Positions 1 through 64,000 of a stretch of 64,000 bases of DNA are shown in pieces. The notes beneath the pieces are model-generated. The model saw only the letters and a program-made list of their open reading frames with translations, did not search any database and had not been told where the DNA came from. The DNA lies in NCBI RefSeq assembly GCF_014638005.1, contig NZ_BMFG01000002.1, positions 372,624-436,623 of the forward strand, given 5' to 3'. The position numbers were made by a program, and so were the translations under genes. The stretch's first letter is position 1, and every line of letters begins with the position of its first letter. The stretch comes from Flavobacterium orientale. Its GTDB lineage: Bacteria > Bacteroidota > Bacteroidia > Flavobacteriales > Flavobacteriaceae.

Positions 1-1
1 T

Positions 2-2035
2 GTCTTGGCAGATGTTATTCAAAGTGGCGGTTTTAGTCAAACAACTACTAATGTTGGTACAATAAACGGAACAGATGTGTCATACGACCAGTTTAACTTA
101 AAGGTTAACAATGTTGAAAAGCAAGGTGCACAACAAGGAACTACAACGATTCAGGCAATGAATCAAGTTTGGAACCAAGAAATAAATCTTGCATTGTTAA
201 ATGACGAATTAGAAAAATTGGGAATCAGAATTTCTGAATCACATTTGGTTGAAGCTTTAAAAGCTGACCAAACTATTGGAAGAAGCCCAATGTTTGCTAA
301 TGAAATGGGTCAATTTGACATCAATAAATACAGAGAATATTTCAAATCAAGTTCTAATCAACAAGAAAAAGATGAATTAGAAAGAATTGAAGTTAATGCA
401 AACGTTTCTGCAAAATATCAAATCTATTCTACTTTATTAAAATCAGCGTTTTATACAACCGTAAATGATGCTAAATTCAAATATAACTTAGAAAACGATA
501 AAGTTACTTTTGATTATGTGGTGGTTCCGTTTTCTTCTATAAATGATAGTGAAGTAACTGTTTCTGATAAAGAAATAACTGACTTCATGAAGAAAAACGA
601 AAAGAAATATAAATCAGAAGAAACAAGAGAAATCGAATTTGTAACTATCAATGATAATGCAACTGATAGTGATAAAACAGATATCAAATCTCGTTTAGAA
701 GGATTGCTAAATGCAAAAGTTGTATTTAACAATGAAACCAATCAAAATGATACTTTGCCTGGTTTCAGAGCTACAACAAATATTGTAGAGTTTGTAAATG
801 CTAATTCTGATTTTCCATATGATTCAACATTTGTATCAAAATCTGATTTACCTGCAGAATATGCAGAACAAATCTTTAACCTTGCAGATGGTGAAGTTTT
901 TGGACCTTATGAATATGGAAATTATTATGCTGTAAGTCGTTCTATGGGAAGAAAAGCAGGAGCAAAAGCAAGAGCAAGTCACATTTTGATCAGCTACGAA
1001 GGAACTCCTGTTCAAACAAAAGAAATCAGAAATAAAGAACAAGCTAAAACAAAAGCAGAAGAAATTTTAGCTAAAGTAACGGCTAATCCAGGTGAATTTG
1101 CAATGATTGCAATGACGGAATCAGAAGATACACAGTCTGGACAAAGAGGTGGAGATTTAGATTTCTTTAATCCTGGTCAAATGGTAAAACCATTTAACGA
1201 TTTTGTATTCAACAATTCAGTTGGTAAAATAGGTTTAGTAGAGTCAGAATTTGGTTTCCATATTATCAACATTACTGACAGACAAGATGCTATACAATTA
1301 GCAACTATTGCTCAGAAAATTGAAGCTTCTGAAAAAACTACAGACGGAGCTTATACGAATGCAATGAAATTTGAACAGTTAGCAAACGAAAAAGCTTTTG
1401 CCGATGCTGCAAACGAATTCAAATTGGCTGTTTCGCCATCAGTGAAATCAAAAGCTCTTGATGAAGCTATGGGAGAATTAGGTAATCAAAGACAAATCGT
1501 TCGTTGGGCCTTTGAAAAAGGAACTGATCTTAATGATGTGAAACGTTTTGAAATTCCTAAAGTTGGTCACGTAATTGCAAGATTAAAAAAAATAAACAAA
1601 GAAGGTTTGTTGCCAATTGAAGATGCAAGAATTCAACTGGAGCCAATCATCAAAAACAATAAAAAGGCAGAATTGATTAAAGTTAAAATGAAAGGAACTA
1701 CGCTTGATGCTATTGCTAAAGCAGGTGCTGTAACTGTTCAAAAAGCTGAAAACGTTAGTTTAGAGAACCCTATTATTCCAAATTCAGGTTCAGAGCCGGC
1801 AGTGGTTGGAGTTGCTTTTAGCACAGAGGCATCAAAAGTATCTGAATTAGTTCAAGGTAACACAGGTGTTTATGCGGTTAAAACAACTCAGGTTTCTAAA
1901 GGATTACCAACCCAAGACTATACAGTTCAACTAACAGCTTTGAAAGCTCAGAACGGAACAGCTTTAAATAGAGTTTTCCCTGCTTTAAAAGAAAAAGCGA
2001 AAATTAAAGACAATAGAACTAAGTTTAATTACTAA
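2..2035 (+). CDS. PpiD/SurA-like periplasmic peptidylprolyl isomerase (5' end cut off)
   Basis: A membrane-anchored periplasmic foldase that helps outer-membrane and secreted proteins fold. The reading frame is open to the left edge. A TTG at base 5 is probably internal, because family members begin with a cytoplasmic tail and one membrane helix that would lie outside the window. The visible part starts in the SurA-N-like chaperone region. A parvulin (PPIC) domain begins near residue 325 (ARASHILISYEG) and ends at a GFHIINIT motif near residue 420. A long C-terminal chaperone-like region follows. Low-complexity Lys/Glu helices are typical of the family. The gene ends just before a bidirectional terminator shared with the opposing GHMP kinase gene. 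Family assignment is firm; the exact N-terminus cannot be seen. Confidence 0.88.
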   Translation, partial: VLADVIQSGGFSQTTTNVGTINGTDVSYDQFNLKVNNVEKQGAQQGTTTIQAMNQVWNQEINLALLNDELEKLGIRISESHLVEALKADQTIGRSPMFANEMGQFDINKYREYFKSSSNQQEKDELERIEVNANVSAKYQIYSTLLKSAFYTTVNDAKFKYNLENDKVTFDYVVVPFSSINDSEVTVSDKEITDFMKKNEKKYKSEETREIEFVTINDNATDSDKTDIKSRLEGLLNAKVVFNNETNQNDTLPGFRATTNIVEFVNANSDFPYDSTFVSKSDLPAEYAEQIFNLADGEVFGPYEYGNYYAVSRSMGRKAGAKARASHILISYEGTPVQTKEIRNKEQAKTKAEEILAKVTANPGEFAMIAMTESEDTQSGQRGGDLDFFNPGQMVKPFNDFVFNNSVGKIGLVESEFGFHIINITDRQDAIQLATIAQKIEASEKTTDGAYTNAMKFEQLANEKAFADAANEFKLAVSPSVKSKALDEAMGELGNQRQIVRWAFEKGTDLNDVKRFEIPKVGHVIARLKKINKEGLLPIEDARIQLEPIIKNNKKAELIKVKMKGTTLDAIAKAGAVTVQKAENVSLENPIIPNSGSEPAVVGVAFSTEASKVSELVQGNTGVYAVKTTQVSKGLPTQDYTVQLTALKAQNGTALNRVFPALKEKAKIKDNRTKFNY

Positions 2036-2054
2036 TGTTCTCCAATAAATATTT

Positions 2055-2086
2055 AAAAACCACACTGAAAAGTGTGGTTTTTTTAT
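2055..2086. terminator. bidirectional intrinsic terminator
   Basis: The left arm AAAAACCACACT (2055-2066) pairs with AGTGTGGTTTTT (2071-2082) around a GAAA loop. There is a T-run on the plus side and an A-run giving a U-tract on the minus side. It lies between the ppiD-like gene and the convergent GHMP kinase gene and serves both. Confidence 0.88.
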
Positions 2087-2991
2087 AATATCATTTCGCG
2101 GTAAGTTAAAAGAGTAATGTAACCTTTAGATTCAAAATAGGTTGCAGGGTTTTCTTTTGAAATGACTAAAACAAAATCACCGCCCCAAGCTCCTAAGCTT
2201 TTTATTACTCCTTTAAAATCAGGAAATAATGCTTCTTTAACGGTTTGCATTTCTAAAATTAAACTCAAAATGGATTCGTGCTTTTCCAATTCCAAAGCAA
2301 ATGTCTTTAAAGAATCTGTTGTAACGATCTCAGAAGTTATTTTGTTTATTTCAGGAATAACTTTATTTTTTTCTTTCTGTTTACTTAAATAAGTGTTGAT
2401 TGCGGCTTTGCTACTTTGCTTCTGATTTAAATATAAAAAATAAAGATTTTGATGAAATTCAGGATTGAAGTCAACGCTTTCAAAATAAGGTTTTCCATCG
2501 TGGAGTTTATATAATATAGCAGAATCATTTTGGGCACAAGCAATATCATAGCCGCTTCCACCAAAACTGCGTTGCAACAATTCAAAAGCATCAATGCCTA
2601 ACCATTGCCCAATGTTGTTAATCAATGTAGAAGAAGTGCCCAGTCCCCAGTTTTTTGGAAAAGTTAAATGAGTTTCAATTGAATAGCCTATGTCAGAAGA
2701 TAAAAAATCAGGATTTAAAAGATTAGCTTCAAATAGAATTTCTAATAATGTTTTTTTAATTCCTTTTTCTAAATTTTGAAATGATATAATATCTTGAAAA
2801 GAAAAAAAATCCTCAAACCAAACAGTTCCATCCGAATCATAACTAGTCCATGAGATGTTTTGTGACATTCCGGGAGAAACATGCATGCTCTGCCCAAACT
2901 TTGTAGGAAGTGCTAAAGCTTTTGCCCCGTCTAACACCAAATATTCTCCGGTGATCAGTAATTTTCCGTTGCTGTAAAAGGTTTGTTTCAA
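2083..2991 (-). CDS. GYDIA-family GHMP kinase (mevalonate-pathway kinase)
   Basis: A small-molecule kinase of the GHMP superfamily. Together with the adjacent HMG-CoA reductase it is probably an ATP-dependent mevalonate-pathway kinase feeding isoprenoid synthesis; the exact substrate is inferred. Visible features are an N-terminal strand with NGKLLITGEYLVLDGA, the phosphate-binding loop PKNWGLGTSST near residues 112-122, and the family signature GSGYDIACA near residue 148. The only usable start is a TTG at 2991: an in-frame TAA, which is also the stop codon of mvaA, lies two codons upstream, and the first internal Met is about residue 36, beyond conserved sequence. The spacing of 6 bases from mvaA implies one transcript and probable translational coupling. 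Confidence 0.85.
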   Translation of the reverse strand: MKQTFYSNGKLLITGEYLVLDGAKALALPTKFGQSMHVSPGMSQNISWTSYDSDGTVWFEDFFSFQDIISFQNLEKGIKKTLLEILFEANLLNPDFLSSDIGYSIETHLTFPKNWGLGTSSTLINNIGQWLGIDAFELLQRSFGGSGYDIACAQNDSAILYKLHDGKPYFESVDFNPEFHQNLYFLYLNQKQSSKAAINTYLSKQKEKNKVIPEINKITSEIVTTDSLKTFALELEKHESILSLILEMQTVKEALFPDFKGVIKSLGAWGGDFVLVISKENPATYFESKGYITLLTYREMIL

Positions 2992-2997
2992 GGTGAT

Positions 2998-4314
2998 TTA
3001 TTTTCTAATTTCTTCCAAAAATCCCGCCACAGAAGCATGAGAAATTGTATTGTCTTTAAAATACTCCGCTACTTTTATTCTTTCTTCTGCCGTAGCGTGA
3101 TATTGATTTAAAATATTGTTGATGTGCATTTTCATATGACCTTCCTGAATTCCTTTGGTGGTCAATGATCGCAACGCAGCGAAATTTTGAGCCAATCCAA
3201 CAGCGGCCACAATTTGCATTAATTCGCGTGCCGATGGTTTTTCTAAAATTTCTAAATTTAATTTTACCAATGGATGTAACGAAGTTAATCCGCCCACAGT
3301 TCCTAACGCTAACGGAATTTCTAACCAAAATTTAAAAATGCCGTTTTCAATTGTTGCATGAGATAAACTGCGGTATTTTCCATTGCGGGAAGCATACGCA
3401 TGTGCTCCGGCCTCCACGGCTCTAAAATCGTTTCCTGTTGCTAAAACCACGGCATCAATTCCGTTCATAATTCCTTTGTTGTGCGTAACCGCTCTATAAG
3501 GTTCTATTTGTGCAATTTGAACGGCTCGCACAAACTTCTCTACAAACTCTTTTGGGTTTTCGATTTGTTTTTCGGCTAATTCTTCAATTGGACAAGAGAC
3601 TTCTGCTCGAACAATGCAATTCGTTACATAGTTCGACAAAATACTCATCACCACTTCAATGTTTTTTTCTTCTTCCGAAAAAATTTGAAAAGATTGAGCT
3701 TCTTGTTTCAAGGTTTTTGCAAATTGCTCCAAACAGGAATTGATAAAATTTGCTCCCATGCTATCTTTGGTTTCAAAAGTAGCATGCAACTGATAATAAT
3801 TTTCGAGCTCAGCGGTTTTATCATTCAATATAATATCCAAAATTCCACCACCACGTTTTTGCATATTTTTAGTGATGCTTTCTGTTTCTTGGTAGAATTT
3901 GGGTTTCGTTTGATTAAAAAAATCAACCAATTTCGATTTTTCCCCTTTATAAATAAAATGAACTTGACCAATTTTTTCGGTGTTCAAAACCGTCGTTTTA
4001 AATCCGCCACGTTTCGACCAAAATTTAGCCGATTTAGCAGCTGCCGCCACCACCGAACTTTCTTCAATCACCATCGGAACGGTATAATTTTTTCCGTTGA
4101 TGTTGAAATTTGGTGCAATTCCCAACGGTAAATAAAAATTGGAAATCGTATTTTCGATGAATTCGTCGTGCAATTGTTGCAGTTTTTCATCCGTATTCCA
4201 ATAGTTTTTAACTAATGAAATGGCTTCTTCAGGTTGTGAAAAATACTGCTTTGCAATCCATTCAATTTTTTCAACTTTGGATAATTTAGAAAATCCGGAA
4301 ATTTCGTGGCTCAT
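2998..4314 (-). CDS. mvaA: hydroxymethylglutaryl-CoA reductase, class II type
   Basis: Interconverts HMG-CoA and mevalonate, the committed step of the mevalonate route to isoprenoids. At 438 residues it matches the soluble class II (Pseudomonas mevalonii-like) enzyme with no membrane domain. The catalytic set is visible: Glu84/85 in VIEESSVVAAA, Lys280 in HNKGIMNGIDA, Asp296 in ATGNDFRAVEAG and His393 in EGHMKMH near the C-terminus. The ATG start at 4314 lies about 14 bases after the predicted transcription start. The gene leads an operon with the GHMP kinase just downstream. Class II enzymes were described as degradative, but here the linkage to a GHMP kinase suggests a biosynthetic role. 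Confidence 0.93.
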   Translation of the reverse strand: MSHEISGFSKLSKVEKIEWIAKQYFSQPEEAISLVKNYWNTDEKLQQLHDEFIENTISNFYLPLGIAPNFNINGKNYTVPMVIEESSVVAAAAKSAKFWSKRGGFKTTVLNTEKIGQVHFIYKGEKSKLVDFFNQTKPKFYQETESITKNMQKRGGGILDIILNDKTAELENYYQLHATFETKDSMGANFINSCLEQFAKTLKQEAQSFQIFSEEEKNIEVVMSILSNYVTNCIVRAEVSCPIEELAEKQIENPKEFVEKFVRAVQIAQIEPYRAVTHNKGIMNGIDAVVLATGNDFRAVEAGAHAYASRNGKYRSLSHATIENGIFKFWLEIPLALGTVGGLTSLHPLVKLNLEILEKPSARELMQIVAAVGLAQNFAALRSLTTKGIQEGHMKMHINNILNQYHATAEERIKVAEYFKDNTISHASVAGFLEEIRK

Positions 4315-4334
4315 TTTTGTTGCTTATTGTGATG

Positions 4335-4342
4335 CAAAGATA
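4335..4342 (-). promoter_or_regulatory. -7 box of the mvaA promoter
   Basis: The minus strand reads TATCTTTG, a perfect match to the Bacteroidetes -7 consensus TAnnTTTG, with predicted initiation about 14 bases before the mvaA ATG. No clear TTG -33 element is seen at the usual 17-23 base distance. The 183-base divergent gap 4315-4497 otherwise shows nothing distinct, and I find no consensus box for the plus-strand dipeptidyl peptidase gene. Confidence 0.6.
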
Positions 4343-4497
4343 ATGAAGAAAAAATTTTAGAGAGGTTTTTCAAATTGATAATAAGATTCTTTTAATTCCA
4401 AACCATTCAAAATCCCTAAAATTGCTATTTAACAGAAAAAAACTCGTTTTATTCCGATTTTTTCACTAAAATTGAATCTTTTTTTAACGTATTTAAA

Positions 4498-6672
4498 ATG
4501 AATCAATTCTCAAAACTCGTTTGTTTCTTACTTCTTGTATCGGCTACCGCCATTGGTCAGCAAAAAATCACTTTAGAAGACATCTGGTCCTCAGGAACTT
4601 TCCGAACAAAAGGGATGGATGCTTTGCAAGCACTTAAAAATACCAATCAATATACGGTCTTAAATTTTGACAGAAATTCAAAGAATTTTCAAATTGATTT
4701 GTATGATTTTGCTACATTGAACAAAGTGAGTACGCTTATTGATACGAAAAATCATTCAGAATTAAAATCCATTGATAGTTACACTTTCAATTCAACTGAA
4801 ACGCAATTGCTTATTGCCTTGAATTCTGAACAAATTTACCGTCACTCTGCCGTTGCCGATTTTTATATTTATGATTTAGCATCAAAGAAATTACAAAAAG
4901 TAGCCGATTATAAAATCCAAGAACCAACATTTTCGCCGGATGGGAAAAAAATTGCCTACGGTTTTGAAAATAATTTATATGTGTATGATTTAGCTTCTGA
5001 TAAACATACTCAAATTACTACAGACGGGAAGAAAAATCACATCATTAACGGAATTACCGATTGGGTTTATGAAGAAGAATTTGCTTTCGTAAGAGCTTTT
5101 GATTGGAATAGTTCAAGCACTTATTTGGCTTATATTAAATTTGATGAAACCAATGTTCCCGAATTTTCAATGGATGTATTTGGGAAAGAATTATATCCTT
5201 CACAAGAAGTTTTTAAATATCCAAAAGCAGGCGAAAAGAATGCGTTGGTGACATTGAATGTGTATGAAGTTGCTTCCAATGAAACAAAAAAAATAAATTT
5301 GAGTCAGTATAATGATTTTTATATCGCTCGAATGAAATGGACAAATGATGCAAATGCGTTGAGTATTCAAGTGTTAAATCGTCATCAAAATAATTTAGAT
5401 TTACTTTTTGTGGATGCTAAAACCGGAACTACAAAAGTGGTTTTAAATGAAAAAGATGTTGCTTATGTGGATGTTACCGATAATTTGACCTTTTTGAAGG
5501 ATAACAGTTTCATTTGGACTTCCGAAAAAGATGGATTTAATCACATTTATCATTACGAAAAAAACGGAAAACTTCGCAATCAAATCACCAAAGGAAATTG
5601 GGAAGTGACTTCGTATTATGGTTTTGATGAGAAAAACGGGCAAGTGTATTATCAATCAGTTGAAAATGGTTCAATTAATCGTGATGTTTATAAAGTCAAA
5701 TTAGATGGAAAGAATAAAGTTCGATTAACGAATAAAACCGGAACCAACAAAGCAACTTTCAGTCCGAATTTTCAATACTTCATCAATTCTTTTTCTAGTT
5801 CAACCGAACCAACTTCATACACGTTACACGATTCCAAAGACGGAAAACAAGTGCAATCCATCGTTGATAATAAAGAATTAGCTTCCAAATTAGAAAGTTT
5901 CAATCTTCCTACCAAAGAATACTTTGAATTAACGACCGAAAAAGGTCATAAACTCAATGCCTACATCATCAAACCAAAAGATTTTGATGCGTCTAAAAAA
6001 TATCCATTATTATTATTTCAATACAGCGGACCAGGTTCACAACAAGTGGCCAATCAATGGTTAGGGCCAAATGATTATTGGCATATGCTATTAGCTCAAG
6101 AAGGTTATCTAGTTGCTTGTGTAGATGGAAGAGGAACCGGATACAAAGGAGCAGCTTTCAAAAAAGTGACTCAAAAAGAATTAGGAAAATACGAAGTAGA
6201 AGATCAAATTGATGCTGCAAAAGTATTAGGAAATTATCCTTACATCGATAAAACACGCATCGGAATCTGGGGTTGGAGTTATGGCGGATTTATGTCAAGC
6301 AACTGCATTTTAAAAGGAAATGATGTGTTTAAAACTGCCATTGCCGTTGCTCCGGTAACCAATTGGCGTTTTTATGATACTATTTATACGGAAAGATATA
6401 TGCAAACACCACAAGAAAATGCAAGTGGTTATGATGATAATTCTCCCATCAATCACGTAGATAAATTAAAAGGAAATTACCTTATTATCCACGGGACAGC
6501 CGATGATAATGTACATTTTCAAAACGCAACTCGTATGATTCGTGCATTACAATTGGCCAACAAACAATTTGACCAAGCCATTTATCCCGATACCAATCAT
6601 GGAATTTATGGTGGAAAGATACGCTTGCAATTATACACTAAAATGACTAACTACTTAAAAGCTAACCTATAA
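4498..6672 (+). CDS. dipeptidyl peptidase IV family serine protease (S9B)
   Basis: An exported prolyl oligopeptidase-family enzyme that trims dipeptides, classically Xaa-Pro, from peptide N-termini. A signal peptide covers about residues 1-20. The beta-propeller domain contains DWVYEEEF at 188-195, the paired-Glu motif that binds the substrate amino terminus. The alpha/beta hydrolase domain shows the nucleophile Ser594 in GWSYGG, Asp669 in HGTADDNVHF and His701 in DTNHGIYG. The length of 724 residues is typical. It is followed after 8 bases by two proton-coupled peptide transporters, so the likely job is to generate di- and tripeptides for import. Confidence 0.93.
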   Translation: MNQFSKLVCFLLLVSATAIGQQKITLEDIWSSGTFRTKGMDALQALKNTNQYTVLNFDRNSKNFQIDLYDFATLNKVSTLIDTKNHSELKSIDSYTFNSTETQLLIALNSEQIYRHSAVADFYIYDLASKKLQKVADYKIQEPTFSPDGKKIAYGFENNLYVYDLASDKHTQITTDGKKNHIINGITDWVYEEEFAFVRAFDWNSSSTYLAYIKFDETNVPEFSMDVFGKELYPSQEVFKYPKAGEKNALVTLNVYEVASNETKKINLSQYNDFYIARMKWTNDANALSIQVLNRHQNNLDLLFVDAKTGTTKVVLNEKDVAYVDVTDNLTFLKDNSFIWTSEKDGFNHIYHYEKNGKLRNQITKGNWEVTSYYGFDEKNGQVYYQSVENGSINRDVYKVKLDGKNKVRLTNKTGTNKATFSPNFQYFINSFSSSTEPTSYTLHDSKDGKQVQSIVDNKELASKLESFNLPTKEYFELTTEKGHKLNAYIIKPKDFDASKKYPLLLFQYSGPGSQQVANQWLGPNDYWHMLLAQEGYLVACVDGRGTGYKGAAFKKVTQKELGKYEVEDQIDAAKVLGNYPYIDKTRIGIWGWSYGGFMSSNCILKGNDVFKTAIAVAPVTNWRFYDTIYTERYMQTPQENASGYDDNSPINHVDKLKGNYLIIHGTADDNVHFQNATRMIRALQLANKQFDQAIYPDTNHGIYGGKIRLQLYTKMTNYLKANL

Positions 6673-6680
6673 CCAAACTT

Positions 6681-8216
6681 ATGACAAACGATACTTCGCT
6701 GGATAAAAAAGAATTATTCGGACATCCAATTGGGCTTTTTATTCTTTTCCTCACTGAAATGTGGGAACGATTTTCTTTTTATGGAATGAAAGCTTTGCTA
6801 ATTTATTATTTAGTAAAATATCATTTATTTTCAGATGAAGCTGGAAATTTTATAGTTGGAGGATATGCTGCTATGGTTTATGCACTTCCGGTTGTGGGGG
6901 GCTATTTAGCTGATAAATATTTAGGATTTAGAAAAGCAGTAATTTTTGGAGGTGTTTTATTAGTGCTTGGACATCTTGGGCTAGCTTATGAAGGGCATCA
7001 AGCCTTTTTAGCCGAAAATGGTGAAGTGGTTCAGGATAAGTTTGCCTTGCAAGCTTTTTTCTTTTCGCTATCATTAATTATTTTAGGAGTTGGATTTTTG
7101 AAAGCAAACATTTCTTCTATAGTTGGTGCACTTTATGAAAAAGAAGATATTAGAAGAGACTCCGGTTTTACCATTTTCTACATGGGAATCAATTTAGGAT
7201 CTTTTGTGGCCACTTTACTATGTGGTTGGTTAGGAGAAAATTACGGTTGGGGTTATGGTTTTGGAGCTGCCGGAATTGGAATGATTTTAGGATTAATCAC
7301 CTTTATTTATGGTCAGAAATATTTGATGGGTAAGGCTGAACCTAAAAATCCTGAAATTTTGAAAAAGAAAGTTTTTGCCGGAATTTCAGTTGAATGGTTG
7401 ATTTACATTTTATCAATTGCCAGTTTATTTATTATTGCTCAAATGGTGCAACGCCATACTGTAGTAGATTGGATGTTGCGTATAACAGGAGCAATTGCTC
7501 TATTAATGATTATCTTTTACAGTATTAAAGAAGAAAAAATTATTCGTGAACGATTGTTGGCTTTGACTGTTTTGATTATTTTCTCAGTGGTTTTTTGGGC
7601 TTTGTTTGAACAAGCTTATACTTCAATGAATTTATATGCTGACCGAGTTTTAGACCGTGATTTTTTTGGATGGACTATTCCGGGACCATGGTTCTTGAGT
7701 TTGAATGCATTATTTATTATTCTTTTTGCTCCAGTAGTTGCAAGTTTGTGGGTGAAATTAGGAAAATATAATCCAAATACACCTGTAAAATTTGCCTTTG
7801 CAATAATCTTAGTTGGATTGGGATTTGGAATGTTAGTTATAGGAGCAAATGTAACTGCAGATGGTGCTAAAATCGCTATGATTTGGTTGGTATTAGCCTA
7901 TTTTCTTCATACAATGGGAGAACTTTGCTTGTCTCCTGTTGGTCTTTCATCTGTTACAAAATTAGCTCCACAAAAAATAGTTGGTTTCATGATGGGCGTT
8001 TGGTTTTTAGCTACAGCTAGTTCAGAATTTATCGCAGCTGTATTGGCCAATTTAGCCAAAATTGATACAGAAGGAGGTCAAGTTACAGATGTTACTTTAG
8101 CATTAACAAGTTATACCGATTTATTCTCAAAATTATTCTGGGTAGGATTAATTTTTGGAGGTGTTTTGTTAGTACTTTCACCATTATTAAAGAAATTAAT
8201 GCACGGAATTAAATAA
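6681..8216 (+). CDS. POT-family proton-coupled oligopeptide transporter (copy 1)
   Basis: An inner-membrane major-facilitator symporter importing di- and tripeptides. The POT signature is at the start of helix 1: Glu26, Glu29 and Arg30 in TEMWERFSFYGM. This copy has Phe rather than Tyr at the first aromatic position of the ExxERFxYY motif. About a dozen hydrophobic helices follow, and HTMGELCLSPVGLS near residue 410 is a conserved C-terminal POT segment. It starts 8 bases after the dipeptidyl peptidase stop and 13 bases before a second POT gene of the same length, so these are tandem paralogues in one operon. Confidence 0.92.
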   Translation: MTNDTSLDKKELFGHPIGLFILFLTEMWERFSFYGMKALLIYYLVKYHLFSDEAGNFIVGGYAAMVYALPVVGGYLADKYLGFRKAVIFGGVLLVLGHLGLAYEGHQAFLAENGEVVQDKFALQAFFFSLSLIILGVGFLKANISSIVGALYEKEDIRRDSGFTIFYMGINLGSFVATLLCGWLGENYGWGYGFGAAGIGMILGLITFIYGQKYLMGKAEPKNPEILKKKVFAGISVEWLIYILSIASLFIIAQMVQRHTVVDWMLRITGAIALLMIIFYSIKEEKIIRERLLALTVLIIFSVVFWALFEQAYTSMNLYADRVLDRDFFGWTIPGPWFLSLNALFIILFAPVVASLWVKLGKYNPNTPVKFAFAIILVGLGFGMLVIGANVTADGAKIAMIWLVLAYFLHTMGELCLSPVGLSSVTKLAPQKIVGFMMGVWFLATASSEFIAAVLANLAKIDTEGGQVTDVTLALTSYTDLFSKLFWVGLIFGGVLLVLSPLLKKLMHGIK

Positions 8217-8229
8217 TTATAATTTACTT

Positions 8230-9765
8230 ATGAATACTTCAACCTCTAACGACTTCTTCAAAGACCAAGTTCTCGGACATCCTGCAGGATTGTTTGTTCT
8301 CTTTTTCACCGAAATGTGGGAACGTTTTTCCTATTATGGAATGCGTGCCATTTTGGTGATTTTCTTAATCTCAACATTTGATAAAGGGGGTTGGGAATGG
8401 ACTACCGAAAGAGCAATGGCATTATACGGAACTTACACAATGGGAGTTTATCTAACACCGGTTCTAGGAGGTTTGTTGGCAGATAAATTATTGGGTTATC
8501 GTTGGGCTGTAATTATTGGAGCATTTATTATGACCTTAGGTCACGCATCAATGGCACTTGAAACAGAGTTCTTTTTATATGTTGGTTTAGGGTGTTTGAT
8601 CATTGGAAATGGTCTTTTTAAACCAAATATGACTTCTATGATTAGCCATTTATACAAAGATCACCCAGAAAAGAAAGACGGTGCTTATTCTATTTTTTAC
8701 ATGGGAGTAAATGCCGGTGCCTTTTTAGGAATTATGCTTTGTGGTTATATTGGTGAAAAAGTTTCTTGGAGCTTAGGTTTCGGATTAGCTGGAATTTTTA
8801 TGTTCTTTGGAATGCTACAATTCTATTTTACACAAAATATTTTTGGTCAAGTTGGACTTTCTCCAACAAACAAAAGCCTAATCAAAACTGATGAAGTTGA
8901 TCACACACCGTCAAATATTATCAGAGATAGAATGATTGTGGTTTTCATTTTTTCAATTTTTACCGTTTTCTTTTGGGCTGCTTTTGAACAAGCCGGTGGT
9001 TCGATGACTATTTTTGCAGAAAAATATACACAACGAATTTTAGAAGGAAATGCAGGTTTTTCATTTAAAATTATTGATGCAATTTTGACTATTTTACCAC
9101 TAGGAATTATCACTTATGTGTTGGCTAAATTGTTTTCTAAAACTTTCGCAAAATATTCTCTAGGAAATATTATTCTTTCTTTGAGTTTTTTAATCATTTG
9201 GGGAATTGTAATTTGGAAAGTAAACCGAGAATTTACAGCTACTGAAACAGAAGTTCCTGCAACATGGTTCGGAATCTTAAATTCATTATTTATAATTATT
9301 TTTGCTCCTATGTTCTCAAAATTATGGGAAAGTAAATACAATTTGCCCGGTGCAGTTAAATTTGGAGTAGGATTAATTCTTCTAGGTTTAGGATTCGGAT
9401 TTTTAGCTTTTGGAGCTCAATCCATCGTGTCGGGAGAAGATTTTGTACGAGTAAGTATGGTTTGGTTAATCTTAGCCTATTTATTCCACACCTTAGGAGA
9501 GCTTTGTTTATCACCTGTTGGATTGTCGTATGTAAGTAAATTGGTTCCTGCAAAATGGATAGGAGTAATGTTTGGTATTTACTATCTTTTCATTGCAATG
9601 GGCAACAAATTAGCCGGATCAATGGGAGGAATGATTGAAAAAATATCCAATGAATATTCATTAAGCACATTTTTCCTTATTTTTACAATTGTTCCGATTG
9701 GAATGGGAATTTTAATATCAGCATTAAATCCAATCATCAAAAAACTAATGCACGGTGTTCGCTAA
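8230..9765 (+). CDS. POT-family proton-coupled oligopeptide transporter (copy 2)
   Basis: The second member of the tandem pair of peptide symporters. The ExxERFxYY motif is intact, with Glu28, Glu31, Arg32 and paired Tyr in TEMWERFSYYGM. Later conserved POT segments include FWAAFEQAGGSM and HTLGELCLSPVGLS. It shares the 511-residue length, the signature positions and the Lys-Lys-Leu-Met-His-Gly end with copy 1, indicating an old duplication, but the sequences have diverged enough that different peptide preferences are plausible (inference). It is co-transcribed with the dipeptidyl peptidase. Confidence 0.92.
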   Translation: MNTSTSNDFFKDQVLGHPAGLFVLFFTEMWERFSYYGMRAILVIFLISTFDKGGWEWTTERAMALYGTYTMGVYLTPVLGGLLADKLLGYRWAVIIGAFIMTLGHASMALETEFFLYVGLGCLIIGNGLFKPNMTSMISHLYKDHPEKKDGAYSIFYMGVNAGAFLGIMLCGYIGEKVSWSLGFGLAGIFMFFGMLQFYFTQNIFGQVGLSPTNKSLIKTDEVDHTPSNIIRDRMIVVFIFSIFTVFFWAAFEQAGGSMTIFAEKYTQRILEGNAGFSFKIIDAILTILPLGIITYVLAKLFSKTFAKYSLGNIILSLSFLIIWGIVIWKVNREFTATETEVPATWFGILNSLFIIIFAPMFSKLWESKYNLPGAVKFGVGLILLGLGFGFLAFGAQSIVSGEDFVRVSMVWLILAYLFHTLGELCLSPVGLSYVSKLVPAKWIGVMFGIYYLFIAMGNKLAGSMGGMIEKISNEYSLSTFFLIFTIVPIGMGILISALNPIIKKLMHGVR

Positions 9766-9790
9766 TTTTCGGCATCATTTTTGAAAAATG

Positions 9791-9806
9791 AATTAAAATT
9801 TTAATT
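9791..9806. repeat. perfect 16-bp AT palindrome next to a start codon
   Basis: AATTAAAATTTTAATT reads the same on both strands and directly abuts the ATG of the first thioredoxin-like gene. It could be an operator or simply AT-rich chance; no other copy was noticed nearby. Confidence 0.3.
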
Positions 9807-10268
9807 ATGAAAAAAATACTCTTACTACTTGCCTTTATATCGTTTTCTTTTGTTCAGGCTCAGGAAATTAAATGGATGTCTTTTGATGAAGCAATAGCTC
9901 TTCAAAAAGAGAATCCGAAACCAATTTTTATGGATGTTTATACCGATTGGTGTGGACCATGCAAAATGTTGGATAAAAATACATTTCAAACCAAAGAAGT
10001 TTCAGAGTATATCAATGCCAATTATTATGCTGTGAAATTTAATGGCGAAGGAAATACTACTTTAAATTATAAAGGAAGAAAATTTTCAAATCCCGGGTAT
10101 GATGCCAACCGAAAAGGTAGAAACAGCATGCATGAATTTACCGGATTTTTAAAAGTAGAAGGTTATCCTTCAATGTATGTTTTAGATAAAACCGGCGAAA
10201 TTGCAAAAGTTATCGTTGGCTATTATCAACCTGAACAATTATTATCTGAACTAAACGGCACTAATTAA
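9807..10268 (+). CDS. exported thioredoxin-fold protein with CGPC active site
   Basis: A periplasmic thiol-disulfide protein. A signal peptide spans about residues 1-18 and ends in VQAQ. The thioredoxin domain has the classic redox motif WCGPC at 48-52 and the cis-proline segment EGYPSMYVLD near residue 118. The length of 153 residues fits a single thioredoxin domain. It lies 1 base upstream of a second, distinct thioredoxin-fold gene, and both sit downstream of the peptide-scavenging genes. The redox partner is unknown. Confidence 0.86.
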   Translation: MKKILLLLAFISFSFVQAQEIKWMSFDEAIALQKENPKPIFMDVYTDWCGPCKMLDKNTFQTKEVSEYINANYYAVKFNGEGNTTLNYKGRKFSNPGYDANRKGRNSMHEFTGFLKVEGYPSMYVLDKTGEIAKVIVGYYQPEQLLSELNGTN

Positions 10269-10269
10269 A

Positions 10270-10731
10270 ATGAAAAAAACAATTTTAATCGCGGTCTTAT
10301 TTATGACCTTTCAATTCGCTTCAGCTCAAGAATTAACTTGGCACACTGACATTAATAAAGCAATCGAAATTTCTGTTAAAGAAAAAAAACCTTTACTACT
10401 GTTCTTCACCGGAAGTGATTGGTGCGGATGGTGTATCAGACTTCAAAATGAAGTGTTTAAAAAACCTGAGTTTGCAGAATGGGCTAAAAAGAAAGTAGTT
10501 TTAGTGGAACTTGATTTTCCGAGAAAAACGAAATTAGATCCAAAATTAGAAGCACAAAATAACGAACTTCAAGCCATTTTTCAAGTGAGAGGTTATCCTT
10601 CGGTATGGTTTGTAAATCCTGAAAAAAAGAAAGACAAATCGATTAATTTACAGCAATTAGGAAAAACCGGTTATGTTGCCGGTGGTCCTGATAAATGGAT
10701 TGAAAGTGCTGCAACTTTCATCGGAAAATAA
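10270..10731 (+). CDS. exported thioredoxin-fold protein with CGWC active site
   Basis: A DUF255/thioredoxin-7-like periplasmic protein. A signal peptide spans about residues 1-19. The active site reads WCGWC at 51-55 within TGSDWCGWCIRLQNEVF, and the cis-proline region is VRGYPSVWFV. The CGWC motif and flanking residues differ clearly from its neighbour, so the two are not recent duplicates. Only one base separates the genes. The transcript appears to stop at a hairpin that lies inside the opposing comEC gene. Confidence 0.85.
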   Translation: MKKTILIAVLFMTFQFASAQELTWHTDINKAIEISVKEKKPLLLFFTGSDWCGWCIRLQNEVFKKPEFAEWAKKKVVLVELDFPRKTKLDPKLEAQNNELQAIFQVRGYPSVWFVNPEKKKDKSINLQQLGKTGYVAGGPDKWIESAATFIGK

Positions 10732-10736
10732 AGAAA

Positions 10737-12758
10737 TTAATAAATTCTCAAATATCCCTTTTCATTAGTTATATGAAAAGGGATGTTTTTTTTCAAACAA
10801 GTTTTTTTCCATTGTTCTATGGTGCTTAAATAATTACTTCCGTTAGCAATAATTAGCTTGGGTTGATGGTAATCGATAAGTCGTTCTAAATTAATTTTTG
10901 GAGATTGTGTCAAAAGAATTAGTTCCACTTTTTCCGGCACTTTATAAATTGCATTCTCGTCTATAATTAATAATTTTTTATCGAATAGTTGTATTGCGTT
11001 TGGTACTTTTTCAACCGTATTAATTTCTCCAAAGTTACCTTGTAGATAATTTTTTACCACATAATTGTTTTCAATCAAGGTGTCGTTTGTATAAATAGTG
11101 ATTTTATTATTTTCCTTAAGAGCGATTATTGTTTTTTTTGGATAATGAAAAAGCACCGCTTCGTCCGTTTTGTAGTTAGAATAAATGCTACCAAAATAGG
11201 CTAGTTGATAACTAAATATCAAGATTAATACAAATTGGAGTTTTAAGTAGTTGGGTTTTTTCAATAAAATTATAATGCCAATCAATAATGCATATAAAGT
11301 AATTAGAAGCAGTCTATTGAATGAAATATCAGAAAATATAAACTTTTCAAAAGAAGCAATCCAGTTAACATAGTAATTCATAAAACCAATGGATTCCGAT
11401 AAAATGTAACTAAAAGGAAGAAATGAAACTCCAATAGCATTAGTTATTACAACCAGAATCCCAATTACCAAAATGACTGTTAAAAGTGGAATTATGATTA
11501 AATTGGTCATAAAGAATAACCCCGGAAATTGATGAAAATAATAAATACTTAATGGCAGAACACCAACTTGTGCCGCGATAGAAACAGTTATAATTTCATA
11601 AAAATAATTCAAGATTTTATTTTTTGGACGCCAAAATTTAGTGAATAAGGGTTGAATCCATACAATGGCAATTACTGCGGAATAACTCAATTGAAAACCA
11701 ACTTCAAATAAAAAATTAGGTTTGAAAAGTAATAACAGTAGAATGGAAACTGCTATAGTGTTAAAAATGTTTGTAGCTCTTTGTAAATAAATTCCAATCC
11801 CGACAAAACTAAACATTGTTACGGCTCGAACTACTGAAGGCGATAATCCTGAAAGAATAGCAAATAACCATAAAAGGCTAATTAAAATAATCAGTTGGAC
11901 TACTGCCCCATGTTTAATTCTTCGTAAAGGCGAGAGTACAGTTTTAAAAAAGAACAACAATATGCCAATATGTAAACCTGAAATAGCCAAAATATGAATA
12001 GCACCGGCTTTCGAATATTTTTGCAACAATTCACTATTAATATCTTGTCGTTGTCCTAATAAAAGGGCTTGAATTATATGCAATCGCTCTGTAGGGATGT
12101 TGTTTTTAGCAATATCTTTACTTATTGATTCTCTGGTTTTTTGCAAAAAATAGTTGGTGTTTTTATCCGTTTTTAGATAACGGAAATTTTTGTTTTCTAA
12201 ATAAATTTGATGAAAAACATTTCGCTTTTCCAAATAATCAGCATAATCAAATTGATTTGGATTATTAGGTTTGATTAATTCTTTAATGGCACATTTTGCC
12301 AAAATAACAGTGCCAACTTCGGGAAGACTTTCTTCATTTTTCTTTGAAAAGTTAACTAAGAGTTTTCCCTTGAGTTCTTGATTGTTGATTTGTGTAACCT
12401 CTAAATAGTATTTATGTGAATAGGGATTGGCTTTTAATTCTTCAGAAATAACGCCGGTCAGAATTACTTTTTCTCCTGCTAGAATCCAGTTGCTGTAATG
12501 GTTTTTATGATTGGGTTGGTAATGCGAAACAAAAACAAAAATTCCGGAAGAAAAGCTCAAAAAGTATAGAAATAGTCCAAAAAGTAGTTTTGCTTTTTGG
12601 GACTTATTCACCAAAACAAAAGCGGTAAAAAGTGATAAAAGTTGTAGGGTAAGTAATAGATATAGAGAATCCGGGTTGGGTTTGTAGAGGTTTCCTACAG
12701 TTATTCCCAACATGAAACATATAGTGATGGCTATAATTGGAAATTTTAAAACCTTCAT
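10737..12758 (-). CDS. comEC: ComEC/Rec2-family DNA-uptake channel protein
   Basis: A polytopic inner-membrane protein related to the channel that carries single-stranded DNA into the cytoplasm in natural transformation. Two N-terminal hydrophobic segments are followed by an OB-like periplasmic domain (DUF4131, about residues 80-190). The Competence domain starts near residue 230 with the signature HILAISGLHIGI and has many helices to about residue 520. The C-terminal 150 residues sit where the metallo-beta-lactamase domain normally lies, but I see no HxHxDH metal motif there, so that domain is degenerate or replaced. It is the last gene of the surE-lpxB series. Confidence 0.86.
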   Translation of the reverse strand: MKVLKFPIIAITICFMLGITVGNLYKPNPDSLYLLLTLQLLSLFTAFVLVNKSQKAKLLFGLFLYFLSFSSGIFVFVSHYQPNHKNHYSNWILAGEKVILTGVISEELKANPYSHKYYLEVTQINNQELKGKLLVNFSKKNEESLPEVGTVILAKCAIKELIKPNNPNQFDYADYLEKRNVFHQIYLENKNFRYLKTDKNTNYFLQKTRESISKDIAKNNIPTERLHIIQALLLGQRQDINSELLQKYSKAGAIHILAISGLHIGILLFFFKTVLSPLRRIKHGAVVQLIILISLLWLFAILSGLSPSVVRAVTMFSFVGIGIYLQRATNIFNTIAVSILLLLLFKPNFLFEVGFQLSYSAVIAIVWIQPLFTKFWRPKNKILNYFYEIITVSIAAQVGVLPLSIYYFHQFPGLFFMTNLIIIPLLTVILVIGILVVITNAIGVSFLPFSYILSESIGFMNYYVNWIASFEKFIFSDISFNRLLLITLYALLIGIIILLKKPNYLKLQFVLILIFSYQLAYFGSIYSNYKTDEAVLFHYPKKTIIALKENNKITIYTNDTLIENNYVVKNYLQGNFGEINTVEKVPNAIQLFDKKLLIIDENAIYKVPEKVELILLTQSPKINLERLIDYHQPKLIIANGSNYLSTIEQWKKTCLKKNIPFHITNEKGYLRIY
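10754..10793 (+). terminator. intrinsic terminator of the thioredoxin genes, inside comEC
   Basis: ATCCCTTTTCAT (10754-10765) pairs perfectly with ATGAAAAGGGAT (10773-10784) around a 7-base loop. A G and eight T follow. It starts 22 bases after the plus-strand stop codon, and its whole length lies within the last codons of comEC on the other strand. Confidence 0.87.
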
Positions 12759-12804
12759 CGAAAACGAAGGTAATAAAACTCTTATAAATAAAAAAATTAA
12801 TTTC

Positions 12805-13437
12805 TTACAAAACTCTGTTTATTTGTGCGAAATTTTTCTTATAATAAGGTTCTTTGGTAGATGAAAATATCACGCCTCTTTGAACTGAAGCATGAATAAA
12901 TATTATTTCATCATCTTTGATTTCTGTGACTAAACCAACGTGATTAATTACATTTCTGCCATTGGTTTTAAAAAATATTAAGTCGCCTTTTTGCACTTCT
13001 TTTTGACTTATTTTTTTTCCCACCTTTGCCATTTCAAATGATGATCTTGGAAGCGAAATATCATAGGTTTTAAAAACAGTACTAACTAATCCGGAACAAT
13101 CCATGCCTTGTTTTGTGGTGCCGCCACCTCTATATTTTACGCCTTCATATTCACTTGCGGCATGAATTAATTGTTTTACTAAATAGGGTGTGTTTTCTTT
13201 ATCAACAGTATAGTCGCTATCTTCTTCGTCGTTAATTTTATATTTACGAGTTGGTTTTGTGTTGGTTTCTGAATTTGGTCTAACAGTTTTTGTTGTGGTA
13301 GTTGTAGTTTTTTTGTTAGTATAAATGCCTTTTTTTTGTGCTTCTTCTTTTGATGTAACTATTCCCGAAGAAGAAGTTTTACACGAAAAAACTACTGTTG
13401 ATAAAATCACTACGATGCTGAATTTTAAAAATTTCAT
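12805..13437 (-). CDS. NlpC/P60 (C40) peptidase lipoprotein
   Basis: A lipid-anchored murein peptidase likely to cut gamma-D-Glu-meso-DAP bonds in cell-wall peptides. The signal peptide ends in VVFSC, with lipobox Cys19. A Thr/Lys-rich linker with six consecutive Thr follows at about residues 44-50. The C40 domain contains catalytic Cys114 in GMDCSGLVSTVF, His166 in INHVGLV and a third polar position at His182 (FIHAS). It lies directly downstream of lpxB, 2 bases from its stop, which suggests co-transcription of envelope genes. Confidence 0.9.
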   Translation of the reverse strand: MKFLKFSIVVILSTVVFSCKTSSSGIVTSKEEAQKKGIYTNKKTTTTTTKTVRPNSETNTKPTRKYKINDEEDSDYTVDKENTPYLVKQLIHAASEYEGVKYRGGGTTKQGMDCSGLVSTVFKTYDISLPRSSFEMAKVGKKISQKEVQKGDLIFFKTNGRNVINHVGLVTEIKDDEIIFIHASVQRGVIFSSTKEPYYKKNFAQINRVL

Positions 13438-13439
13438 TT

Positions 13440-14561
13440 TTAATCTATTTTTTTTGTGTCCGCAACAATGAGTTGGGCAACTTTTTTACTGGCTCCAATT
13501 CCGCCGAGTTTTGTTTGTAATAATTCATATTCTTTTAACAAAAGAGAACGGTTTTCCGGCTCGTTTATTTTCAATAATTCTTTTTTCAATTTGTTGGTGT
13601 TGCAATCACTTTGAATAAGTTCCTTAACAACTTCTTTGTCCATTATAAGGTTTACCAAAGAAATGTATTTTAAAGTAATGATGCGTTTTGCAATTTGATA
13701 AGAAATCCAATTTCCTTTATAGCAAACCACTTCCGGTACTTTAAAAAGAGCAGTTTCCAAAGTTGCAGTTCCCGAAGTAACCAACGCCGATTGAGCTATA
13801 CTCAAAAGATCATACGTTTTATTGGAAACAAATTTAATGTTTTCCAAAGTTATGAAATCTTTATAAAAACCAAAATCAATAGAAGGAGCACCTGCAATGA
13901 CAAATTGAAAATTTTTAAAATCTTTTGCAATAGATGTCATTACATCAAGCATTTTTTTAATTTCCTGCTTTCTGCTTCCGGGTAAAAGTGCAACAATAGG
14001 TCTATTGTCCAAATTATTTTCAGTTCTGAATTTTTCTTCCTCAACCGTTGGATGATTATTTATGGCATCTAGCAAAGGATGACCCACAAATTCAACCGGA
14101 AAATTGTGTTTTTTTTCAAAAAAATCTTTTTCAAACGGAAGAATTACATAGAGTTTGTCAAAATCTCTTTTAATGGCTTGAATTCTATTTTCTTTCCATG
14201 CCCAAATTTGTGGAGCTATATAATAATGAGTCGGGATGTTTTTTTGCTTTGCCCATTTTGCAATTCGCATATTGAACCCGGGATAATCTATAAAAATTAA
14301 AGCATCGGGTTGAAAAGCTTCGATATCTTTTTTACAAAAATCAATATTTTTTAAAATCGTTTTTAAATTAAAAAGCACTTCAGCAAAACCCATAAAAGCT
14401 AGTTCTTTGTAATGTTTGACCAAAGTTCCGCCAACTGATTGCATCAGATTGCCACCCCAAAAACGGATAGTAGCATTTGGGTCGCAATTCAGCAACTCTT
14501 TCATTAAATTTGAACCATGCAAATCGCCGGAGGCTTCTCCGGCTATAATGTAATATTTCAT
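13440..14561 (-). CDS. lpxB: lipid-A-disaccharide synthase
   Basis: Glycosyltransferase family 19 enzyme that joins UDP-2,3-diacylglucosamine and lipid X to make the lipid A disaccharide on the inner membrane. It starts with the conserved MKYYIIAGEASGDLHGSNLM. Further hallmarks are the DYPGFNMRIAKWAK segment, YYIAPQIWAWKENR, the LLPGSRKQEI nucleotide-sugar loop near residue 215, and SGTATLETAL near residue 263. The length of 373 residues is standard. It is one base from the small membrane protein upstream and continues the surE transcript. Confidence 0.95.
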   Translation of the reverse strand: MKYYIIAGEASGDLHGSNLMKELLNCDPNATIRFWGGNLMQSVGGTLVKHYKELAFMGFAEVLFNLKTILKNIDFCKKDIEAFQPDALIFIDYPGFNMRIAKWAKQKNIPTHYYIAPQIWAWKENRIQAIKRDFDKLYVILPFEKDFFEKKHNFPVEFVGHPLLDAINNHPTVEEEKFRTENNLDNRPIVALLPGSRKQEIKKMLDVMTSIAKDFKNFQFVIAGAPSIDFGFYKDFITLENIKFVSNKTYDLLSIAQSALVTSGTATLETALFKVPEVVCYKGNWISYQIAKRIITLKYISLVNLIMDKEVVKELIQSDCNTNKLKKELLKINEPENRSLLLKEYELLQTKLGGIGASKKVAQLIVADTKKID

Positions 14562-14562
14562 T

Positions 14563-14835
14563 TTAAAGAACTATTGTGACAATGGTTAGGGCAATCGTTG
14601 CTAAAACTACTCCCCGAGCCATCATTTCTTTATTGAATTTTAATAGGATGAAAAACAATACTATATTGATAACAGCTCCAAGAGCAATTAACTTTCCTAA
14701 TGAATTTTGAGCTTTTAAAGCCAGTAATCCATCTGCGAATTCGAAATCTGTAAAAAGGGAAATAAACAAAAAAACTCCTGTTGCAGCACCTATATTTCCT
14801 AGAATGAATCCAATGAGTATATCTATTTTTTTCAT
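14563..14835 (-). CDS. small conserved membrane protein between surE and lpxB
   Basis: A 90-residue protein of unknown function. Three hydrophobic segments are visible at about residues 7-29, 46-66 and 72-90, leaving almost no soluble part. It starts inside the surE stop codon (TAATG overlap) and ends one base before lpxB, so it is translated as part of that operon. Tight placement between surE and lpxB suggests a membrane or envelope role, but no motif allows a specific call. Confidence 0.75.
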   Translation of the reverse strand: MKKIDILIGFILGNIGAATGVFLFISLFTDFEFADGLLALKAQNSLGKLIALGAVINIVLFFILLKFNKEMMARGVVLATIALTIVTIVL

Positions 14836-15614
14836 TAGTGATTGAATTTATATGTGTTTAGTTTTTGAATGGCATGATGGGCCGTTAAATCAAATTGAAC
14901 GGGAACTACAGAAATATAACCGTTTTCTAAAGCCCATTCGTCGGTGTCTTCTCCTTTGTCTTGATTAATAAATTCACCGGTTAACCAATAATAATCTTTT
15001 CCTTGAGGGGTTTTTCTTTTGTCAAATTTTTCCATCCAAAAGGCTTTAGCTTGTCTGCAAACTTTAATGCCTTTTATTTCCGATTCTTTTAATTTCGGAA
15101 AATTCACATTCAAAATTACGCCTTCCGGAAGGCCGTTTTCTAAAACTTCCAACGTTATTTTTCGAACAAAACGCTTAATGGCATCAAAATCTGCATTCCA
15201 ATCATAATCCAAAAGTGAAAAACCAATTGCGGGAATTCCTTCAATTCCGGCTTCAACAGCGGCACTCATGGTTCCTGAATAGATTACATTTATAGAAGAG
15301 TTTGAACCGTGATTTATTCCCGAAACACACAAATCAGGCTTTTGTTTTAGAATTTCATTTACGGCTAGTTTGACACAATCTACAGGAGTACCCGAACAAC
15401 TGTATTCTTGTTCCACATCATTATCAATGTTTATTTTATTGATGAATAACGTGCTGTTAATGGTTATGGCATGACCCATTGCACTTTGAGGACTATCAGG
15501 TGCCACCACTACAACGGTTCCGATTTCTTTCATAACACTAATTAAGGCTCTGATTCCCGGAGCTGAAATCCCGTCATCGTTGGTAACTAAAATTAAAGGC
15601 TTTTTTTTGGTCAT
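14835..15614 (-). CDS. surE: 5'/3'-nucleotidase SurE
   Basis: A metal-dependent phosphatase acting on nucleoside monophosphates, linked to stress survival. The N-terminal metal-binding motif is Asn12-Asp13-Asp14 in LVTNDDGISAPGI. The second conserved block is SGINHGSNSSINVIYSGTMS near residue 98, followed by AAVEAG. The length of 259 residues is typical. The gene heads a minus-strand operon with the small membrane protein, lpxB, the C40 lipoprotein and comEC, and a -7 box lies at 15682-15689. Confidence 0.94.
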   Translation of the reverse strand: MTKKKPLILVTNDDGISAPGIRALISVMKEIGTVVVVAPDSPQSAMGHAITINSTLFINKINIDNDVEQEYSCSGTPVDCVKLAVNEILKQKPDLCVSGINHGSNSSINVIYSGTMSAAVEAGIEGIPAIGFSLLDYDWNADFDAIKRFVRKITLEVLENGLPEGVILNVNFPKLKESEIKGIKVCRQAKAFWMEKFDKRKTPQGKDYYWLTGEFINQDKGEDTDEWALENGYISVVPVQFDLTAHHAIQKLNTYKFNH

Positions 15615-15681
15615 GGTTTTATCAAATAGTTTGACGCGAATAAAAATAGGTCTTTTTATTTTTTTAGATGTTCTAAAGTCA

Positions 15682-15731
15682 CAAAATTAACGAAAATTAA
15701 GGTTTTCTATGGGTTCAATTTTATAACTTTG
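15682..15731. promoter_or_regulatory. divergent -7 boxes for surE (-) and the processing protease (+)
   Basis: On the minus strand TAATTTTG (15689-15682) precedes surE by about 67 bases. On the plus strand TAACTTTG (15724-15731) precedes the protease gene. Both fit TAnnTTTG. -33 elements are poor for both, so strength is uncertain. Confidence 0.5.
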
Positions 15732-15812
15732 TTTGAAAGTTGAATAAAACAAACTATTTTTTTGTTTATTTACACAAATGGCACAATTTTTAATAAACTT
15801 GTACATACCCTA

Positions 15813-17996
15813 ATGGATAATATAATTGATTTTATGAAAAAGAATTTTAAATCCCTATTGTTGGTAATAGCAATATCAGTTTCGCTTGTTGCATTTACCG
15901 TGTCTGATTTTAAATCAACACCAAAAAATGATCCGGAAAAAGATAAATTATTAATTGAATTATTAACGTTCGTAATAGAACGAGGTCATTATGATCCGGT
16001 TGCAATTGATGATGATTTGTCGAAAGGAATTTATAAGGATTATGTGATGGCATTAGACCCTTCAAAACGATTTTTTTTACAATCGGATATTGACGCTTTT
16101 GCTGTATATGAACTTGAAATCGATGATCAAATTAAAAATAAAGAACTTACTTTTTTTGATTTGACCTATACTACCTATGTAAAAAGAATGGAGGAAAGCA
16201 CTAAATTTTTTAAAGAGATTTTGAGTAAACCTATTGATTATACAGTTGATGAAGAAATTGATACGGATTATGAAAAGCTTCCTTATGCAAAAAACACTAA
16301 AGAATTAAAAGAACGTTGGAGAAAGCAAATCAAGCTTTCTACTATATCCTCAATGGCCGAAAAACTTAAACTAGAAGAGGACAAGAAAAAAAATGATGCA
16401 GAACATGTGGTAAAAAGTTTTCAAGATTTAGAAAAGGAAACTAGAGAAAGTACATTGAATTCATTAAACGATTATTTTAGTTTTATAAAAGATTTAGATA
16501 GAAATGATTGGTTTTCTGTTTACATCAACGCTATTTCATCTCGATTTGACCCACATACAAACTATATGGCTCCTGATGATAAAGAACGTTTTGATGTTAG
16601 CATGAGTGGAAAATTTGAAGGAATTGGTGCTCGTCTACAAAAGAAAAATGATTTTACAGAAATTACAGAATTAATTTCAGGAGGTCCGGCTTGGAGAGGA
16701 AAAGAATTAGAACCCGGCGATATCATTTTGAAAGTTGCTCAAGCTAACGAAGAACCTTTGGATGTGGTTGGAATGCGATTAGATAATATTGTCAAAAAAA
16801 TCAAAGGACCAAAAGGAACAGAAGTTAAATTGACCGTTAAGAAAGTAGACGGAACAATAAGTGTTATTTCATTAATCAGAGACACTGTTGAAACAGAAGA
16901 AACATATGCAAAATCTAGTATTATTGAAAGAAATGGTGTGAAATACGGCATCATTAACTTGCCTAAATTTTATATTGATTTTGAAAACAAAGATAGTAGA
17001 GATGCTGCAAAAGATGTAGCTATCGAAGTGGAACGATTAAAGGAAGAAGGAATTCAAGGAATTATCATGGATGTTCGTGATAATGGAGGTGGATCTCTGA
17101 AAACAGTTGTTGACATAACCGGTTTATTCATTGAGCAAGGTCCTGTTGTTCAAATAAAATCAGCCGGAACCAAGAAAGAAGTTTTATATGATAGAGATTC
17201 TAGAGTACAATGGGATGGTCCTTTGGTAGTTTTAGTGAACAATTTTTCGGCTTCAGCCTCAGAAATTTTAGCAGCAGCAATACAAGATTACAAAAGAGGA
17301 GTGGTTATTGGAAGTAAGCAAACTTATGGAAAAGGTACGGTTCAAAATGTAATCGACTTGAATCAATTTGTCAGAGGAAATGCTGTCGGTGATTTGGGAG
17401 CTTTAAAAACTACAACTCAAAAATTTTATAGAATTAATGGTGGTTCAACTCAATTAGAAGGGGTTTCCAGCGATATTGTGCTACCGGACAGGTATTCACA
17501 TATTAATATTGGTGAACGCGATTTGGATAATGCTATGCCATGGACAAAAATTGATCCGGCTGTTTATACTACTTGGAACAAACAAGTGAATTTTGATAAA
17601 GCAATTGATAACAGTAAAAGTCGATTGGCTAACAATGAACATTTTCAACTTATCGATAGAAGTGCTCAATGGACAAAAGAACGCAGAGATGCATCAGTTT
17701 ATAATTTAAAGTTGGAAAATTTTCAAAAAGAACAAGTTGAGCTGGAAGAAAAAAGTAAAGAGTTCAAAATCATTTCAGATTATACAAATAATTTGGTGTT
17801 CAAACCAATTAAAGATGATACAGCGTTGATGAATAAAGATGAATCATTCAAAGAAAAAAGAGAGCGTTGGTTTGAGAATTTATCAAAAGATATTTATGTT
17901 GAAGAAGCTTTGAATATTTTAGATGATTTGCAAACAAAACCAGTTATTAAAGGTGATGTAAATTTGAAGAAAAAAGAAAAACTCGTAAAGTCATAA
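15813..17996 (+). CDS. C-terminal processing (tail-specific) protease, S41A family
   Basis: A periplasmic serine-lysine protease that degrades or trims proteins from their C-termini. An N-terminal hydrophobic signal (KKNFKSLLLVIAISVSLVAF) is followed by an all-helical Tsp-type N-terminal domain with the block ALDPSKRFFLQSDID. A PDZ domain with GKFEGIGARLQ lies at about residues 265-345. The S41 core holds the nucleophile in the SASAS segment (479-483) and Lys507 in TYGKGTVQ. A C-terminal DUF3340-like region completes it. I chose ATG 15813; ATG 15834, directly before KKNF, is equally possible. A TTG further upstream would be too close to the predicted transcript start. Confidence 0.92.
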   Translation: MDNIIDFMKKNFKSLLLVIAISVSLVAFTVSDFKSTPKNDPEKDKLLIELLTFVIERGHYDPVAIDDDLSKGIYKDYVMALDPSKRFFLQSDIDAFAVYELEIDDQIKNKELTFFDLTYTTYVKRMEESTKFFKEILSKPIDYTVDEEIDTDYEKLPYAKNTKELKERWRKQIKLSTISSMAEKLKLEEDKKKNDAEHVVKSFQDLEKETRESTLNSLNDYFSFIKDLDRNDWFSVYINAISSRFDPHTNYMAPDDKERFDVSMSGKFEGIGARLQKKNDFTEITELISGGPAWRGKELEPGDIILKVAQANEEPLDVVGMRLDNIVKKIKGPKGTEVKLTVKKVDGTISVISLIRDTVETEETYAKSSIIERNGVKYGIINLPKFYIDFENKDSRDAAKDVAIEVERLKEEGIQGIIMDVRDNGGGSLKTVVDITGLFIEQGPVVQIKSAGTKKEVLYDRDSRVQWDGPLVVLVNNFSASASEILAAAIQDYKRGVVIGSKQTYGKGTVQNVIDLNQFVRGNAVGDLGALKTTTQKFYRINGGSTQLEGVSSDIVLPDRYSHINIGERDLDNAMPWTKIDPAVYTTWNKQVNFDKAIDNSKSRLANNEHFQLIDRSAQWTKERRDASVYNLKLENFQKEQVELEEKSKEFKIISDYTNNLVFKPIKDDTALMNKDESFKEKRERWFENLSKDIYVEEALNILDDLQTKPVIKGDVNLKKKEKLVKS

Positions 17997-18003
17997 TTTA
18001 CGA

Positions 18004-19107
18004 ATGAGTCTGGAAAATAAATCATTAACTGCTATTGCACTCCAAAAATTTAAACAAAATTTTTGGGGTGTTTTTAGTTTGGGCTACATAGTTTTAATGG
18101 TTTTTTTAGCACTCTTTGCTTATGTTTTTTCACCCGATAATACGGAGAATGCTAACCAAATGCATTTGTCAATACATTCACAATCTCCTGGTTTTGAAGT
18201 TAAAATGTTAACTGTTCCTAATGAATTTTTATCTCCAAAAACTTTTAAATCTTATTTTTTAGGAAGCACAAATCAAATAACGGAAATTCCAATAAAATCA
18301 TACGCGATTAAAAATGATGTGCTACACTATGTAGAATATAATGAAGACGAATCTATTCTAATAGAAAAAGAAATTACATTAGATAAGTTTTATGGCTATT
18401 CCTCTTTTAAAGAGGTTGAAAAAGAGTTAATAAAAGATAAAAAGTTTTATTTAGGAACAGATAAATACGGAAGAGACTTGTTGAGTAGAATGTTGGTAGG
18501 GTCACGAGTTTCAATTTCCATTGGTTTTGTTGCTGTTTTGATTTCTGTACTTGTAGGTTTGTTTTTTGGTTCACTTGGAGGTTTTTATGGCGGAAAAGTT
18601 GATGCTGCTGTGATGTGGTTGGTCAATGTAATTTGGTCCATCCCCACACTTTTGTTGGTAATTGCAATCACATTAGCCTTAGGAAAAGGATTTTGGCAAG
18701 TGTTTGTCGCTGTTGGTTTAACAATGTGGGTTGAAGTAGCCCGTGTTGTTAGAGGTCAAATTATAAGCGTGAAAGAAATGCAATATGTAACCGCAGCAAG
18801 AGCTTTAGGTTTTTCCAACGTTAGAATTATTATAAATCATATTTTACCCAATATTATGGCACCTGTTATTGTAATTTCAGCTGCCAATTTCGCTTCTGCT
18901 ATTTTGGTGGAAAGTGGATTGAGTTTTTTGGGGTTAGGTGCTCAACCGCCAATTCCTAGTTGGGGAGGAATGATAAAAGATCATTACAGTTATATCATCT
19001 TAGGCAAACCCTATTTGGCTTTAATTCCGGGAATGGCTATCATGTTTATAACTTTAGCTTTTATGCTCACAGGTAATGCCTTGCGAGATGCTATGGATGT
19101 TAAATAA
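18004..19107 (+). CDS. DppC/OppC-type ABC transporter permease with an enlarged periplasmic insert
   Basis: An inner-membrane permease of the peptide/nickel ABC family. One helix at about residues 22-44 is followed by roughly 110 residues of soluble insert, longer than in typical DppC. The conserved FLGTDKYGRDLLSRMLVGSR begins the permease core. Five further helices follow, and the coupling (EAA-type) loop is AARALGFSNVRIIINHILPN near residue 263. It starts 7 bases after the protease gene. No partner permease, ATPase or binding protein is nearby, so its complex must be assembled from distant genes. Confidence 0.85.
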   Translation: MSLENKSLTAIALQKFKQNFWGVFSLGYIVLMVFLALFAYVFSPDNTENANQMHLSIHSQSPGFEVKMLTVPNEFLSPKTFKSYFLGSTNQITEIPIKSYAIKNDVLHYVEYNEDESILIEKEITLDKFYGYSSFKEVEKELIKDKKFYLGTDKYGRDLLSRMLVGSRVSISIGFVAVLISVLVGLFFGSLGGFYGGKVDAAVMWLVNVIWSIPTLLLVIAITLALGKGFWQVFVAVGLTMWVEVARVVRGQIISVKEMQYVTAARALGFSNVRIIINHILPNIMAPVIVISAANFASAILVESGLSFLGLGAQPPIPSWGGMIKDHYSYIILGKPYLALIPGMAIMFITLAFMLTGNALRDAMDVK

Positions 19108-19138
19108 AGAAAGGATTTACATTATGTAAATCCTTTCT
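19108..19138. terminator. perfect 15-bp inverted repeat between convergent genes
   Basis: AGAAAGGATTTACAT (19108-19122) is mirrored exactly at 19124-19138 with a single central base. It begins directly after the permease stop and ends 9 bases before the stop of the opposing gene. There is no T-run after it on either strand, so it may act as an RNA 3'-end stabiliser rather than a classical terminator. Confidence 0.55.
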
Positions 19139-19147
19139 GTAGTAAAA

Positions 19148-19705
19148 TTAATTTCTGCTTTTAGATAATTTTTTTTGATCTTTTTCTGCTTGTTGTTCTA
19201 ACTTTTTTATTTTTTCTTTTTGTTTCTCAATCCGGTTATTTTCTTTCTCAATTTTGATTGGAGAAAGTTTTCCTTTTTCTTGATCTCTAATAAGTTTTTC
19301 TCTGTTCTTCGCTAAAGATTTTTCTTCTTTAGCAATTCTACTTTGCGTTTTTTGTAAGTTCTTCTCTGATTTAGCTATAGCATCTTGTTGCTTTTGAAAT
19401 CTCTTCTGATCTCTTTCTAGTTGTTTTTGTCGCTTTTCATTTTGACGTGCAATTTTTTCATTTTGCTTTTGTCTTTTTTCTTGTTCTTTTTGAACTTTTT
19501 CAGTAGCTTTTTGTTGTTTTTGAGCTTCTTTCTGCACTTGCTGAGCTTCTTTTTGTGCCTGTTGAGCTTCTTTTTGTTTTTTTGCAATTTCAGCTGCTGT
19601 AACGGGTAGTGCTAATGTATCTTTTACAGGTCTTTCATTAACTTGAGCAACGGAAGAATAGCTGATTGATAATAGAAATGCAAGGGTGAGTAAAATATTT
19701 TTCAT
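19148..19705 (-). CDS. exported Lys/Gln/Glu-rich coiled-coil protein
   Basis: Function unknown. A signal peptide covers about residues 1-20 (ending SSVAQ). From residue 35 the chain is almost entirely charged or polar helix, built of KEAQQ-, QKEQEKRQKQ- and KEKIKKLEQQ-type repeats. It has almost no hydrophobic residue outside coiled-coil positions, and the end is basic (KKLSKSRN). An extended periplasmic coiled coil is the natural reading. The promoter overlaps that of the divergent nuclease gene, so the two may be regulated together. Confidence 0.75.
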   Translation of the reverse strand: MKNILLTLAFLLSISYSSVAQVNERPVKDTLALPVTAAEIAKKQKEAQQAQKEAQQVQKEAQKQQKATEKVQKEQEKRQKQNEKIARQNEKRQKQLERDQKRFQKQQDAIAKSEKNLQKTQSRIAKEEKSLAKNREKLIRDQEKGKLSPIKIEKENNRIEKQKEKIKKLEQQAEKDQKKLSKSRN

Positions 19706-19739
19706 AATAGAAAAGGTTTTTATTTTATAAATTAATGAA

Positions 19740-19755
19740 TATCTTTACAAAGATA
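19740..19755. promoter_or_regulatory. overlapping divergent promoters in one dyad
   Basis: The 16-bp near-palindrome has arms TATCTTT (19740-19746) and AAAGATA (19749-19755). The minus strand reads a perfect -7 box TATCTTTG (19755-19748) for the coiled-coil gene. The plus strand reads TATCTTTA, one base off consensus, for the nuclease gene. Transcription start on one side would occur inside the other's -7 box. Confidence 0.6.
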
Positions 19756-19770
19756 CAAAAATTGTGCCGT

Positions 19771-20574
19771 ATGTATAATATTGTTAAAATTGTAAAATAT
19801 TCACTTTTAATAATCCTTTTGGTTTCATGTAAAAAGGAAGCAGATTTAAAAACTGCTGTTTCAACTGAAACAGTTTCATACACTTTCAATCCTGATGAAT
19901 TTGATTATCATCCAACTTCCACAACCAATCAAATTATATTTCACACGGATTATACTTTATCCTATTCCGAAAAACACGAACAGGCAGAATGGGTAGCTTA
20001 TGAACTAAAAAGAAACAACCTTAGTAATTCAAATTTTAAACGCCCATTTTTTATTGAAGATCCAAAAGTAACAACCCGTTCAGCAGATTGGCGAAATTAT
20101 AAAAATTCAGGTTATGATAGAGGTCATTTAGTTCCGGCCGGGGATATGAAATTTTCCAAAGAAGCTTTTGATGCTACTTTTTATACATCAAATGTCACGC
20201 CGCAATTACCTGATTTTAATAACGGCATTTGGAATAGATTGGAACAAAAAGTTCGCTATTGGGCTCAAAAATATGATGGACTATATGTCATCACAGGAAG
20301 TGTTTTAGAAGATAATTTGCCAACGATTGGAAAAGAGAAAGTTGCAGTGCCTAATTATTTTTATAAAGTTTTATTAAATACTTCAGGTGAAAAACCAAAA
20401 ATGATTGCTTTTTTAGTGCCGCATCAAGAAAGCAATCGACCGCTTTATGAGTTTGTTGTTTCTGTAAAAGAATTAGAGCAAAGAACCGGAATTGATTTTT
20501 TCTATCAATTACCTGATTCTATTGAAAATGAGTTGGAAAATTCGGTAGATTATAAAAAATGGAGTTTTAATTAA
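19771..20574 (+). CDS. DNA/RNA non-specific endonuclease lipoprotein
   Basis: A beta-beta-alpha-Me (NucA/Serratia-type) nuclease that cleaves DNA and RNA without sequence specificity, here anchored outside the inner membrane. The catalytic motif DRGHLVPAGDM is present, with the His general base, and the metal-binding Asn is expected in the downstream NGIWNRLEQ segment. The signal peptide ends in ILLVSC, a lipobox with Cys at residue 20. I start at ATG 19771 rather than ATG 19735 because it gives a standard short lipoprotein signal and lies after the predicted -7 box. The stop abuts the rodA stop with no gap. Confidence 0.88.
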   Translation: MYNIVKIVKYSLLIILLVSCKKEADLKTAVSTETVSYTFNPDEFDYHPTSTTNQIIFHTDYTLSYSEKHEQAEWVAYELKRNNLSNSNFKRPFFIEDPKVTTRSADWRNYKNSGYDRGHLVPAGDMKFSKEAFDATFYTSNVTPQLPDFNNGIWNRLEQKVRYWAQKYDGLYVITGSVLEDNLPTIGKEKVAVPNYFYKVLLNTSGEKPKMIAFLVPHQESNRPLYEFVVSVKELEQRTGIDFFYQLPDSIENELENSVDYKKWSFN

Positions 20575-21828
20575 CTACCATTCATTTACTTTGTTAGCAT
20601 CTAATTTTAAAAAGATAAACAATAAGATAGTAAATGCCCACAAACTTGAACCACCATATGAAAAGAAGGGGAGAGGAACTCCAATTGTTGGGAATAACTT
20701 GATAAGCATGGCTATATTTACAAAAAAATGGGTAAAAAGTATAGAAACTACACAATAGCCATAAACCCTACTGAATTTTGTTTTTTGATGTTCTGCTAAA
20801 TAAAGTAATCTCATTAGCAAAGCAACAAATAGAAGTATAACAACAGTTGAGCCAACAAAGCCCCATTCTTCACCAACTGTTGTAAATATATAGTCGGTGT
20901 GTTGTTCCGGTACAAACCCCCCTTTGGTTTGTGTTCCTTCAAGAAAGCCTTTTCCAATCCAACCACCTGAACCGATGGCAATCATAGACTGATTTAAATT
21001 ATAACCTTCTTTTTTCATATCTACTCCATCATCAAAAAGTACATTGATTCTGTCTTTTTGGTGAGGTTCCAATACATTATCGTAAACAAAATCTACCGAC
21101 AAAACAAATGCTGTCGAGACTATAAAAACCATTAAATAGGCAAGTGGATTTCTATTAATTCGTTTGGCTCTTAAAAAGTGAATAATTATTAAAACAACAA
21201 TAGTTATTATGATATATTCAGGTTCAATTAATAGAGAACCAAAGAATAACAACAAAGCAAAGAAACCTGTCCACAAGTACCAATCAGGTAAATCCTCTCG
21301 GTTCAAAACCAACACTAACGATATAAAAATCATCGCACTTCCGGCATCGGGTTGAAGTAAAATCAATAAAATGGGAATACCAATTATTGCAAAAGCAATG
21401 AGTTGATGTTTGGTGTTTTTTAAAATTACTAAGGCATCACTAAGGTATTTTGCTAATAATAAGGAAGTTGCGGTTTTTACAAATTCTGAAGGTTGAAAAC
21501 TAAAATTTCCAACCCCATACCAGTTTGTTTGTCCTTTTACGGTTTTACCAAATACAAATAATCCAATAAGTAGAAGTATACCGACTATATAAAAAACAAT
21601 GGCAAATTTTTCATAAACCTTTGCATCAATAGAAAGTATGACTATTATCAAAGGAATGGTCAGTGCAATAAACAAGAGTTGTCTTCCATAAATTGCAGAT
21701 ATATCAAAATTGACTGTTTCAATTGGTAATGAAGATGAATAAATGTTCATCCAACCTAATATGACCAATGCTCCATAAATTAATATAGAAATCCAGTCAA
21801 GATTACTTGTTACATTTTGATTCTTCAT
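20575..21828 (-). CDS. rodA: rod-shape peptidoglycan glycosyltransferase RodA
   Basis: The SEDS-family membrane enzyme that polymerises glycan strands during cell elongation, working with PBP2. Ten or so hydrophobic helices are visible. Conserved blocks include GQTNWYGVGNFSFQPSEFVK near residue 98, the LQPDAGSAMIF segment near residue 158, AIGSGGWIGKGF, and FPTIGVPLPFFSYGGSS near the C-terminus. It starts within the stop codon of the PBP2 gene (TAATG overlap), so translation is coupled. Confidence 0.95.
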   Translation of the reverse strand: MKNQNVTSNLDWISILIYGALVILGWMNIYSSSLPIETVNFDISAIYGRQLLFIALTIPLIIVILSIDAKVYEKFAIVFYIVGILLLIGLFVFGKTVKGQTNWYGVGNFSFQPSEFVKTATSLLLAKYLSDALVILKNTKHQLIAFAIIGIPILLILLQPDAGSAMIFISLVLVLNREDLPDWYLWTGFFALLLFFGSLLIEPEYIIITIVVLIIIHFLRAKRINRNPLAYLMVFIVSTAFVLSVDFVYDNVLEPHQKDRINVLFDDGVDMKKEGYNLNQSMIAIGSGGWIGKGFLEGTQTKGGFVPEQHTDYIFTTVGEEWGFVGSTVVILLFVALLMRLLYLAEHQKTKFSRVYGYCVVSILFTHFFVNIAMLIKLFPTIGVPLPFFSYGGSSLWAFTILLFIFLKLDANKVNEW

Positions 21829-23681
21829 TATTTATTGATGCTAAAAGGTTCGCCGCTTATAACTTTGGCATATTCTTTTTCTAAACTTGATTCAAACATT
21901 CTCTTTTCAAGATCTGTTCGTGTGATTGTTCCTTTTAAATATTTTTCAATCATCAAACTCGAAATCGGTCCCGCAATTCGAGCACCCCAATATCCGTTTT
22001 CAACAAATACTGCAATAGCAATCTTTGGATCATCTTTTGGTGCAAAAGCAACAAATATGGAGTGGTCTGTAAGTTGCACTCTTTTTCCGTCAATTTTAGT
22101 GAAATTTTCAGCAGTTCCCGTTTTTCCACAAATTTCTATTCCTTCAACTTGAAGTCTTGAGGCAGTTCCCTTGTTATAAACATCAAAAAGCCCATTTATC
22201 ACCGGAGGAAAATATTGTTGATCAATTGTTGTTTGATGTTTGGTTGTGAATTTTGCATCAATGTCATAATGTTGAATTTTCTTAATTACATGAGGAGTAT
22301 AATAATAACCCTGATTTGCAACAGCTGCCATAACATTGCACAACTGAATTGGAGTGGTTAAAATTTCACCTTGTCCGATTGCGTTTGAAATAATTGTTGT
22401 ACTTCGCCAACCACCGGCACTGTAATATTTGTCATATAATTTTGTAGTAGGGACCTTTCCTCTTTTTCCTGGAGGCAAATCATAACCCATGTAGTCACCA
22501 AGACCAAAACTTTTTAAGTGACTACTCCAAGCATCTACACCTTGTGAAGGTTTTGGATATTTTTCGATGGTTTTTTTATAAACATTGGCAAAATAAGTGT
22601 TGCAGGAACTATACATTCCTGCATTCAAGCTAAATCCGCCCGAATCATGGCAACGCATAAATCGATTGCCATAACTAAAGCCACGACGACAAAAGAAAGT
22701 TGTCTGCTCATCAATTACTTCTTCTTGTAAACCAATTAAAGCCGTTAAAATTTTAAATGGCGAACCAGGGGGATATTCTGCAAGTAAACCTCTGTCAAAT
22801 AAAGGCATTGCGATACTGTCATTATAAAGTTTGGTATAATTTCTTGAACGTTGCCTTCCAACCAAAAGAGCCGGATCATATGACGGAGCCGAAATTAAAG
22901 CTAAAATTTCACCTGTTTTGGGTTCTATTGCTACAATTCCTCCTCGTTTGTTTGCCATTAAAGCTTCACCATATTTTTGAAGCTCAATATCAATAGAAAG
23001 CGTTATGTCTTCACCTTGTTTGGCAATAGTGTCATAAATCCCATTTTTATAAGGACCAATTATTCGGTTAAATTTATCACGTTGATAATATTTAACCCCT
23101 TTTTGACCTCTTAACAATTCTTCATATTCTTGTTCAACTCCTTGTTTTCCAATTAAATCACCACTTCTGTAATAGGGATTGTTGTCAATGATTGCTTGGT
23201 TTACTTGTGTGATATAACCAAAAATATTGGCTCCAACGGCAACTTGGTAATCTCTAAGTGAACGTTTTTGAATTTCAAAACCTTTGAATTTTCCAATTTT
23301 TTCTTGAAAAGCGGCAAAATCTTTTCTGTTTAATTGGGTCAAAAAAGGAGAAGGCAATCGAGGACTGTGATTAATGGCTTTCTTTAAAATTCTATCAAAA
23401 TCTTGTTTTGTGATATCTAAAAGTTTGCAAAATTCTAATGTATCCAGATTTTTAATCTCTCTTGGAATCACCATCAAATCGTAAGAAGGTTGATTGGCTA
23501 CTAATAATTTGCCATTTCTGTCATATATGTAGCCCCTTTCCGGATATTCATAAACAATCTTAATGGCATTATTTTCTGATTTCAATTTATAGGAATCGTC
23601 AACAACCTGTAAATAAAAAAGCTTCACTAAAATCAATAAAGTAGCGGCTACTATAAGTGAAGGAAGGAGAAGTTTTCTCAT
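21828..23681 (-). CDS. mrdA: penicillin-binding protein 2 (elongasome transpeptidase)
   Basis: Cross-links peptidoglycan in the elongation complex with RodA, MreB, MreC and MreD. One N-terminal anchor helix precedes a pedestal domain beginning EYPERGYIYDRNGKLLVANQ. The transpeptidase domain has the nucleophile motif SxxK read as PPGSPFKILTA near residue 305, SSCNT near 358 as the SxN box, and KTGTAEN near 527 as the KTG box. The length of 617 residues is normal. It overlaps mreD by four bases and rodA by one. Confidence 0.95.
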   Translation of the reverse strand: MRKLLLPSLIVAATLLILVKLFYLQVVDDSYKLKSENNAIKIVYEYPERGYIYDRNGKLLVANQPSYDLMVIPREIKNLDTLEFCKLLDITKQDFDRILKKAINHSPRLPSPFLTQLNRKDFAAFQEKIGKFKGFEIQKRSLRDYQVAVGANIFGYITQVNQAIIDNNPYYRSGDLIGKQGVEQEYEELLRGQKGVKYYQRDKFNRIIGPYKNGIYDTIAKQGEDITLSIDIELQKYGEALMANKRGGIVAIEPKTGEILALISAPSYDPALLVGRQRSRNYTKLYNDSIAMPLFDRGLLAEYPPGSPFKILTALIGLQEEVIDEQTTFFCRRGFSYGNRFMRCHDSGGFSLNAGMYSSCNTYFANVYKKTIEKYPKPSQGVDAWSSHLKSFGLGDYMGYDLPPGKRGKVPTTKLYDKYYSAGGWRSTTIISNAIGQGEILTTPIQLCNVMAAVANQGYYYTPHVIKKIQHYDIDAKFTTKHQTTIDQQYFPPVINGLFDVYNKGTASRLQVEGIEICGKTGTAENFTKIDGKRVQLTDHSIFVAFAPKDDPKIAIAVFVENGYWGARIAGPISSLMIEKYLKGTITRTDLEKRMFESSLEKEYAKVISGEPFSINK

Positions 23682-24184
23682 TTTTTTACAGGTTTAAACA
23701 AATAAATCAAACTAATGCATAAAATTAAGGTAAAAATACTACTTAAAAAAGTTCGCAATAGAATATCCCAAAAAAATGAAAATCTAAAAATTTCTAATAA
23801 AAATAAAATTAAATGATGTGTCAATACTGAAATTAAAAGAAAAGAAAATCGTTCGGGAGTTAGTCTGTCATTAATTCTAACCGTTTGGTATTCATAACTT
23901 AATCCGAAGGAGAATTTAAAAAAGGCAGGTCGGAAATAGGCTAAAGTAACACAACCAGCGGCGTGAACACCGCCTGAATCACTAAACATATCCATGAATA
24001 AACCTAAAAAGAAACTGGCAAGTAACAAACCATAGCGATTTCCATTGACAGGATATAAAAGGATAAACAGAATGTAAGGATAAGGATTAATGTACTTTAA
24101 AAAATCAAAATGATTAAAGATTACAACCTGAATTGCAAGCAAAAGAATAAAGCGAAATATGTTGGTCAAAAAAGTACTATTCAT
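23678..24184 (-). CDS. mreD: rod-shape-determining protein MreD
   Basis: A small integral membrane protein of the elongasome. The 168 residues contain about five hydrophobic helices with PYPYILFILLYP and GLFMDMFSDSGGVHAAG as recognisable Bacteroidetes MreD features. It overlaps mreC upstream by 8 bases and mrdA downstream by an ATGA, in the conserved order mreB-mreC-mreD-mrdA-rodA. Assignment rests on context as much as sequence, because MreD is poorly conserved. Confidence 0.9.
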   Translation of the reverse strand: MNSTFLTNIFRFILLLAIQVVIFNHFDFLKYINPYPYILFILLYPVNGNRYGLLLASFFLGLFMDMFSDSGGVHAAGCVTLAYFRPAFFKFSFGLSYEYQTVRINDRLTPERFSFLLISVLTHHLILFLLEIFRFSFFWDILLRTFLSSIFTLILCISLIYLFKPVKK

Positions 24185-24998
24185 CTTTGATTTGTGCTTC
24201 TAATTCTTCTAATTCTTCTCTGTTTTTATTTTCAATAACATAAACATGGCCTAAACTTGTCATGTCATTGAAAAGTTTAACATCCATAGTGAATAAATTG
24301 GATTCTGTATCGATATATATTTTATGAATGGTTCCTATACTAATATTTTCCGGAAAAACAGATTGAGCTCCAGTTACAATAGTATCTCCTCTTTTTACAG
24401 AGGCCAATCGAGGAATATCAATCAATTGAACAAAACCGGTGTTTTTTCCATTCCAAGTTAGTGTTCCAAAATGATTGGATTTTTTAATCTTGGCATTTAT
24501 TTTTGATTTTGTGTTTAAAACACTAACAACGGTGGCATAATTTTTTGAAGTAATATCTACGATTCCTACGATTCCTTTGCTGTTAACCACACCCATGAAT
24601 GGTTTAACGCCTTTGGCTCTTCCAGTGTTAATAGTCAAAAAGTTTTCGTGAATAGAATAGGAATTCTTTATAACTTTTGATTGAATCACCACGTAATCAT
24701 TTTCAATATTCAGCGGATCTTGATCAAACTTGTTTATACTATCGGATTGATTGTAGAGTAAACTTTTAAGCAACGCATTTTCAGCCGCTAAACCTTCGTT
24801 TTCAGATTTCAGATTCATAAATTCATAAAAGGAATGAATTTTTTCATAAACTCCACCGGTTATGCCATTTGCGGAATTAATAACCTTACTTCTGTGATAC
24901 GAATGCGATTGAATTGTAAGCAATAACGAAATTCCTAAAAGCAGCAAAAACAGCATTCGGATGCTGTTTTTAATGATATAGTTAAGAATTTGCTGCAT
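24177..24998 (-). CDS. mreC: rod-shape-determining protein MreC
   Basis: A bitopic protein that links cytoplasmic MreB with periplasmic wall enzymes. One helix at about residues 11-29 is followed by a coiled coil (about 55-80) and the two beta domains of MreC, with GVKPFMGVVNSKGIVGIV near residue 135 and RGDTIVTGAQSVFPENISIG near residue 203. The length is typical for the phylum. It lies 45 bases downstream of mreB. Confidence 0.93.
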   Translation of the reverse strand: MQQILNYIIKNSIRMLFLLLLGISLLLTIQSHSYHRSKVINSANGITGGVYEKIHSFYEFMNLKSENEGLAAENALLKSLLYNQSDSINKFDQDPLNIENDYVVIQSKVIKNSYSIHENFLTINTGRAKGVKPFMGVVNSKGIVGIVDITSKNYATVVSVLNTKSKINAKIKKSNHFGTLTWNGKNTGFVQLIDIPRLASVKRGDTIVTGAQSVFPENISIGTIHKIYIDTESNLFTMDVKLFNDMTSLGHVYVIENKNREELEELEAQIKDE

Positions 24999-25043
24999 GA
25001 GTAATTCGCTTCAAATGTAAGGTAAAATCGTTTGTTGAAAAGC

Positions 25044-26072
25044 TTACTTAATTAAGATGCTTCTATATTTATTGATGTTTTTCAATGCAATTCCGGTACC
25101 TCTAACAACTGCTCGCAAAGGATCTTCAGCAATATAAACAGGTAAATCGGTTTTTAGAGAAATTCGCTTGTCCAAACCTCTTAACATGGAACCTCCACCT
25201 GCTAAATAAATTCCGGTATTGTAAATATCTGCGGCAAGTTCCGGTGGTGTTTGCGATAAAGTTTCCATTACGGCATCTTCAATTCTTTGAATAGATTTGT
25301 CTAATGCTTTTGCAATTTCACGATAGGAAACATCAACTTGTTTTGGTTTTCCGGTCAATAAATCTCTTCCTTGAACAGACATTTCGTTAGGTGGTGATTC
25401 TAAATCTTCGATAGCAGCACCAATTTCAATTTTTATTTTTTCTGCGGTACTTTCTCCAACAAACAAGTTGTGTTGTGTACGCATATAGTATACAATGTCA
25501 TTGGTGAAAACGTCACCTGCAATTTTTACAGATTTATCACAAACAATTCCTCCTAGAGCAATTACGGCAATTTCTGTTGTTCCACCACCGATATCAACAA
25601 TCATGTTTCCTTTTGGTTGCATAATGTCAATACCAATACCGATTGCCGCAGCCATTGGTTCATGAATCAAGTAAACTTCTTTTCCATTTACACGCTCACA
25701 AGATTCTTTTACAGCTCGCATCTCCACTTCAGTAATTCCGGAAGGGATACAAACTACCATTCTTAGAGCAGGTGTAAACAAACGTTTCTTTAAAGCAGGA
25801 ATGCTTTTGATAAACATGTTTATCATCTTTTCAGATGCGTCAAAATCAGCAATTACACCATCTTTTAAGGGACGAATAGTCTTAATGTTTTCGTGTGTTT
25901 TTCCTTGCATCAAATTGGCTTCTTTTCCAACGGCTATTATTTTTCCGGAAATTCGATCACGGGCTACAATCGACGGACTGTCAATTACAACTTTATCATT
26001 ATGAATAATTAATGTGTTTGCTGTACCAAGGTCAATTGCGATATCCTCGGTCATGAAATCAAAAAATCCCAT
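25044..26072 (-). CDS. mreB: rod-shape-determining actin homologue MreB
   Basis: The bacterial actin that directs lateral wall growth. Nucleotide-binding motifs are clear: phosphate-1 loop DIAIDLGTANTLI at about residues 10-22, phosphate-2 MIVDIGGGTTEIAVIALGG near 156-175, and the adenosine motif YLAGGGSMLRGLDKR near 290. The membrane-inserting start is MGFFDFMTEDI. It is the first gene of the elongasome operon and has its own predicted promoter within and after the end of purH. Confidence 0.96.
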   Translation of the reverse strand: MGFFDFMTEDIAIDLGTANTLIIHNDKVVIDSPSIVARDRISGKIIAVGKEANLMQGKTHENIKTIRPLKDGVIADFDASEKMINMFIKSIPALKKRLFTPALRMVVCIPSGITEVEMRAVKESCERVNGKEVYLIHEPMAAAIGIGIDIMQPKGNMIVDIGGGTTEIAVIALGGIVCDKSVKIAGDVFTNDIVYYMRTQHNLFVGESTAEKIKIEIGAAIEDLESPPNEMSVQGRDLLTGKPKQVDVSYREIAKALDKSIQRIEDAVMETLSQTPPELAADIYNTGIYLAGGGSMLRGLDKRISLKTDLPVYIAEDPLRAVVRGTGIALKNINKYRSILIK

Positions 26073-26112
26073 ACGTTTGTTTAGGGTTTATTAGGTTTAT
26101 AAAAATAACACA

Positions 26113-26120
26113 CAAAGGTA
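26113..26120 (-). promoter_or_regulatory. -7 box of the mreB operon
   Basis: The minus strand reads TACCTTTG, a full TAnnTTTG match, about 40 bases before the mreB ATG and just past the purH stop. Its -33 region would fall within purH; no clear TTG is present there. Confidence 0.55.
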
Positions 26121-26126
26121 TAAAAA

Positions 26127-27653
26127 TTAATGTTTAAAATGACGTGTTCCTGTAAATACCATTTTCAAATTATTTTCATTACAATATGTGATGCTTAATT
26201 CGTCTTTAATTGAACCACCTGGTTGAATTACAGCTGTAATTCCGGCATGATGAGCAATTTCTACACAATCAGGAAATGGAAAAAATGCATCGCTTGCCAT
26301 TACAGCTCCTTTCAAATCAAAATTAAAAGAATTTGCTTTTTCAATAGCTTGCTTTAAGGCATCAACTCGAGAAGTTTGTCCGGTTCCGGCAGCAATAAGC
26401 TGACCGTTTTTGGCTAAAACAATCGTATTAGATTTGGTGTTTTTACAAATTTTTGAGGCAAAAAGTAAGTCTTCAATTTCTTGATTAGTAGGTTCAAGAG
26501 TAGTAACGGTTTTTAATCCTTCTTTAGTATCTGTAATTGCATTTCTTTCTTGAATTAACAATCCGTTCAAGCAAGTTCTAACTTGTTTTTGAGGTAATTC
26601 AACTTCGTTTAGGACTAAAATAATCCTATTTTTCTTTTCTTGAAGAATTGAAATGGCTTCCGCATCAAAACTTGGAGCAATCACAACTTCGCAAAATAAT
26701 TGGTTAATTTCAGTTGCCGTTGCTTTATCTATAGTTCCATTGGCAATAAGAACACCGCCAAAAGCAGAAGTTGGATCACCGGCTAAAGCTGCTAAGTAAG
26801 CGTCTTTCATAGTGCTTCTTGTTGCTAATCCACAAGCGTTATTGTGTTTCAAAATTGCAAAAGTGGGATTGTTATTTTTGAATTCTAAAATTAAATTTAC
26901 AGCAGCATCAACATCCAAAAGGTTATTATAAGAAAGTTCTTTACCGTGAACTTTAGTAAACATTTGGTCAAAAGCTCCAAAGAAATACCCTTTTTGATGA
27001 GGGTTTTCGCCATATCTTAGTATTTGCCCATCAGCTATACTTTGTTTATAAATGGTTTCATCAGTATTAAAATAAGAAAAAATCGCTGTGTCATAATGTG
27101 ATGAAACATGAAATGCTTTAGTAGCTAATAATTTTCTCTGCTCCAAAGTTGTAGTTCCATTTTGAGCAACAATTAAATCTAACAAATATGAATATTCATT
27201 TACAGAAGCAACAATTACCGTGTCTTTGAAATTTTTTGCAGCAGCACGTATAAGCGAAATTCCGCCGATGTCTATTTTCTCAATAATATCTGATTCAGAA
27301 GCACCAGAGGCAACAGTTTTTTCAAAAGGATATAAATCAACAATTACTAAATCAATTTGTGGAATATTAAATTCTTCCATTTGTTGAACATCACCTTCAT
27401 GATCTTGACGGTTTAAAATTCCTCCAAAAATTTTTGGATGCAATGTTTTAACACGGCCTCCTAAAATAGAAGGATAAGAAGTTACATCTTCAACAGCCAC
27501 AACTGGAATGCCTAAATTTTTTATAAAATCTTCGGTTCCTCCGGTAGAATAAAGCGTTACATTTTGTTGGTGTAGTTGTTGTACAATTGGCTCTAATCCC
27601 GTTTTGTCAAATACTGAAATTAAAGCCGATTGAATGTTTTTTGAGTTGTTCAT
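26127..27653 (-). CDS. purH: bifunctional AICAR transformylase/IMP cyclohydrolase
   Basis: Catalyses the last two steps of IMP synthesis: formylation of AICAR and ring closure. The N-terminal MGS-like cyclohydrolase domain runs to about residue 190 (LISVFDKTGLEPIV, STGGTEDFI, GGRVKTLHPKIFGGIL). The transformylase domain follows, with LRYGENPHQKGYFFG and KHNNACGLATR. The length of 508 residues is standard. It lies upstream of mreB in the same direction with its own consensus promoter; the mre genes may partly depend on read-through. Confidence 0.96.
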   Translation of the reverse strand: MNNSKNIQSALISVFDKTGLEPIVQQLHQQNVTLYSTGGTEDFIKNLGIPVVAVEDVTSYPSILGGRVKTLHPKIFGGILNRQDHEGDVQQMEEFNIPQIDLVIVDLYPFEKTVASGASESDIIEKIDIGGISLIRAAAKNFKDTVIVASVNEYSYLLDLIVAQNGTTTLEQRKLLATKAFHVSSHYDTAIFSYFNTDETIYKQSIADGQILRYGENPHQKGYFFGAFDQMFTKVHGKELSYNNLLDVDAAVNLILEFKNNNPTFAILKHNNACGLATRSTMKDAYLAALAGDPTSAFGGVLIANGTIDKATATEINQLFCEVVIAPSFDAEAISILQEKKNRIILVLNEVELPQKQVRTCLNGLLIQERNAITDTKEGLKTVTTLEPTNQEIEDLLFASKICKNTKSNTIVLAKNGQLIAAGTGQTSRVDALKQAIEKANSFNFDLKGAVMASDAFFPFPDCVEIAHHAGITAVIQPGGSIKDELSITYCNENNLKMVFTGTRHFKH

Positions 27654-27675
27654 GTTGTAGTTAGATTTAAAGGTG

Positions 27676-27706
27676 CAAAAGTACTATTTGTCTGTTTAAC
27701 TTTCAA
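27676..27706 (-). promoter_or_regulatory. purH promoter
   Basis: The minus strand shows TTG (27706-27704), a 20-base spacer and TACTTTTG (27683-27676), a complete match to the Bacteroidetes consensus TTG-N17-23-TAnnTTTG. Predicted initiation leaves a leader of only about 16 bases, so no riboswitch fits here. Confidence 0.75.
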
Positions 27707-27811
27707 AAGTTTACGGGATTACTTTCTTAGAATTTTTTGTAACTTTCAATCTGTTTTGATATCGTTAGAAGTTTTCATATTTTTTGTAACATTCTGTCCT
27801 TTTTTTCTACT

Positions 27812-27827
27812 AATAAGATATCTTATT
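27812..27827. promoter_or_regulatory. perfect 16-bp palindrome before the MacB-like permease
   Basis: AATAAGATATCTTATT is self-complementary and ends 12 bases before the ATG at 27840. A direct repeat TTTTTTGTAAC occurs at 27733-27743 and 27780-27790. This gap (27654-27839) has no TAnnTTTG box for the plus strand, so the palindrome may be an operator. Confidence 0.4.
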
Positions 27828-27839
27828 TGATTTTAACTC

Positions 27840-29093
27840 ATGTTGGTATATTTACGTTTGCTTAAAGAGAGTTTTAGTTTTGCAATGAATGCTTTGCGAA
27901 CAAACAAACTCCGAACTTTTTTATCGCTTTTGGGAGTAACTATTGGAATTTTTTCAATTATTGCTGTTTTGGCAGCCGTTGATTCTTTGGACAGAAAAGT
28001 GAAAGCAGATTTAAGTGATTTAGATAAAAACACTGTTTACTTAATGCGTTTTTCGTTTGGACCGACTGAAATCCCACAGTGGAAAAGAGAGCAATTTCCC
28101 AATGTTACTTACGATGAATTTGAGTATTTAAAAAAATCATTAAACGGTGTTGATAAAATGGCGTTTAATCTTTTTACCAGAAATGAAAATATCAAATTTG
28201 AAGATCAAACTGTTAGTCAAGTAAGAGTTACACCTACAACCAATGAATTTGAAGGGATTGACGGAATCAAAATTGGACAAGGGCGTTTTTTTAATGAATC
28301 AGAATCCAACTCAGGTACTCCTGTAATTATTTTAGGTTTTGGCGTTGCAGAAGGTTTGTTTGTAGATTCAAATAAAGCTATTGGTCAAAAAATTAGACTT
28401 TACGGACAACGATTCTCAGTTATAGGTGTAACAGAAAAACAAGGGTTTTCAACTTTTGGAGATAGTAGAGACAACGCAGTTTTTATTCCTATGAATTTTA
28501 TTAGACGGTTGTATGGTGAAAATAGTGATATGATAACTCCTGCTATACTAATAAAGCCGGAAAAAGGAGTCGATATGGAGGCTTTTAAAGGTGAAATTAC
28601 TCAAAAATTGAGGACATACAGAGGCGTGAAAGTTACCGATATTGACAATTTTTTTATTAATGTTCTATCTGGTTTTACTGATTTGATTGATGGTATTTTT
28701 ACACAATTAAACATTGCAGGATGGTTAATAGCTGGATTTTCTTTATTAGTTGGTGGTTTTGGAATTGCCAATATTATGTTTGTTTCTGTGAAGGAAAGAA
28801 CCAATTTAATTGGAATTCAAAAATCATTAGGAGCAAAAAATAGATTTATCTTGTTCCAGTTTTTGTTTGAAGCCATTATTTTATCTGTTATTGGTGGAAT
28901 AATTGGTCTTTTGATGGTTTGGGGAATTGCTGCTATTGTAACAAAAGTTTTAGATTTTGAATTTGTTTTAAGTACCGGTAATATAATTTTAGGAACAGGT
29001 TTAGCTGGTTTTATTGGGTTGATTTCTGGAATCATTCCTGCTATTTCTGCATCTAAATTAGATCCGGTGGAGGCAATCCGAAGTGGAATGTAG
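27840..29093 (+). CDS. MacB/FtsX-type ABC transporter permease
   Basis: An inner-membrane component of a MacB-like mechanotransmission exporter. One helix at about residues 21-45 (FLSLLGVTIGIFSIIAVLAAV) is followed by a MacB periplasmic domain of about 220 residues and three C-terminal helices beginning near residue 283. The cytoplasmic coupling segment is KERTNLIGIQKSLGAKNRFILFQFLFEA, and it ends with the typical LDPVEAIRSGM. No ATPase gene is adjacent, so the partner must be elsewhere. The substrate cannot be inferred. Confidence 0.9.
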   Translation: MLVYLRLLKESFSFAMNALRTNKLRTFLSLLGVTIGIFSIIAVLAAVDSLDRKVKADLSDLDKNTVYLMRFSFGPTEIPQWKREQFPNVTYDEFEYLKKSLNGVDKMAFNLFTRNENIKFEDQTVSQVRVTPTTNEFEGIDGIKIGQGRFFNESESNSGTPVIILGFGVAEGLFVDSNKAIGQKIRLYGQRFSVIGVTEKQGFSTFGDSRDNAVFIPMNFIRRLYGENSDMITPAILIKPEKGVDMEAFKGEITQKLRTYRGVKVTDIDNFFINVLSGFTDLIDGIFTQLNIAGWLIAGFSLLVGGFGIANIMFVSVKERTNLIGIQKSLGAKNRFILFQFLFEAIILSVIGGIIGLLMVWGIAAIVTKVLDFEFVLSTGNIILGTGLAGFIGLISGIIPAISASKLDPVEAIRSGM

Positions 29094-29121
29094 TAATGAT
29101 AATTAGTTTTTAGATATAAAA

Positions 29122-29150
29122 AAAATCCCGAGCAATCGGGATTTTATTTT
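29122..29150. terminator. bidirectional intrinsic terminator
   Basis: AAAATCCCGA (29122-29131) pairs with TCGGGATTTT (29136-29145) around GCAA. T-rich tracts lie on the plus side and A-runs (U on the minus RNA) on the other. It separates the permease gene from the convergent accD. Confidence 0.87.
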
Positions 29151-30001
29151 TATCTAACGTCTTGATTTAGAATTAAATCGATATACAGATTTATTTTGTC
29201 TTTCAATTCTTTTCTATGGGTAATGAAATCTAAAAATCCGTGTTCTAATAAGAATTCAGAAGTTTGAAAACCTTCTGGCAAATCTTTTCCGGTAGTGTCT
29301 TTTACAACTCTTGGTCCGGCAAAACCGATTAAAGCTCCGGGTTCACCGATATTTATATCACCTAACATCGCATAAGAAGCGGTTGTTCCTCCAGTAGTTG
29401 GATCTGTACAAAGTGAAATGTATGGAATTCCTGCTTCAGCCAATTGAGCTAGCTTAGCTGATGTTTTTGCTAATTGCATTAAGGAATAAGCTGCTTCCAT
29501 CATTCGGGCTCCACCTGATTTTGAAATCATCATAAAAGGAACTTTGTTTTTTATTGAATAATCAATTCCTCTTGCTATTTTTTCTCCAACTACAGCTCCC
29601 ATTGATCCGCCAATAAAAGCAAAATCCATACAACAAACTACTAAATCATTTCCTTTTGATTTTCCTACGGCAGTTCTTACGGCATCTTTCAATCCTGTTT
29701 TTTCCATCACGTCTTTTAAACGATCCGAATATTTTTTGGTATCTGTAAATTTTAAAGGGTCTTTAGATGTCATTTTTGCATCCAATTCTTTAAAACCATC
29801 ATCAAAAAGAATACTAAAATATTCAGCACTTCCTATTCGTACATGAAAATCATCTTCAGGACTTACCCATAAATTTTTTGCTAATTCGTCTTGATCAACT
29901 ATTTTTCCTGTTGGAGATTTATACCACAATCCTTTTGGCACATCTTTTTTATCTTCTGTAGCCGTTTGAATTCCTTTTTCTGTTCTTTTAAACCAAGCCA
30001 T
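29150..30001 (-). CDS. accD: acetyl-CoA carboxylase carboxyltransferase beta subunit, lacking the zinc ribbon cysteines
   Basis: With AccA it transfers the carboxyl group from biotin to acetyl-CoA, the first step of fatty acid synthesis. The crotonase-like carboxyltransferase core is clear ([21 protein letters not shown] near residue 126, [20 protein letters not shown] near 162, [14 protein letters not shown] near 200, IGFAGPRVV). The N-terminal segment that forms a four-Cys zinc ribbon in E. coli is present in outline ([20 protein letters not shown], then [14 protein letters not shown]) but all four Cys are replaced. It follows fbaA by 48 bases. Confidence 0.94.
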
Positions 30002-30049
30002 ATGTTTAGTTATTAGTATTCCGTTTTCTGTTGTCGGTTTTCCGTTTTT

Positions 30050-31117
30050 TTAGAGTGTGTTTACATTGTTCAAATCAGCAAATGCCTGTTCTAAACGTTT
30101 ATTGAAAGTCATTTCACCTTCACGAATCCATTTTCTAGGATCATAATGCTTTTTGTTTGGGGAATCATCGCCATCCGGACTTCCAATTTGAGTTTTTAAA
30201 TAGTCAATTTTTGAAGTCATATAATCACGAATTCCTTCTGTAAAAGCAAATTGTAAATCGGTATCAATATTCATTTTGATTACTCCATAAGAGATAGCTT
30301 CTCTGATTTCTTCTAAGGTTGAACCCGAACCTCCGTGAAAAACAAAGTCTATTGGATTTGAAATTGTGTTGAATTTATTTTGAACAAATTCTTGAGAATT
30401 TTTTAAAATTACCGGTGTCAATTTTACATTACCCGGTTTGTAAACCCCGTGAACGTTTCCAAAAGCCGCAGCAATTGTAAACTTTGGACTTACTTTCATT
30501 AATTCTTCATAAGCATAAGCTACTTCTTCTGGTTGCGTATACAATTTTGAACTGTCAACATCAGAATTATCAACACCATCTTCTTCACCACCGGTAACGC
30601 CAAGTTCAATTTCTAAAGTCATTCCCATCTTGCTCATTCGAGCTAAATAAGCTTTACAAATTTCGATATTTTCTTCAATTGGTTCTTCGGAAAGATCAAT
30701 CATGTGCGAAGAAAATAAAGGTTTTCCGGTTTCGGCAAAATGTTTTTCTGAGGCATCTAACAAACCATCAATCCAAGGCAATAAATTTTTAGCACAATGG
30801 TCAGTATGTAAAATAACAGTAGCACCATATGCTTCTGCTAAAGTATGAATATGTTTTGCTCCGGCAATTCCGCCTAAGATTGCTGCTTTTTGTCCGTCAT
30901 TTGACAACCCTTTTCCGGCATTATAAATTGCTCCTCCGTTTGAAAATTGAATTATAACAGGAGCATTTAATTTTGCAGCGGTTTCCAAAACGCCATTTAT
31001 TGAGCTGGAACCTATCACATTTACCGCAGGTAATGCAAAACCTTTAGCTTTAGCATAATTAAAGATTGCTTGTACATCATCACCGGTAGCAACTCCTGGT
31101 TTAATTGTATGACTCAT
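30050..31117 (-). CDS. fbaA: class II fructose-bisphosphate aldolase
   Basis: A zinc-dependent aldolase that interconverts fructose-1,6-bisphosphate with DHAP and glyceraldehyde-3-phosphate. Metal ligands are visible in VILHTDHCAK (near residue 108), in the glutamate-rich LEIELGVTGGEEDGVDN (near 172), in AFGNVHGVYKPG (near 225) and in FVFHGGSGS (near 262). The length of 355 residues is typical of the FbaA type. A -7 box lies at 31143-31150, and accD lies downstream on the same strand. Confidence 0.96.
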   Translation of the reverse strand: MSHTIKPGVATGDDVQAIFNYAKAKGFALPAVNVIGSSSINGVLETAAKLNAPVIIQFSNGGAIYNAGKGLSNDGQKAAILGGIAGAKHIHTLAEAYGATVILHTDHCAKNLLPWIDGLLDASEKHFAETGKPLFSSHMIDLSEEPIEENIEICKAYLARMSKMGMTLEIELGVTGGEEDGVDNSDVDSSKLYTQPEEVAYAYEELMKVSPKFTIAAAFGNVHGVYKPGNVKLTPVILKNSQEFVQNKFNTISNPIDFVFHGGSGSTLEEIREAISYGVIKMNIDTDLQFAFTEGIRDYMTSKIDYLKTQIGSPDGDDSPNKKHYDPRKWIREGEMTFNKRLEQAFADLNNVNTL

Positions 31118-31142
31118 ATATATATATGTTTTAGTTAGCTTA

Positions 31143-31150
31143 CAAAAATA
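31143..31150 (-). promoter_or_regulatory. -7 box of fbaA
   Basis: The minus strand reads TATTTTTG, matching TAnnTTTG, with initiation about 20 bases before the ATG. It is followed by an ATATATATAT run that touches the start codon. No good -33 element. Confidence 0.5.
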
Positions 31151-31162
31151 GTAAATCTGAAT

Positions 31163-33724
31163 TTAGAATGGATAATTTATACCAATATTTAGCACAGAAC
31201 TTTTAAAATTAAAATCTTTCATCCATCGTCTGTTTTCTTCGTTTGCTGGATTATAAGTTTTAAATCCTAGGTCAAAACGAACAACAAAAAAACTGAAATC
31301 GTAGCGAGTTCCAATTCCTGTTCCCAAAGCGATATCTTTAAGGGAAGCTATTCCCGTAAACTTTGCACCTTCTAATGTGACATTGTCTAGGAAGTTCCAA
31401 ATATTACCCAAATCGGCAAAAAAGGCACCTCTAAAATTGCCAAAAAGCTTGAATCTGTATTCTGCATTTAAGGCTAATTTTAAATTGGCCTCATTAAAAT
31501 CATTTAAAGCACCACTGCTTCCCGGACCTAAACTATAAGGTCTCCAAGCTCGGTTGTCATTTGTTCCTCCGGCAAAGTAACTTCGTGAAAACGGAATGTT
31601 GTTTGAATTTCCATATGGAATTGCTACTCCGGCAAACGTTCGCGTAGCAAAAACACGGTTTCTTTTTAAATCCCAATGTTTTATAAATTCAAATTCTGTT
31701 TTAATGTATTGTGAATATTCAACATCAAAAAAAGTGGAACTTCCTTCAGAAATTAAGGGCTCATTAATGGTTCTTGATAACAATGACAGGAGATTTCCGG
31801 CTGATTCTACTTTGGCTTTTAAAATGTAGAAATTGTTTAATAATAATGATGTTTTTGTTGATTTTGTATAACTATAACTCGATGCAACAATCAAATTGTT
31901 TTCAGTTAATCGTTTTTTTCTCTCGTCAATTCCTCTAACAGATCGAAAGTCCTCGTTAGTTGTAACTATTGAAGGGTCCGGTCCTAAAACATCATTTAGA
32001 AATCCGTTTGTTCCTGATTCAATAATTAAATTATTATTTGGGTCAAAATAGTCAGGATTTACCTGATTACTGTAAACTTCGGCAATAGTGTTTAAGGCAT
32101 TATACGAAGAACGATAAACATCAAAATAGCGATCAATTCTTAGATTTTTTACATATTGAATGTTGAACAAATCAAATCTTACGGTGTTGAATCGCTTTGG
32201 ATTCCAATTATAAGTTAGTGAACTGGTAAAGTTTTCTTTATCTAAACCAATGTTTTTCTGTTTTGCAAAACCAACACCAAAATTGGTAGAAGGAATCATG
32301 CTCTTTGGAATAATTTTATCAGTATTGAATGGAAAAAATATTCTTGGAAAGTTAAGTTTTGCATCAACTCCAACTTCTGAAATATTAAAAAAATTGTCGT
32401 TAGAACCGGCCAAATCTCGTGAAGAACCAACAGTTCCTTTTACGGCAAATTCAAAAGTTTCAGCACCGTTAAAAACATTTCGAATGGTTAATGACGTATT
32501 TCCACTGATACCAAAATCTTGAATGTTAGAATGTGTAAAGTCAACCGCTGCTAAAAAACTGTATTTTTTTCTAGGGTTCAAATATATATTAGCAATTAAA
32601 CTGTTCGAAATAGTATCACGTTCATCTTCAATATATTGGATTGTAGGATAGTTAAAAACTTTCAAATTACTTAAGTAGCGGTTAGTAAGTGTGTTTTGAT
32701 AATCTGCATAAACATTGCCTTTTGTGATAAAAACAGCATCAGTTATGGCTTTTGGTTTGTATTTGATTTTATCGGTACTATATAAGTTAAATCCTTTATA
32801 AGAAATGCTATCGGCTACTTTTATTTTGTTTTTTGACGAAGGGCTGTCGGTAAAGATATTTACTTCACTAATTGTAAATATTTCAAAAGGAACAGTTACA
32901 ATTGTATCTCCTTTTCGGTAATTGAAGTCTGTTATTTCAATAGTGATGTTGGGTTTTTTTCCAGTACCAATAGTATCGATATCAAAATTGATATAATTCT
33001 GTTGAAATTGATATACTCCACGATTTCTGAAGAATGATGTTAAGCGGTTTCGCTCTTCACTAAAATTTTCACTTTTAAATTGTTCTCCTGATTTTATTGC
33101 AGAATTACTTTTTGCAACTTGATAAAGCGAATCAACATCAGGAGAGGAAATGGCAGTTTTGATAGAATCTATAATATAAGGTTTTCCAAGTGAGACTTCA
33201 TAAGTTGTTTTGGCTCTTTTAAAGCCAACGCTATCTGTTTTTGAAGAAGTCTCTACGTCAAAATAACCGTTATTGAAATAATAGTTGTAAAGACGTTGTG
33301 TGCTTTTTTTGGTTTTTTCATCATCAACAATTTCCGGAGCTTCTCCGCTGCTTTTTAGAAAATTATTAAACCCTTGATAAAAAAAAGATTCTCCTAATCG
33401 ATAAACTTGTTTTTCAGAGATTAATCTCTTTATGCGTTTGAACCTCACCGAATCTTCAATAAATCTTGCTTTGAAAACAGAGTCTGGATTTGGTTGGGCT
33501 AAATTATAAACCAATAAGCTCAAAGGAATTTTTAAAATGCGGGAATTTGGTTTTTGAATCAATATTTCATTGACACTTTCTTGATTTGAAGCTTTGCCAT
33601 CAACAATAATTTCAGTGTTTACAAGTAAGCTTTTTCCATCGGGAACTCTTTTTACAGTGTTACACGAATAAATTAATATCGTAATTACTATTAATAATAC
33701 TATTTTTGTGTCGCTACTTTTCAA
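31163..33724 (-). CDS. tamL: translocation and assembly module lipoprotein TamL (BamA/TamA family)
   Basis: An Omp85-family outer-membrane protein that in Bacteroidetes replaces TamA and is made as a lipoprotein. The signal peptide ends in ILIYSC, with lipobox Cys at residue 21, followed by the family motif NTVKRVPDGKSLLVNTEI. POTRA-like repeats span about residues 30-400, and the C-terminal 16-strand barrel ends in ...SVLNIGINYPF. The expected barrel motifs FFADLGNIWNF and FDLGFKTYNPA are visible. The only in-frame start is a TTG at 33724; a stop codon lies seven codons upstream without an ATG, and the predicted transcript begins about 13 bases before the TTG. Confidence 0.92.
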   Translation of the reverse strand: MKSSDTKIVLLIVITILIYSCNTVKRVPDGKSLLVNTEIIVDGKASNQESVNEILIQKPNSRILKIPLSLLVYNLAQPNPDSVFKARFIEDSVRFKRIKRLISEKQVYRLGESFFYQGFNNFLKSSGEAPEIVDDEKTKKSTQRLYNYYFNNGYFDVETSSKTDSVGFKRAKTTYEVSLGKPYIIDSIKTAISSPDVDSLYQVAKSNSAIKSGEQFKSENFSEERNRLTSFFRNRGVYQFQQNYINFDIDTIGTGKKPNITIEITDFNYRKGDTIVTVPFEIFTISEVNIFTDSPSSKNKIKVADSISYKGFNLYSTDKIKYKPKAITDAVFITKGNVYADYQNTLTNRYLSNLKVFNYPTIQYIEDERDTISNSLIANIYLNPRKKYSFLAAVDFTHSNIQDFGISGNTSLTIRNVFNGAETFEFAVKGTVGSSRDLAGSNDNFFNISEVGVDAKLNFPRIFFPFNTDKIIPKSMIPSTNFGVGFAKQKNIGLDKENFTSSLTYNWNPKRFNTVRFDLFNIQYVKNLRIDRYFDVYRSSYNALNTIAEVYSNQVNPDYFDPNNNLIIESGTNGFLNDVLGPDPSIVTTNEDFRSVRGIDERKKRLTENNLIVASSYSYTKSTKTSLLLNNFYILKAKVESAGNLLSLLSRTINEPLISEGSSTFFDVEYSQYIKTEFEFIKHWDLKRNRVFATRTFAGVAIPYGNSNNIPFSRSYFAGGTNDNRAWRPYSLGPGSSGALNDFNEANLKLALNAEYRFKLFGNFRGAFFADLGNIWNFLDNVTLEGAKFTGIASLKDIALGTGIGTRYDFSFFVVRFDLGFKTYNPANEENRRWMKDFNFKSSVLNIGINYPF

Positions 33725-33743
33725 GTAATGGGATAATTTTAGT

Positions 33744-33751
33744 CAAAAGTA
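33744..33751 (-). promoter_or_regulatory. -7 box of tamL
   Basis: The minus strand reads TACTTTTG, a full match, about 20 bases before the TTG start. A possible TTG -33 lies 25 bases upstream, slightly too far. It supports the TTG start of tamL in the 37-base divergent gap. Confidence 0.5.
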
Positions 33752-33761
33752 CATCTTTTCT

Positions 33762-34499
33762 ATGGTTAGTAAAAACCAAATAAAGTTAATAATAAGTTTA
33801 AGACAAAAAAAATTCAGAGTTGAACACCAAATGTTTATTGCTGAAGGCATTAAGGTGATTTCTGAATTCATTGAAGCCGGATTTGAATTGTTGTATTTGT
33901 ATGCAACTGATGCCAATTTATTTGATAATAAGGAGTTGAATCCGATCTTAATTTCTGAACAAGAATTAAAAAAAATCAGTGCTTTGGTCACGCCAAATAA
34001 TTGCTTGGCTGTTTTTAAAATCCCAAAAACAAAACTTTTTTCTGATTCCGGATTGGTTGTGGCTTTAGACGACATTAGAGATCCCGGAAATCTCGGAACA
34101 ATCATTCGACTTTGTGACTGGTTTGGAATTGAACAACTTTTTTGCTCTGAAACAACCGTTGATGTTTATAATCCCAAAGTAATACAATCTACAATGGGTT
34201 CTGTTTCCAGAGTTACTGTTGTTTATGGCGATTTAGCTAAAATGCTAAAAACAACAAGTTTGCCAATTTATGGCACTTTTATGGATGAAAATTCTATTTA
34301 TTCAGAAGATTTTTCGAAAGAAGGAATTGTAATTATGGGTAATGAAGCCAACGGAATTTCAGAAGAAATAGGGTTCTTGGTACAACATAAAATAACAATT
34401 CCACGATTTGGAACAATTCAAAAAACCGAAAGTTTGAATGTTGCTACTGCTACTGCTATAGTGTTAAGCGAAATGCAACGAAAAATTAGTGGAAAGTAA
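33762..34499 (+). CDS. TrmH/SpoU-family RNA 2'-O-methyltransferase
   Basis: A SPOUT-class enzyme that methylates the ribose 2'-OH of tRNA or rRNA using SAM. An N-terminal substrate-binding domain (about residues 1-95) precedes the SPOUT domain with its three signatures: DIRDPGNLGTIIRLCDWFGI near 106, IVIMGNEANGISEE near 189, and TESLNVATATAIVLSEMQRK at the C-terminus, which form the knotted SAM site. The target nucleotide cannot be told from sequence. It is divergent from tamL, and its last 14 bases overlap the convergent porT gene. Confidence 0.92.
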   Translation: MVSKNQIKLIISLRQKKFRVEHQMFIAEGIKVISEFIEAGFELLYLYATDANLFDNKELNPILISEQELKKISALVTPNNCLAVFKIPKTKLFSDSGLVVALDDIRDPGNLGTIIRLCDWFGIEQLFCSETTVDVYNPKVIQSTMGSVSRVTVVYGDLAKMLKTTSLPIYGTFMDENSIYSEDFSKEGIVIMGNEANGISEEIGFLVQHKITIPRFGTIQKTESLNVATATAIVLSEMQRKISGK

Positions 34500-35187
34500 A
34501 GTTTATAAAAACACCGCGGGTTTTCATCGATTCAACAGTTCCTGTCCATGGACTATTAGGGTCGTTATCTCTGATTAATTCATCATTGAAACTAAATACA
34601 CCTCGTATAGACGGAGAAAATTTAAAATATTCAAAATATAAATCAATACCAAATCCCATTTCATAATTAGTTGTCCATTGGTTTACTCTGAATCGATTAT
34701 TAAAATTGTCATCTTGAGCTTTTGCATTACTTGATAAATTTAAGGAGGTAGAAAGACCGCCAACTATGTAAGGTCTGAAATTTCCAATTCTCTTAGAAGA
34801 AAATTTCACCAACAAAGGAAAGTGAATATAAGTAGATTTAACTTCACGTAAAGCATCAAATTCATTTTCAATTAATGGATATTTCAAATTTCTTTGGGTG
34901 TAATATAATCCCGGTTCAAAACGCAAATCGATGTACTCGTGAAGTCGGAGGTTTCCAACAAGACCAACGTTGAAGCCGGTTGTTCCTTCAACTATGATGT
35001 CTGTAGTTTCTTCAGTATAGTCAAATTTGAAATCATAAAAATTAAAACCAAGAAAATAACCCCAGTGAACTCTTTGTTTATCAAAGTTTTCCAGATTAGT
35101 AATTGGGTCTTTTGCAAACATTCCCTTAAATTGAGAATGGCCATTTAAAAATGCAAATAGAAATATAAAACAAACTATTTTTTTCAT
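34486..35187 (-). CDS. porT: PorT-type outer-membrane beta-barrel protein (T9SS/gliding)
   Basis: An outer-membrane protein related to PorT/SprT, needed for type IX secretion and gliding in Bacteroidetes. A signal peptide spans residues 1-18 (KKIVCFIFLFAFLNGHSQ). The rest is an eight-strand-like barrel with alternating aromatic strands (HWGYFLGFNFYDFKFDY, LRFEPGLYYTQRNLKYP) and ends GVFINFTFH with a terminal aromatic. I start at ATG 35187, 4 bases after ubiE, rather than at an upstream codon, because it yields the signal peptide. PorT fits the presence of T9SS cargo proteins in the window. The symbol is given from family resemblance. Confidence 0.78.
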   Translation of the reverse strand: MKKIVCFIFLFAFLNGHSQFKGMFAKDPITNLENFDKQRVHWGYFLGFNFYDFKFDYTEETTDIIVEGTTGFNVGLVGNLRLHEYIDLRFEPGLYYTQRNLKYPLIENEFDALREVKSTYIHFPLLVKFSSKRIGNFRPYIVGGLSTSLNLSSNAKAQDDNFNNRFRVNQWTTNYEMGFGIDLYFEYFKFSPSIRGVFSFNDELIRDNDPNSPWTGTVESMKTRGVFINFTFH

Positions 35188-35191
35188 ACGA

Positions 35192-35920
35192 TTATTTAGA
35201 AGCACTATATATTGTTGCCACACCAAACGTTTGTGGTTCAGAAACAACATTTATAAACCCAATATTACGCAAAATATTGTTTAAAGCTTCACCATAAGGA
35301 AAAACTGATGCAGATTCTGATAAATAAGCATAAGCAGAATTATCTCTTGAAAAAAGTTTTCCAATCAGAGGAAGAATGTTTTTTGTATACAATTTATAAC
35401 CTTGCTTGAATGGAAATTTTTTAGGAACCGAAGTTTCTAAAATAACAAAAATACCGTTTGGCTTTAAAACTCTTTTGATTTCAGCCAAACCTTTCTCTAA
35501 ATTTTCAAAGTTTCTAACACCAAAAGCAACCGTTATAGCATCAAAGGTGTTGTCTTCAAAAGGAATGTTTTCAGAATCACCTAAAACCATTTCTATTTTA
35601 TCTGATAAATTCTTTTTTTCTATTTTCTTTTTTCCAACTTCTAACATTCCTGCAGAAATATCAAGACCTACAATTTTCTTTGCGTTTGTAGCAGTCATTA
35701 AAATGGCCAAATCGCCTGTTCCTGTAGCAATATCCAAAATGTTTTCAGGATTAGTTTGCGAAACTAAATTTAATACTTTTTTTCGCCATTTTACATCTGT
35801 TCCAAATGAAATTACTCGATTTAAACCATCATAGTTACCCGAAATGGTGTCGAACATTTGAGCAACTTGTTCCTTTTTTCCTAATGAAGAATCTTTATAG
35901 GGAGTCACGTTTTTAGACAT
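35192..35920 (-). CDS. ubiE: demethylmenaquinone methyltransferase (UbiE/MenG)
   Basis: A SAM-dependent C-methyltransferase for the last step of menaquinone synthesis. SAM-binding motif I is [13 protein letters not shown] near residue 60. The UbiE signatures are [19 protein letters not shown] near residue 30 and [21 protein letters not shown] near residue 125. The length of 242 residues is typical. It has a complete consensus promoter and is followed by porT 4 bases later, so the quinone and secretion genes share a transcript. Confidence 0.95.
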
Positions 35921-35936
35921 GCTGATATTTTTTTTA

Positions 35937-35966
35937 CAAAGATAATCTATTATATAAGTTTAACAA
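35937..35966 (-). promoter_or_regulatory. ubiE-porT promoter
   Basis: The minus strand has TTG (35966-35964), a 19-base spacer and TATCTTTG (35944-35937), a perfect consensus match with a short leader of about 10 bases. Confidence 0.72.
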
Positions 35967-36016
35967 GTTGTATTTCATCATAATTGTTTATTTTATTATA
36001 AAAAACATTAAACAAA

Positions 36017-36061
36017 ATATCCTTAATATTAGGGATAAAAAAATATCCTTAATTATGGGTA
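36017..36061. repeat. duplicated dyad in the ubiE/membrane-protein gap
   Basis: ATATCCTTAAT occurs at 36017-36027 and again at 36043-36053. Each copy is followed by an inverted half (GGGATA at 36032-36037, GGGTA at 36057-36061), giving two imperfect palindromes 26 bp apart. They lie between two divergent genes and look like paired operator sites. No -7 box with full consensus was found for the plus-strand gene. Confidence 0.45.
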
Positions 36062-36115
36062 TTGTAGTATTCATTTGATTTAAGCAATTTTACAAAAGAA
36101 TCAAATAATTAAAGT

Positions 36116-36433
36116 ATGTTATCAAGAATAGTTAAAACAGAAATCAAGTGGTTGCTTTTGGCACTGGTAATTACTTGTGTTTTAGTTATAAGTATCAACA
36201 GCAATGTTTTCGCAAACACTTCAGAAATTGAAGTGCCTAATACGTTCTTAGGGTTAAATTTGTTTTTGGAAATTTTAGTTTTTTACGCCTTTAGTACCTT
36301 TGTGGTATTTGGTATTAAAGGTTTTTTTGAGATGTATTCTCAAAAGTTTGCTAATGTCATCATTTTCTTTTCAGGAATTTTTTTGGCAGTGGTAATATTT
36401 ATATTAAGTTATCAGATACTTACGCTGGAATAG
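36116..36433 (+). CDS. small hypothetical membrane protein
   Basis: A 105-residue protein without a recognisable family. Three hydrophobic segments are visible at about residues 12-29, 45-66 and 79-103, with short polar loops. A terminator directly follows, so it is a monocistronic unit. The start at ATG 36116 is preceded by A-rich sequence. It is real by codon usage, its own terminator and operator-like repeats upstream, but the function is unknown. Confidence 0.6.
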   Translation: MLSRIVKTEIKWLLLALVITCVLVISINSNVFANTSEIEVPNTFLGLNLFLEILVFYAFSTFVVFGIKGFFEMYSQKFANVIIFFSGIFLAVVIFILSYQILTLE

Positions 36434-36461
36434 CTTTGAGTACAGCTTTAATGATTCTAAA

Positions 36462-36490
36462 AACATCCCTTTACGGGATGTTTTTTTTTA
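36462..36490. terminator. bidirectional terminator containing the folA stop codon
   Basis: AACATCCC (36462-36469) pairs with GGGATGTT (36475-36482) around TTTAC; eight further T follow on the plus side and A-runs on the other. The folA stop codon (36471-36473 on the minus strand) lies in the loop, so one stem arm encodes the last folA residues. Confidence 0.87.
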
Positions 36491-36962
36491 GGTAAGTTTG
36501 ATAAGTAAAGTCAAATTTATGTTTCTCATCTTTTGGATGGTATTCTTCATGGTGTAAAATCCAATCTGATTCCGGAATTTCAGGGAAAAAAGTATCTGCT
36601 TCAAATGAATGATGCACTCTGGTTAACTCAATTTTATGAGCAATATCCATAGATTGAGCGTATATTTCGCCACCACCAATTATGAACAAGTTTTCATCTG
36701 ATGGACAAAGAGCTATTGCTTTTTTTAAACTACTCACCACAATGCAGTTTGGTGCGTCGTAGTTTTTCTGTCTTGTAATTATAACATGAGTTCTGTTTGG
36801 TAATGGTTTTGGAAAACTTTCAAAAGTTTTTCTTCCCATTATTATATAATGTCCTGTGGTTAGCTGCTTAAATCTTTTAAAGTCATCGGGCAAATGCCAA
36901 ATTAAATCATTGTCTTTTCCTAGAGCTCTATTTTCAGCCGCAGCTGCAATTATTGTAATCAT
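36471..36962 (-). CDS. folA: dihydrofolate reductase
   Basis: Reduces dihydrofolate to tetrahydrofolate with NADPH, needed wherever thymidylate synthase runs. It begins MITIIAAAAENRALGKDNDLIWHLPDD, with the Trp-His-Leu-Pro-Asp active-site block and Asp27-type acid. The NADPH-binding segments MGRKTFESFPKPLPNRTHVI and LFIIGGGEIYAQSM are present. The length of 163 residues is standard. It starts within the stop codon of the 2TM protein gene (TAATG). thyA is 2 kb away on the same strand but in a different transcript. Confidence 0.96.
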   Translation of the reverse strand: MITIIAAAAENRALGKDNDLIWHLPDDFKRFKQLTTGHYIIMGRKTFESFPKPLPNRTHVIITRQKNYDAPNCIVVSSLKKAIALCPSDENLFIIGGGEIYAQSMDIAHKIELTRVHHSFEADTFFPEIPESDWILHHEEYHPKDEKHKFDFTYQTYLKKNIP

Positions 36963-37303
36963 TATTCGGTAGTGTTGGAATTCTCAGACTCAATCTTTTT
37001 TTGCAGCTGTTCTATTTTTTTATCTTGTAAAGCTACTAATCGATCAATTTGTTCACGCTCCCAATTTTTGTTCATAAATCGGTCGGTAATATAAACTTTG
37101 ATAAAATGTAAAATAAAAAAGAAAAACCACAAAGTTACTGCCCATAAATACCAACCTTCAAAAGGTTGTATGTCATAAATTTTATCAACTAATAAAAAGA
37201 ATAAACTACCAATTAAGAAAAGAATGAAGTGGAAATACAAACGCTTCTTTTGTTTGATTCTTCTTCTTGCATATTCGTATTTTTCGTGCTGTTGATTTTC
37301 CAT
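36962..37303 (-). CDS. 2TM domain-containing membrane protein
   Basis: A short protein with two adjacent hydrophobic helices at about residues 21-41 and 50-71, separated by a tight turn, flanked by basic residues (YARRRIKQKKRLYFH). A C-terminal coiled coil from residue 80 follows. This is the '2TM' family common in Flavobacteriia, function unknown. It is translationally coupled to folA. Confidence 0.8.
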   Translation of the reverse strand: MENQQHEKYEYARRRIKQKKRLYFHFILFLIGSLFFLLVDKIYDIQPFEGWYLWAVTLWFFFFILHFIKVYITDRFMNKNWEREQIDRLVALQDKKIEQLQKKIESENSNTTE

Positions 37304-37486
37304 TTTGTGCTTAAATTTTGAATTTAAAGGTATACTTTTTTTTGAAAAGATGAAACACCAAATTAAGATATTTTAACATGAAAACGTTTTCTTATTTTCA
37401 GATTGCAATTTAATTCCTTATAAATTAATAATATAGCGAACTTTAGCTGGCTAAAATACGAATATGATAAAAATGAATCTAACTAT

Positions 37487-37516
37487 TTGAAATTCAACAT
37501 TCTGTTTGTTACTTTG
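37487..37516 (+). promoter_or_regulatory. promoter of the isoamylase-early-set-like gene
   Basis: TTG (37487-37489), a 19-base spacer and TTACTTTG (37509-37516), one base off TAnnTTTG. Predicted initiation is about 20 bases before the ATG at 37544, which argues against any start further upstream. The rest of the 240-base gap 37304-37543 shows no clear feature. Confidence 0.6.
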
Positions 37517-37543
37517 TGCCGTAACTATTTAAATACAAATAAG

Positions 37544-37840
37544 ATGGCACTTAAGAAACAATTTATAAAAACGAAACCGGTTTGTAAAGTAACTTTTTCA
37601 ATCGAGGCAAAAGAAGCTACAACTGCTGCAGTTGTTGGTGATTTTAACAATTGGAATCCTGCTGAAGGAGAATTAGCAAAATTAAAAAACGGAACTTTCA
37701 AAGCTACATTTGATTTACCGGCTTCAAATTCATACGAATTCCGTTATTTAGTTGATGGAGAATTCGTAAACGATGACCAAGCGGATGCTTACAAATGGAA
37801 TGATTTTGCAGCGGCTGAGAATAGCGTTGTTGCAGTATAA
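37544..37840 (+). CDS. isoamylase early-set (CBM48-like) domain protein
   Basis: A stand-alone immunoglobulin-like glycan-associated domain related to the N-terminal 'early set' of glycogen branching enzymes and the AMPK beta subunit. The family motif AAVVGDFNNWNP is near residue 32, and YEFRYLVDGEFVNDDQADAYKWNDF near the end (visible in shorter blocks) completes it. Only 98 residues, no signal peptide and no catalytic domain. It may bind glycogen or act as a regulatory subunit (inference). It has its own promoter and terminator. Confidence 0.82.
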   Translation: MALKKQFIKTKPVCKVTFSIEAKEATTAAVVGDFNNWNPAEGELAKLKNGTFKATFDLPASNSYEFRYLVDGEFVNDDQADAYKWNDFAAAENSVVAV

Positions 37841-37861
37841 TTTTTGTTTTAAAGAAAAGTT

Positions 37862-37894
37862 AATCCGTTTGATTCTTCAAACGGATTTTTTTTT
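37862..37894 (+). terminator. intrinsic terminator
   Basis: AATCCGTTTGA (37862-37872) pairs with TCAAACGGATT (37877-37887) around TTCT, followed by seven more T. It ends the isoamylase-domain gene. Confidence 0.88.
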
Positions 37895-38690
37895 AATCTA
37901 ATTTGAATGTAATTGGTATATTATAAGAAAATTTTGCAGGTATACCTTTGATGGTGCCATGCTGAAATTTTGGTAAGCGTCTCAAAATACGTTCCGCTTC
38001 TTTTTCTAATAAAAAATGCGGTCCATCTAATTTTTCAATTTGTAGGTAACCATTTCTATCGATTATGAATCTACAAGTTACTTTTCCCCTAATGCCCCTG
38101 TCTATAGCTTCTTCGGGATACCTGAAATTTTTTATAATGTGGTTATTCATAAATTGATTCACACAATTATCTAAATCATTAGAATTTTGACATTCAAAAG
38201 GATATGGACTTGTTCCAAACTTGAGTTCTGATTTGTGATTCATTTCTTTCAACTGTCTCTCGGTTGCAATTGACAGATTTTTTTTAGATTTATTAGTTAT
38301 AAAAACAAATTCATAATGTCTAACCTTTAGTGTGTCATCAATTGAATCATTTTTTGGAAGAGGCTCTAATTGTAAAAGAAAATTTTTAAGTTTTTCTTTT
38401 AGGTCATTATTTGAAAAATCTATATCAATATCTTCCCTTATTGGTTTGTTATTTTGATAAACAAATGCAAGAGTCAAAACTGCTTTATTGTTTTTTAAAT
38501 TTATTAGAATTTCTTTTAGAATTTCAGGCGTAATTAAATTTAAAATCTCTCTTTCAAAAATTTCTCTTTCGCATTCACGATACTTGCTTTTATTGGTACA
38601 ATTATCATGAAACGGAAAATATTTTTGAGTTTTTTTTTCTTGTCCAGTTAATGAAATGGAAAACAATAAAAAGTAAATTAAGATCTTCAT
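37893..38690 (-). CDS. TonB C-terminal domain protein
   Basis: An exported protein with a TonB-type C-terminal domain. A signal peptide covers about residues 1-16. A polar middle follows, and from about residue 185 the TonB_C fold is recognisable (RYPEEAIDRGIRGKVTCRFI, then DRNGYLQIEKLDG). The N-terminal anchor and Pro-rich spacer of classical TonB are missing, so it is unlikely to be the main energy transducer; Bacteroidetes have many such variants. It starts 9 bases after thyA and probably shares its transcript. Confidence 0.78.
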   Translation of the reverse strand: MKILIYFLLFSISLTGQEKKTQKYFPFHDNCTNKSKYRECEREIFEREILNLITPEILKEILINLKNNKAVLTLAFVYQNNKPIREDIDIDFSNNDLKEKLKNFLLQLEPLPKNDSIDDTLKVRHYEFVFITNKSKKNLSIATERQLKEMNHKSELKFGTSPYPFECQNSNDLDNCVNQFMNNHIIKNFRYPEEAIDRGIRGKVTCRFIIDRNGYLQIEKLDGPHFLLEKEAERILRRLPKFQHGTIKGIPAKFSYNIPITFKLD

Positions 38691-38699
38691 AGAAATAAA

Positions 38700-39524
38700 T
38701 TAAATTGCCACAACTCCTTTAATATGTGGATGTGGATCATATCCTTCCAACGTAAAATCATCAAAAGTGAAATCGAAAATGGATTTAATATCCGGATTTA
38801 AAATCATTTTTGGCAAAGGTTTTGGCTCACGCGAAAGTTGTAATTCCAATTGTTCAATATGATTGTTATAAATATGAGCATCACCAAAAGTGTGAATGAA
38901 TTCTCCTGGTTGTAAATCGCAAACCTGAGCAATCATCAACGTGAATAATGCATATGAAGCAATATTAAAAGGTACGCCTAAAAAGATATCGGCACTTCGT
39001 TGATACAATTGACAACTCAATTTTCCATCAGCTACATAAAATTGAAAAAAAGCATGACAGGGCGGAAGTGCCGCTTTTCCATTGGCTACATTTTCGGAAA
39101 ATGATTTAGAAGTATCGGGTAAAACTGAAGGATTCCAAGCGGAAACCAACATTCTTCTGCTGTTTGGGTTTTTCTTTAATGTTTCAATTAATTCAGTAAT
39201 TTGATCAATTTCTTCGCTGTTCCAGTTTCGCCATTGATGACCATAAACCGGACCTAAATCGCCGTTTTCATCAGCCCATTCGTCCCAAATCTTAACACCG
39301 TTTTCTTTGAGATAACTGATATTTGTTTCGCCTTTGATGAACCAAAGCAATTCGTGTATAATTGATTTTAAATGTAATTTTTTGGTGGTAACCATAGGAA
39401 AACCTTCGCTTAGATCAAAACGCATTTGATAACCAAAAACACTGATTGTTCCGGTTCCGGTTCTGTCTCCTTTTTGCGATCCGTTTTCTAGAACGTGTTT
39501 TACTAGATCGTGGTATTGTTTCAT
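38700..39524 (-). CDS. thyA: thymidylate synthase
   Basis: Methylates dUMP to dTMP with methylene-tetrahydrofolate. The sequence opens [26 protein letters not shown]. The active-site Cys lies in [14 protein letters not shown] near residue 156, and the dUMP-binding block is [21 protein letters not shown]. The ending ([12 protein letters not shown]) is family-typical, and 274 residues is a bit longer than the 264-residue E. coli enzyme because of one insert. It overlaps the Zn-ribbon membrane protein gene by an ATGA. Confidence 0.96.
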
Positions 39525-39868
39525 TTTTTTCTTATTCTGTAATTATTAAAAGTTTTCACAATGCTGTTCTCATAAACAAATAGGATTGTTGGTATACTGA
39601 TAATTGCAGTTGATATTATTATAATATTCGGTAGCGTAAAAAGTAAAATGATAGTCAATACCAATCCTATAATAAAACCAGTAACTATCGTTTTTCTGGA
39701 AACTTTACCATAAACATCATTAATATGTGTTTTTTCTTTTCTTAAACAATTGAAACAAGTTGTTTCTTTAAAATCTCCATGTTGCATTTGATAAGTTCCT
39801 CTATCGCTTTCGTTAATTGAAACTTTATTTTCATATTTGCAATGATTGCATATAAAATGATGTGTCAT
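39521..39868 (-). CDS. zinc-ribbon membrane protein of unknown function
   Basis: A 115-residue protein with two CxxC knuckles, Cys7/Cys10 and Cys38/Cys41, forming a probable zinc ribbon at the N-terminus. Two hydrophobic helices follow at about residues 60-77 and 80-100, and a basic tail (NNYRIRKK) ends it. It overlaps thyA by four bases and starts 3 bases after nupC, so it is translated between nucleoside uptake and thymidylate synthesis. No family recognised. Confidence 0.7.
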
Positions 39869-39871
39869 ATC

Positions 39872-41530
39872 TTATCCTATTATCATTCCCGCAATGGTAG
39901 CTGATAGCAAAGAAGCAATACTTCCTCCAATCACCGCTTTTAAGCCAAATTCTGAAAGTGTTTTGCGTTGTCCCGGTGCTAATGATCCAATGCCGCCAAT
40001 TTGTATTCCGATGGATGCAAAATTAGCAAAACCACATAACATATAGGTTGCCATAATAACTGATTTGTCATACGTAAAATGGATGGTTGAAGCTACATTT
40101 TTTAATTCAGCTAATTGAATATACCCTACAAATTCAGAGGCTGCTAGTTTTATTCCAAGTAGTTGTCCCATTAACATTACGTCTTCTTTAGCAACACCAA
40201 TTAACCACATTAAAGGAGCAAAGACAATTCCTAAAATAGTTTCTAACGAAAATTTAGAATAAGGTGTGTTTGCAGCAATTACATCGTTTAAACCAGACCA
40301 CCCTCCAATCCAACTTAAAGTATAATTAATCATCGCAATAAAAGCAATAAAAACCAACAACATCGCTGCAACATTGGCTGCTAATTTCAGTCCTTCTGTT
40401 GTTCCGGTTGCAATAGCATCAAGAATATTTGACCCAATTTTTTCTTTTGAAACTTCAACATTTGTGTTAATTAATTCTGTTTGAGGATATAAAATTTTTG
40501 ATACTACAATAGCTCCGGGTGCCGCCATAACGGATGCCGCAAGTAAATGTTTGGCAAATTCCAATCGCAAAACAGGATCATTTCCTCCTAAAAATCCAAT
40601 GTAAGCCGCTAAAACTCCTCCGGCAACAGTGGCCATTCCTCCGACCATAACCAAAAGAATTTCACTTTTATTCATTTTCTCCAAGTACGCTTTAATCATC
40701 AGCGGAGCTTCGGTTTGACCTAAAAAGATATTTCCTGCAACCGATAAACTTTCAGCACCTGAAATGCCTAAAATTTTGGTTAGAAGCATCGCTAAACCTT
40801 TAACAACGATTTGAATTATTCCTAAATAGAATAACAGAGAAGTTAGAGCAGAAAAGAAAATAATGGTTGGTAGAACTTGAAACAAAAAGATGAATCCAAA
40901 ATTATCAACATTCATCATTCCGCCTAATAAAAATTCGCTTCCGGCTCTTGTAAAATCTAAAACTTTAACAAATAATCCGCCTACAAATTCAAATATATTT
41001 TTTACAAAAGTAACTTTCAAAACACCAATTGCAAGTATCAATTGTGCCAAAACTCCAATTCCAACAGTTTTCCAGTTGATAGCTTTTCGATTGGCACTAA
41101 ATACAAAAGCTAAGGCTAAAAGTGAAAGCATTCCAAGAATTCCTTTCCATAAGCTTGTAACGGTAAAACCTTCACTAGCAATTAGTTTTGATTGGGTTTG
41201 TTCAGGTTCTATTTTATTGGATGAGAAAAACGAATAGGCTTTATCTTTTGATTTTAAAGTTAATAGCGAATCAGATTTTGTTGCAATTGTAAATCGTTTG
41301 GTTGGAGCATCAGAGCCGTTTTCAAAAAGAAATAAATAGTTGTCCTGAACCAAATAATCTCCTTTTTGGGTTAAACTATCGGCACTTATTTTTAGTTCGT
41401 AGCTGCCTTCTTTTAATTCTAAATAATCCGTTTTTGATGAACTTAATTGCCACTTTTTCTCAAGTTCTTGTGCACTTAAACCTAACGAGAATAGCAAAGT
41501 AAGTGTTAGTAAAATTAATTTTTTATACAT
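39872..41530 (-). CDS. NupC-family concentrative nucleoside transporter with an extra N-terminal exported domain
   Basis: An ion-coupled nucleoside importer. The CNT core starts near residue 127 and shows the family blocks GVLAQLILAIGVL, IFLGQTEAPLMIKAYL near 268, MATVAGGVLAAYIGFLG near 298, and LCGFANFASIGIQIGG near 505. Unusually, it begins with a signal peptide (1-20) and about 100 residues of beta-rich domain resembling a lipocalin-like sensor before the first helix. Placement with thyA suggests pyrimidine salvage. Membrane topology of the N-terminal domain is inferred from the signal peptide. Confidence 0.88.
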   Translation of the reverse strand: MYKKLILLTLTLLFSLGLSAQELEKKWQLSSSKTDYLELKEGSYELKISADSLTQKGDYLVQDNYLFLFENGSDAPTKRFTIATKSDSLLTLKSKDKAYSFFSSNKIEPEQTQSKLIASEGFTVTSLWKGILGMLSLLALAFVFSANRKAINWKTVGIGVLAQLILAIGVLKVTFVKNIFEFVGGLFVKVLDFTRAGSEFLLGGMMNVDNFGFIFLFQVLPTIIFFSALTSLLFYLGIIQIVVKGLAMLLTKILGISGAESLSVAGNIFLGQTEAPLMIKAYLEKMNKSEILLVMVGGMATVAGGVLAAYIGFLGGNDPVLRLEFAKHLLAASVMAAPGAIVVSKILYPQTELINTNVEVSKEKIGSNILDAIATGTTEGLKLAANVAAMLLVFIAFIAMINYTLSWIGGWSGLNDVIAANTPYSKFSLETILGIVFAPLMWLIGVAKEDVMLMGQLLGIKLAASEFVGYIQLAELKNVASTIHFTYDKSVIMATYMLCGFANFASIGIQIGGIGSLAPGQRKTLSEFGLKAVIGGSIASLLSATIAGMIIG

Positions 41531-41572
41531 TTTTAAGAGGTACTTTTTGGATTATTTATTTAGAATAAAAAG

Positions 41573-42199
41573 CTAAGATTCTTTCTTTGAAATTTCGTCT
41601 CTAATTTTTGCAGCCTTTTCATAATCTTCATTTTGAACAGCTTCATTGAGCATTTCATAGAGTTCCTGAACGCTTTTACTGCTATAGCTATCTTTTGGGG
41701 CAGAAGTGTCTTCTAAACCAAAAGTTTCAGGGGTACTCAAAACAGCGTCGTTTTCTTCAACGGCATTTTCAGGCTCCATAGTGTTTCCTTTGAGATAGAC
41801 ACCCGCTTTGTCTAAAATGTTTTTATAGGTGAAAATGGGGGCGTTAAATCGCAATGCCAAAGCAATAGCATCGGAAGTACGAGCGTCAATAATTTCCTCA
41901 ATTTTATCTCTTTCACAAATAATACTCGAATAAAAAACACCATCAACCAATTTGTGAATAATCACCTGTTTGACAATAATGTCAAATCGATCGGCAAAAT
42001 TTTTAAACAAGTCGTGAGTGAGTGGACGAGGTGGTTTTATCTCTTTTTCTAAAGCAATTGCAATCGATTGTGCTTCAAAAGCTCCAATAACAATTGGTAG
42101 TTTTCGTTCGCCGTCAACTTCATTCAAAATTAAAGCATAAGCACCATTTTGTGTTTGGCTATAAGAAATTCCTTTTATGGCTAGTTTAACAAGACTCAT
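41573..42199 (-). CDS. bifunctional nuclease (BFN/DUF151) domain protein with UVR motif
   Basis: The N-terminal 130 residues form the DUF151/BFN domain (QNGAYALILNEVDGERKLPI, then IVIGAFEAQSIAIALE; DARTSDAIALALRFNAPIF near residue 106), described elsewhere as a nuclease acting on DNA and RNA. A linker rich in Glu and Ser leads to a C-terminal UVR motif (ELYEMLNEAVQNEDYEKAAKIRDEI, seen at about 178-203) of the type found in UvrB/UvrC. The biochemical role in Bacteroidetes is unproven. Its promoter lies inside the etfA terminator. Confidence 0.86.
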   Translation of the reverse strand: MSLVKLAIKGISYSQTQNGAYALILNEVDGERKLPIVIGAFEAQSIAIALEKEIKPPRPLTHDLFKNFADRFDIIVKQVIIHKLVDGVFYSSIICERDKIEEIIDARTSDAIALALRFNAPIFTYKNILDKAGVYLKGNTMEPENAVEENDAVLSTPETFGLEDTSAPKDSYSSKSVQELYEMLNEAVQNEDYEKAAKIRDEISKKES

Positions 42200-42204
42200 A
42201 TTAT

Positions 42205-42232
42205 ATCAGTACAAAGTAGTAAGTACAAAGTA
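42205..42232 (-). repeat. 7-bp-period tandem repeat before the bfn start codon
   Basis: On the minus strand four heptamers run TACTTTG, TACTTAC, TACTTTG, TACTGAT, ending 5 bases before the ATG at 42199. Each contains TACT. See the octamer repeats before etfA and in the metY leader. Confidence 0.6.
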
Positions 42233-42251
42233 CATAGCTAAATTAATAATT

Positions 42252-42304
42252 AAAAAATGGGCTATCCAAACAAAGATACAACTATCTCAATTTAGATAGC
42301 CCAA
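42252..42304 (-). terminator. etfA terminator with an embedded bfn promoter
   Basis: TGGGCTATC (42303-42295, reading the minus strand) pairs with GATAGCCCA (42266-42258) across a 28-base loop, followed by six T (42257-42252): an intrinsic terminator for etfA. The loop contains TATCTTTG (42278-42271), a perfect -7 box, and TTG (42304-42302) lies 23 bases upstream of it. So bfn transcription starts inside the terminator of the upstream gene. Confidence 0.7.
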
Positions 42305-42326
42305 TGAGGGCACAATTTATAAAAAA

Positions 42327-43295
42327 TTATGAATTTTGAGCTTTAAATTCTTTTAATTTTTGAGTCAATTTAGGAACAATTTCAAATGCATCACCAACCA
42401 CTCCATAATCGGCAACTTTAAAGAAAGGTGCTTCAGGATCAGAATTGATAACTACTTTTACTTTTGAGGAATTGATCCCTGCAATGTGTTGAATTGCTCC
42501 TGAAATTCCAATAGCAATATATAAATTGGTTGCTACAGGTTTTCCCGTTTGTCCAACGTGTTCGCTATGAGGTCTCCAACCTAAATCGGATACCGGTTTT
42601 GAACAAGCTGTTGCAGCACCTAAAACGGCAGCTAAATCTTCTAATAACCCCCAGTTTTCAGGACCTTTTAATCCGCGTCCGCCGGAAACTACAACTTCTG
42701 CATCGGCAATCGTTACTTTTCCGCTTACCTTTTCTACGCTTTCAACTTTTACATTAAAATCGGCATCATTTAAATTTGGTGAAAAATCTTCGGTTGTTAA
42801 ATTTGAATTGCTTTCTACCAAACCATAAGAGTTTTTCGCTAAGCCTAAAACTTTTACATCAGTAGAAATTTCAGTGATGTTGAAAGCTTTATTTGAAAAA
42901 GCATTTCTTTTTACTTGAAAAGGTGAAGTGCTCAAAGGCAAACCAACCACATTTGATGTAAATCCTGCTTCTAATCCTACAGCAACTAATGGTGCAAGAT
43001 AAATACTATCGGTAGTTGAAGAAAGAACAATTACTTTAGCACCTTCTTTTTGAGCCGCTTGTTTGATGGCATCAGCATAGGCTTTTGCGTTGAAAGTTGC
43101 CAACTTGTCATTGGTAATTTTCAATACTTTGTCAACGCCATATTTTGATAATTCTGAAACATCAGAAGCGTTTACCGTTACGGCTGTTACTGTTGTTCCT
43201 AATGATTCAGCTACTTTTTTTGCATAGGAAGCTAATTCGAAAGCTACTTTCTTAAATTTTCCTTCTGCCGATTCTGCATATATTAATAATGACAT
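42327..43295 (-). CDS. etfA: electron transfer flavoprotein alpha subunit
   Basis: With EtfB it carries electrons from acyl-CoA dehydrogenases to the quinone pool. The N-terminal nucleotide-fold domain (MSLLIYAESAEGKFKKVAFEL) is followed by the FAD-binding C-terminal domain with VVSGGRGLKGPENWGLLEDL near residue 206, the LGWRPHSEHVGQTGKPV block near 244 and LYIAIGISGAIQH near 266. The length of 322 residues is standard. It is 105 bases downstream of etfB; that gap contains an 8-bp-period repeat. Confidence 0.96.
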   Translation of the reverse strand: MSLLIYAESAEGKFKKVAFELASYAKKVAESLGTTVTAVTVNASDVSELSKYGVDKVLKITNDKLATFNAKAYADAIKQAAQKEGAKVIVLSSTTDSIYLAPLVAVGLEAGFTSNVVGLPLSTSPFQVKRNAFSNKAFNITEISTDVKVLGLAKNSYGLVESNSNLTTEDFSPNLNDADFNVKVESVEKVSGKVTIADAEVVVSGGRGLKGPENWGLLEDLAAVLGAATACSKPVSDLGWRPHSEHVGQTGKPVATNLYIAIGISGAIQHIAGINSSKVKVVINSDPEAPFFKVADYGVVGDAFEIVPKLTQKLKEFKAQNS

Positions 43296-43304
43296 AATTT
43301 TTTT

Positions 43305-43355
43305 GTTTAAAAGTTTAATAATGGTTTAAGAGTTTACAGGTTTAAGGATTTAAAA
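43305..43355 (-). repeat. 8-bp-period tandem repeat before the etfA start codon
   Basis: Plus-strand units are GTTTAAAA (43305), GTTTAATA (43313), then after a 3-base insertion GTTTAAGA (43324), GTTTACAG (43332), GTTTAAGG (43340) and ATTTAAAA (43348). On the etfA coding strand they read nnnTAAAC-like octamers ending 9 bases before the ATG. The 8-base step is exact on either side of the insertion. Confidence 0.65.
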
Positions 43356-43400
43356 GTTGGTGTAATGCCTACTCCCAAAATCCCAACTAAAAACTCCTTA

Positions 43401-44147
43401 CTAAATAACCTTAGCTTCGTTGTGTAACAAACTCACTAATTCATCCAAGTTATCAGCACTTACTAATTTCACCGCTGATTTTGGAGTCGGCTTTTCAAAC
43501 TTAACCGCTTTCGTGCTGTTATTTGCATCAATTGGTTCTACAACTGTTAATGCTTTTGTACGAGCTGTCATAATTCCTCTCATGTTTGGAATTCGCAAAT
43601 CTTTTTCTTCAACCAAACCTTTTTGTCCACCTATAATTAATGGTAAAGATGTAGAACTAGTTTCTTTTCCACCATCAATTTCTCTGATTGCTTTAACAGA
43701 AGTACCGTCAATTTTTACATCGATGCAAGAATTGATAAAATTATATCCTAATAAACCTGCAATCATTCCCGGAACCATTCCGCCATTATAATCCAATGAC
43801 TCTTTTCCACAGATAACTAAATCATAGTTACCTTGTTTAATTACTTCCGCTAGTTGTTTTGCAACAAAAAATCCGTCAGTTGGAGCTGCATTTACACGAA
43901 TGGCTTCATTAGCTCCAATAGCTAATGCTTTTCTTAACGTTGGTTCTGTGTCAGGTCCGCCAACATTTACAACGGTTACTGTTGCTCCTTGTTGTTCTTG
44001 AAACCAAACGGCACGTGTCAAACCAAATTCATCATTTGGATTAATTACAAACTGAACACCATTTGTGTCAAATTCAGAATCACCATTAATAAAATTAATT
44101 TTTGAAGTAGTATCAGGTACGTGACTGATGCAAACTAATATTTTCAT
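43401..44147 (-). CDS. etfB: electron transfer flavoprotein beta subunit
   Basis: The AMP-binding partner of EtfA. It begins MKILVCISHVPDTTSKINF. The Etf beta signature near residue 120 is CGKESLDYNGGMVPGMIAGLLG, and EIDGGKETSSTSLPLIIGGQKGL follows (seen in shorter blocks). The length of 248 residues is standard. It precedes etfA on the same strand. The 262-base divergent gap before it holds concentric inverted repeats. Confidence 0.96.
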   Translation of the reverse strand: MKILVCISHVPDTTSKINFINGDSEFDTNGVQFVINPNDEFGLTRAVWFQEQQGATVTVVNVGGPDTEPTLRKALAIGANEAIRVNAAPTDGFFVAKQLAEVIKQGNYDLVICGKESLDYNGGMVPGMIAGLLGYNFINSCIDVKIDGTSVKAIREIDGGKETSSTSLPLIIGGQKGLVEEKDLRIPNMRGIMTARTKALTVVEPIDANNSTKAVKFEKPTPKSAVKLVSADNLDELVSLLHNEAKVI

Positions 44148-44170
44148 ATAATAGGTTTAAGTTATTTTTC

Positions 44171-44250
44171 GGTTACGAAAGTACAAATAAAATTTCTAAT
44201 TTTAGTATGCGTGCATAATAAATTTTCAGTAATATATCGTTTTCGTAACC
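44171..44250. promoter_or_regulatory. concentric inverted repeats between etfB and pdhB
   Basis: The outer arms GGTTACGAAA (44171-44180) and TTTCGTAACC (44241-44250) are exact 10-bp inverted repeats 60 bases apart. The inner dyad TATGC-GT-GCATA (44206-44217) lies at their centre; the two centres differ by one base. The near-promoter sequence for etfB (TACTTTCG on the minus strand) overlaps the left outer arm, which suggests regulation. Confidence 0.55.
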
Positions 44251-44367
44251 TATTAAAATAGAATTGTGTCAAATTAAGTCTGAAAAATGAAGAATCTTTA
44301 AAATTTAAACACAAAAAATGTGCACTATTTTACATTCAAAATATGCAGTAAAGTGATTTTAAATTTT

Positions 44368-44375
44368 TATTTTTG
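44368..44375 (+). promoter_or_regulatory. -7 box of pdhB
   Basis: TATTTTTG matches TAnnTTTG, about 35 bases before the pdhB ATG. The -33 region is weak. Confidence 0.5.
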
Positions 44376-44409
44376 CCTTTCGTAAAAATGACATTAAGAA
44401 AATTTCCAT

Positions 44410-45387
44410 ATGAGAACAATTCAATTTAGAGAAGCCATTTGTGAAGCCATGAGCGAAGAAATGCGTCGTGATGAAAGCATTTATTTAATGGGTGAAGAAG
44501 TAGCAGAATATAACGGAGCCTACAAAGCTTCAAAAGGAATGTTGGATGAGTTTGGGCCAAAAAGAGTAATTGATACACCAATCGCTGAATTAGGTTTTGC
44601 AGGAATTGCCGTAGGTTCAGCCATGAACGGTTGTCGTCCTATTGTTGAATTTATGACCTTCAACTTCTCTTTGGTTGGAATTGATCAAATTATAAATAAC
44701 GCAGCAAAAATGCGTCAAATGTCTGCAGGACAGTTCCCAATGCCAATGGTGTTTCGTGGGCCAACAGCTTCTGCAGGACAATTAGGAGCAACACACTCAC
44801 AAGCTTTTGAAAACTGGTTTGCTAATACTCCGGGTCTAAAAGTGGTTGTTCCATCAAATGCTTATGATGCAAAAGGTTTATTAAAATCAGCAATTCGTGA
44901 TAACGATCCTGTAATTTTCATGGAATCAGAACAAATGTATGGTGACAAAATGGAAGTTCCTGATGGAGAATATACAATTCCTTTAGGAGTAGCTGATATC
45001 AAAAGAGAAGGTGCTGATGTAACAATTGTTTCTTTTGGAAAAATTATCAAAGAAGCTTTCATAGCTGCTGATGAATTAGCCAAAGAAGGAATTTCATGTG
45101 AAATCATTGATTTAAGAACGGTTCGTCCAATGGATTATGATGCCATTTTAAAATCGGTTAAAAAAACAAATCGTTTAGTGGTTTTAGAAGAGGCTTGGCC
45201 GTTCGCAAGTGTTGCTTCGGAAATTACCTATATGGTTCAAGAGAGAGCTTTCGATTATTTAGATGCTCCAATTCAACGAATTACAACAGCGGACACTCCG
45301 GCACCTTATTCACCAAGTTTGTTAAAAGAGTGGTTGCCAAACTCAAATGATGTTGTCAAAGCAGTAAAAAAGGTTTTGTATAAATAA
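44410..45387 (+). CDS. pdhB: pyruvate dehydrogenase E1 component, beta subunit
   Basis: Half of the thiamine-diphosphate-dependent E1 that decarboxylates pyruvate and passes the acetyl group to E2. The pyrimidine-binding domain has FREAICEAMSEEMRRDESIYLMGEEV and ELGFAGIAVGSAMNG near residue 59, with MTFNFSLVGIDQIINNAAKMR near 82. The C-terminal transketolase domain ends with TTADTPAPYSP and LEEWLP-like LKEWLPN. At 325 residues it is a split E1 beta; no alpha-subunit gene is adjacent, so pdhA lies elsewhere. It is followed by a strong terminator. Confidence 0.93.
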   Translation: MRTIQFREAICEAMSEEMRRDESIYLMGEEVAEYNGAYKASKGMLDEFGPKRVIDTPIAELGFAGIAVGSAMNGCRPIVEFMTFNFSLVGIDQIINNAAKMRQMSAGQFPMPMVFRGPTASAGQLGATHSQAFENWFANTPGLKVVVPSNAYDAKGLLKSAIRDNDPVIFMESEQMYGDKMEVPDGEYTIPLGVADIKREGADVTIVSFGKIIKEAFIAADELAKEGISCEIIDLRTVRPMDYDAILKSVKKTNRLVVLEEAWPFASVASEITYMVQERAFDYLDAPIQRITTADTPAPYSPSLLKEWLPNSNDVVKAVKKVLYK

Positions 45388-45408
45388 TCAAAATAAAAAC
45401 TATATTTG

Positions 45409-45447
45409 AAACTTCATCAAGGTAATTTTGATGAAGTTTTTTTTTAC
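45409..45447 (+). terminator. intrinsic terminator after pdhB
   Basis: AAACTTCATCAA (45409-45420) pairs with TTGATGAAGTTT (45428-45439) around a 7-base loop, with a run of nine T from 45437. Confidence 0.9.
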
Positions 45448-45455
45448 AAATTGTT

Positions 45456-47933
45456 ATGAATAAAAACCTACTGTTATTTTTTATTTTAATAGCCACTTCT
45501 GTCTTTGCTCAAACAAAGGTTAGTGGCGTGGTGTTGGATGAATTCAATCAACCGATACCTTTTGCTAATGTCTATTTCAAAAATTCCAGTGAAGGATTAA
45601 TCACCAATGAAAATGGTAGATTCTATCTTGAATCACAAAAAAATTACACTACACTAGTTGTTTCATTTATAGGTTTTACAACTGTTGAACTTCCGTTAAC
45701 AAAATCAGTGACTTATGACATAAAAGTAAATTTGGCAGCCGGCGAAACCTTGCGAGAAGTCGTTTTGATATCCGGAAAAATGTCAAAAAAGAACAATCCT
45801 GCTATTGATATTCTTAGAAAAATTTGGGCTCGAAAAAAACAAAATGGATTACGTCAATTTAAACATTATCAGTATGATAAATATGAAAAGGTTGAATTCG
45901 ATTTGAATACAATTGATAGTGCCATGATGAAAAGTAAGCTTTTCAAAGGAATGGAATTTGTTTTTGAACAAATGGATACTTCTCGAATTACTGGAAAAAC
46001 GTATTTGCCAATTTTTATTAATGAATCCATTTCTGAAGTTTATGGAAATAATACGATAAACAAAGAAAAGGAAATTCTAAAAGCCAATAAAAATTCAGGA
46101 TTCAACACAAACCAACAGATAATTGCATTCATTAAAGATTTGTATGCAGAATATGATATTTATGACAATTACCTCAAGTTCTTTGATAAAGACTTTGTGA
46201 GTCCGTTGTCTAGAACAGGTATAGATGTTTATAATTATGCATTGACCGACAGTATGTATATTGATAACAAATGGTGCTACAACATTGTTTATTATCCAAG
46301 AAGAAAAGGGGAACTGACTTTTAAAGGAGATTTTTGGGTAAATGACACCACTTTTGCTATAAAATCAATCAATATGGCAGTTACCAAAAGTGCCAATATC
46401 AACTGGGTTAAAGAAATTTATATCGAACAAGAATTTGATGTGGTAAACGATTCTGTTTTTCTATTAAAAAGAGACCACATGATGTCTGATTTTGCATTCA
46501 ATAAAAAAGAAGAATCAAAAGGTGTTTATGGAAAGCGAACCACTTTATTTAAAAATCATGCCTTCAATCAAGAAAAGCCGAAAGATTTTTATAAAGAAGA
46601 AGTGAATTTTATTGATAATTCAGTCTATGCGAAAAGCGATGATTTTTGGCAGGAAAACCGTTTTGAGAGTTTAAGCAAAGACGAATTAGGAGTTTATAAA
46701 ATGCTCGATACCTTGCAAACCGTAAAAAAGTTCAAGCAAATGTATAATTTGGTCTCCATTTTAGGAAGTGGCTACATTCAAAAAGGCAACTTTGATTTTG
46801 GTCCCATTTTTTCAACGATAGGCTACAATGAAGTGGAAGGAATACGTCTTCGTGTTGGAGGTAGAACTTATTTTGGACAAAATGATCCTTGGCGATTACA
46901 ATTTTACACCGCATATGGATTTGAAGATGATCAGGTAAAATATGGCCTGTCAGGTAAGGTTTTGTTAAACAAAAAAAACCGATTAATTCTTGAAGTCGGA
47001 AACAGAAGGGATATCGAACAGATTGGTGCAAGCTTAACAACATCCAACAATGTGTTGGGTAGAAGTTTTGCTTCATCGGGATTATTCATGGCAGGATCTA
47101 ATACTAATTTAACAAGTATTAATTTGAGTATGATGTCTTTGAATATTGAGCCGGTTAAAAACCTAACATTAGAAGCCGGAATGTCATATCGAACCTTAAA
47201 ATCGGCTTCTTCTTCTTTTAGTTTAGATTATTTTACCGATGAAACCTTTACCACCACTGCAAGTGATGTAAAACAATCTGAATTTTCAGTCTCAGTCGAT
47301 TATACACCAAAAAGAAAAACAATTGGTTATGGAGTTGAACGCAGTATTGTAGATAGTCCTTACAGTAGATTGTTTGTAAACTACAGTCAGGGTGTAAAAG
47401 GTGTTTTTGACAGCGATTTTGATTATCAGAAATTACAATTATATTTTAAACAACCTATTCTAGTTGGCGGTTTTGGTCGATTGAATGTGATTACAGAAGT
47501 AGGGAAAACATTCGGAGATGTTCCATTGGGATTGATGAGTGTAGTTCCCGGAAACCAATCCTATTTTTTAATTGAAAACACGTTTAATAACTTGAATTTC
47601 TATGAATTTGTAACCGATCAATATGCAACTTTTCAATTAGAACATCATTTTTTAGGCAGAATTTTATCTAGAGTACCGGGTTTAAGAAAAATGAATCTTA
47701 GAGAAGTAATAGGAATAAAAGGTGTAGTTGGAAGTGTTTCAGATAGCAATAGAAATTTAAATGCATCGAATTTAATTTACTTGGCTCCCGAAAAACCCTA
47801 TTGGGAATACAGTGCCGGAATAGGAAATATATTTAAAGTTTTCAGAATCGATTTCTCTTGGAGAGGAAATTACAGAGATTTACCCGATGCTAATAATTTT
47901 ACAGTGAAAGGATCCTTCGGGTTTTATTTTTAA
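45456..47933 (+). CDS. DUF5686 outer-membrane protein with carboxypeptidase-like regulatory domain
   Basis: A signal peptide (1-18) is followed by a CarboxypepD_reg-like beta domain (about residues 20-100; VSGVVLDEFNQPIPFANVYF and VVSFIGFTTVEL). A large DUF5686 region extends to the end with many amphipathic strands, compatible with an outer-membrane barrel (final residues FTVKGSFGFYF). The N-terminal domain is shared with SusC-like receptors, but no TonB plug is seen. Function unknown. It starts 9 bases after the pdhB terminator, with no consensus promoter noticed. Confidence 0.85.
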   Translation: MNKNLLLFFILIATSVFAQTKVSGVVLDEFNQPIPFANVYFKNSSEGLITNENGRFYLESQKNYTTLVVSFIGFTTVELPLTKSVTYDIKVNLAAGETLREVVLISGKMSKKNNPAIDILRKIWARKKQNGLRQFKHYQYDKYEKVEFDLNTIDSAMMKSKLFKGMEFVFEQMDTSRITGKTYLPIFINESISEVYGNNTINKEKEILKANKNSGFNTNQQIIAFIKDLYAEYDIYDNYLKFFDKDFVSPLSRTGIDVYNYALTDSMYIDNKWCYNIVYYPRRKGELTFKGDFWVNDTTFAIKSINMAVTKSANINWVKEIYIEQEFDVVNDSVFLLKRDHMMSDFAFNKKEESKGVYGKRTTLFKNHAFNQEKPKDFYKEEVNFIDNSVYAKSDDFWQENRFESLSKDELGVYKMLDTLQTVKKFKQMYNLVSILGSGYIQKGNFDFGPIFSTIGYNEVEGIRLRVGGRTYFGQNDPWRLQFYTAYGFEDDQVKYGLSGKVLLNKKNRLILEVGNRRDIEQIGASLTTSNNVLGRSFASSGLFMAGSNTNLTSINLSMMSLNIEPVKNLTLEAGMSYRTLKSASSSFSLDYFTDETFTTTASDVKQSEFSVSVDYTPKRKTIGYGVERSIVDSPYSRLFVNYSQGVKGVFDSDFDYQKLQLYFKQPILVGGFGRLNVITEVGKTFGDVPLGLMSVVPGNQSYFLIENTFNNLNFYEFVTDQYATFQLEHHFLGRILSRVPGLRKMNLREVIGIKGVVGSVSDSNRNLNASNLIYLAPEKPYWEYSAGIGNIFKVFRIDFSWRGNYRDLPDANNFTVKGSFGFYF

Positions 47934-48040
47934 TTTAAAAATTTTCAATCCATTTTATTTCATTGTTCTTAATCTTTTATGGACAATATTGTTATTTTAT
48001 TAAAAGTTGGTTTTAGGCTTAACTTTTAATTGTAAGGTCT

Positions 48041-48048
48041 TACCTTTG
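48041..48048 (+). promoter_or_regulatory. -7 box of ppa
   Basis: TACCTTTG matches TAnnTTTG about 34 bases before the ppa ATG. The -33 element is not obvious. The 148-base gap 47934-48081 shows no terminator for the DUF5686 gene. Confidence 0.5.
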
Positions 48049-48081
48049 TGTCCCTAATTTTTTGTAAAGAAAAAAGAACTT

Positions 48082-48612
48082 ATGAGTCCAGCAAAACAAA
48101 AATCTTTCGATGTATTAATTGAAATACCAAAAGGAAGTCGAAATAAATATGAATACGATTTTGAATTAAAAAAAATCCGTTACGACAGAATGATTTTCTC
48201 TTCGATGATGTATCCTGCGGATTACGGATTTATTCCGGAAACCTTAGCATTAGACGGCGATCCATTGGATGTCTTGGTTTTAGTAACCGAACCTACTTTT
48301 CCGGGATGTGTGATGGAAGTAAAACCAATCGGTGTTTTCCATATGGCAGACGAAAAAGGGCCTGATGAAAAAGTAATTTGTGTGCCGGTTTCAGACCCAA
48401 TTTGGAATAAATTAAACGACTTATCCGATGTAAACCCGCATTTACTAAAAGAAATAGAACATTTTTTCAAAGTTTATAAAGATTTAGAACAAAAAAAGGT
48501 AGATGTGGAAGGTTGGGGTGATGTGAATGAAGCCAAAGAAATCATTGAACAATGTGTTGACCGTTTTGCTAATTTGGAAAACAAAGTAGCAGGTTTGTTT
48601 AGTATTCGTTAA
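48082..48612 (+). CDS. ppa: soluble inorganic pyrophosphatase, family I
   Basis: Hydrolyses cytosolic pyrophosphate to drive biosynthesis. The signature DGDPLDVLVL (near residue 57), with three metal-binding Asp, is intact, as are EIPKGSRNKYEYD at the N-terminus, YPADYGFIPETLA, and FKVYKDLEQKKVDVEGWGD near the C-terminus. The length of 176 residues is standard. It is directly upstream of the membrane pyrophosphatase gene, separated by a terminator. Confidence 0.96.
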   Translation: MSPAKQKSFDVLIEIPKGSRNKYEYDFELKKIRYDRMIFSSMMYPADYGFIPETLALDGDPLDVLVLVTEPTFPGCVMEVKPIGVFHMADEKGPDEKVICVPVSDPIWNKLNDLSDVNPHLLKEIEHFFKVYKDLEQKKVDVEGWGDVNEAKEIIEQCVDRFANLENKVAGLFSIR

Positions 48613-48630
48613 AGATTTTACTATTTTAAT

Positions 48631-48669
48631 AAAAAAAGCAACATTCAATTTAGATTAGTTGCTTTTTTT
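48631..48669 (+). terminator. ppa terminator
   Basis: AAAAAAAGCAAC (48631-48642) pairs with GTTGCTTTTTTT (48658-48669) around a 15-base loop. The 3' arm also carries the -33 TTG of the next promoter. Confidence 0.82.
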
Positions 48670-48691
48670 TATTCCTATTTTGTTACTTTTG
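48659..48691 (+). promoter_or_regulatory. hppA promoter
   Basis: TTG (48659-48661), a 22-base spacer and TACTTTTG (48684-48691), full consensus. Initiation is about 26 bases before the hppA ATG. The -33 element lies inside the ppa terminator stem. Confidence 0.7.
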
Positions 48692-48723
48692 CAATCGTTA
48701 AAAAAATTATAAAATACATAGTT

Positions 48724-51123
48724 ATGGATTCAATTATGATTTATGTGCCAATATTTATGGCATTATTAGGATTAGCTTTTATGTGGGCCAAAAGAGCTTG
48801 GGTTTTAAAGCAAGATGCCGGAGATGGAAAGATGAAAGAGATTTCAGATTACATCTATGAAGGTGCTTTAGCCTTTCTTAAAGCCGAATATCGATTGTTG
48901 ACTTACTTTGTTATTGGAGCTAGTATTGCATTAGCCGGAATATCATATGTCGTTCCAACAACACATATATTAATAGTGGTGGCTTTTATTTTTGGTGCTG
49001 TTTTTTCCGCTTTGGCAGGAAATATGGGAATGAAGATCGCTACAAAAACAAATGTTAGAACAACGCAAGCGGCTCGAACGAGTTTGCCACAAGCTTTAAA
49101 AGTTTCTTTTGGTGGTGGAACAGTTATGGGATTAGGTGTTGCCGGTTTAGCTGTTTTAGGGCTAACAGGTTTCTTCATTATATTATTCCATTTCTTTATG
49201 AATGGTACCTGGACTTCTACTAGTGACATGACAATCGTTCTTGAAACACTAGCCGGATTTTCTCTTGGTGCTGAATCAATTGCTTTATTTGCTCGTGTTG
49301 GTGGTGGTATTTATACCAAAGCTGCCGATGTTGGTGCCGATTTAGTAGGTAAAGTAGAAGCAGGAATCCCTGAGGATGACCCTCGTAATCCTGCAACTAT
49401 TGCAGATAACGTAGGTGATAACGTAGGTGACGTTGCCGGAATGGGAGCCGATTTATTTGGTTCGTATGTAGCAACTGTTTTAGCAGCTATGGTTTTAGGA
49501 AACTATGTGATCAAAGATATGGGCGGTTCAATTGATGATGCTTTTGGCGGAATCGGTCCAATTTTATTACCAATGGCAATTGCCGGTTTCGGAATTTTAT
49601 TCTCGATCATCGGAACGATGTTAGTAAAAATTAAAGATAACAATGCAAAAGAAAAAGAAGTACAAGGTGCTTTAAACTTAGGAAATTGGGCTTCAATTGT
49701 GTTAACAGCTATCTCTTGCTTTGTATTAGTAAAATATATGTTGCCTGAAACAATGAATATGGAATTCTTTGGTGAAGGTTTAAAAGAAATTTCATCAATG
49801 AGAGTATTCTATGCTACCATTGTTGGATTATTTGTTGGAGGTGTTATTTCATCTGTAACTGAATATTACACAGGATTAGGAACAAAACCGGTTTTGGCAA
49901 TTGTACAAAAATCATCAACCGGAGCAGGAACAAACGTAATTGCCGGTTTGGCAACGGGTATGATTTCTACTTTTCCAACGGTATTAATTTTTGCAGGTGC
50001 TATTTGGGCTTCGTATGCATTAGCTGGTTTCTATGGTGTGGCTTTAGCTGCTTCAGCTATGATGGCTACAACTGCAATGCAATTAGCTATCGATGCATTC
50101 GGACCAATTTCTGATAATGCCGGTGGTATTGCTGAGATGAGTGAATTACCTAAAGAAGTTCGTACACGTACCGATATTTTAGATTCTGTTGGAAACACAA
50201 CGGCTGCAACCGGAAAAGGTTTTGCAATCGCTTCTGCAGCTTTAACTTCATTAGCGTTATTTGCGGCGTATGTAACTTTTACTGGTATTGACGGAATCAA
50301 CATCTTTAAAGCTCCAGTTTTAGCGATGTTGTTCGTAGGTGGAATGATTCCGGTAGTTTTCTCTGCTTTAGCAATGAATTCAGTTGGAAAAGCAGCGATG
50401 GATATGGTGTATGAAGTGCGTCGTCAGTTTAAAGAAATTCCTGGAATCATGGAAGGAACAGGAAAACCGGAATACGGCAAATGTGTTGAAATTTCTACAA
50501 AAGCGGCATTACGCGAAATGATGTTACCTGGAATTTTAACGATTGGTTTTCCTATTTTAATTGCAGTTTTACCTAGTTTATTAGGATACGACAATAAATT
50601 AATTGCTGAAATGTTAGGTGGTTATATGGCTGGTGTTACGGTTTCTGGTGTACTTTGGGCTGTGTTCCAAAATAATGCCGGTGGTGCTTGGGATAATGCT
50701 AAAAAATCATTTGAAGCAGGTGTAATGATTAATGGAGAAATGACTTATAAAGGTTCAGATGCTCACAAAGCTGCCGTAACCGGAGATACTGTTGGTGACC
50801 CATTTAAAGATACATCTGGACCATCGATGAACATCTTAATCAAATTAACTTGTTTAATTGGATTGGTAATTGCTCCAATTTTAGGAGGTCACGATGCCGT
50901 TACGGTTGTGGAAGAAGTAGAAGCTATTGAAGTTGTTGATGCAGTTGTAAAATCTGAAAACAAAGAAATCTCAATTGATAAAACAAAATCAGCTGATGGT
51001 GTTGTAACCGCAAATGTTACAATTAACACAACTGTGGACGGTGAGTCAAAAACTGCTACTCAAACTTTTGAAGGAACAGAAGAAGAAGTTAACGCAGCAA
51101 TCGAAGAATTCAAAAAGCAATAA
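48724..51123 (+). CDS. hppA: membrane-bound ion-translocating pyrophosphatase with a soluble C-terminal tail
   Basis: Couples pyrophosphate hydrolysis to export of Na+ and/or H+. Catalytic motifs are DVGADLVGKVEAGIPEDDPRN and ADNVGDNVGDVAGMGADLF near residues 200-240, and DNAGGIAEM near 463. The sequence GNTTAATGKG has Ala where K+-independent enzymes have Lys, which predicts K+ dependence; Na+ versus H+ pumping cannot be decided here. About 16 helices end near residue 721. Residues 723-799 form an extra acidic, Thr/Val-rich tail (FEGTEEEVNAAIEEFKKQ at the end) not usual in the family. Confidence 0.94.
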   Translation: MDSIMIYVPIFMALLGLAFMWAKRAWVLKQDAGDGKMKEISDYIYEGALAFLKAEYRLLTYFVIGASIALAGISYVVPTTHILIVVAFIFGAVFSALAGNMGMKIATKTNVRTTQAARTSLPQALKVSFGGGTVMGLGVAGLAVLGLTGFFIILFHFFMNGTWTSTSDMTIVLETLAGFSLGAESIALFARVGGGIYTKAADVGADLVGKVEAGIPEDDPRNPATIADNVGDNVGDVAGMGADLFGSYVATVLAAMVLGNYVIKDMGGSIDDAFGGIGPILLPMAIAGFGILFSIIGTMLVKIKDNNAKEKEVQGALNLGNWASIVLTAISCFVLVKYMLPETMNMEFFGEGLKEISSMRVFYATIVGLFVGGVISSVTEYYTGLGTKPVLAIVQKSSTGAGTNVIAGLATGMISTFPTVLIFAGAIWASYALAGFYGVALAASAMMATTAMQLAIDAFGPISDNAGGIAEMSELPKEVRTRTDILDSVGNTTAATGKGFAIASAALTSLALFAAYVTFTGIDGINIFKAPVLAMLFVGGMIPVVFSALAMNSVGKAAMDMVYEVRRQFKEIPGIMEGTGKPEYGKCVEISTKAALREMMLPGILTIGFPILIAVLPSLLGYDNKLIAEMLGGYMAGVTVSGVLWAVFQNNAGGAWDNAKKSFEAGVMINGEMTYKGSDAHKAAVTGDTVGDPFKDTSGPSMNILIKLTCLIGLVIAPILGGHDAVTVVEEVEAIEVVDAVVKSENKEISIDKTKSADGVVTANVTINTTVDGESKTATQTFEGTEEEVNAAIEEFKKQ

Positions 51124-51141
51124 ATTACTTTTATGATATAA

Positions 51142-51178
51142 AAAATCCCGTTTCTTGGTTTAGAAACGGGATTTTTTT
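51142..51178. terminator. bidirectional terminator
   Basis: AAAATCCCGTTTCT (51142-51155) pairs with AGAAACGGGATTTT (51162-51175) around a 6-base loop, with T-runs outward on both strands. It ends hppA and the opposing deoxynucleoside kinase operon. Confidence 0.9.
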
Positions 51179-51187
51179 ATGATTTAT

Positions 51188-51802
51188 CTAAAATAATCCG
51201 TTAAGTTCAGCGTCAATTCTGTTTAAAATCATTCCTAAATCTTCAGGATTATCAACAAAATTTATGTTATCTACATCAATAATAAGTAGTTTGCCTTTGT
51301 CATACGTTTGAATCCAAGCTTCATAACGTTCGTTTAATCTACTCAAATAATCAATAGAAATGGTGTTTTCATATTCTCTTCCTCTTTTGTGAATTTGACT
51401 TACTAAATTAGGAATAGAACTTCTCAAATATATTAGCAAATCAGGAGCTTGAACCATGCTTTCCATGAGTTCAAAGAGGGATATGTAATTTTGAAAATCA
51501 CGATTGGTCATTAAACCCATTGAATGCAAATTGGGAGCAAAAATATGAGAGTCTTCATAGATGGTTCTATCTTGAATTATCTTTTTTCCACTTTGTCTGA
51601 TTTGTAAAATCTGACGAAATCTACTGTTCAAAAAATAAATCTGTAAATTGAATGACCAACGTTCCATCTGATGATAGAAATCATCCAAATAAGGATTGTC
51701 AACTACATCTTCAAAATGAGGTTCCCATTTAAAATGTTTGGCTAACAATCTGGTTAAAGTGGTTTTTCCGGCTCCGATATTTCCTGCTATGGCTATGTGC
51801 AT
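51188..51802 (-). CDS. deoxynucleoside kinase
   Basis: Phosphorylates salvaged deoxynucleosides (deoxyadenosine/deoxyguanosine kinase type). The P-loop GNIGAGKTTLTRLLAKHF is at residues 7-24. The base-binding helix segment FEDVVDNPYLDDFYHQMERW and the catalytic DRTIYED (near residue 78) follow. The LID-like Arg region is IHKRGREYE near 137. The length of 204 residues is typical. It overlaps the upstream hypothetical gene by one base. Substrate preference cannot be fixed by sequence. Confidence 0.92.
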   Translation of the reverse strand: MHIAIAGNIGAGKTTLTRLLAKHFKWEPHFEDVVDNPYLDDFYHQMERWSFNLQIYFLNSRFRQILQIRQSGKKIIQDRTIYEDSHIFAPNLHSMGLMTNRDFQNYISLFELMESMVQAPDLLIYLRSSIPNLVSQIHKRGREYENTISIDYLSRLNERYEAWIQTYDKGKLLIIDVDNINFVDNPEDLGMILNRIDAELNGLF

Positions 51803-52593
51803 TATGGTAATTGTATTTTAAAAGTGCTTATTTCACGGTCTGTAAAAATAGTCAAAATTTGCTCTTTATAGCTAAAACTTTTGAACGATTTTCTATCTAT
51901 TGTAATAGGGTTGGTTTCATTTTTACTACTATCTACCAGATACAGTTGATTGTCTTTTGAATAAATATATTCTTGAGTTGATATAAATTTTATTTCATCT
52001 GCAATAGGAATTTTGCCTAAAGAATTTATTTTTCCAAACAAATCACAACTATAAGCATGGTTTAAAATATCAACCCAATAAAAATGATTGTAATCACTTT
52101 GATATAATTTAATAGAAGTAGAAAACGGAGTGGCCAACGGTTGGAAATTATTTTTAACCAAGTCAAACAATCCCAATTGTTGAGTAAGGTTATTAAAAAG
52201 CCACAACTTATTTTGTGCTGCAATCCCAAAAGCACTGGCTACTATTGGCGTTTGATTTTCGGAGAAATTGATTTTTTGAATTTCGTTGAGTTGATTGTCT
52301 ACAATAATAATAGTATTGAAATCTTCATATAACAGTATTATTTTTAATGGATTCAAAAGGTCAACTTTCGTAATTTTTCCTAATGCAACATTTTTATATT
52401 GAAATAGTTCCAGATTGTCATTTTTAAAAAAAACATTGTTTTTAATATAGTAATTAAAGCCAAACTTATCTTTTCCAACAAAAGTGTCAGCATCTAAAAA
52501 TTCAGTTGCTATGAATGAGGTAGCAATTGATTTCTCCTGTGAGAAAATAGTAGTAGAGATAATGACAATAATAAAAAGGAAATAAATTTTCAT
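51802..52593 (-). CDS. exported hypothetical protein, beta-propeller-like
   Basis: No family recognised. A signal peptide covers about residues 1-18 (KIYFLFIIVIISTTIFSQ). The remaining chain is a series of short hydrophobic strands with aromatic pairs (LWLFNNLTQQLGLFDL, QLYLVDSS), spaced as in a propeller of small blades. I use ATG 52593 because the upstream GTG lacks support. It overlaps the kinase gene by one base (TAATG), so it is co-translated with it although nothing links their functions. Confidence 0.68.
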   Translation of the reverse strand: MKIYFLFIIVIISTTIFSQEKSIATSFIATEFLDADTFVGKDKFGFNYYIKNNVFFKNDNLELFQYKNVALGKITKVDLLNPLKIILLYEDFNTIIIVDNQLNEIQKINFSENQTPIVASAFGIAAQNKLWLFNNLTQQLGLFDLVKNNFQPLATPFSTSIKLYQSDYNHFYWVDILNHAYSCDLFGKINSLGKIPIADEIKFISTQEYIYSKDNQLYLVDSSKNETNPITIDRKSFKSFSYKEQILTIFTDREISTFKIQLP

Positions 52594-52701
52594 AAACACG
52601 AAGATACAATTAAACCTTTAATTATAGATTAAGTCAAATAAAGAATAATTTAACAAATGTTTGGTAACTATATTTGATATTTAAAGACATATTTGTTAAC
52701 G

Positions 52702-52709
52702 TAATTTTG
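52702..52709 (+). promoter_or_regulatory. -7 box of the GLPGLI gene
   Basis: TAATTTTG matches TAnnTTTG, 13 bases before the ATG at 52723. A TTG lies 25 bases upstream, rather far. The transcript leader would be very short. Confidence 0.5.
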
Positions 52710-52722
52710 TAATTTTTAACTT

Positions 52723-53640
52723 ATGAATAAAATAGTCTCACTTTCTCTAGTTGTATTTGGTTTATTTACGACTATTCAAGCTCAAGATTTTCAAGGAATG
52801 GCTGTATATGAATCAAAAACAAGTACGGCCGATATGACATCCGGTTTTAGAGGAAATCGTGAAATAACTCCTGAAATGCAAAAGCAAATTGAAGAACGAA
52901 TGAAAAGCATGTTTGAAAAAACTTTTATTCTGAACTTTGATAAAACCGCTTCAATTTATAAAGAAGAAGAACGTATTGAGCAACCTGGACAAGGAGGTGG
53001 CATGCGTTTTATGTCATCTATGTTAGGAGGTGGAGGAACGCATTATAAAAATGTAAAAGAAAAAACCTTTTCGGTCGACAAAGAATTTATGGGAAAAGAA
53101 TTTCTGGTTAGTGATTCGTTACCCAGATTAGATTGGCAACTAAGTGGCGAAACAAAACAAATAGGAAATTATTTGTGTTTCAAAGCTACTGCAGTTCGCA
53201 AAGTAGAGCAGTCTGATTTTAGAAATTTCAGAAGAAATGCTACTGCAAAAGAGGAAAACAAAGACGAAAAGAAAGAAGAAACTAAAGAGGAAAATAAGGA
53301 AGAGAAAAAAACAACCAATTTTACAGATGGTTGGGAAATGCCAAAAGAAGTGGTCGTTACTGCTTGGTATACGCCAGACATTCCAGTTAGTCAAGGTCCG
53401 GAGAGTTATTGGGGTTTACCTGGTTTAATATTAGAAGTTAGCGATGGAAAAACAACAATCTTGTGTTCTAAAATAGTAATCAATCCAAAAGAAAAAGCAT
53501 CCATAAAAGCTCCAAAAAACGGTAAAGTTGTCACGCAACAAGAATATGATAAAATTGTTACCGAAAAAATGGAAGAAATGCGTCAAATGAATCAAGGTCA
53601 AGGTGGAAATAGAGGTTTTCAAATGAGAGTTGGCGGATAA
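52723..53640 (+). CDS. GLPGLI family exported protein
   Basis: A Bacteroidetes-specific family usually encoded beside a TonB-dependent receptor, as here. The signal peptide spans about residues 1-20. The name-giving GLPGLI is at residues 231-236 after GPESYW. A strongly charged linker of Lys/Glu/Asn repeats occupies about residues 168-193. The C-terminus is Gln/Gly/Met-rich (MNQGQGGNRGFQMRVGG). Function unknown; the paired gene suggests a role with outer-membrane import. Confidence 0.9.
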   Translation: MNKIVSLSLVVFGLFTTIQAQDFQGMAVYESKTSTADMTSGFRGNREITPEMQKQIEERMKSMFEKTFILNFDKTASIYKEEERIEQPGQGGGMRFMSSMLGGGGTHYKNVKEKTFSVDKEFMGKEFLVSDSLPRLDWQLSGETKQIGNYLCFKATAVRKVEQSDFRNFRRNATAKEENKDEKKEETKEENKEEKKTTNFTDGWEMPKEVVVTAWYTPDIPVSQGPESYWGLPGLILEVSDGKTTILCSKIVINPKEKASIKAPKNGKVVTQQEYDKIVTEKMEEMRQMNQGQGGNRGFQMRVGG

Positions 53641-53681
53641 TAACGCTGTAACTTTTATTTCATTTTATCAAGACATTCATT

Positions 53682-56420
53682 ATGACAAAAATTAAATTAG
53701 CATTTTTATTTTTAGTAGTTGCAACAGGTATTCAAGCTCAAAGTATCAGATTTGAAGGTGTTATTCAAGACACATTAGGCAAACCCTTGGAAATGGCAAA
53801 TGTTATGGCCATCAATCAAGAAACAAAGGGAATGGACGGCTACGGAATTACCAATGACAAAGGTAGGTTTCAATTAAGTTTAAAAGCCAATTCCAAATAT
53901 ACAATAAAAGTTAGTTATATAGGTTTTCAAGCTTACGAAACTACTATAGAAACAACAACAGAAGATGTTCAACAACGAATTTCTTTAAAAGAAGGCGGTT
54001 TTGCTCTTGATGGTGTTGAAGTGGTTCAGGAAATGCCTGTTTCCATAAAAGGGGATACCATTATTTATAATGCCGATTCATTTAAAACGGGAACAGAACA
54101 AAAACTGGAAGATATTCTAAAAAGACTTCCCGGCGTTGAGGTTAATGCTGATGGTGAAATTGAAGTAGAAGGAAAGAGAGTCACACAAATGTTAGTTGAC
54201 GGAAAGAAATTCTTTGAAGGGGATACTAAACTAGGTTCCAAAAACATTCCCTCAGATGCGGTTGATAAAGTTCAGGTTTTAAGAAACTTCACAGAAGTAA
54301 GTCAACTTCGAGGTTTGGAAAACAACAATGATGACGTTGCTATTAATATTAAACTGAAAAAAGGGAAAAATAAATTTTGGTTTGGAGATATTTCTGCAGG
54401 AGCCGGACCTGATGAACGTTATGTAGTAAATCCAAAATTGTTTTATTATAGTCCAAAAACCAGCATCAATATTTTGTCAAATTTCAACAACATTGGCGAT
54501 GTTCCGTTTTCTCTTAGAGATTATTTCAGATTAACAGGAGGTTCACGAAACACTATCGCAAGAAGTGGAACAAATTTTAATGTGTCAAGCAATGATTTAG
54601 GAATTTCAACGCAACGAAACGATAGAGCAGAAGAAATAGACAATAAATTTGGTGCAATTAACGTAACGCAACAAATTTCAAAAACTTGGAATATTAGTGG
54701 ATTTGGAGTTTTATCTTCAAACAAAACAACTACTAATACACAATCGCGTAACGGAATTTTTCAACCCAATTCTACAGAAATTTTAACTCAGGAAAGCAGA
54801 TCAGATTTGTCAAATGTTAGAAATAATTTGGCGATTTTTAAATTTGGATCTAAATTTAAACCCAATGCCGCTTTTCAGTTTGATTATGATGTTTCTATGA
54901 GAAAGTCATCACAATCTGAAGATAATGCTGTTTTCTCAAATTCGATAACTTTTAATCCGGATGGAAATTTAGAGCAAACCAACACTGTTTTTTCATTTAA
55001 AGAACAAGATCCAATTGCTGTAAACCAAAGTTTAAATATGTTTTGGACACAAAATGACAAAAACACTTGGGCTCTTGAAATGCAACATTTGTATCAAGAT
55101 GAAGATCCGTTCTATAATCCCGATTTAGCAAATGACCCTTTTCCTGTAATTGGTTTTGATGGTGATCAAAGTAGTTTTAATATCAATCAAAATCGTTTTG
55201 TCAAGACCAATAAATTGGATGCAAAAATTGATTATTACTATTCGTTAAATTTGAAATCGATTTTTAATATCACTCTTGGAAATACCAATTCTTATCAGAG
55301 TTACAATTCAAGTATTTTTCAACTTTTAGATAACGGAACACAATTTTCAATTGATAATGATTTGTATAAAAACCAAGTTCAATACAGTTTTAATGATGCC
55401 TACATCGGAGCTCATTATAAATTTATCACAGGGAAATTTACGTTTAATCCCGGACTAACATTTCATAGATACAATACCTATAACGACCAGCTAAACTCAA
55501 GAGTTCGCGATGATTTCAGTAGGCTTTTGCCGGATTTATTTGCTCAATATCAAATAAAAAAATCAGAATCACTGACATATAATTTTAGAATGGCCAATAT
55601 TTTTAGTGATATCAATTCCTTTACTCAAGGGTTTACTATCAATAACTTTAATGCTCTGGGAAGAGGTAATCGATATTTAGAAAATGCTTTACAACAAACA
55701 CATTCGTTACGCTATTTTAAATATAACTTATTTAATTTTACATCTATTTTTGGAAATTTAAACTATTCTAAAACAACAGATCCTGTAGTCAACAGAGTGT
55801 TTTTCAATCAAATTTATCAAATTAGTGAGCGTGCAAATTTAGATGTAGAAAATGAAAGTGTTAATGGAAATATTGGTTACCAACGTTCGTTCATGAAATT
55901 TTACAAAGCATCGGTTGGTTTAAATATGAATTGGTCGCGATTCAATACACGTCGTATAAATAGTGCTGACCCTGAAAATCCTGATGCCGATTTAATTCAA
56001 ACAACAGAATCATTTGGTCAATCTTATAGGGGTTCATTAGGAACTCAATTTAAAAAATGGCCTAATGTAGAAGTTGGTTATGCGGTAACTTTAAATGATT
56101 ACCAAGGCGAAACTTTTAAAACACAACAACCTTTTGTGAAAGTAGATTATTTCTTCTTGGACGGATTTTCATTTGTTGCTAATTATGATTATTATAATTA
56201 TAGCAATACATCAGGAACGGTTGACAACAAATACGATTTCTTGAATGCAAGTTTGAATTACAGAAAGAAAGATGCAAAAATGGAATATCGAATTGGAGCA
56301 ACAAACTTACTTAATACAGGTTCCTTAAATGACGATAGTTTCAATCAAACGGGATTCAGAACTTCGCAATATTTTGTGCAACCTCGTTATATAATTTTCT
56401 CCTTGAAGTATAATTTATAG
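53682..56420 (+). CDS. TonB-dependent receptor with carboxypeptidase-like N-terminal domain
   Basis: An outer-membrane receptor importing an unknown nutrient. A signal peptide (1-19) is followed by a CarboxypepD_reg domain (about 22-105; VIQDTLGKPLEMANVMAINQ). A plug domain contains EDILKRLPGVEVNADGEIEV near residue 141 and SDAVDKVQVLRNFTEVSQL near 190. The C-terminal barrel has many aromatic-girdled strands and ends YFVQPRYIIFSLKYNL with a terminal hydrophobic residue. It follows GLPGLI by 41 bases and forms an operon with it. Confidence 0.9.
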   Translation: MTKIKLAFLFLVVATGIQAQSIRFEGVIQDTLGKPLEMANVMAINQETKGMDGYGITNDKGRFQLSLKANSKYTIKVSYIGFQAYETTIETTTEDVQQRISLKEGGFALDGVEVVQEMPVSIKGDTIIYNADSFKTGTEQKLEDILKRLPGVEVNADGEIEVEGKRVTQMLVDGKKFFEGDTKLGSKNIPSDAVDKVQVLRNFTEVSQLRGLENNNDDVAINIKLKKGKNKFWFGDISAGAGPDERYVVNPKLFYYSPKTSINILSNFNNIGDVPFSLRDYFRLTGGSRNTIARSGTNFNVSSNDLGISTQRNDRAEEIDNKFGAINVTQQISKTWNISGFGVLSSNKTTTNTQSRNGIFQPNSTEILTQESRSDLSNVRNNLAIFKFGSKFKPNAAFQFDYDVSMRKSSQSEDNAVFSNSITFNPDGNLEQTNTVFSFKEQDPIAVNQSLNMFWTQNDKNTWALEMQHLYQDEDPFYNPDLANDPFPVIGFDGDQSSFNINQNRFVKTNKLDAKIDYYYSLNLKSIFNITLGNTNSYQSYNSSIFQLLDNGTQFSIDNDLYKNQVQYSFNDAYIGAHYKFITGKFTFNPGLTFHRYNTYNDQLNSRVRDDFSRLLPDLFAQYQIKKSESLTYNFRMANIFSDINSFTQGFTINNFNALGRGNRYLENALQQTHSLRYFKYNLFNFTSIFGNLNYSKTTDPVVNRVFFNQIYQISERANLDVENESVNGNIGYQRSFMKFYKASVGLNMNWSRFNTRRINSADPENPDADLIQTTESFGQSYRGSLGTQFKKWPNVEVGYAVTLNDYQGETFKTQQPFVKVDYFFLDGFSFVANYDYYNYSNTSGTVDNKYDFLNASLNYRKKDAKMEYRIGATNLLNTGSLNDDSFNQTGFRTSQYFVQPRYIIFSLKYNL

Positions 56421-56440
56421 TATAAAATTGAACCTAAAAT

Positions 56441-56475
56441 AAAAAGGCTTCTGATTTTGTTTCAGAAGCCTTTTT
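56441..56475. terminator. bidirectional terminator
   Basis: AAAAAGGCTTCTGA (56441-56454) pairs with TCAGAAGCCTTTTT (56462-56475) around a 7-base loop. It lies between the receptor and the convergent metK. Confidence 0.9.
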
Positions 56476-56493
56476 AGTATAATATAAATTAAT

Positions 56494-57744
56494 TTACAGT
56501 TTAAAAGCTGCTTTAACCTGATCTACAAAATCTAGTTTTTCCCAAGTAAACAATTCCACTTCAACGGTTTTTGATAAACCTCCCGGTGCTGTAAAAGTTT
56601 TCGTTACGGTTTCAGGTTTTCTTCCCATATGACCATAAGCTGCAGTTTCACTATAGATAGGATTTCTTAATTTCAAACGTTGCTCAATAAAGTAAGGACG
56701 CATATCAAAAATGCTTTCAACGATAGAACTGATTTCTCCGTCTTTTAAATTTACTTTTGCCGTGCCGTAAGTGTTAACATTAATTGATGTTGGTTTTGCC
56801 ACTCCAATGGCATAAGAAACTTGTACTAATATTTCATCACATAATCCCGCAGCGACTAAGTTTTTAGCAATATGACGGGTAGCATAAGCTGCAGAACGAT
56901 CCACTTTAGATGGGTCTTTCCCTGAAAAAGCACCTCCGCCATGAGCACCTTTTCCACCATAAGTATCCACAATAATTTTTCTTCCGGTTAAACCGGTATC
57001 ACCATGTGGACCACCAATTACAAATTTTCCGGTTGGATTGATGTGATAGGTGATGTTGTCATTAAATAAATGAGCATATTGTGGGTATTTAGCTTTAATT
57101 CTTGGAATTAAGATAGCAACTAAATCACTTTTGATTTTAGCCAACATTTCTGCTTCCGGTCCAAAATCATCGTGCTGCGTTGAAATTACAATAGCATCAA
57201 TTCTAACAGGTTTGTTATCGTCTGAATATTCTAGAGTCACCTGTGATTTTGCATCAGGACGTAAATAGGTAATTTCTTTGTTTTCTCTACGTAAATTGGC
57301 TAATTCAATTAAAATTGCATGCGATAAATCCAATGCTAAAGGCATGTAGTTTTCAGTTTCATTTGTGGCATAACCAAACATCATTCCTTGATCACCGGCA
57401 CCTTGGTCTTCTTTGTTAGCTCTGTCAACACCTTGATTAATATCGCTCGATTGCTCATGTATTGCAGATAAGATGCCGCAAGAGTTGGCCTCAAACATGT
57501 ATTCACTTTTGGTGTAACCAATTTTTTTAATAACATCTCTTGCAATTTGCTGTACATCTAAATAGGTGTTCGATTTAACTTCACCTGCTAGAATCACTTG
57601 TCCGGTTGTAACTAAAGTTTCACAGGCTACTTTTGATTCCGGATCAAATGCTAAAAAGTTATCAATTAAAGCGTCACTGATTTGATCGGCTACTTTGTCA
57701 GGATGTCCTTCACTTACCGACTCTGACGTAAATAGATATGCCAT
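56494..57744 (-). CDS. metK: S-adenosylmethionine synthetase
   Basis: Makes SAM from methionine and ATP. The N-terminal block is [20 protein letters not shown]. The signature hexapeptide region [12 protein letters not shown] lies near residue 115, the glycine-rich [19 protein letters not shown] near residue 270, and [20 protein letters not shown] near 244. The length of 416 residues is slightly over E. coli. Its leader is 150 bases long and contains a SAM-II riboswitch, so the gene is regulated by its own product. Confidence 0.97.
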
Positions 57745-57837
57745 AATTATTTTTTTAATTTTACTGAATTACTTCAGGATTAATAAATATAAACTAGGAA
57801 AAAAAGGGGAGACTGCAAAAAATAACTAAAGTAGAAA

Positions 57838-57892
57838 GCTGCTTTAGCATTTTTTAACGAGGTTGCAATCAGTACAAATTTTTCCTCTCATT
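57838..57892 (-). promoter_or_regulatory. SAM-II riboswitch aptamer upstream of metK
   Basis: On the minus strand a short P1 stem, GAGG (57887-57884) with CCTC (57862-57859), encloses a loop with the conserved ATTTG and ATTGCAA segments. P1 is followed by GTTAAAAAATGCTAAAG, which matches the SAM-II 3' consensus. Loop GCA (57866-57864) can pair with TGC (57849-57847) to make the pseudoknot. The aptamer begins within about 10 bases of the predicted transcript start. Downstream, CTAAAG (57847-57842) can instead pair with CTTTAG (57831-57826), followed by a T-rich stretch, which is a candidate expression platform. Confidence 0.82.
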
Positions 57893-57900
57893 TGAATTTG

Positions 57901-57929
57901 CAAATGTAGTAAAGCAATTTAAATAGCAA
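57901..57929 (-). promoter_or_regulatory. metK promoter
   Basis: TTG (57929-57927), an 18-base spacer and TACATTTG (57908-57901) on the minus strand, full consensus. Together with the riboswitch and the plus-strand promoter at 58008 it accounts for most of the 326-base gap 57745-58070. Confidence 0.75.
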
Positions 57930-58007
57930 AATTAAAATTTGATTTAATTATGTTTGAAACTCTAAATTTTGTTTCAATTTCAAAAATAAAGTTAAAAAAC
58001 ATAGCAA

Positions 58008-58040
58008 TTGTTTTAGGTCTGATTTTTTATTATAACTTTG
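58008..58040 (+). promoter_or_regulatory. promoter of the first T9SS cargo gene
   Basis: TTG (58008-58010), a 22-base spacer and TAACTTTG (58033-58040), full consensus. Initiation is about 24 bases before the ATG at 58071. Confidence 0.7.
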
Positions 58041-58070
58041 GTAAGTTTAAAACTATAAAAATTTTAATTT

Positions 58071-59165
58071 ATGAAAAAATTATTACTTTCTCTTTTGATG
58101 GTCTCATCAACATTAGCATTTTCTCAAGTATTAAAAAATGAAAATTTTAATACATTTACTGTTGGTAATATTGGAACTGATTTAACTGGCGTTACAGCTG
58201 GTCAGGGCGGTTGGTTTACCTTTAATCAGGCAGGTGGAACAAACGGTGGAAATAACAACTATCAAGTTGTTGTAGAAGGTGGGGTTTATGGAAATGTGTT
58301 TCAATTTACTGGCTCAGATGCTGCTCCCATTACAAATGCTTCGGGAGGAAAATTTATGTGGCAAAATGATTTGACAACCGTTTGGGCTACAAGAACCGCA
58401 GGAAATAACATTATTGAAATTGAGTTTGATTATTTCACAGGACCTACAACAGCAAGTACAAACTCTTTCAGATTGTACATTTACAGTGCTGAGGCAGCCC
58501 CTAGAGTGTTAGCTGGTATTGGTATTACAAAAAATGCTACGGTATCATCTGTGGCATATCCAAATGTAGTTAATGGATTTGGTCATTGGACATCTACACC
58601 GGGTACAGGTACATATTCTTTTGGATTAGGACCTAATGCTACTACTCCAATATCTTTGACTGCAAATACTTGGGTTAAATTAGGCTTTAGCTTTAACGTA
58701 ACAACTGGTCAAATAAGATGGAAAGGCCCTGGATTTGACGCGTCTTTCAGTGGAAGTGTAGATTTTCCTGTAACAACTGCTGGAACTGCGCCAGGTGAGA
58801 TTGATTTTATTGCTTTAGCAGGAACTGCTAATACAGTCGCTTCTGTTTCTAAATTTGATAATTATCTTGTTAAAGCAAGCAATGCAGACACATTATTATC
58901 TATTGATGATCAAGCTTTAGTTTCTAGTGAAATTTCGGCTTACCCAAACCCTACAAAAGATAGTTTTGTAATTGATACAAATGATTTAGGTTTGGTTAAT
59001 TCAATATCTTTAACTGATATCAATGGTAGAGTAGTTAAAAACATTACTTTTGATGGTGTATCTGGTTCTACTAATGTTGATATTTCTGATTTAAATTCAG
59101 GGATGTATCTTCTAACAGTAAAAACAGATAATGGAGTTGGGACAACGAAAATTATTAAAAATTAA
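58071..59165 (+). CDS. secreted protein with T9SS type A C-terminal sorting domain
   Basis: A signal peptide (1-18; ending LAFSQ) is followed by about 260 residues of Gly/Thr/Asn-rich beta structure, possibly a jelly-roll domain, and a C-terminal sorting domain from about residue 285 (AYPNPTKDSFVIDT, then LNSGMYLLTVKTDNGVGTTK, ending IIKN). This domain directs export across the outer membrane by the type IX system and anchoring at the cell surface. The N-terminal region is not recognised. The very similar CTD of the next gene suggests recent domain sharing. Confidence 0.88.
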   Translation: MKKLLLSLLMVSSTLAFSQVLKNENFNTFTVGNIGTDLTGVTAGQGGWFTFNQAGGTNGGNNNYQVVVEGGVYGNVFQFTGSDAAPITNASGGKFMWQNDLTTVWATRTAGNNIIEIEFDYFTGPTTASTNSFRLYIYSAEAAPRVLAGIGITKNATVSSVAYPNVVNGFGHWTSTPGTGTYSFGLGPNATTPISLTANTWVKLGFSFNVTTGQIRWKGPGFDASFSGSVDFPVTTAGTAPGEIDFIALAGTANTVASVSKFDNYLVKASNADTLLSIDDQALVSSEISAYPNPTKDSFVIDTNDLGLVNSISLTDINGRVVKNITFDGVSGSTNVDISDLNSGMYLLTVKTDNGVGTTKIIKN

Positions 59166-59186
59166 TTTTTTTTATATAAATTTTAG

Positions 59187-59218
59187 AAACCGGATAAGAG
59201 ATTATCCGGTTTTTTTTT
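59187..59218 (+). terminator. intrinsic terminator
   Basis: AAACCGGATAA (59187-59197) pairs with TTATCCGGTTT (59202-59212) around GAGA, with T to 59218. Confidence 0.9.
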
Positions 59219-59246
59219 GGTAGATATAATCTAGATGAAATTGTTA

Positions 59247-59278
59247 AACTTGTTGATTGATTATATAACTTGTTGATT
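59247..59278. repeat. 12-bp direct repeat with 20-bp spacing before a T9SS gene
   Basis: AACTTGTTGATT occurs exactly at 59247-59258 and 59267-59278, start-to-start 20 bp, about two helical turns. It ends 28 bases before the -7 box at 59306, as expected of tandem activator sites. Confidence 0.5.
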
Positions 59279-59305
59279 TTATTATAATTGTATGATATTT
59301 TTTAT

Positions 59306-59313
59306 TAGTTTTG
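59306..59313 (+). promoter_or_regulatory. -7 box of the second T9SS cargo gene
   Basis: TAGTTTTG matches TAnnTTTG, 26 bases before the ATG at 59340. It rules out starts within the upstream in-frame extension. No good TTG at -33, which fits activation by the direct repeats. Confidence 0.55.
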
Positions 59314-59339
59314 TAATTATTAACTTAATCTTTTTACAT

Positions 59340-60245
59340 ATGAAAAAACTATTACTTTCTGTCTTTACAATCATTACTCTATCTACAAATGCTCAAACTG
59401 TATTGTTTGAAGATAGTTTTGAAACTTATGCCGACTTTATTGTTTCAGGAATAGGAAACTGGACAAATTTAGATGTTGATTTACGGCCAACTTATGGTTT
59501 TGAAGGTGTTACTTTTACAAACTCTAATGCAGCAAAGGCTTTTCAGATATTTAATTCTACAACTACCACGCCTCCATTAACCCCTTCAGCAACAAGTAAT
59601 TGGTCGGCAAGAACGGGAGTTAAGGCTGCGGTATGTTTTGCAGCAGTTCCTAACGTATCAGTATCAGCTAATAACGACTGGCTAATATCTCCGCAAATTC
59701 AACTAGCTCCTTCCGGAAACACCCTTTCATTTTGGGCAAAATCTTGTGATACCCAGTATGGGCTTGAAAAATTTAGAGTTGGAGTTTCAACGACTGGTAC
59801 TGCTCCAGCAGATTTCACTATAATTTCTGCTGGCAATTTTATTACAAACCCTGCTACTGCTGCCTGGGTCGAATATACATTTTCCTTAGGTGCTTACAAT
59901 AGTCAAAATGTATATATTGCTATAAATTGTGTTTCTGATGATCAATTTGGATTTGCTGTTGACGATTTTAAAGTTACAACGACAGATTTGAGTGTAAACG
60001 AATTTGCCAAAAACAATTTTTCATTATATCCAAATCCTTCGAAAGATAATTTTACTTTAGATACTAATTCAGCAGTAATGAGTTCTATTCAGATCACTGA
60101 TGTTAATGGTAGAATTGTAAAAAACATAAATCTATCAGGTGTTTCAAATACTTCAGTTGATGTTACCGATTTAACTTCAGGTATGTATTTTGTTTCAGTT
60201 GAAACTGATTTAGGAAAAGGTACTACCAAAATAGTTAAAAACTAA
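59340..60245 (+). CDS. choice-of-anchor J domain protein with T9SS sorting domain
   Basis: A secreted or surface protein. The signal peptide (1-18, KKLLLSVFTIITLSTNAQ) is followed by a choice-of-anchor J-like beta domain (FEDSFETYADFI near residue 22; NDWLISPQIQLAPSGNTLSF near 110; WVEYTFSLGAYNSQNVYIAI near 165; FAVDDFKV). The C-terminal sorting domain starts near residue 225 (LYPNPSKDNFTLDT) and ends GMYFVSVETDLGKGTTKIVKN-like. I start at ATG 59340, after the -7 box. The anchor-J domain may be adhesive (inference). Confidence 0.87.
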   Translation: MKKLLLSVFTIITLSTNAQTVLFEDSFETYADFIVSGIGNWTNLDVDLRPTYGFEGVTFTNSNAAKAFQIFNSTTTTPPLTPSATSNWSARTGVKAAVCFAAVPNVSVSANNDWLISPQIQLAPSGNTLSFWAKSCDTQYGLEKFRVGVSTTGTAPADFTIISAGNFITNPATAAWVEYTFSLGAYNSQNVYIAINCVSDDQFGFAVDDFKVTTTDLSVNEFAKNNFSLYPNPSKDNFTLDTNSAVMSSIQITDVNGRIVKNINLSGVSNTSVDVTDLTSGMYFVSVETDLGKGTTKIVKN

Positions 60246-60265
60246 TTAATTTTTAAATATAAATT

Positions 60266-60292
60266 AATCCGGACTTAGTTCCGGATTTTTTT
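60266..60292 (+). terminator. intrinsic terminator
   Basis: AATCCGGA (60266-60273) pairs with TCCGGATT (60280-60287) around a 6-base loop, with T to 60292. Confidence 0.87.
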
Positions 60293-60359
60293 AATTTATT
60301 TTTCCGTAATATTTAAAAAAATTAGAATAAAAATCTATTAAATTATTTTTAAGAAACAA

Positions 60360-60382
60360 AATTTAGAAAAATAATCTAAATT
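60360..60382. promoter_or_regulatory. dyad upstream of the methionine leader promoter
   Basis: AATTTAGA (60360-60367) and TCTAAATT (60375-60382) are exact inverted repeats with 7 bases between. It covers roughly -55 to -33 of the predicted promoter, and ATTTAGAAAA recurs at 60391-60400. A regulator site is plausible, but the region is very AT-rich. Apart from this the stretch 60293-60406 shows nothing else. Confidence 0.4.
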
Positions 60383-60406
60383 ATTTTTTTATTTAGAAAA
60401 TGTTTC

Positions 60407-60414
60407 TACATTTG
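60407..60414 (+). promoter_or_regulatory. -7 box of the metY operon leader
   Basis: TACATTTG matches TAnnTTTG; predicted initiation near 60421, 22 bases before leader ORF 1. The -33 region is T-rich without TTG and overlaps the end of the upstream dyad. Confidence 0.62.
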
Positions 60415-60426
60415 CCAAATCAATTA

Positions 60427-60450
60427 ATGAAATAATGAAATAATGAAATT
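60427..60450 (+). repeat. ATGAAATA octamer repeat making two minimal ORFs before leader 1
   Basis: Three 8-bp units: ATGAAATA (60427), ATGAAATA (60435), ATGAAATT (60443). Each of the first two encodes Met-Lys-stop, and the stop TAA overlaps the next ATG as TAATG. The third ATG starts leader ORF 1. Confidence 0.7.
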
Positions 60451-60514
60451 TACAATTTGCAATATGTGTTGTCGTATGATGTGGAAATCTCCGCAGAGGA
60501 AACCTATTGCATAA
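60443..60514 (+). CDS. Met/Cys-rich leader peptide 1 (attenuator)
   Basis: A 23-codon reading frame too short for ordinary gene calling. Besides the start Met it has Met at 8, 12 and 13, and Cys at 6, 9 and 10, all within 13 codons (segment CNMCCRMM); no other part of the window has such density. The downstream codons CCG CAG AGG contain GCAGAGG (60493-60499), a copy of the 3' arm of the following terminator. A ribosome stalled at the Met/Cys codons would leave this copy free to pair with the terminator 5' arm. The role is inferred by analogy with trp/his attenuators. Confidence 0.75.
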   Translation: MKFTICNMCCRMMWKSPQRKPIA

Positions 60515-60544
60515 ATTTTAAATTTTTTAAAATAAATACAATCG

Positions 60545-60573
60545 AACCTCTGCCCAAAAGCAGAGGTTTTTTT
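60545..60573 (+). terminator. attenuator terminator 1
   Basis: AACCTCTGC (60545-60553) pairs with GCAGAGGTT (60560-60568) around a 6-base loop, with T to 60573. The 5' arm can pair alternatively with GCAGAGG at 60493-60499 in leader ORF 1. It lies 30 bases past the leader 1 stop codon. Confidence 0.85.
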
Positions 60574-60583
60574 ATTATAAAAT

Positions 60584-60617
60584 CTCAGCAACTCAGAACC
60601 TCAGTAACTCAGCAACT
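60584..60617 (+). repeat. CTCAGnAA octamer repeat before leader 2
   Basis: Four units with an exact 8-bp step: CTCAGCAA (60584), CTCAGAAC (60592), CTCAGTAA (60600), CTCAGCAA (60608), then CT. It ends 8 bases before leader 2, separated by an A-run. Confidence 0.75.
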
Positions 60618-60625
60618 AAAAAAAA

Positions 60626-60715
60626 ATGAACACTACAAAAAAAATAATGATGAACCGTATGATGATGCACATGTGTTGTATCACAAATCCTCATTGCCAA
60701 AAGCGAAAGACATAA
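60626..60715 (+). CDS. Met/Cys-rich leader peptide 2 (attenuator)
   Basis: A 29-codon reading frame. Met occurs at 1, 8, 9, 12, 13, 14 and 16, and Cys at 17, 18 and 24; codons 8-18 read MMNRMMMHMCC. The frame continues through CAT TGC CAA AAG, which contains CCAAAAG (60697-60703), a copy of the 3' arm of the following terminator, 17 bases after the second of the paired Cys codons. It ends at TAA 60715, 20 bases before terminator 2. Its composition and geometry repeat those of leader 1, which makes chance unlikely. Translation is inferred. Confidence 0.82.
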   Translation: MNTTKKIMMNRMMMHMCCITNPHCQKRKT

Positions 60716-60735
60716 TCTAGTTATACACTTGTTTT

Positions 60736-60774
60736 AAAGTCCTTTTGGTAAGCCATCCAAAAGGACTTTTTTTT
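60736..60774 (+). terminator. attenuator terminator 2
   Basis: AAAGTCCTTTTGG (60736-60748) pairs with CCAAAAGGACTTT (60757-60769) around an 8-base loop, with T to 60774. CTTTTGG of the 5' arm can pair instead with CCAAAAG in leader ORF 2, extended by a G-T and a T-A pair. It lies 42 bases before metY. Confidence 0.9.
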
Positions 60775-60814
60775 ATCCAAAAATCAAATAATCCAACAAT
60801 CTAAAAATCCAAAA
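60775..60814 (+). repeat. ATCnAAnA octamer repeat before metY
   Basis: Five units with an exact 8-bp step: ATCCAAAA (60775), ATCAAATA (60783), ATCCAACA (60791), ATCTAAAA (60799), ATCCAAAA (60807), then TC and the metY ATG. The tract is free of G. Confidence 0.75.
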
Positions 60815-60816
60815 TC

Positions 60817-62109
60817 ATGAGTACACAAAAATTCTCCACAAACGCATTACACGCAGGACACGATGTAACTAAAAACGCAGGAACAAGAGCCGTCCCAATT
60901 TATCAAACATCTTCGTATGTATTCAATAACTCGCAGCACGCAGCCAATCTTTTTGGTTTAGCCGAAGCCGGTTTTATCTACACCCGATTAAACAACCCAA
61001 CCAACGACATTCTTGAGCAACGTTTAGCTGCACTAGAAGGCGGAATCGGAGCCGTTGTCACCGCATCAGGAACGGCCGCTATCGCAACAACATTCTTAAC
61101 GTTATTAAAAGTAGGTGACCATATCGTTGCTTCCAACAGTTTGTATGGCGGAACCTATAATTTATTGAGTGTAACCTTACCAAGATTAGGCATCACCACC
61201 TCATTTGTAGATCCATCAAATCCCGAAAATTTCACCAAAGCTTCGCAAGAAAATACCAGAGCTTACTTTGTTGAAAGTCTTGGTAATCCAAAATTAGACG
61301 TTCTCGATTTAAAAGCCATTTCAAAAGAAGCAAAAGCGTTCAAAGTGCCTTTTATTGTTGATAATACCGTGGCAACTCCTTATTTGTTAAACCCAATTCA
61401 ACACGGAGCAGACATTGTTATTCATTCCTTAACCAAATACATCACCGGAAACGGAACATCTTTAGGCGGAGTCATTATTGATGCCGGAAATTTTGATTGG
61501 AGCAACGGAAAATTCCCTGAATTTACAGAACCTTCAGCTGGTTATCATGGATTAAAATACTACGAGGTTTTAGGAGCAGCATCGTTTATCGCTAAAGTTC
61601 GTATTGAAGGTCTTCGTGATTTCGGTGCAGCTCTAAGTCCGTTCAACGCCTTTCAAACCATTCAAGGATTAGAAACGTTAGAAATCAGAATCAAAAAGCA
61701 CAGCGAAAATGCTTTGGCTTTAGCACAATGGTTGCAAAGTCAAGAACAAGTAGCTTGGGTAAATTATCCCGGTTTGGAAACTTCAAAATACAAAACCTTA
61801 GCCGATGAATATTTACCTGAAGGAAAAAGCGGCATCGTCACATTCGGACTCAAAGGCGGTTTTGAAGCAGCCAAAAAAGTAGCCGATGAAACCAAATTAT
61901 TTTCGCTTTTAGCGAATATCGGTGATACAAAATCATTAATCATTCACCCAGCAAGTACAACGCATCAACAATTATCGGATGCCGATCAAGAAGCAACCGG
62001 CGTTACCAAAGATTTAATTCGTCTTTCCGTCGGATTAGAAGACATCGAAGATTTAAAAGCCGATTTAAAAGTAGTATTTCAAACCATAAAAACTCCTCAA
62101 TTAACCTAG
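60817..62109 (+). CDS. metY: O-acetylhomoserine sulfhydrylase (MetY type)
   Basis: A PLP enzyme of the Cys/Met metabolism family that makes homocysteine from O-acetylhomoserine and sulfide. The 430-residue length and blocks FSTNALHAGHDVTKNAGTRA and PIYQTSSYVF fit MetY rather than the shorter MetB/MetC. The PLP lysine is Lys207 in HSLTKYITGNGTSLGG; the C-terminal block is IHPASTTHQQL. metX (same operon) supplies the acetylated substrate. Transcription has to pass two attenuators first. Both direct sulfhydrylation and cystathionine synthesis are possible in this family, but the first fits length and context best. Confidence 0.92.
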   Translation: MSTQKFSTNALHAGHDVTKNAGTRAVPIYQTSSYVFNNSQHAANLFGLAEAGFIYTRLNNPTNDILEQRLAALEGGIGAVVTASGTAAIATTFLTLLKVGDHIVASNSLYGGTYNLLSVTLPRLGITTSFVDPSNPENFTKASQENTRAYFVESLGNPKLDVLDLKAISKEAKAFKVPFIVDNTVATPYLLNPIQHGADIVIHSLTKYITGNGTSLGGVIIDAGNFDWSNGKFPEFTEPSAGYHGLKYYEVLGAASFIAKVRIEGLRDFGAALSPFNAFQTIQGLETLEIRIKKHSENALALAQWLQSQEQVAWVNYPGLETSKYKTLADEYLPEGKSGIVTFGLKGGFEAAKKVADETKLFSLLANIGDTKSLIIHPASTTHQQLSDADQEATGVTKDLIRLSVGLEDIEDLKADLKVVFQTIKTPQLT

Positions 62110-62111
62110 TT

Positions 62112-62570
62112 ATGAGTCAGAAAATAGTAAACGTTTTAGGCTATGCTAAAGCCAATAATCAATTTGTTGTAAAAGCACAAAATTTTGATGTTCGGATCAG
62201 TAAAAATGAAAATTTTCCCGAGTTAGAAGGACCAAGTCCTTTGGAATATTTGCTCGCCGGTTACGCCGGATGCATTAATGCGGTTGGAAAATTAGTAGCT
62301 AAAGAACAAGGAATATCCTTAAAATCACTTCAAGTTGAAGTTTCCGGAACCCTAAGTTTAGACAAATACCAGGGAAAAATTAGCTATGAAAGAGCCGGAT
62401 TCAAATCAATTCAAGTCGTTGTTAAACCAACTTCTGATGCCACTTTAGAGGAGTTGAAAAATTGGATTGAAGCCCTTGAAAACCGCTGTCCCATTCAAGA
62501 CAATCTGATTAATCCCACTCCGGTTGAGCTGACTTTATTAAAAGAATTCTCAACCACAGAAGCAGCATAA
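62112..62570 (+). CDS. OsmC-family thiol peroxidase-like protein
   Basis: OsmC/Ohr-fold protein. The two redox Cys expected for the family are in AGYAGCINAVGKLVAKEQG (near residue 56) and ENRCPIQDNL (near residue 124). The length of 152 residues is typical. It starts 2 bases after metY, between two enzymes of methionine synthesis, which suggests a role with sulfide, thiols or hydroperoxides in that pathway rather than osmotic stress. The actual substrate is unknown. Confidence 0.87.
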   Translation: MSQKIVNVLGYAKANNQFVVKAQNFDVRISKNENFPELEGPSPLEYLLAGYAGCINAVGKLVAKEQGISLKSLQVEVSGTLSLDKYQGKISYERAGFKSIQVVVKPTSDATLEELKNWIEALENRCPIQDNLINPTPVELTLLKEFSTTEAA

Positions 62571-62613
62571 TACAACTTTTATGTTTGTATAGGTTTTGTT
62601 TGTTTGTTTAAAG

Positions 62614-62649
62614 CTGTCTTTTTTCCACGTTTGAAAAAAGACAGTTTTT
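62614..62649 (+). terminator. internal terminator-like hairpin between osmC and metX
   Basis: CTGTCTTTTTTC (62614-62625) pairs exactly with GAAAAAAGACAG (62633-62644) around a 7-base loop, followed by five T. A -7-like box TATGTTTG (62580-62587) lies before it, with no Met/Cys reading frame. It may reduce downstream expression. Confidence 0.7.
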
Positions 62650-62668
62650 AAAAAAAAGCTAGAAAAAA

Positions 62669-63661
62669 ATGAAAAACTTAAAAAAAATAGATTTATTTAA
62701 TTTCAATTTAGAAATTGGAAAAGTCAGACCCTATATTCCACTTTATTTCGAAACGTTCGGACAACCCGTCGGTTCTGCTCCGGTAGTATTAGTTAATCAC
62801 GCCTTAACCGGAAACTCAACAATTACGGGGGAAAACGGTTGGTGGAATGATTTAATCGGCGAAAATAAAACCATTAATACAAATGATTTCACCGTCATCG
62901 CTTTCAATATTCCCGGAAACGGATACGATAATGTTTTCGGAAATTTAATCTCTGATTACAAAGATTTTACCATTCTCGATGTCGCAAGAATTTTTTGGGA
63001 AGGATTATTTCATCTCAATATCGATGAACTTTTCACCGTCATCGGCGGAAGTTTAGGTGGTGCAATCGCTTGGGAAATGGCTGCACAACATCCCACCAAA
63101 ATTAAAAACCTAATCCCAATTGCCACCGATTGGAAAGCGACTGATTGGGTGATTGCGAACGTACTCATTCAAGATAAAATTCTCAACAATTCCGATGATC
63201 CCATTGCCGATGCTCGTTTGCACGCGATGTTGCTTTATCGAACACCGCAGTCCATTAATCAACGTTTTAAACGCAAACAAAACAACGTTTTTGAAGTTGA
63301 AAATTGGTTAACAAATCACGGTTCCAAGCTAAAAAACCGCTTCCGATTATCATCCTATAAATTGATGAATCATCTGCTAAAAACAAATGATATTACCAAA
63401 AATAGAAAGGATTTTGTAACCGTTGCAAGTCAAATTCAAGCCAATATCCACATCGTTTCTGTCGATACCGATTACTTTTTCATTGCCGAAGAAAATCGTG
63501 AAACCTATCAAAACTTAAAAAAAATAAAAGAAAATGTTTTCTATCACGAAATTCAATCCATTCACGGTCACGATGCTTTCTTAATCGAATTCAATCAATT
63601 AGCCACTTTTTTATCACCCATTTTCAATACTCAAAACACGCATAAATATGTCAACGCTTAG
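62669..63661 (+). CDS. metX: homoserine O-acetyltransferase-like alpha/beta hydrolase
   Basis: Activates homoserine by acetylation, providing the substrate for MetY. The alpha/beta-hydrolase triad is Ser128 in GGSLGGAIAWEM, Asp268 in VDTDYFF and His301 in HGHDAF. MetX features LVNHALTGNS (near residue 41) and IPIATDWKATDW (near 150) are recognisable. The 330-residue length is a little shorter than the usual 350-380, with a reduced lid. Its stop overlaps the next gene by 14 bases. Succinyl specificity is not excluded by sequence alone. Confidence 0.88.
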   Translation: MKNLKKIDLFNFNLEIGKVRPYIPLYFETFGQPVGSAPVVLVNHALTGNSTITGENGWWNDLIGENKTINTNDFTVIAFNIPGNGYDNVFGNLISDYKDFTILDVARIFWEGLFHLNIDELFTVIGGSLGGAIAWEMAAQHPTKIKNLIPIATDWKATDWVIANVLIQDKILNNSDDPIADARLHAMLLYRTPQSINQRFKRKQNNVFEVENWLTNHGSKLKNRFRLSSYKLMNHLLKTNDITKNRKDFVTVASQIQANIHIVSVDTDYFFIAEENRETYQNLKKIKENVFYHEIQSIHGHDAFLIEFNQLATFLSPIFNTQNTHKYVNA

Positions 63662-64000
63662 AATAAATGTCATCCTCTTCGGAATCGGAAACGTAGGAAG
63701 CACGCTCATCAGTCAAGTTTTAGAAAGCCAACAATTTTTTCTCGAAAAAAGAAATATTGATTTGCGATTTCCCATCATAACCAATTCAACCGTAGCATTC
63801 TTCGAAAAAGACGGCATCAAAAACCAATGGGAAAGCAATTTTCAATCCACCGCTTTTCCTTATTCCATCGAAGATATCGTAGATTATGTTCAAACCAATA
63901 ACCTCGAAAATCTCATCGCCGTCGATGCCACTGCCAGCGAAGAGTTGATTAAATTTTACATTCCGCTCATTCAAAACGGATTTAGCATCGTAGCAGCCAA
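63648..64000 (+). CDS. homoserine dehydrogenase, 5' part (cut by window end)
   Basis: The frame is open from ATG 63648 to the right edge, 117 codons. The N-terminal Rossmann motif is VILFGIGNVGSTLI near residue 8, and AVDATASEELIKFYIPLIQNG near residue 92 matches the catalytic-domain lead-in of homoserine dehydrogenases. It reduces aspartate semialdehyde to homoserine, the substrate for the neighbouring MetX, so the operon is metY-osmC-metX-hom. It overlaps metX by 14 bases in another frame. Whether an aspartate kinase domain is fused cannot be seen. Confidence 0.85.
   Translation, partial: MSTLRINVILFGIGNVGSTLISQVLESQQFFLEKRNIDLRFPIITNSTVAFFEKDGIKNQWESNFQSTAFPYSIEDIVDYVQTNNLENLIAVDATASEELIKFYIPLIQNGFSIVAA

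Follow-up and report, generated by a model that had tools for sequence, protein, structure and literature searches.

Tandem Met/Cys leader peptides as probable transcription attenuators of the metY operon in Flavobacterium orientale

Introduction

How is a methionine operon controlled if its upstream region harbours two consecutive short reading frames, each rich in Met and Cys codons and each followed by an intrinsic terminator? This question is raised by the metY operon of Flavobacterium orientale, which is located towards the end of a stretch of 64,000 nucleotides, here referred to as the window. In attenuators of the trp and his type, the leader ORF contains codons for the amino acid that the operon produces, antiterminator and terminator exclude each other and an intrinsic terminator precedes the first gene. 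The two ORFs in the leader of Salmonella mgtCBR answer different signals, ATP and proline, and actinobacterial leader peptides with Cys runs were reportedly the subject of work by Canestrari in 2020.

Earlier articles describe the tandem attenuators of mgtCBR with two short ORFs in one leader (PMC3641672), a proposal, in general terms, of leader-peptide attenuation of amino-acid operons in Flavobacterium psychrophilum (PMC9723704), small ORFs in Bacteroides leaders (PMC7366714), exchanges between T-boxes and leader peptides (PMC2965389), tandem riboswitches including a SAM-I/T-box pair for Met on a methionine-related gene (PMC9481103) and actinobacterial Cys leaders, which precede sulfur genes with no obvious terminator, together with a lack of attenuation elements before the methionine operons of Actinobacteria (PMC1262725).

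Results

The metY operon and neighbouring RNA controls

The gene metY (60817-62109, forward strand) encodes a member of the O-acetylhomoserine aminocarboxypropyltransferase/cysteine synthase family (TIGR01326, 630.1 bits, cut-off 495.1) that is 97% identical to its counterpart in Flavobacterium sp. UBA6135. It is followed on the same strand by genes for an OsmC-like protein (62112-62570; NF041052, 59.1 bits, under the cut-off of 95), a metX-like homoserine O-acetyltransferase (62669-63661; top family TIGR01392, 176.9 bits, under the cut-off of 500) and a homoserine dehydrogenase-like protein (63648-64000), which extends beyond the end of the window and whose top families are all homoserine dehydrogenases, with scores below their cut-offs. 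Homocysteine is the product of this metY-osmC-metX-hom operon, which we count in favour of attenuation by leader peptides.

Past the window, the operon is followed by a SAM-I riboswitch just beyond the window end (L140:4512-4614, equivalent to G000:C2:437511-437613), by metH split into two genes and by metF, and a SAM-II riboswitch precedes metK on the reverse strand (57834-57893, 61.7 bits). Genome-wide searches returned the metK element as the only SAM-II match and the element before metH as the only SAM-I match. The leader region of metY (60407-60816) matched no Rfam family at gathering score, also in a relaxed search, and contains no match to a SAM riboswitch or T-box. With the SAM-II element of metK, the leaders of metY and the SAM-I element of metH, the region of roughly 14 kb that extends from metK up to metF would thus combine three kinds of RNA control for one pathway. 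No leaders were found at the paralogues L002 and L003 in the same genome. The C-terminal half of MetH (L140:5869-8979) harbours an in-frame DUF559 domain at residues 711-823 (NF007294, 88 bits, under the cut-off of 218).

Anatomy of the two leaders

Between positions 60300 and 60850, the forward strand contains a single TAnnTTTG motif, TACATTTG at 60407-60414, which we take to be the -7 element of a candidate promoter for the whole leader. Of 42 loci with two leaders, 11 have the motif at most 70 nt ahead of ORF1, with about 2 expected from a background of 0.048 per 70 nt, and one has it between terminator 1 and ORF2; a single promoter may be common to both leaders. The promoter is the weakest part of the leader. 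Two tandem two-codon ORFs (ATG AAA TAA, 60427-60443), whose stops overlap the next ATG (TAATG), lead into ORF1, a configuration where termination-reinitiation is possible.

ORF1 (MKFTICNMCCRMMWKSPQRKPIA; 60443-60514) comprises 23 codons with four Met and three Cys including the start, and its sensor codons C6, M8, C9, C10, M12 and M13 span 60458-60481. The last Met codon and a Trp codon overlap with the 5' arm of a short putative pause or protector hairpin (UGUGGA...UCCGCA, 60480-60495), whose 3' arm overlaps with the antiterminator strand GCAGAGG (60493-60499) inside the ORF. The partner of this strand, CCTCTGC, is part of intrinsic terminator 1, which with its U-tract covers 60544-60574 (stem 60544-60569). 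ORF2 (MNTTKKIMMNRMMMHMCCITNPHCQKRKT; 60626-60715) comprises 29 codons with seven Met and three Cys. Its sensor codons M8 to C18 are located at 60647-60679 and codon C24 sits on antiterminator strand 2 (TTGCCAAAAG, 60694-60703, inside the ORF), the partner of which, CTTTTGGTAA, belongs to intrinsic terminator 2 (60736-60774 with its U-tract, stem 60736-60769). All these elements are on the forward strand; in both leaders the antiterminator shares a strand with the terminator, and an intrinsic terminator lies between each leader ORF and metY. Both ORFs with their Met and Cys counts, both terminators and the TAnnTTTG motif are as described in a first-pass annotation, with the promoter as the least supported of the parts it had claimed; it had mentioned neither of the antiterminators, nor the pause hairpin in leader 1, nor the nearby SAM-II and SAM-I riboswitches. 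In six Flavobacterium loci (L184, L186, L199, L220, L202, L205), a conserved ORF of about 50-60 codons (MNTLDINTIAFQYLL... / MKTLNSIAVEYLL...) was noticed by eye between terminator 2 and metY.

Folding and covariation

When compared to dinucleotide shuffles, folding of leader 1 yielded a z of -5.05, with none of 200 shuffles as low, and that of leader 2 a z of -2.46, with 2 of 200 as low. Covariation was quantified in an alignment of type-1 leaders, which are the upstream ones (A1; 26 of 30 chosen sequences, with four from a lineage with a CCTCCC terminator omitted), and in one of type-2 leaders (A2; 28 of 37, with nine hard-to-align sequences omitted). Covariation in leader 1 is good. The type-1 antiterminator is paired in 96.1% of cells, with 9 cells changed on both sides compared to 1.6 in shuffles, and the type-1 terminator in 98.8%, with 23 such cells compared to 6.4, against a pairing of 34-64% in slid controls of these helices. 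Changes on both sides affect 2 of the 7 antiterminator pairs, which is equalled by 141 of 500 shuffles. Columns 64/127/142 and 65/126/143 vary together across all three strands, as exemplified by L066, where these read GCAGCGG, CCGCTGC and GCAGCGG. Support for the type-2 terminator is clear, with 24 both-side-changed cells compared to 7.0 in shuffles, and covariation of the type-2 antiterminator is weak (88.9% paired, 2 both-side-changed cells). Within the CCTCCC lineage, the antiterminators found were only 5-6 bp long. The pause hairpin of leader 1 is paired in 92.3% of cells and other predicted helices of this leader in 33-61%; a long-range 1:2 pairing beyond the short hairpin was rejected since it is not conserved.

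In a scan of stall positions along ORF1, the probability of the antiterminator was 0.99-1.00 at codons 6-13, 0.85 at codon 14, 0.16 at codon 15 and 0 from codon 16, and along ORF2 it was 0.96-0.97 at codons 8-18, 0.49 at codon 21 and 0 from codon 22. The probability of the terminator was 0.95-0.97 at all stall positions, and since the terminator is thus favoured at equilibrium, the antiterminator would have to act kinetically.

Placement and conservation of sensor codons

Scored in 3-nt bins 5' of the antiterminator, Met or Cys codons occupy the -15 nt position in 65 of 73 unique type-1 leaders and the -12 nt position in none of them, and in type-2 leaders their number drops from 54 of 85 at -18 nt to 10 of 85 at -15 nt. 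If the ribosome is assumed to reach 12 nt from its A site, this cut-off would fall at about the place where a ribosome with the respective codon in its A site starts to cover the antiterminator. In type-1 leaders the pause hairpin has its 5' arm right at this cut-off, to whose sharpness a constraint on the RNA may therefore contribute; in type-2 leaders the depleted stretch varies in sequence, which favours reading by the ribosome as its cause. Except for the late Cys codons of type-2 leaders, the sensor codons are placed such that a stalled ribosome would leave the antiterminator free. These late codons form a second Cys cluster on the type-2 antiterminator, at offsets of -9 to 0 nt (Cys 0.27-0.53, Met at most 0.03), where a stall should favour termination in our model.

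Sensor codons are retained throughout the genus, with Met and Cys exchanging at the same positions and both TGT and TGC in use, and the peptide sequence is not conserved beyond this Met-or-Cys identity. The tail of the ORFs drifts and even switches frame: where ORF1 overlies the antiterminator, two frames are in use, encoding PQR or SAE depending on the species, with the RNA kept. The first-pass annotation had considered that unconserved Met and Cys codons or frameshifted ORFs in homologues would speak against it; the codons turned out to be retained and changes of frame are confined to the region 3' of them.

In 48 leader-bearing loci of the genus, Cys accounts for a mean fraction of 0.03 of the sensor codons in the 6 loci from genomes with no SAM-I match, whose leaders are nearly Cys-free and Met-only, and of 0.37 in the other 42, a contrast that may reflect a single clade, since G018 and G020 are sisters in the tree and the other Cys-free ones are unplaced in it. 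We consider this relation as a lead rather than a test. In G018, the leaders are followed by metY, metX, a kinase-dehydrogenase gene and metH in one row. Two other correlates of the Cys codons were rejected. Reverse transsulfuration, by which homocysteine would supply cysteine, does not account for them: a CBS-like match is present in 70 of 81 genus genomes, with the window genome's own CBS-like protein as query (497.6 against a cut-off of 510), and does not track the Cys codons, as G018 and G072 combine a CBS-like protein with Cys-free leaders and G051 lacks the protein and has three Cys codons. The same applies to presence or absence of cysH, for which the genome of the window shows no match at E 1e-60 and yet has Cys codons.

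Occurrence at metY loci

Leaders were called with strict settings as ORFs of 12-60 residues starting with ATG, with at least 4 internal Met or Cys, at least 14% Met/Cys and a terminator within 75 nt. This strict caller detected none in 400 dinucleotide shuffles, made as 20 for each of 20 named loci over 700 nt. When both strands of the window were cut into 362 overlapping tiles of 700 nt, it responded in two tiles, and the matches were the two leaders described. Among 80 named metY loci, at least one short ORF of this kind, rich in codons for the amino acids of the pathway, was found in all 80, with two in 42 and a single one within 1000 nt in 38; as the best 80 of 505 relatives these loci come from closely related genomes and are not independent of the genus set, and in four of them the upstream sequence falls short of 1000 nt or almost does. 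In a genus sample of 50 loci, 22 carry two leaders, 23 carry one and 5 none by the strict caller, and 2 of the 50 remain with no leader by a looser caller. Tandem pairs also precede metY in other genera (L057, L066, L343). Both leaders are carried by F. aquatile (L151). In F. psychrophilum (L177) both leaders are present, and its ORF1 has no stop and reads through terminator 1 (about -341 to -215 from metY). In G006, the type-1 leader is found about 3.5 kb from metY ahead of another gene, and a large gene resembling a TonB-dependent receptor by eye (L280:5863-8709, reverse strand) separates it from the type-2 leader and metY.

Exchange with SAM-I and the wider set of leaders

A family sample was assembled from one metY locus each of 60 of the 102 genomes outside the genus that had a match. 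In 45 of these 60 loci (16, 18 and 11), SAM-I is located just upstream on the metY strand, and the strict caller detected a leader within 700 nt in none of the 45. The 15 loci with no SAM-I include 8 with a leader (searched up to 940 nt, with all calls at most 400 nt from metY) and one, L109, where SAM-II is placed just upstream on the metY strand. SAM-I and leaders are thus mutually exclusive at metY within this sample. In the genus sample, no SAM-I match was found upstream of any metY, and where SAM-I is nearby on the same contig it is located downstream, as judged by eye from the coordinates. A MetY tree of 41 proteins, picked partly by state, requires 8 changes among the four states, and its well-supported branches by themselves impose no fewer than 3 changes of the leader state, so that exchange has occurred more than once. 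More remote relatives of metY, of about 50% identity, have a Cys/Met-rich ORF downstream of SAM-I; several of these ORFs end in a run of Cys, and no terminator was called after them. This was seen in 7 of 10 SAM-I loci examined (L119, L120, L121, L124, L125, L129 and L133), six from other orders of the class and L133 from the same family, which thus contain two different sensors in series.

Strong copies of the type-1 model are found before a cysH-cysD-cysN-cysE-cysK operon in G032 and G038 (names in G032 by resemblance) and before metX and osmC in G011. At 30 cysH loci, taken from 45 matches, the looser caller identified leaders in 5, of which 3 are tandem (L292, L293 and L295, with sequences other than those at metY), and none within 900 nt at the other 25. 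At E 1e-5 the type-1 model matches 14 of 149 genomes of the family sample, and at E 0.01 some match is obtained in 37 of 41 genus genomes, many of them weak. Matches held out from the model comprise G060 of the genus and four genomes of other genera, where two precede metY, one a metX-like gene (by resemblance) and one a transposase-like ORF. Other matches in the genome of the window are weak (E 0.00027 or worse), most in one search covering the 3' hairpin part only.

Discussion

The described features suggest that the metY-osmC-metX-hom operon is very likely controlled by two ribosome-mediated transcription attenuators in series and that it is probably turned on when charged Met or Cys tRNA is short, with strong computational evidence for an attenuation by the decoding of Met and Cys codons. 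In the proposed mechanism, RNA polymerase would start slightly 3' of 60414 and a ribosome would translate ORF1. If Met-tRNA or Cys-tRNA is scarce, this ribosome would stall on codons 6-13 and, with the assumed reach of 12 nt, leave the RNA free from 60491 at the latest, which would allow GCAGAGG to capture CCTCTGC, block terminator 1 and let transcription continue. Upon fast decoding, the ribosome would cover the antiterminator up to the stop, the terminator would form and a short RNA would end near 60574. Polymerases past leader 1 would face the same test at leader 2, and read-through as the product of two similar probabilities would confer tighter repression and a steeper rise upon starvation. 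Since both ORFs contain both kinds of codons and any early stall at Met or Cys would free the antiterminator, each leader is expected to act as OR sensor and the pair as their product, which argues against the AND-type gate envisaged in the first-pass annotation. Its proposal of two serial leader-peptide attenuators that use Met and Cys codons as sensors is supported by the retention of these codons across the genus next to a drifting tail, and its remark that methionine attenuation is unusual is consistent with PMC1262725 and with our searches of the open-licence literature.

The contribution of both leaders might be questioned. It is conceivable, albeit unlikely, that one leader is regulatory and the other a decaying or redundant copy, with the tandem arrangement having no function of its own, as could be suspected from the single-leader loci among the best 80 of 505, from ORF1 of F. 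psychrophilum that runs through its terminator and from the displaced type-1 leader in G006. However, both leaders of the window retain ORF, antiterminator, terminator and codon placement, and tandem pairs recur before metY in other genera and before cysH. A related doubt concerns the cause of the stall, which could stem from arrest by the nascent peptide or from sensing of metal or redox state instead of tRNA charging. Peptides rich in Met and Cys can bind metals including copper or undergo oxidation, and the logic of the fold is the same for any cause of stalling. Still, we regard this version as improbable in light of peptides that are not conserved beyond Met-or-Cys, of the location of leaders before genes of Met and Cys biosynthesis and of the occurrence of Cys-free leaders.

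Even less probable are two explanations that dispense with attenuation by leader peptides. If the ORFs encoded functional Met/Cys-rich small proteins, with a role for example in metal binding, the terminator following each of them would be an ordinary gene end, but it would be difficult to reconcile with such a function that different species read the C-terminal part in different frames of a retained RNA, that Met and Cys interchange at the same position, that their codons end at a constant spacing from the antiterminator and that antiterminator and terminator covary; we thus find this very improbable. Marginally lower still we rate the chance that the leader RNA is an undescribed small-molecule riboswitch with incidental ORFs: SAM-I occupies the equivalent position in related genera, but no Rfam family reached its gathering score at the metY leaders and a riboswitch would leave conservation and placement of the sensor codons unexplained.

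Ribosome-mediated attenuation by Met and Cys decoding shares its general features with trp and his attenuators, namely leader ORF codons, mutually exclusive antiterminator and terminator and the location of the latter ahead of the first gene, but the metY leaders differ in the use of Met together with Cys codons, in their presence in Bacteroidota and in being two in series. In mgtCBR, two short ORFs are equally placed in tandem, although there the signals differ whereas the ORFs of metY share their types of codons. The proposal for F. psychrophilum concerns the same genus and class of mechanism, with no mention of methionine or metY in the main text (PMC9723704). The SAM-I riboswitch (RF00162) at metY of other Flavobacteriaceae acts on the same gene from the same position, but it senses SAM and contains no leader ORF, and SAM-I/T-box tandems equally consist of two serial RNA sensors, which are aptamers (PMC9481103, where the term 'leader peptide' is not mentioned). 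Finally, the actinobacterial Cys leaders, with their Cys run near the stop, resemble the ORFs at distant metY relatives and not those of the window, in whose leaders the combination of a Cys run at the stop and no intrinsic terminator, which characterises polycysteine leaders, is not found. The class of mechanism and tandem attenuators are thus already known; in the open-licence literature searched, we found neither methionine leader attenuation in Bacteroidota nor Met/Cys leader peptides that take the place of SAM-I.

On a wider scale, the leaders may form a modular regulon of sulfur amino-acid genes in Flavobacteriaceae that has repeatedly swapped with SAM-I at metY, where the homocysteine branch would be read by Met/Cys decoding and metH-metF (SAM-I) and metK (SAM-II) of the same cluster by SAM, with the choice of codons tuning the response and the late Cys cluster of type-2 leaders possibly acting as a brake upon Cys shortage, a view whose prospects we consider evenly balanced.

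The metY gene offers a clear case where, within one family, control has changed several times between a SAM-binding riboswitch and a leader peptide read by the ribosome, which turns the exchange of regulatory RNAs into a testable question. In Bacteroidota, where attenuation had been suggested earlier and where we found no dissection in the literature searched, the leaders would provide this mechanism with a precise anatomy, and their tandem arrangement constitutes a natural test of whether serial attenuators sharpen a response. If the proposed mechanism holds true, methionine, together with cysteine, would join the amino acids that are sensed by leader peptides.
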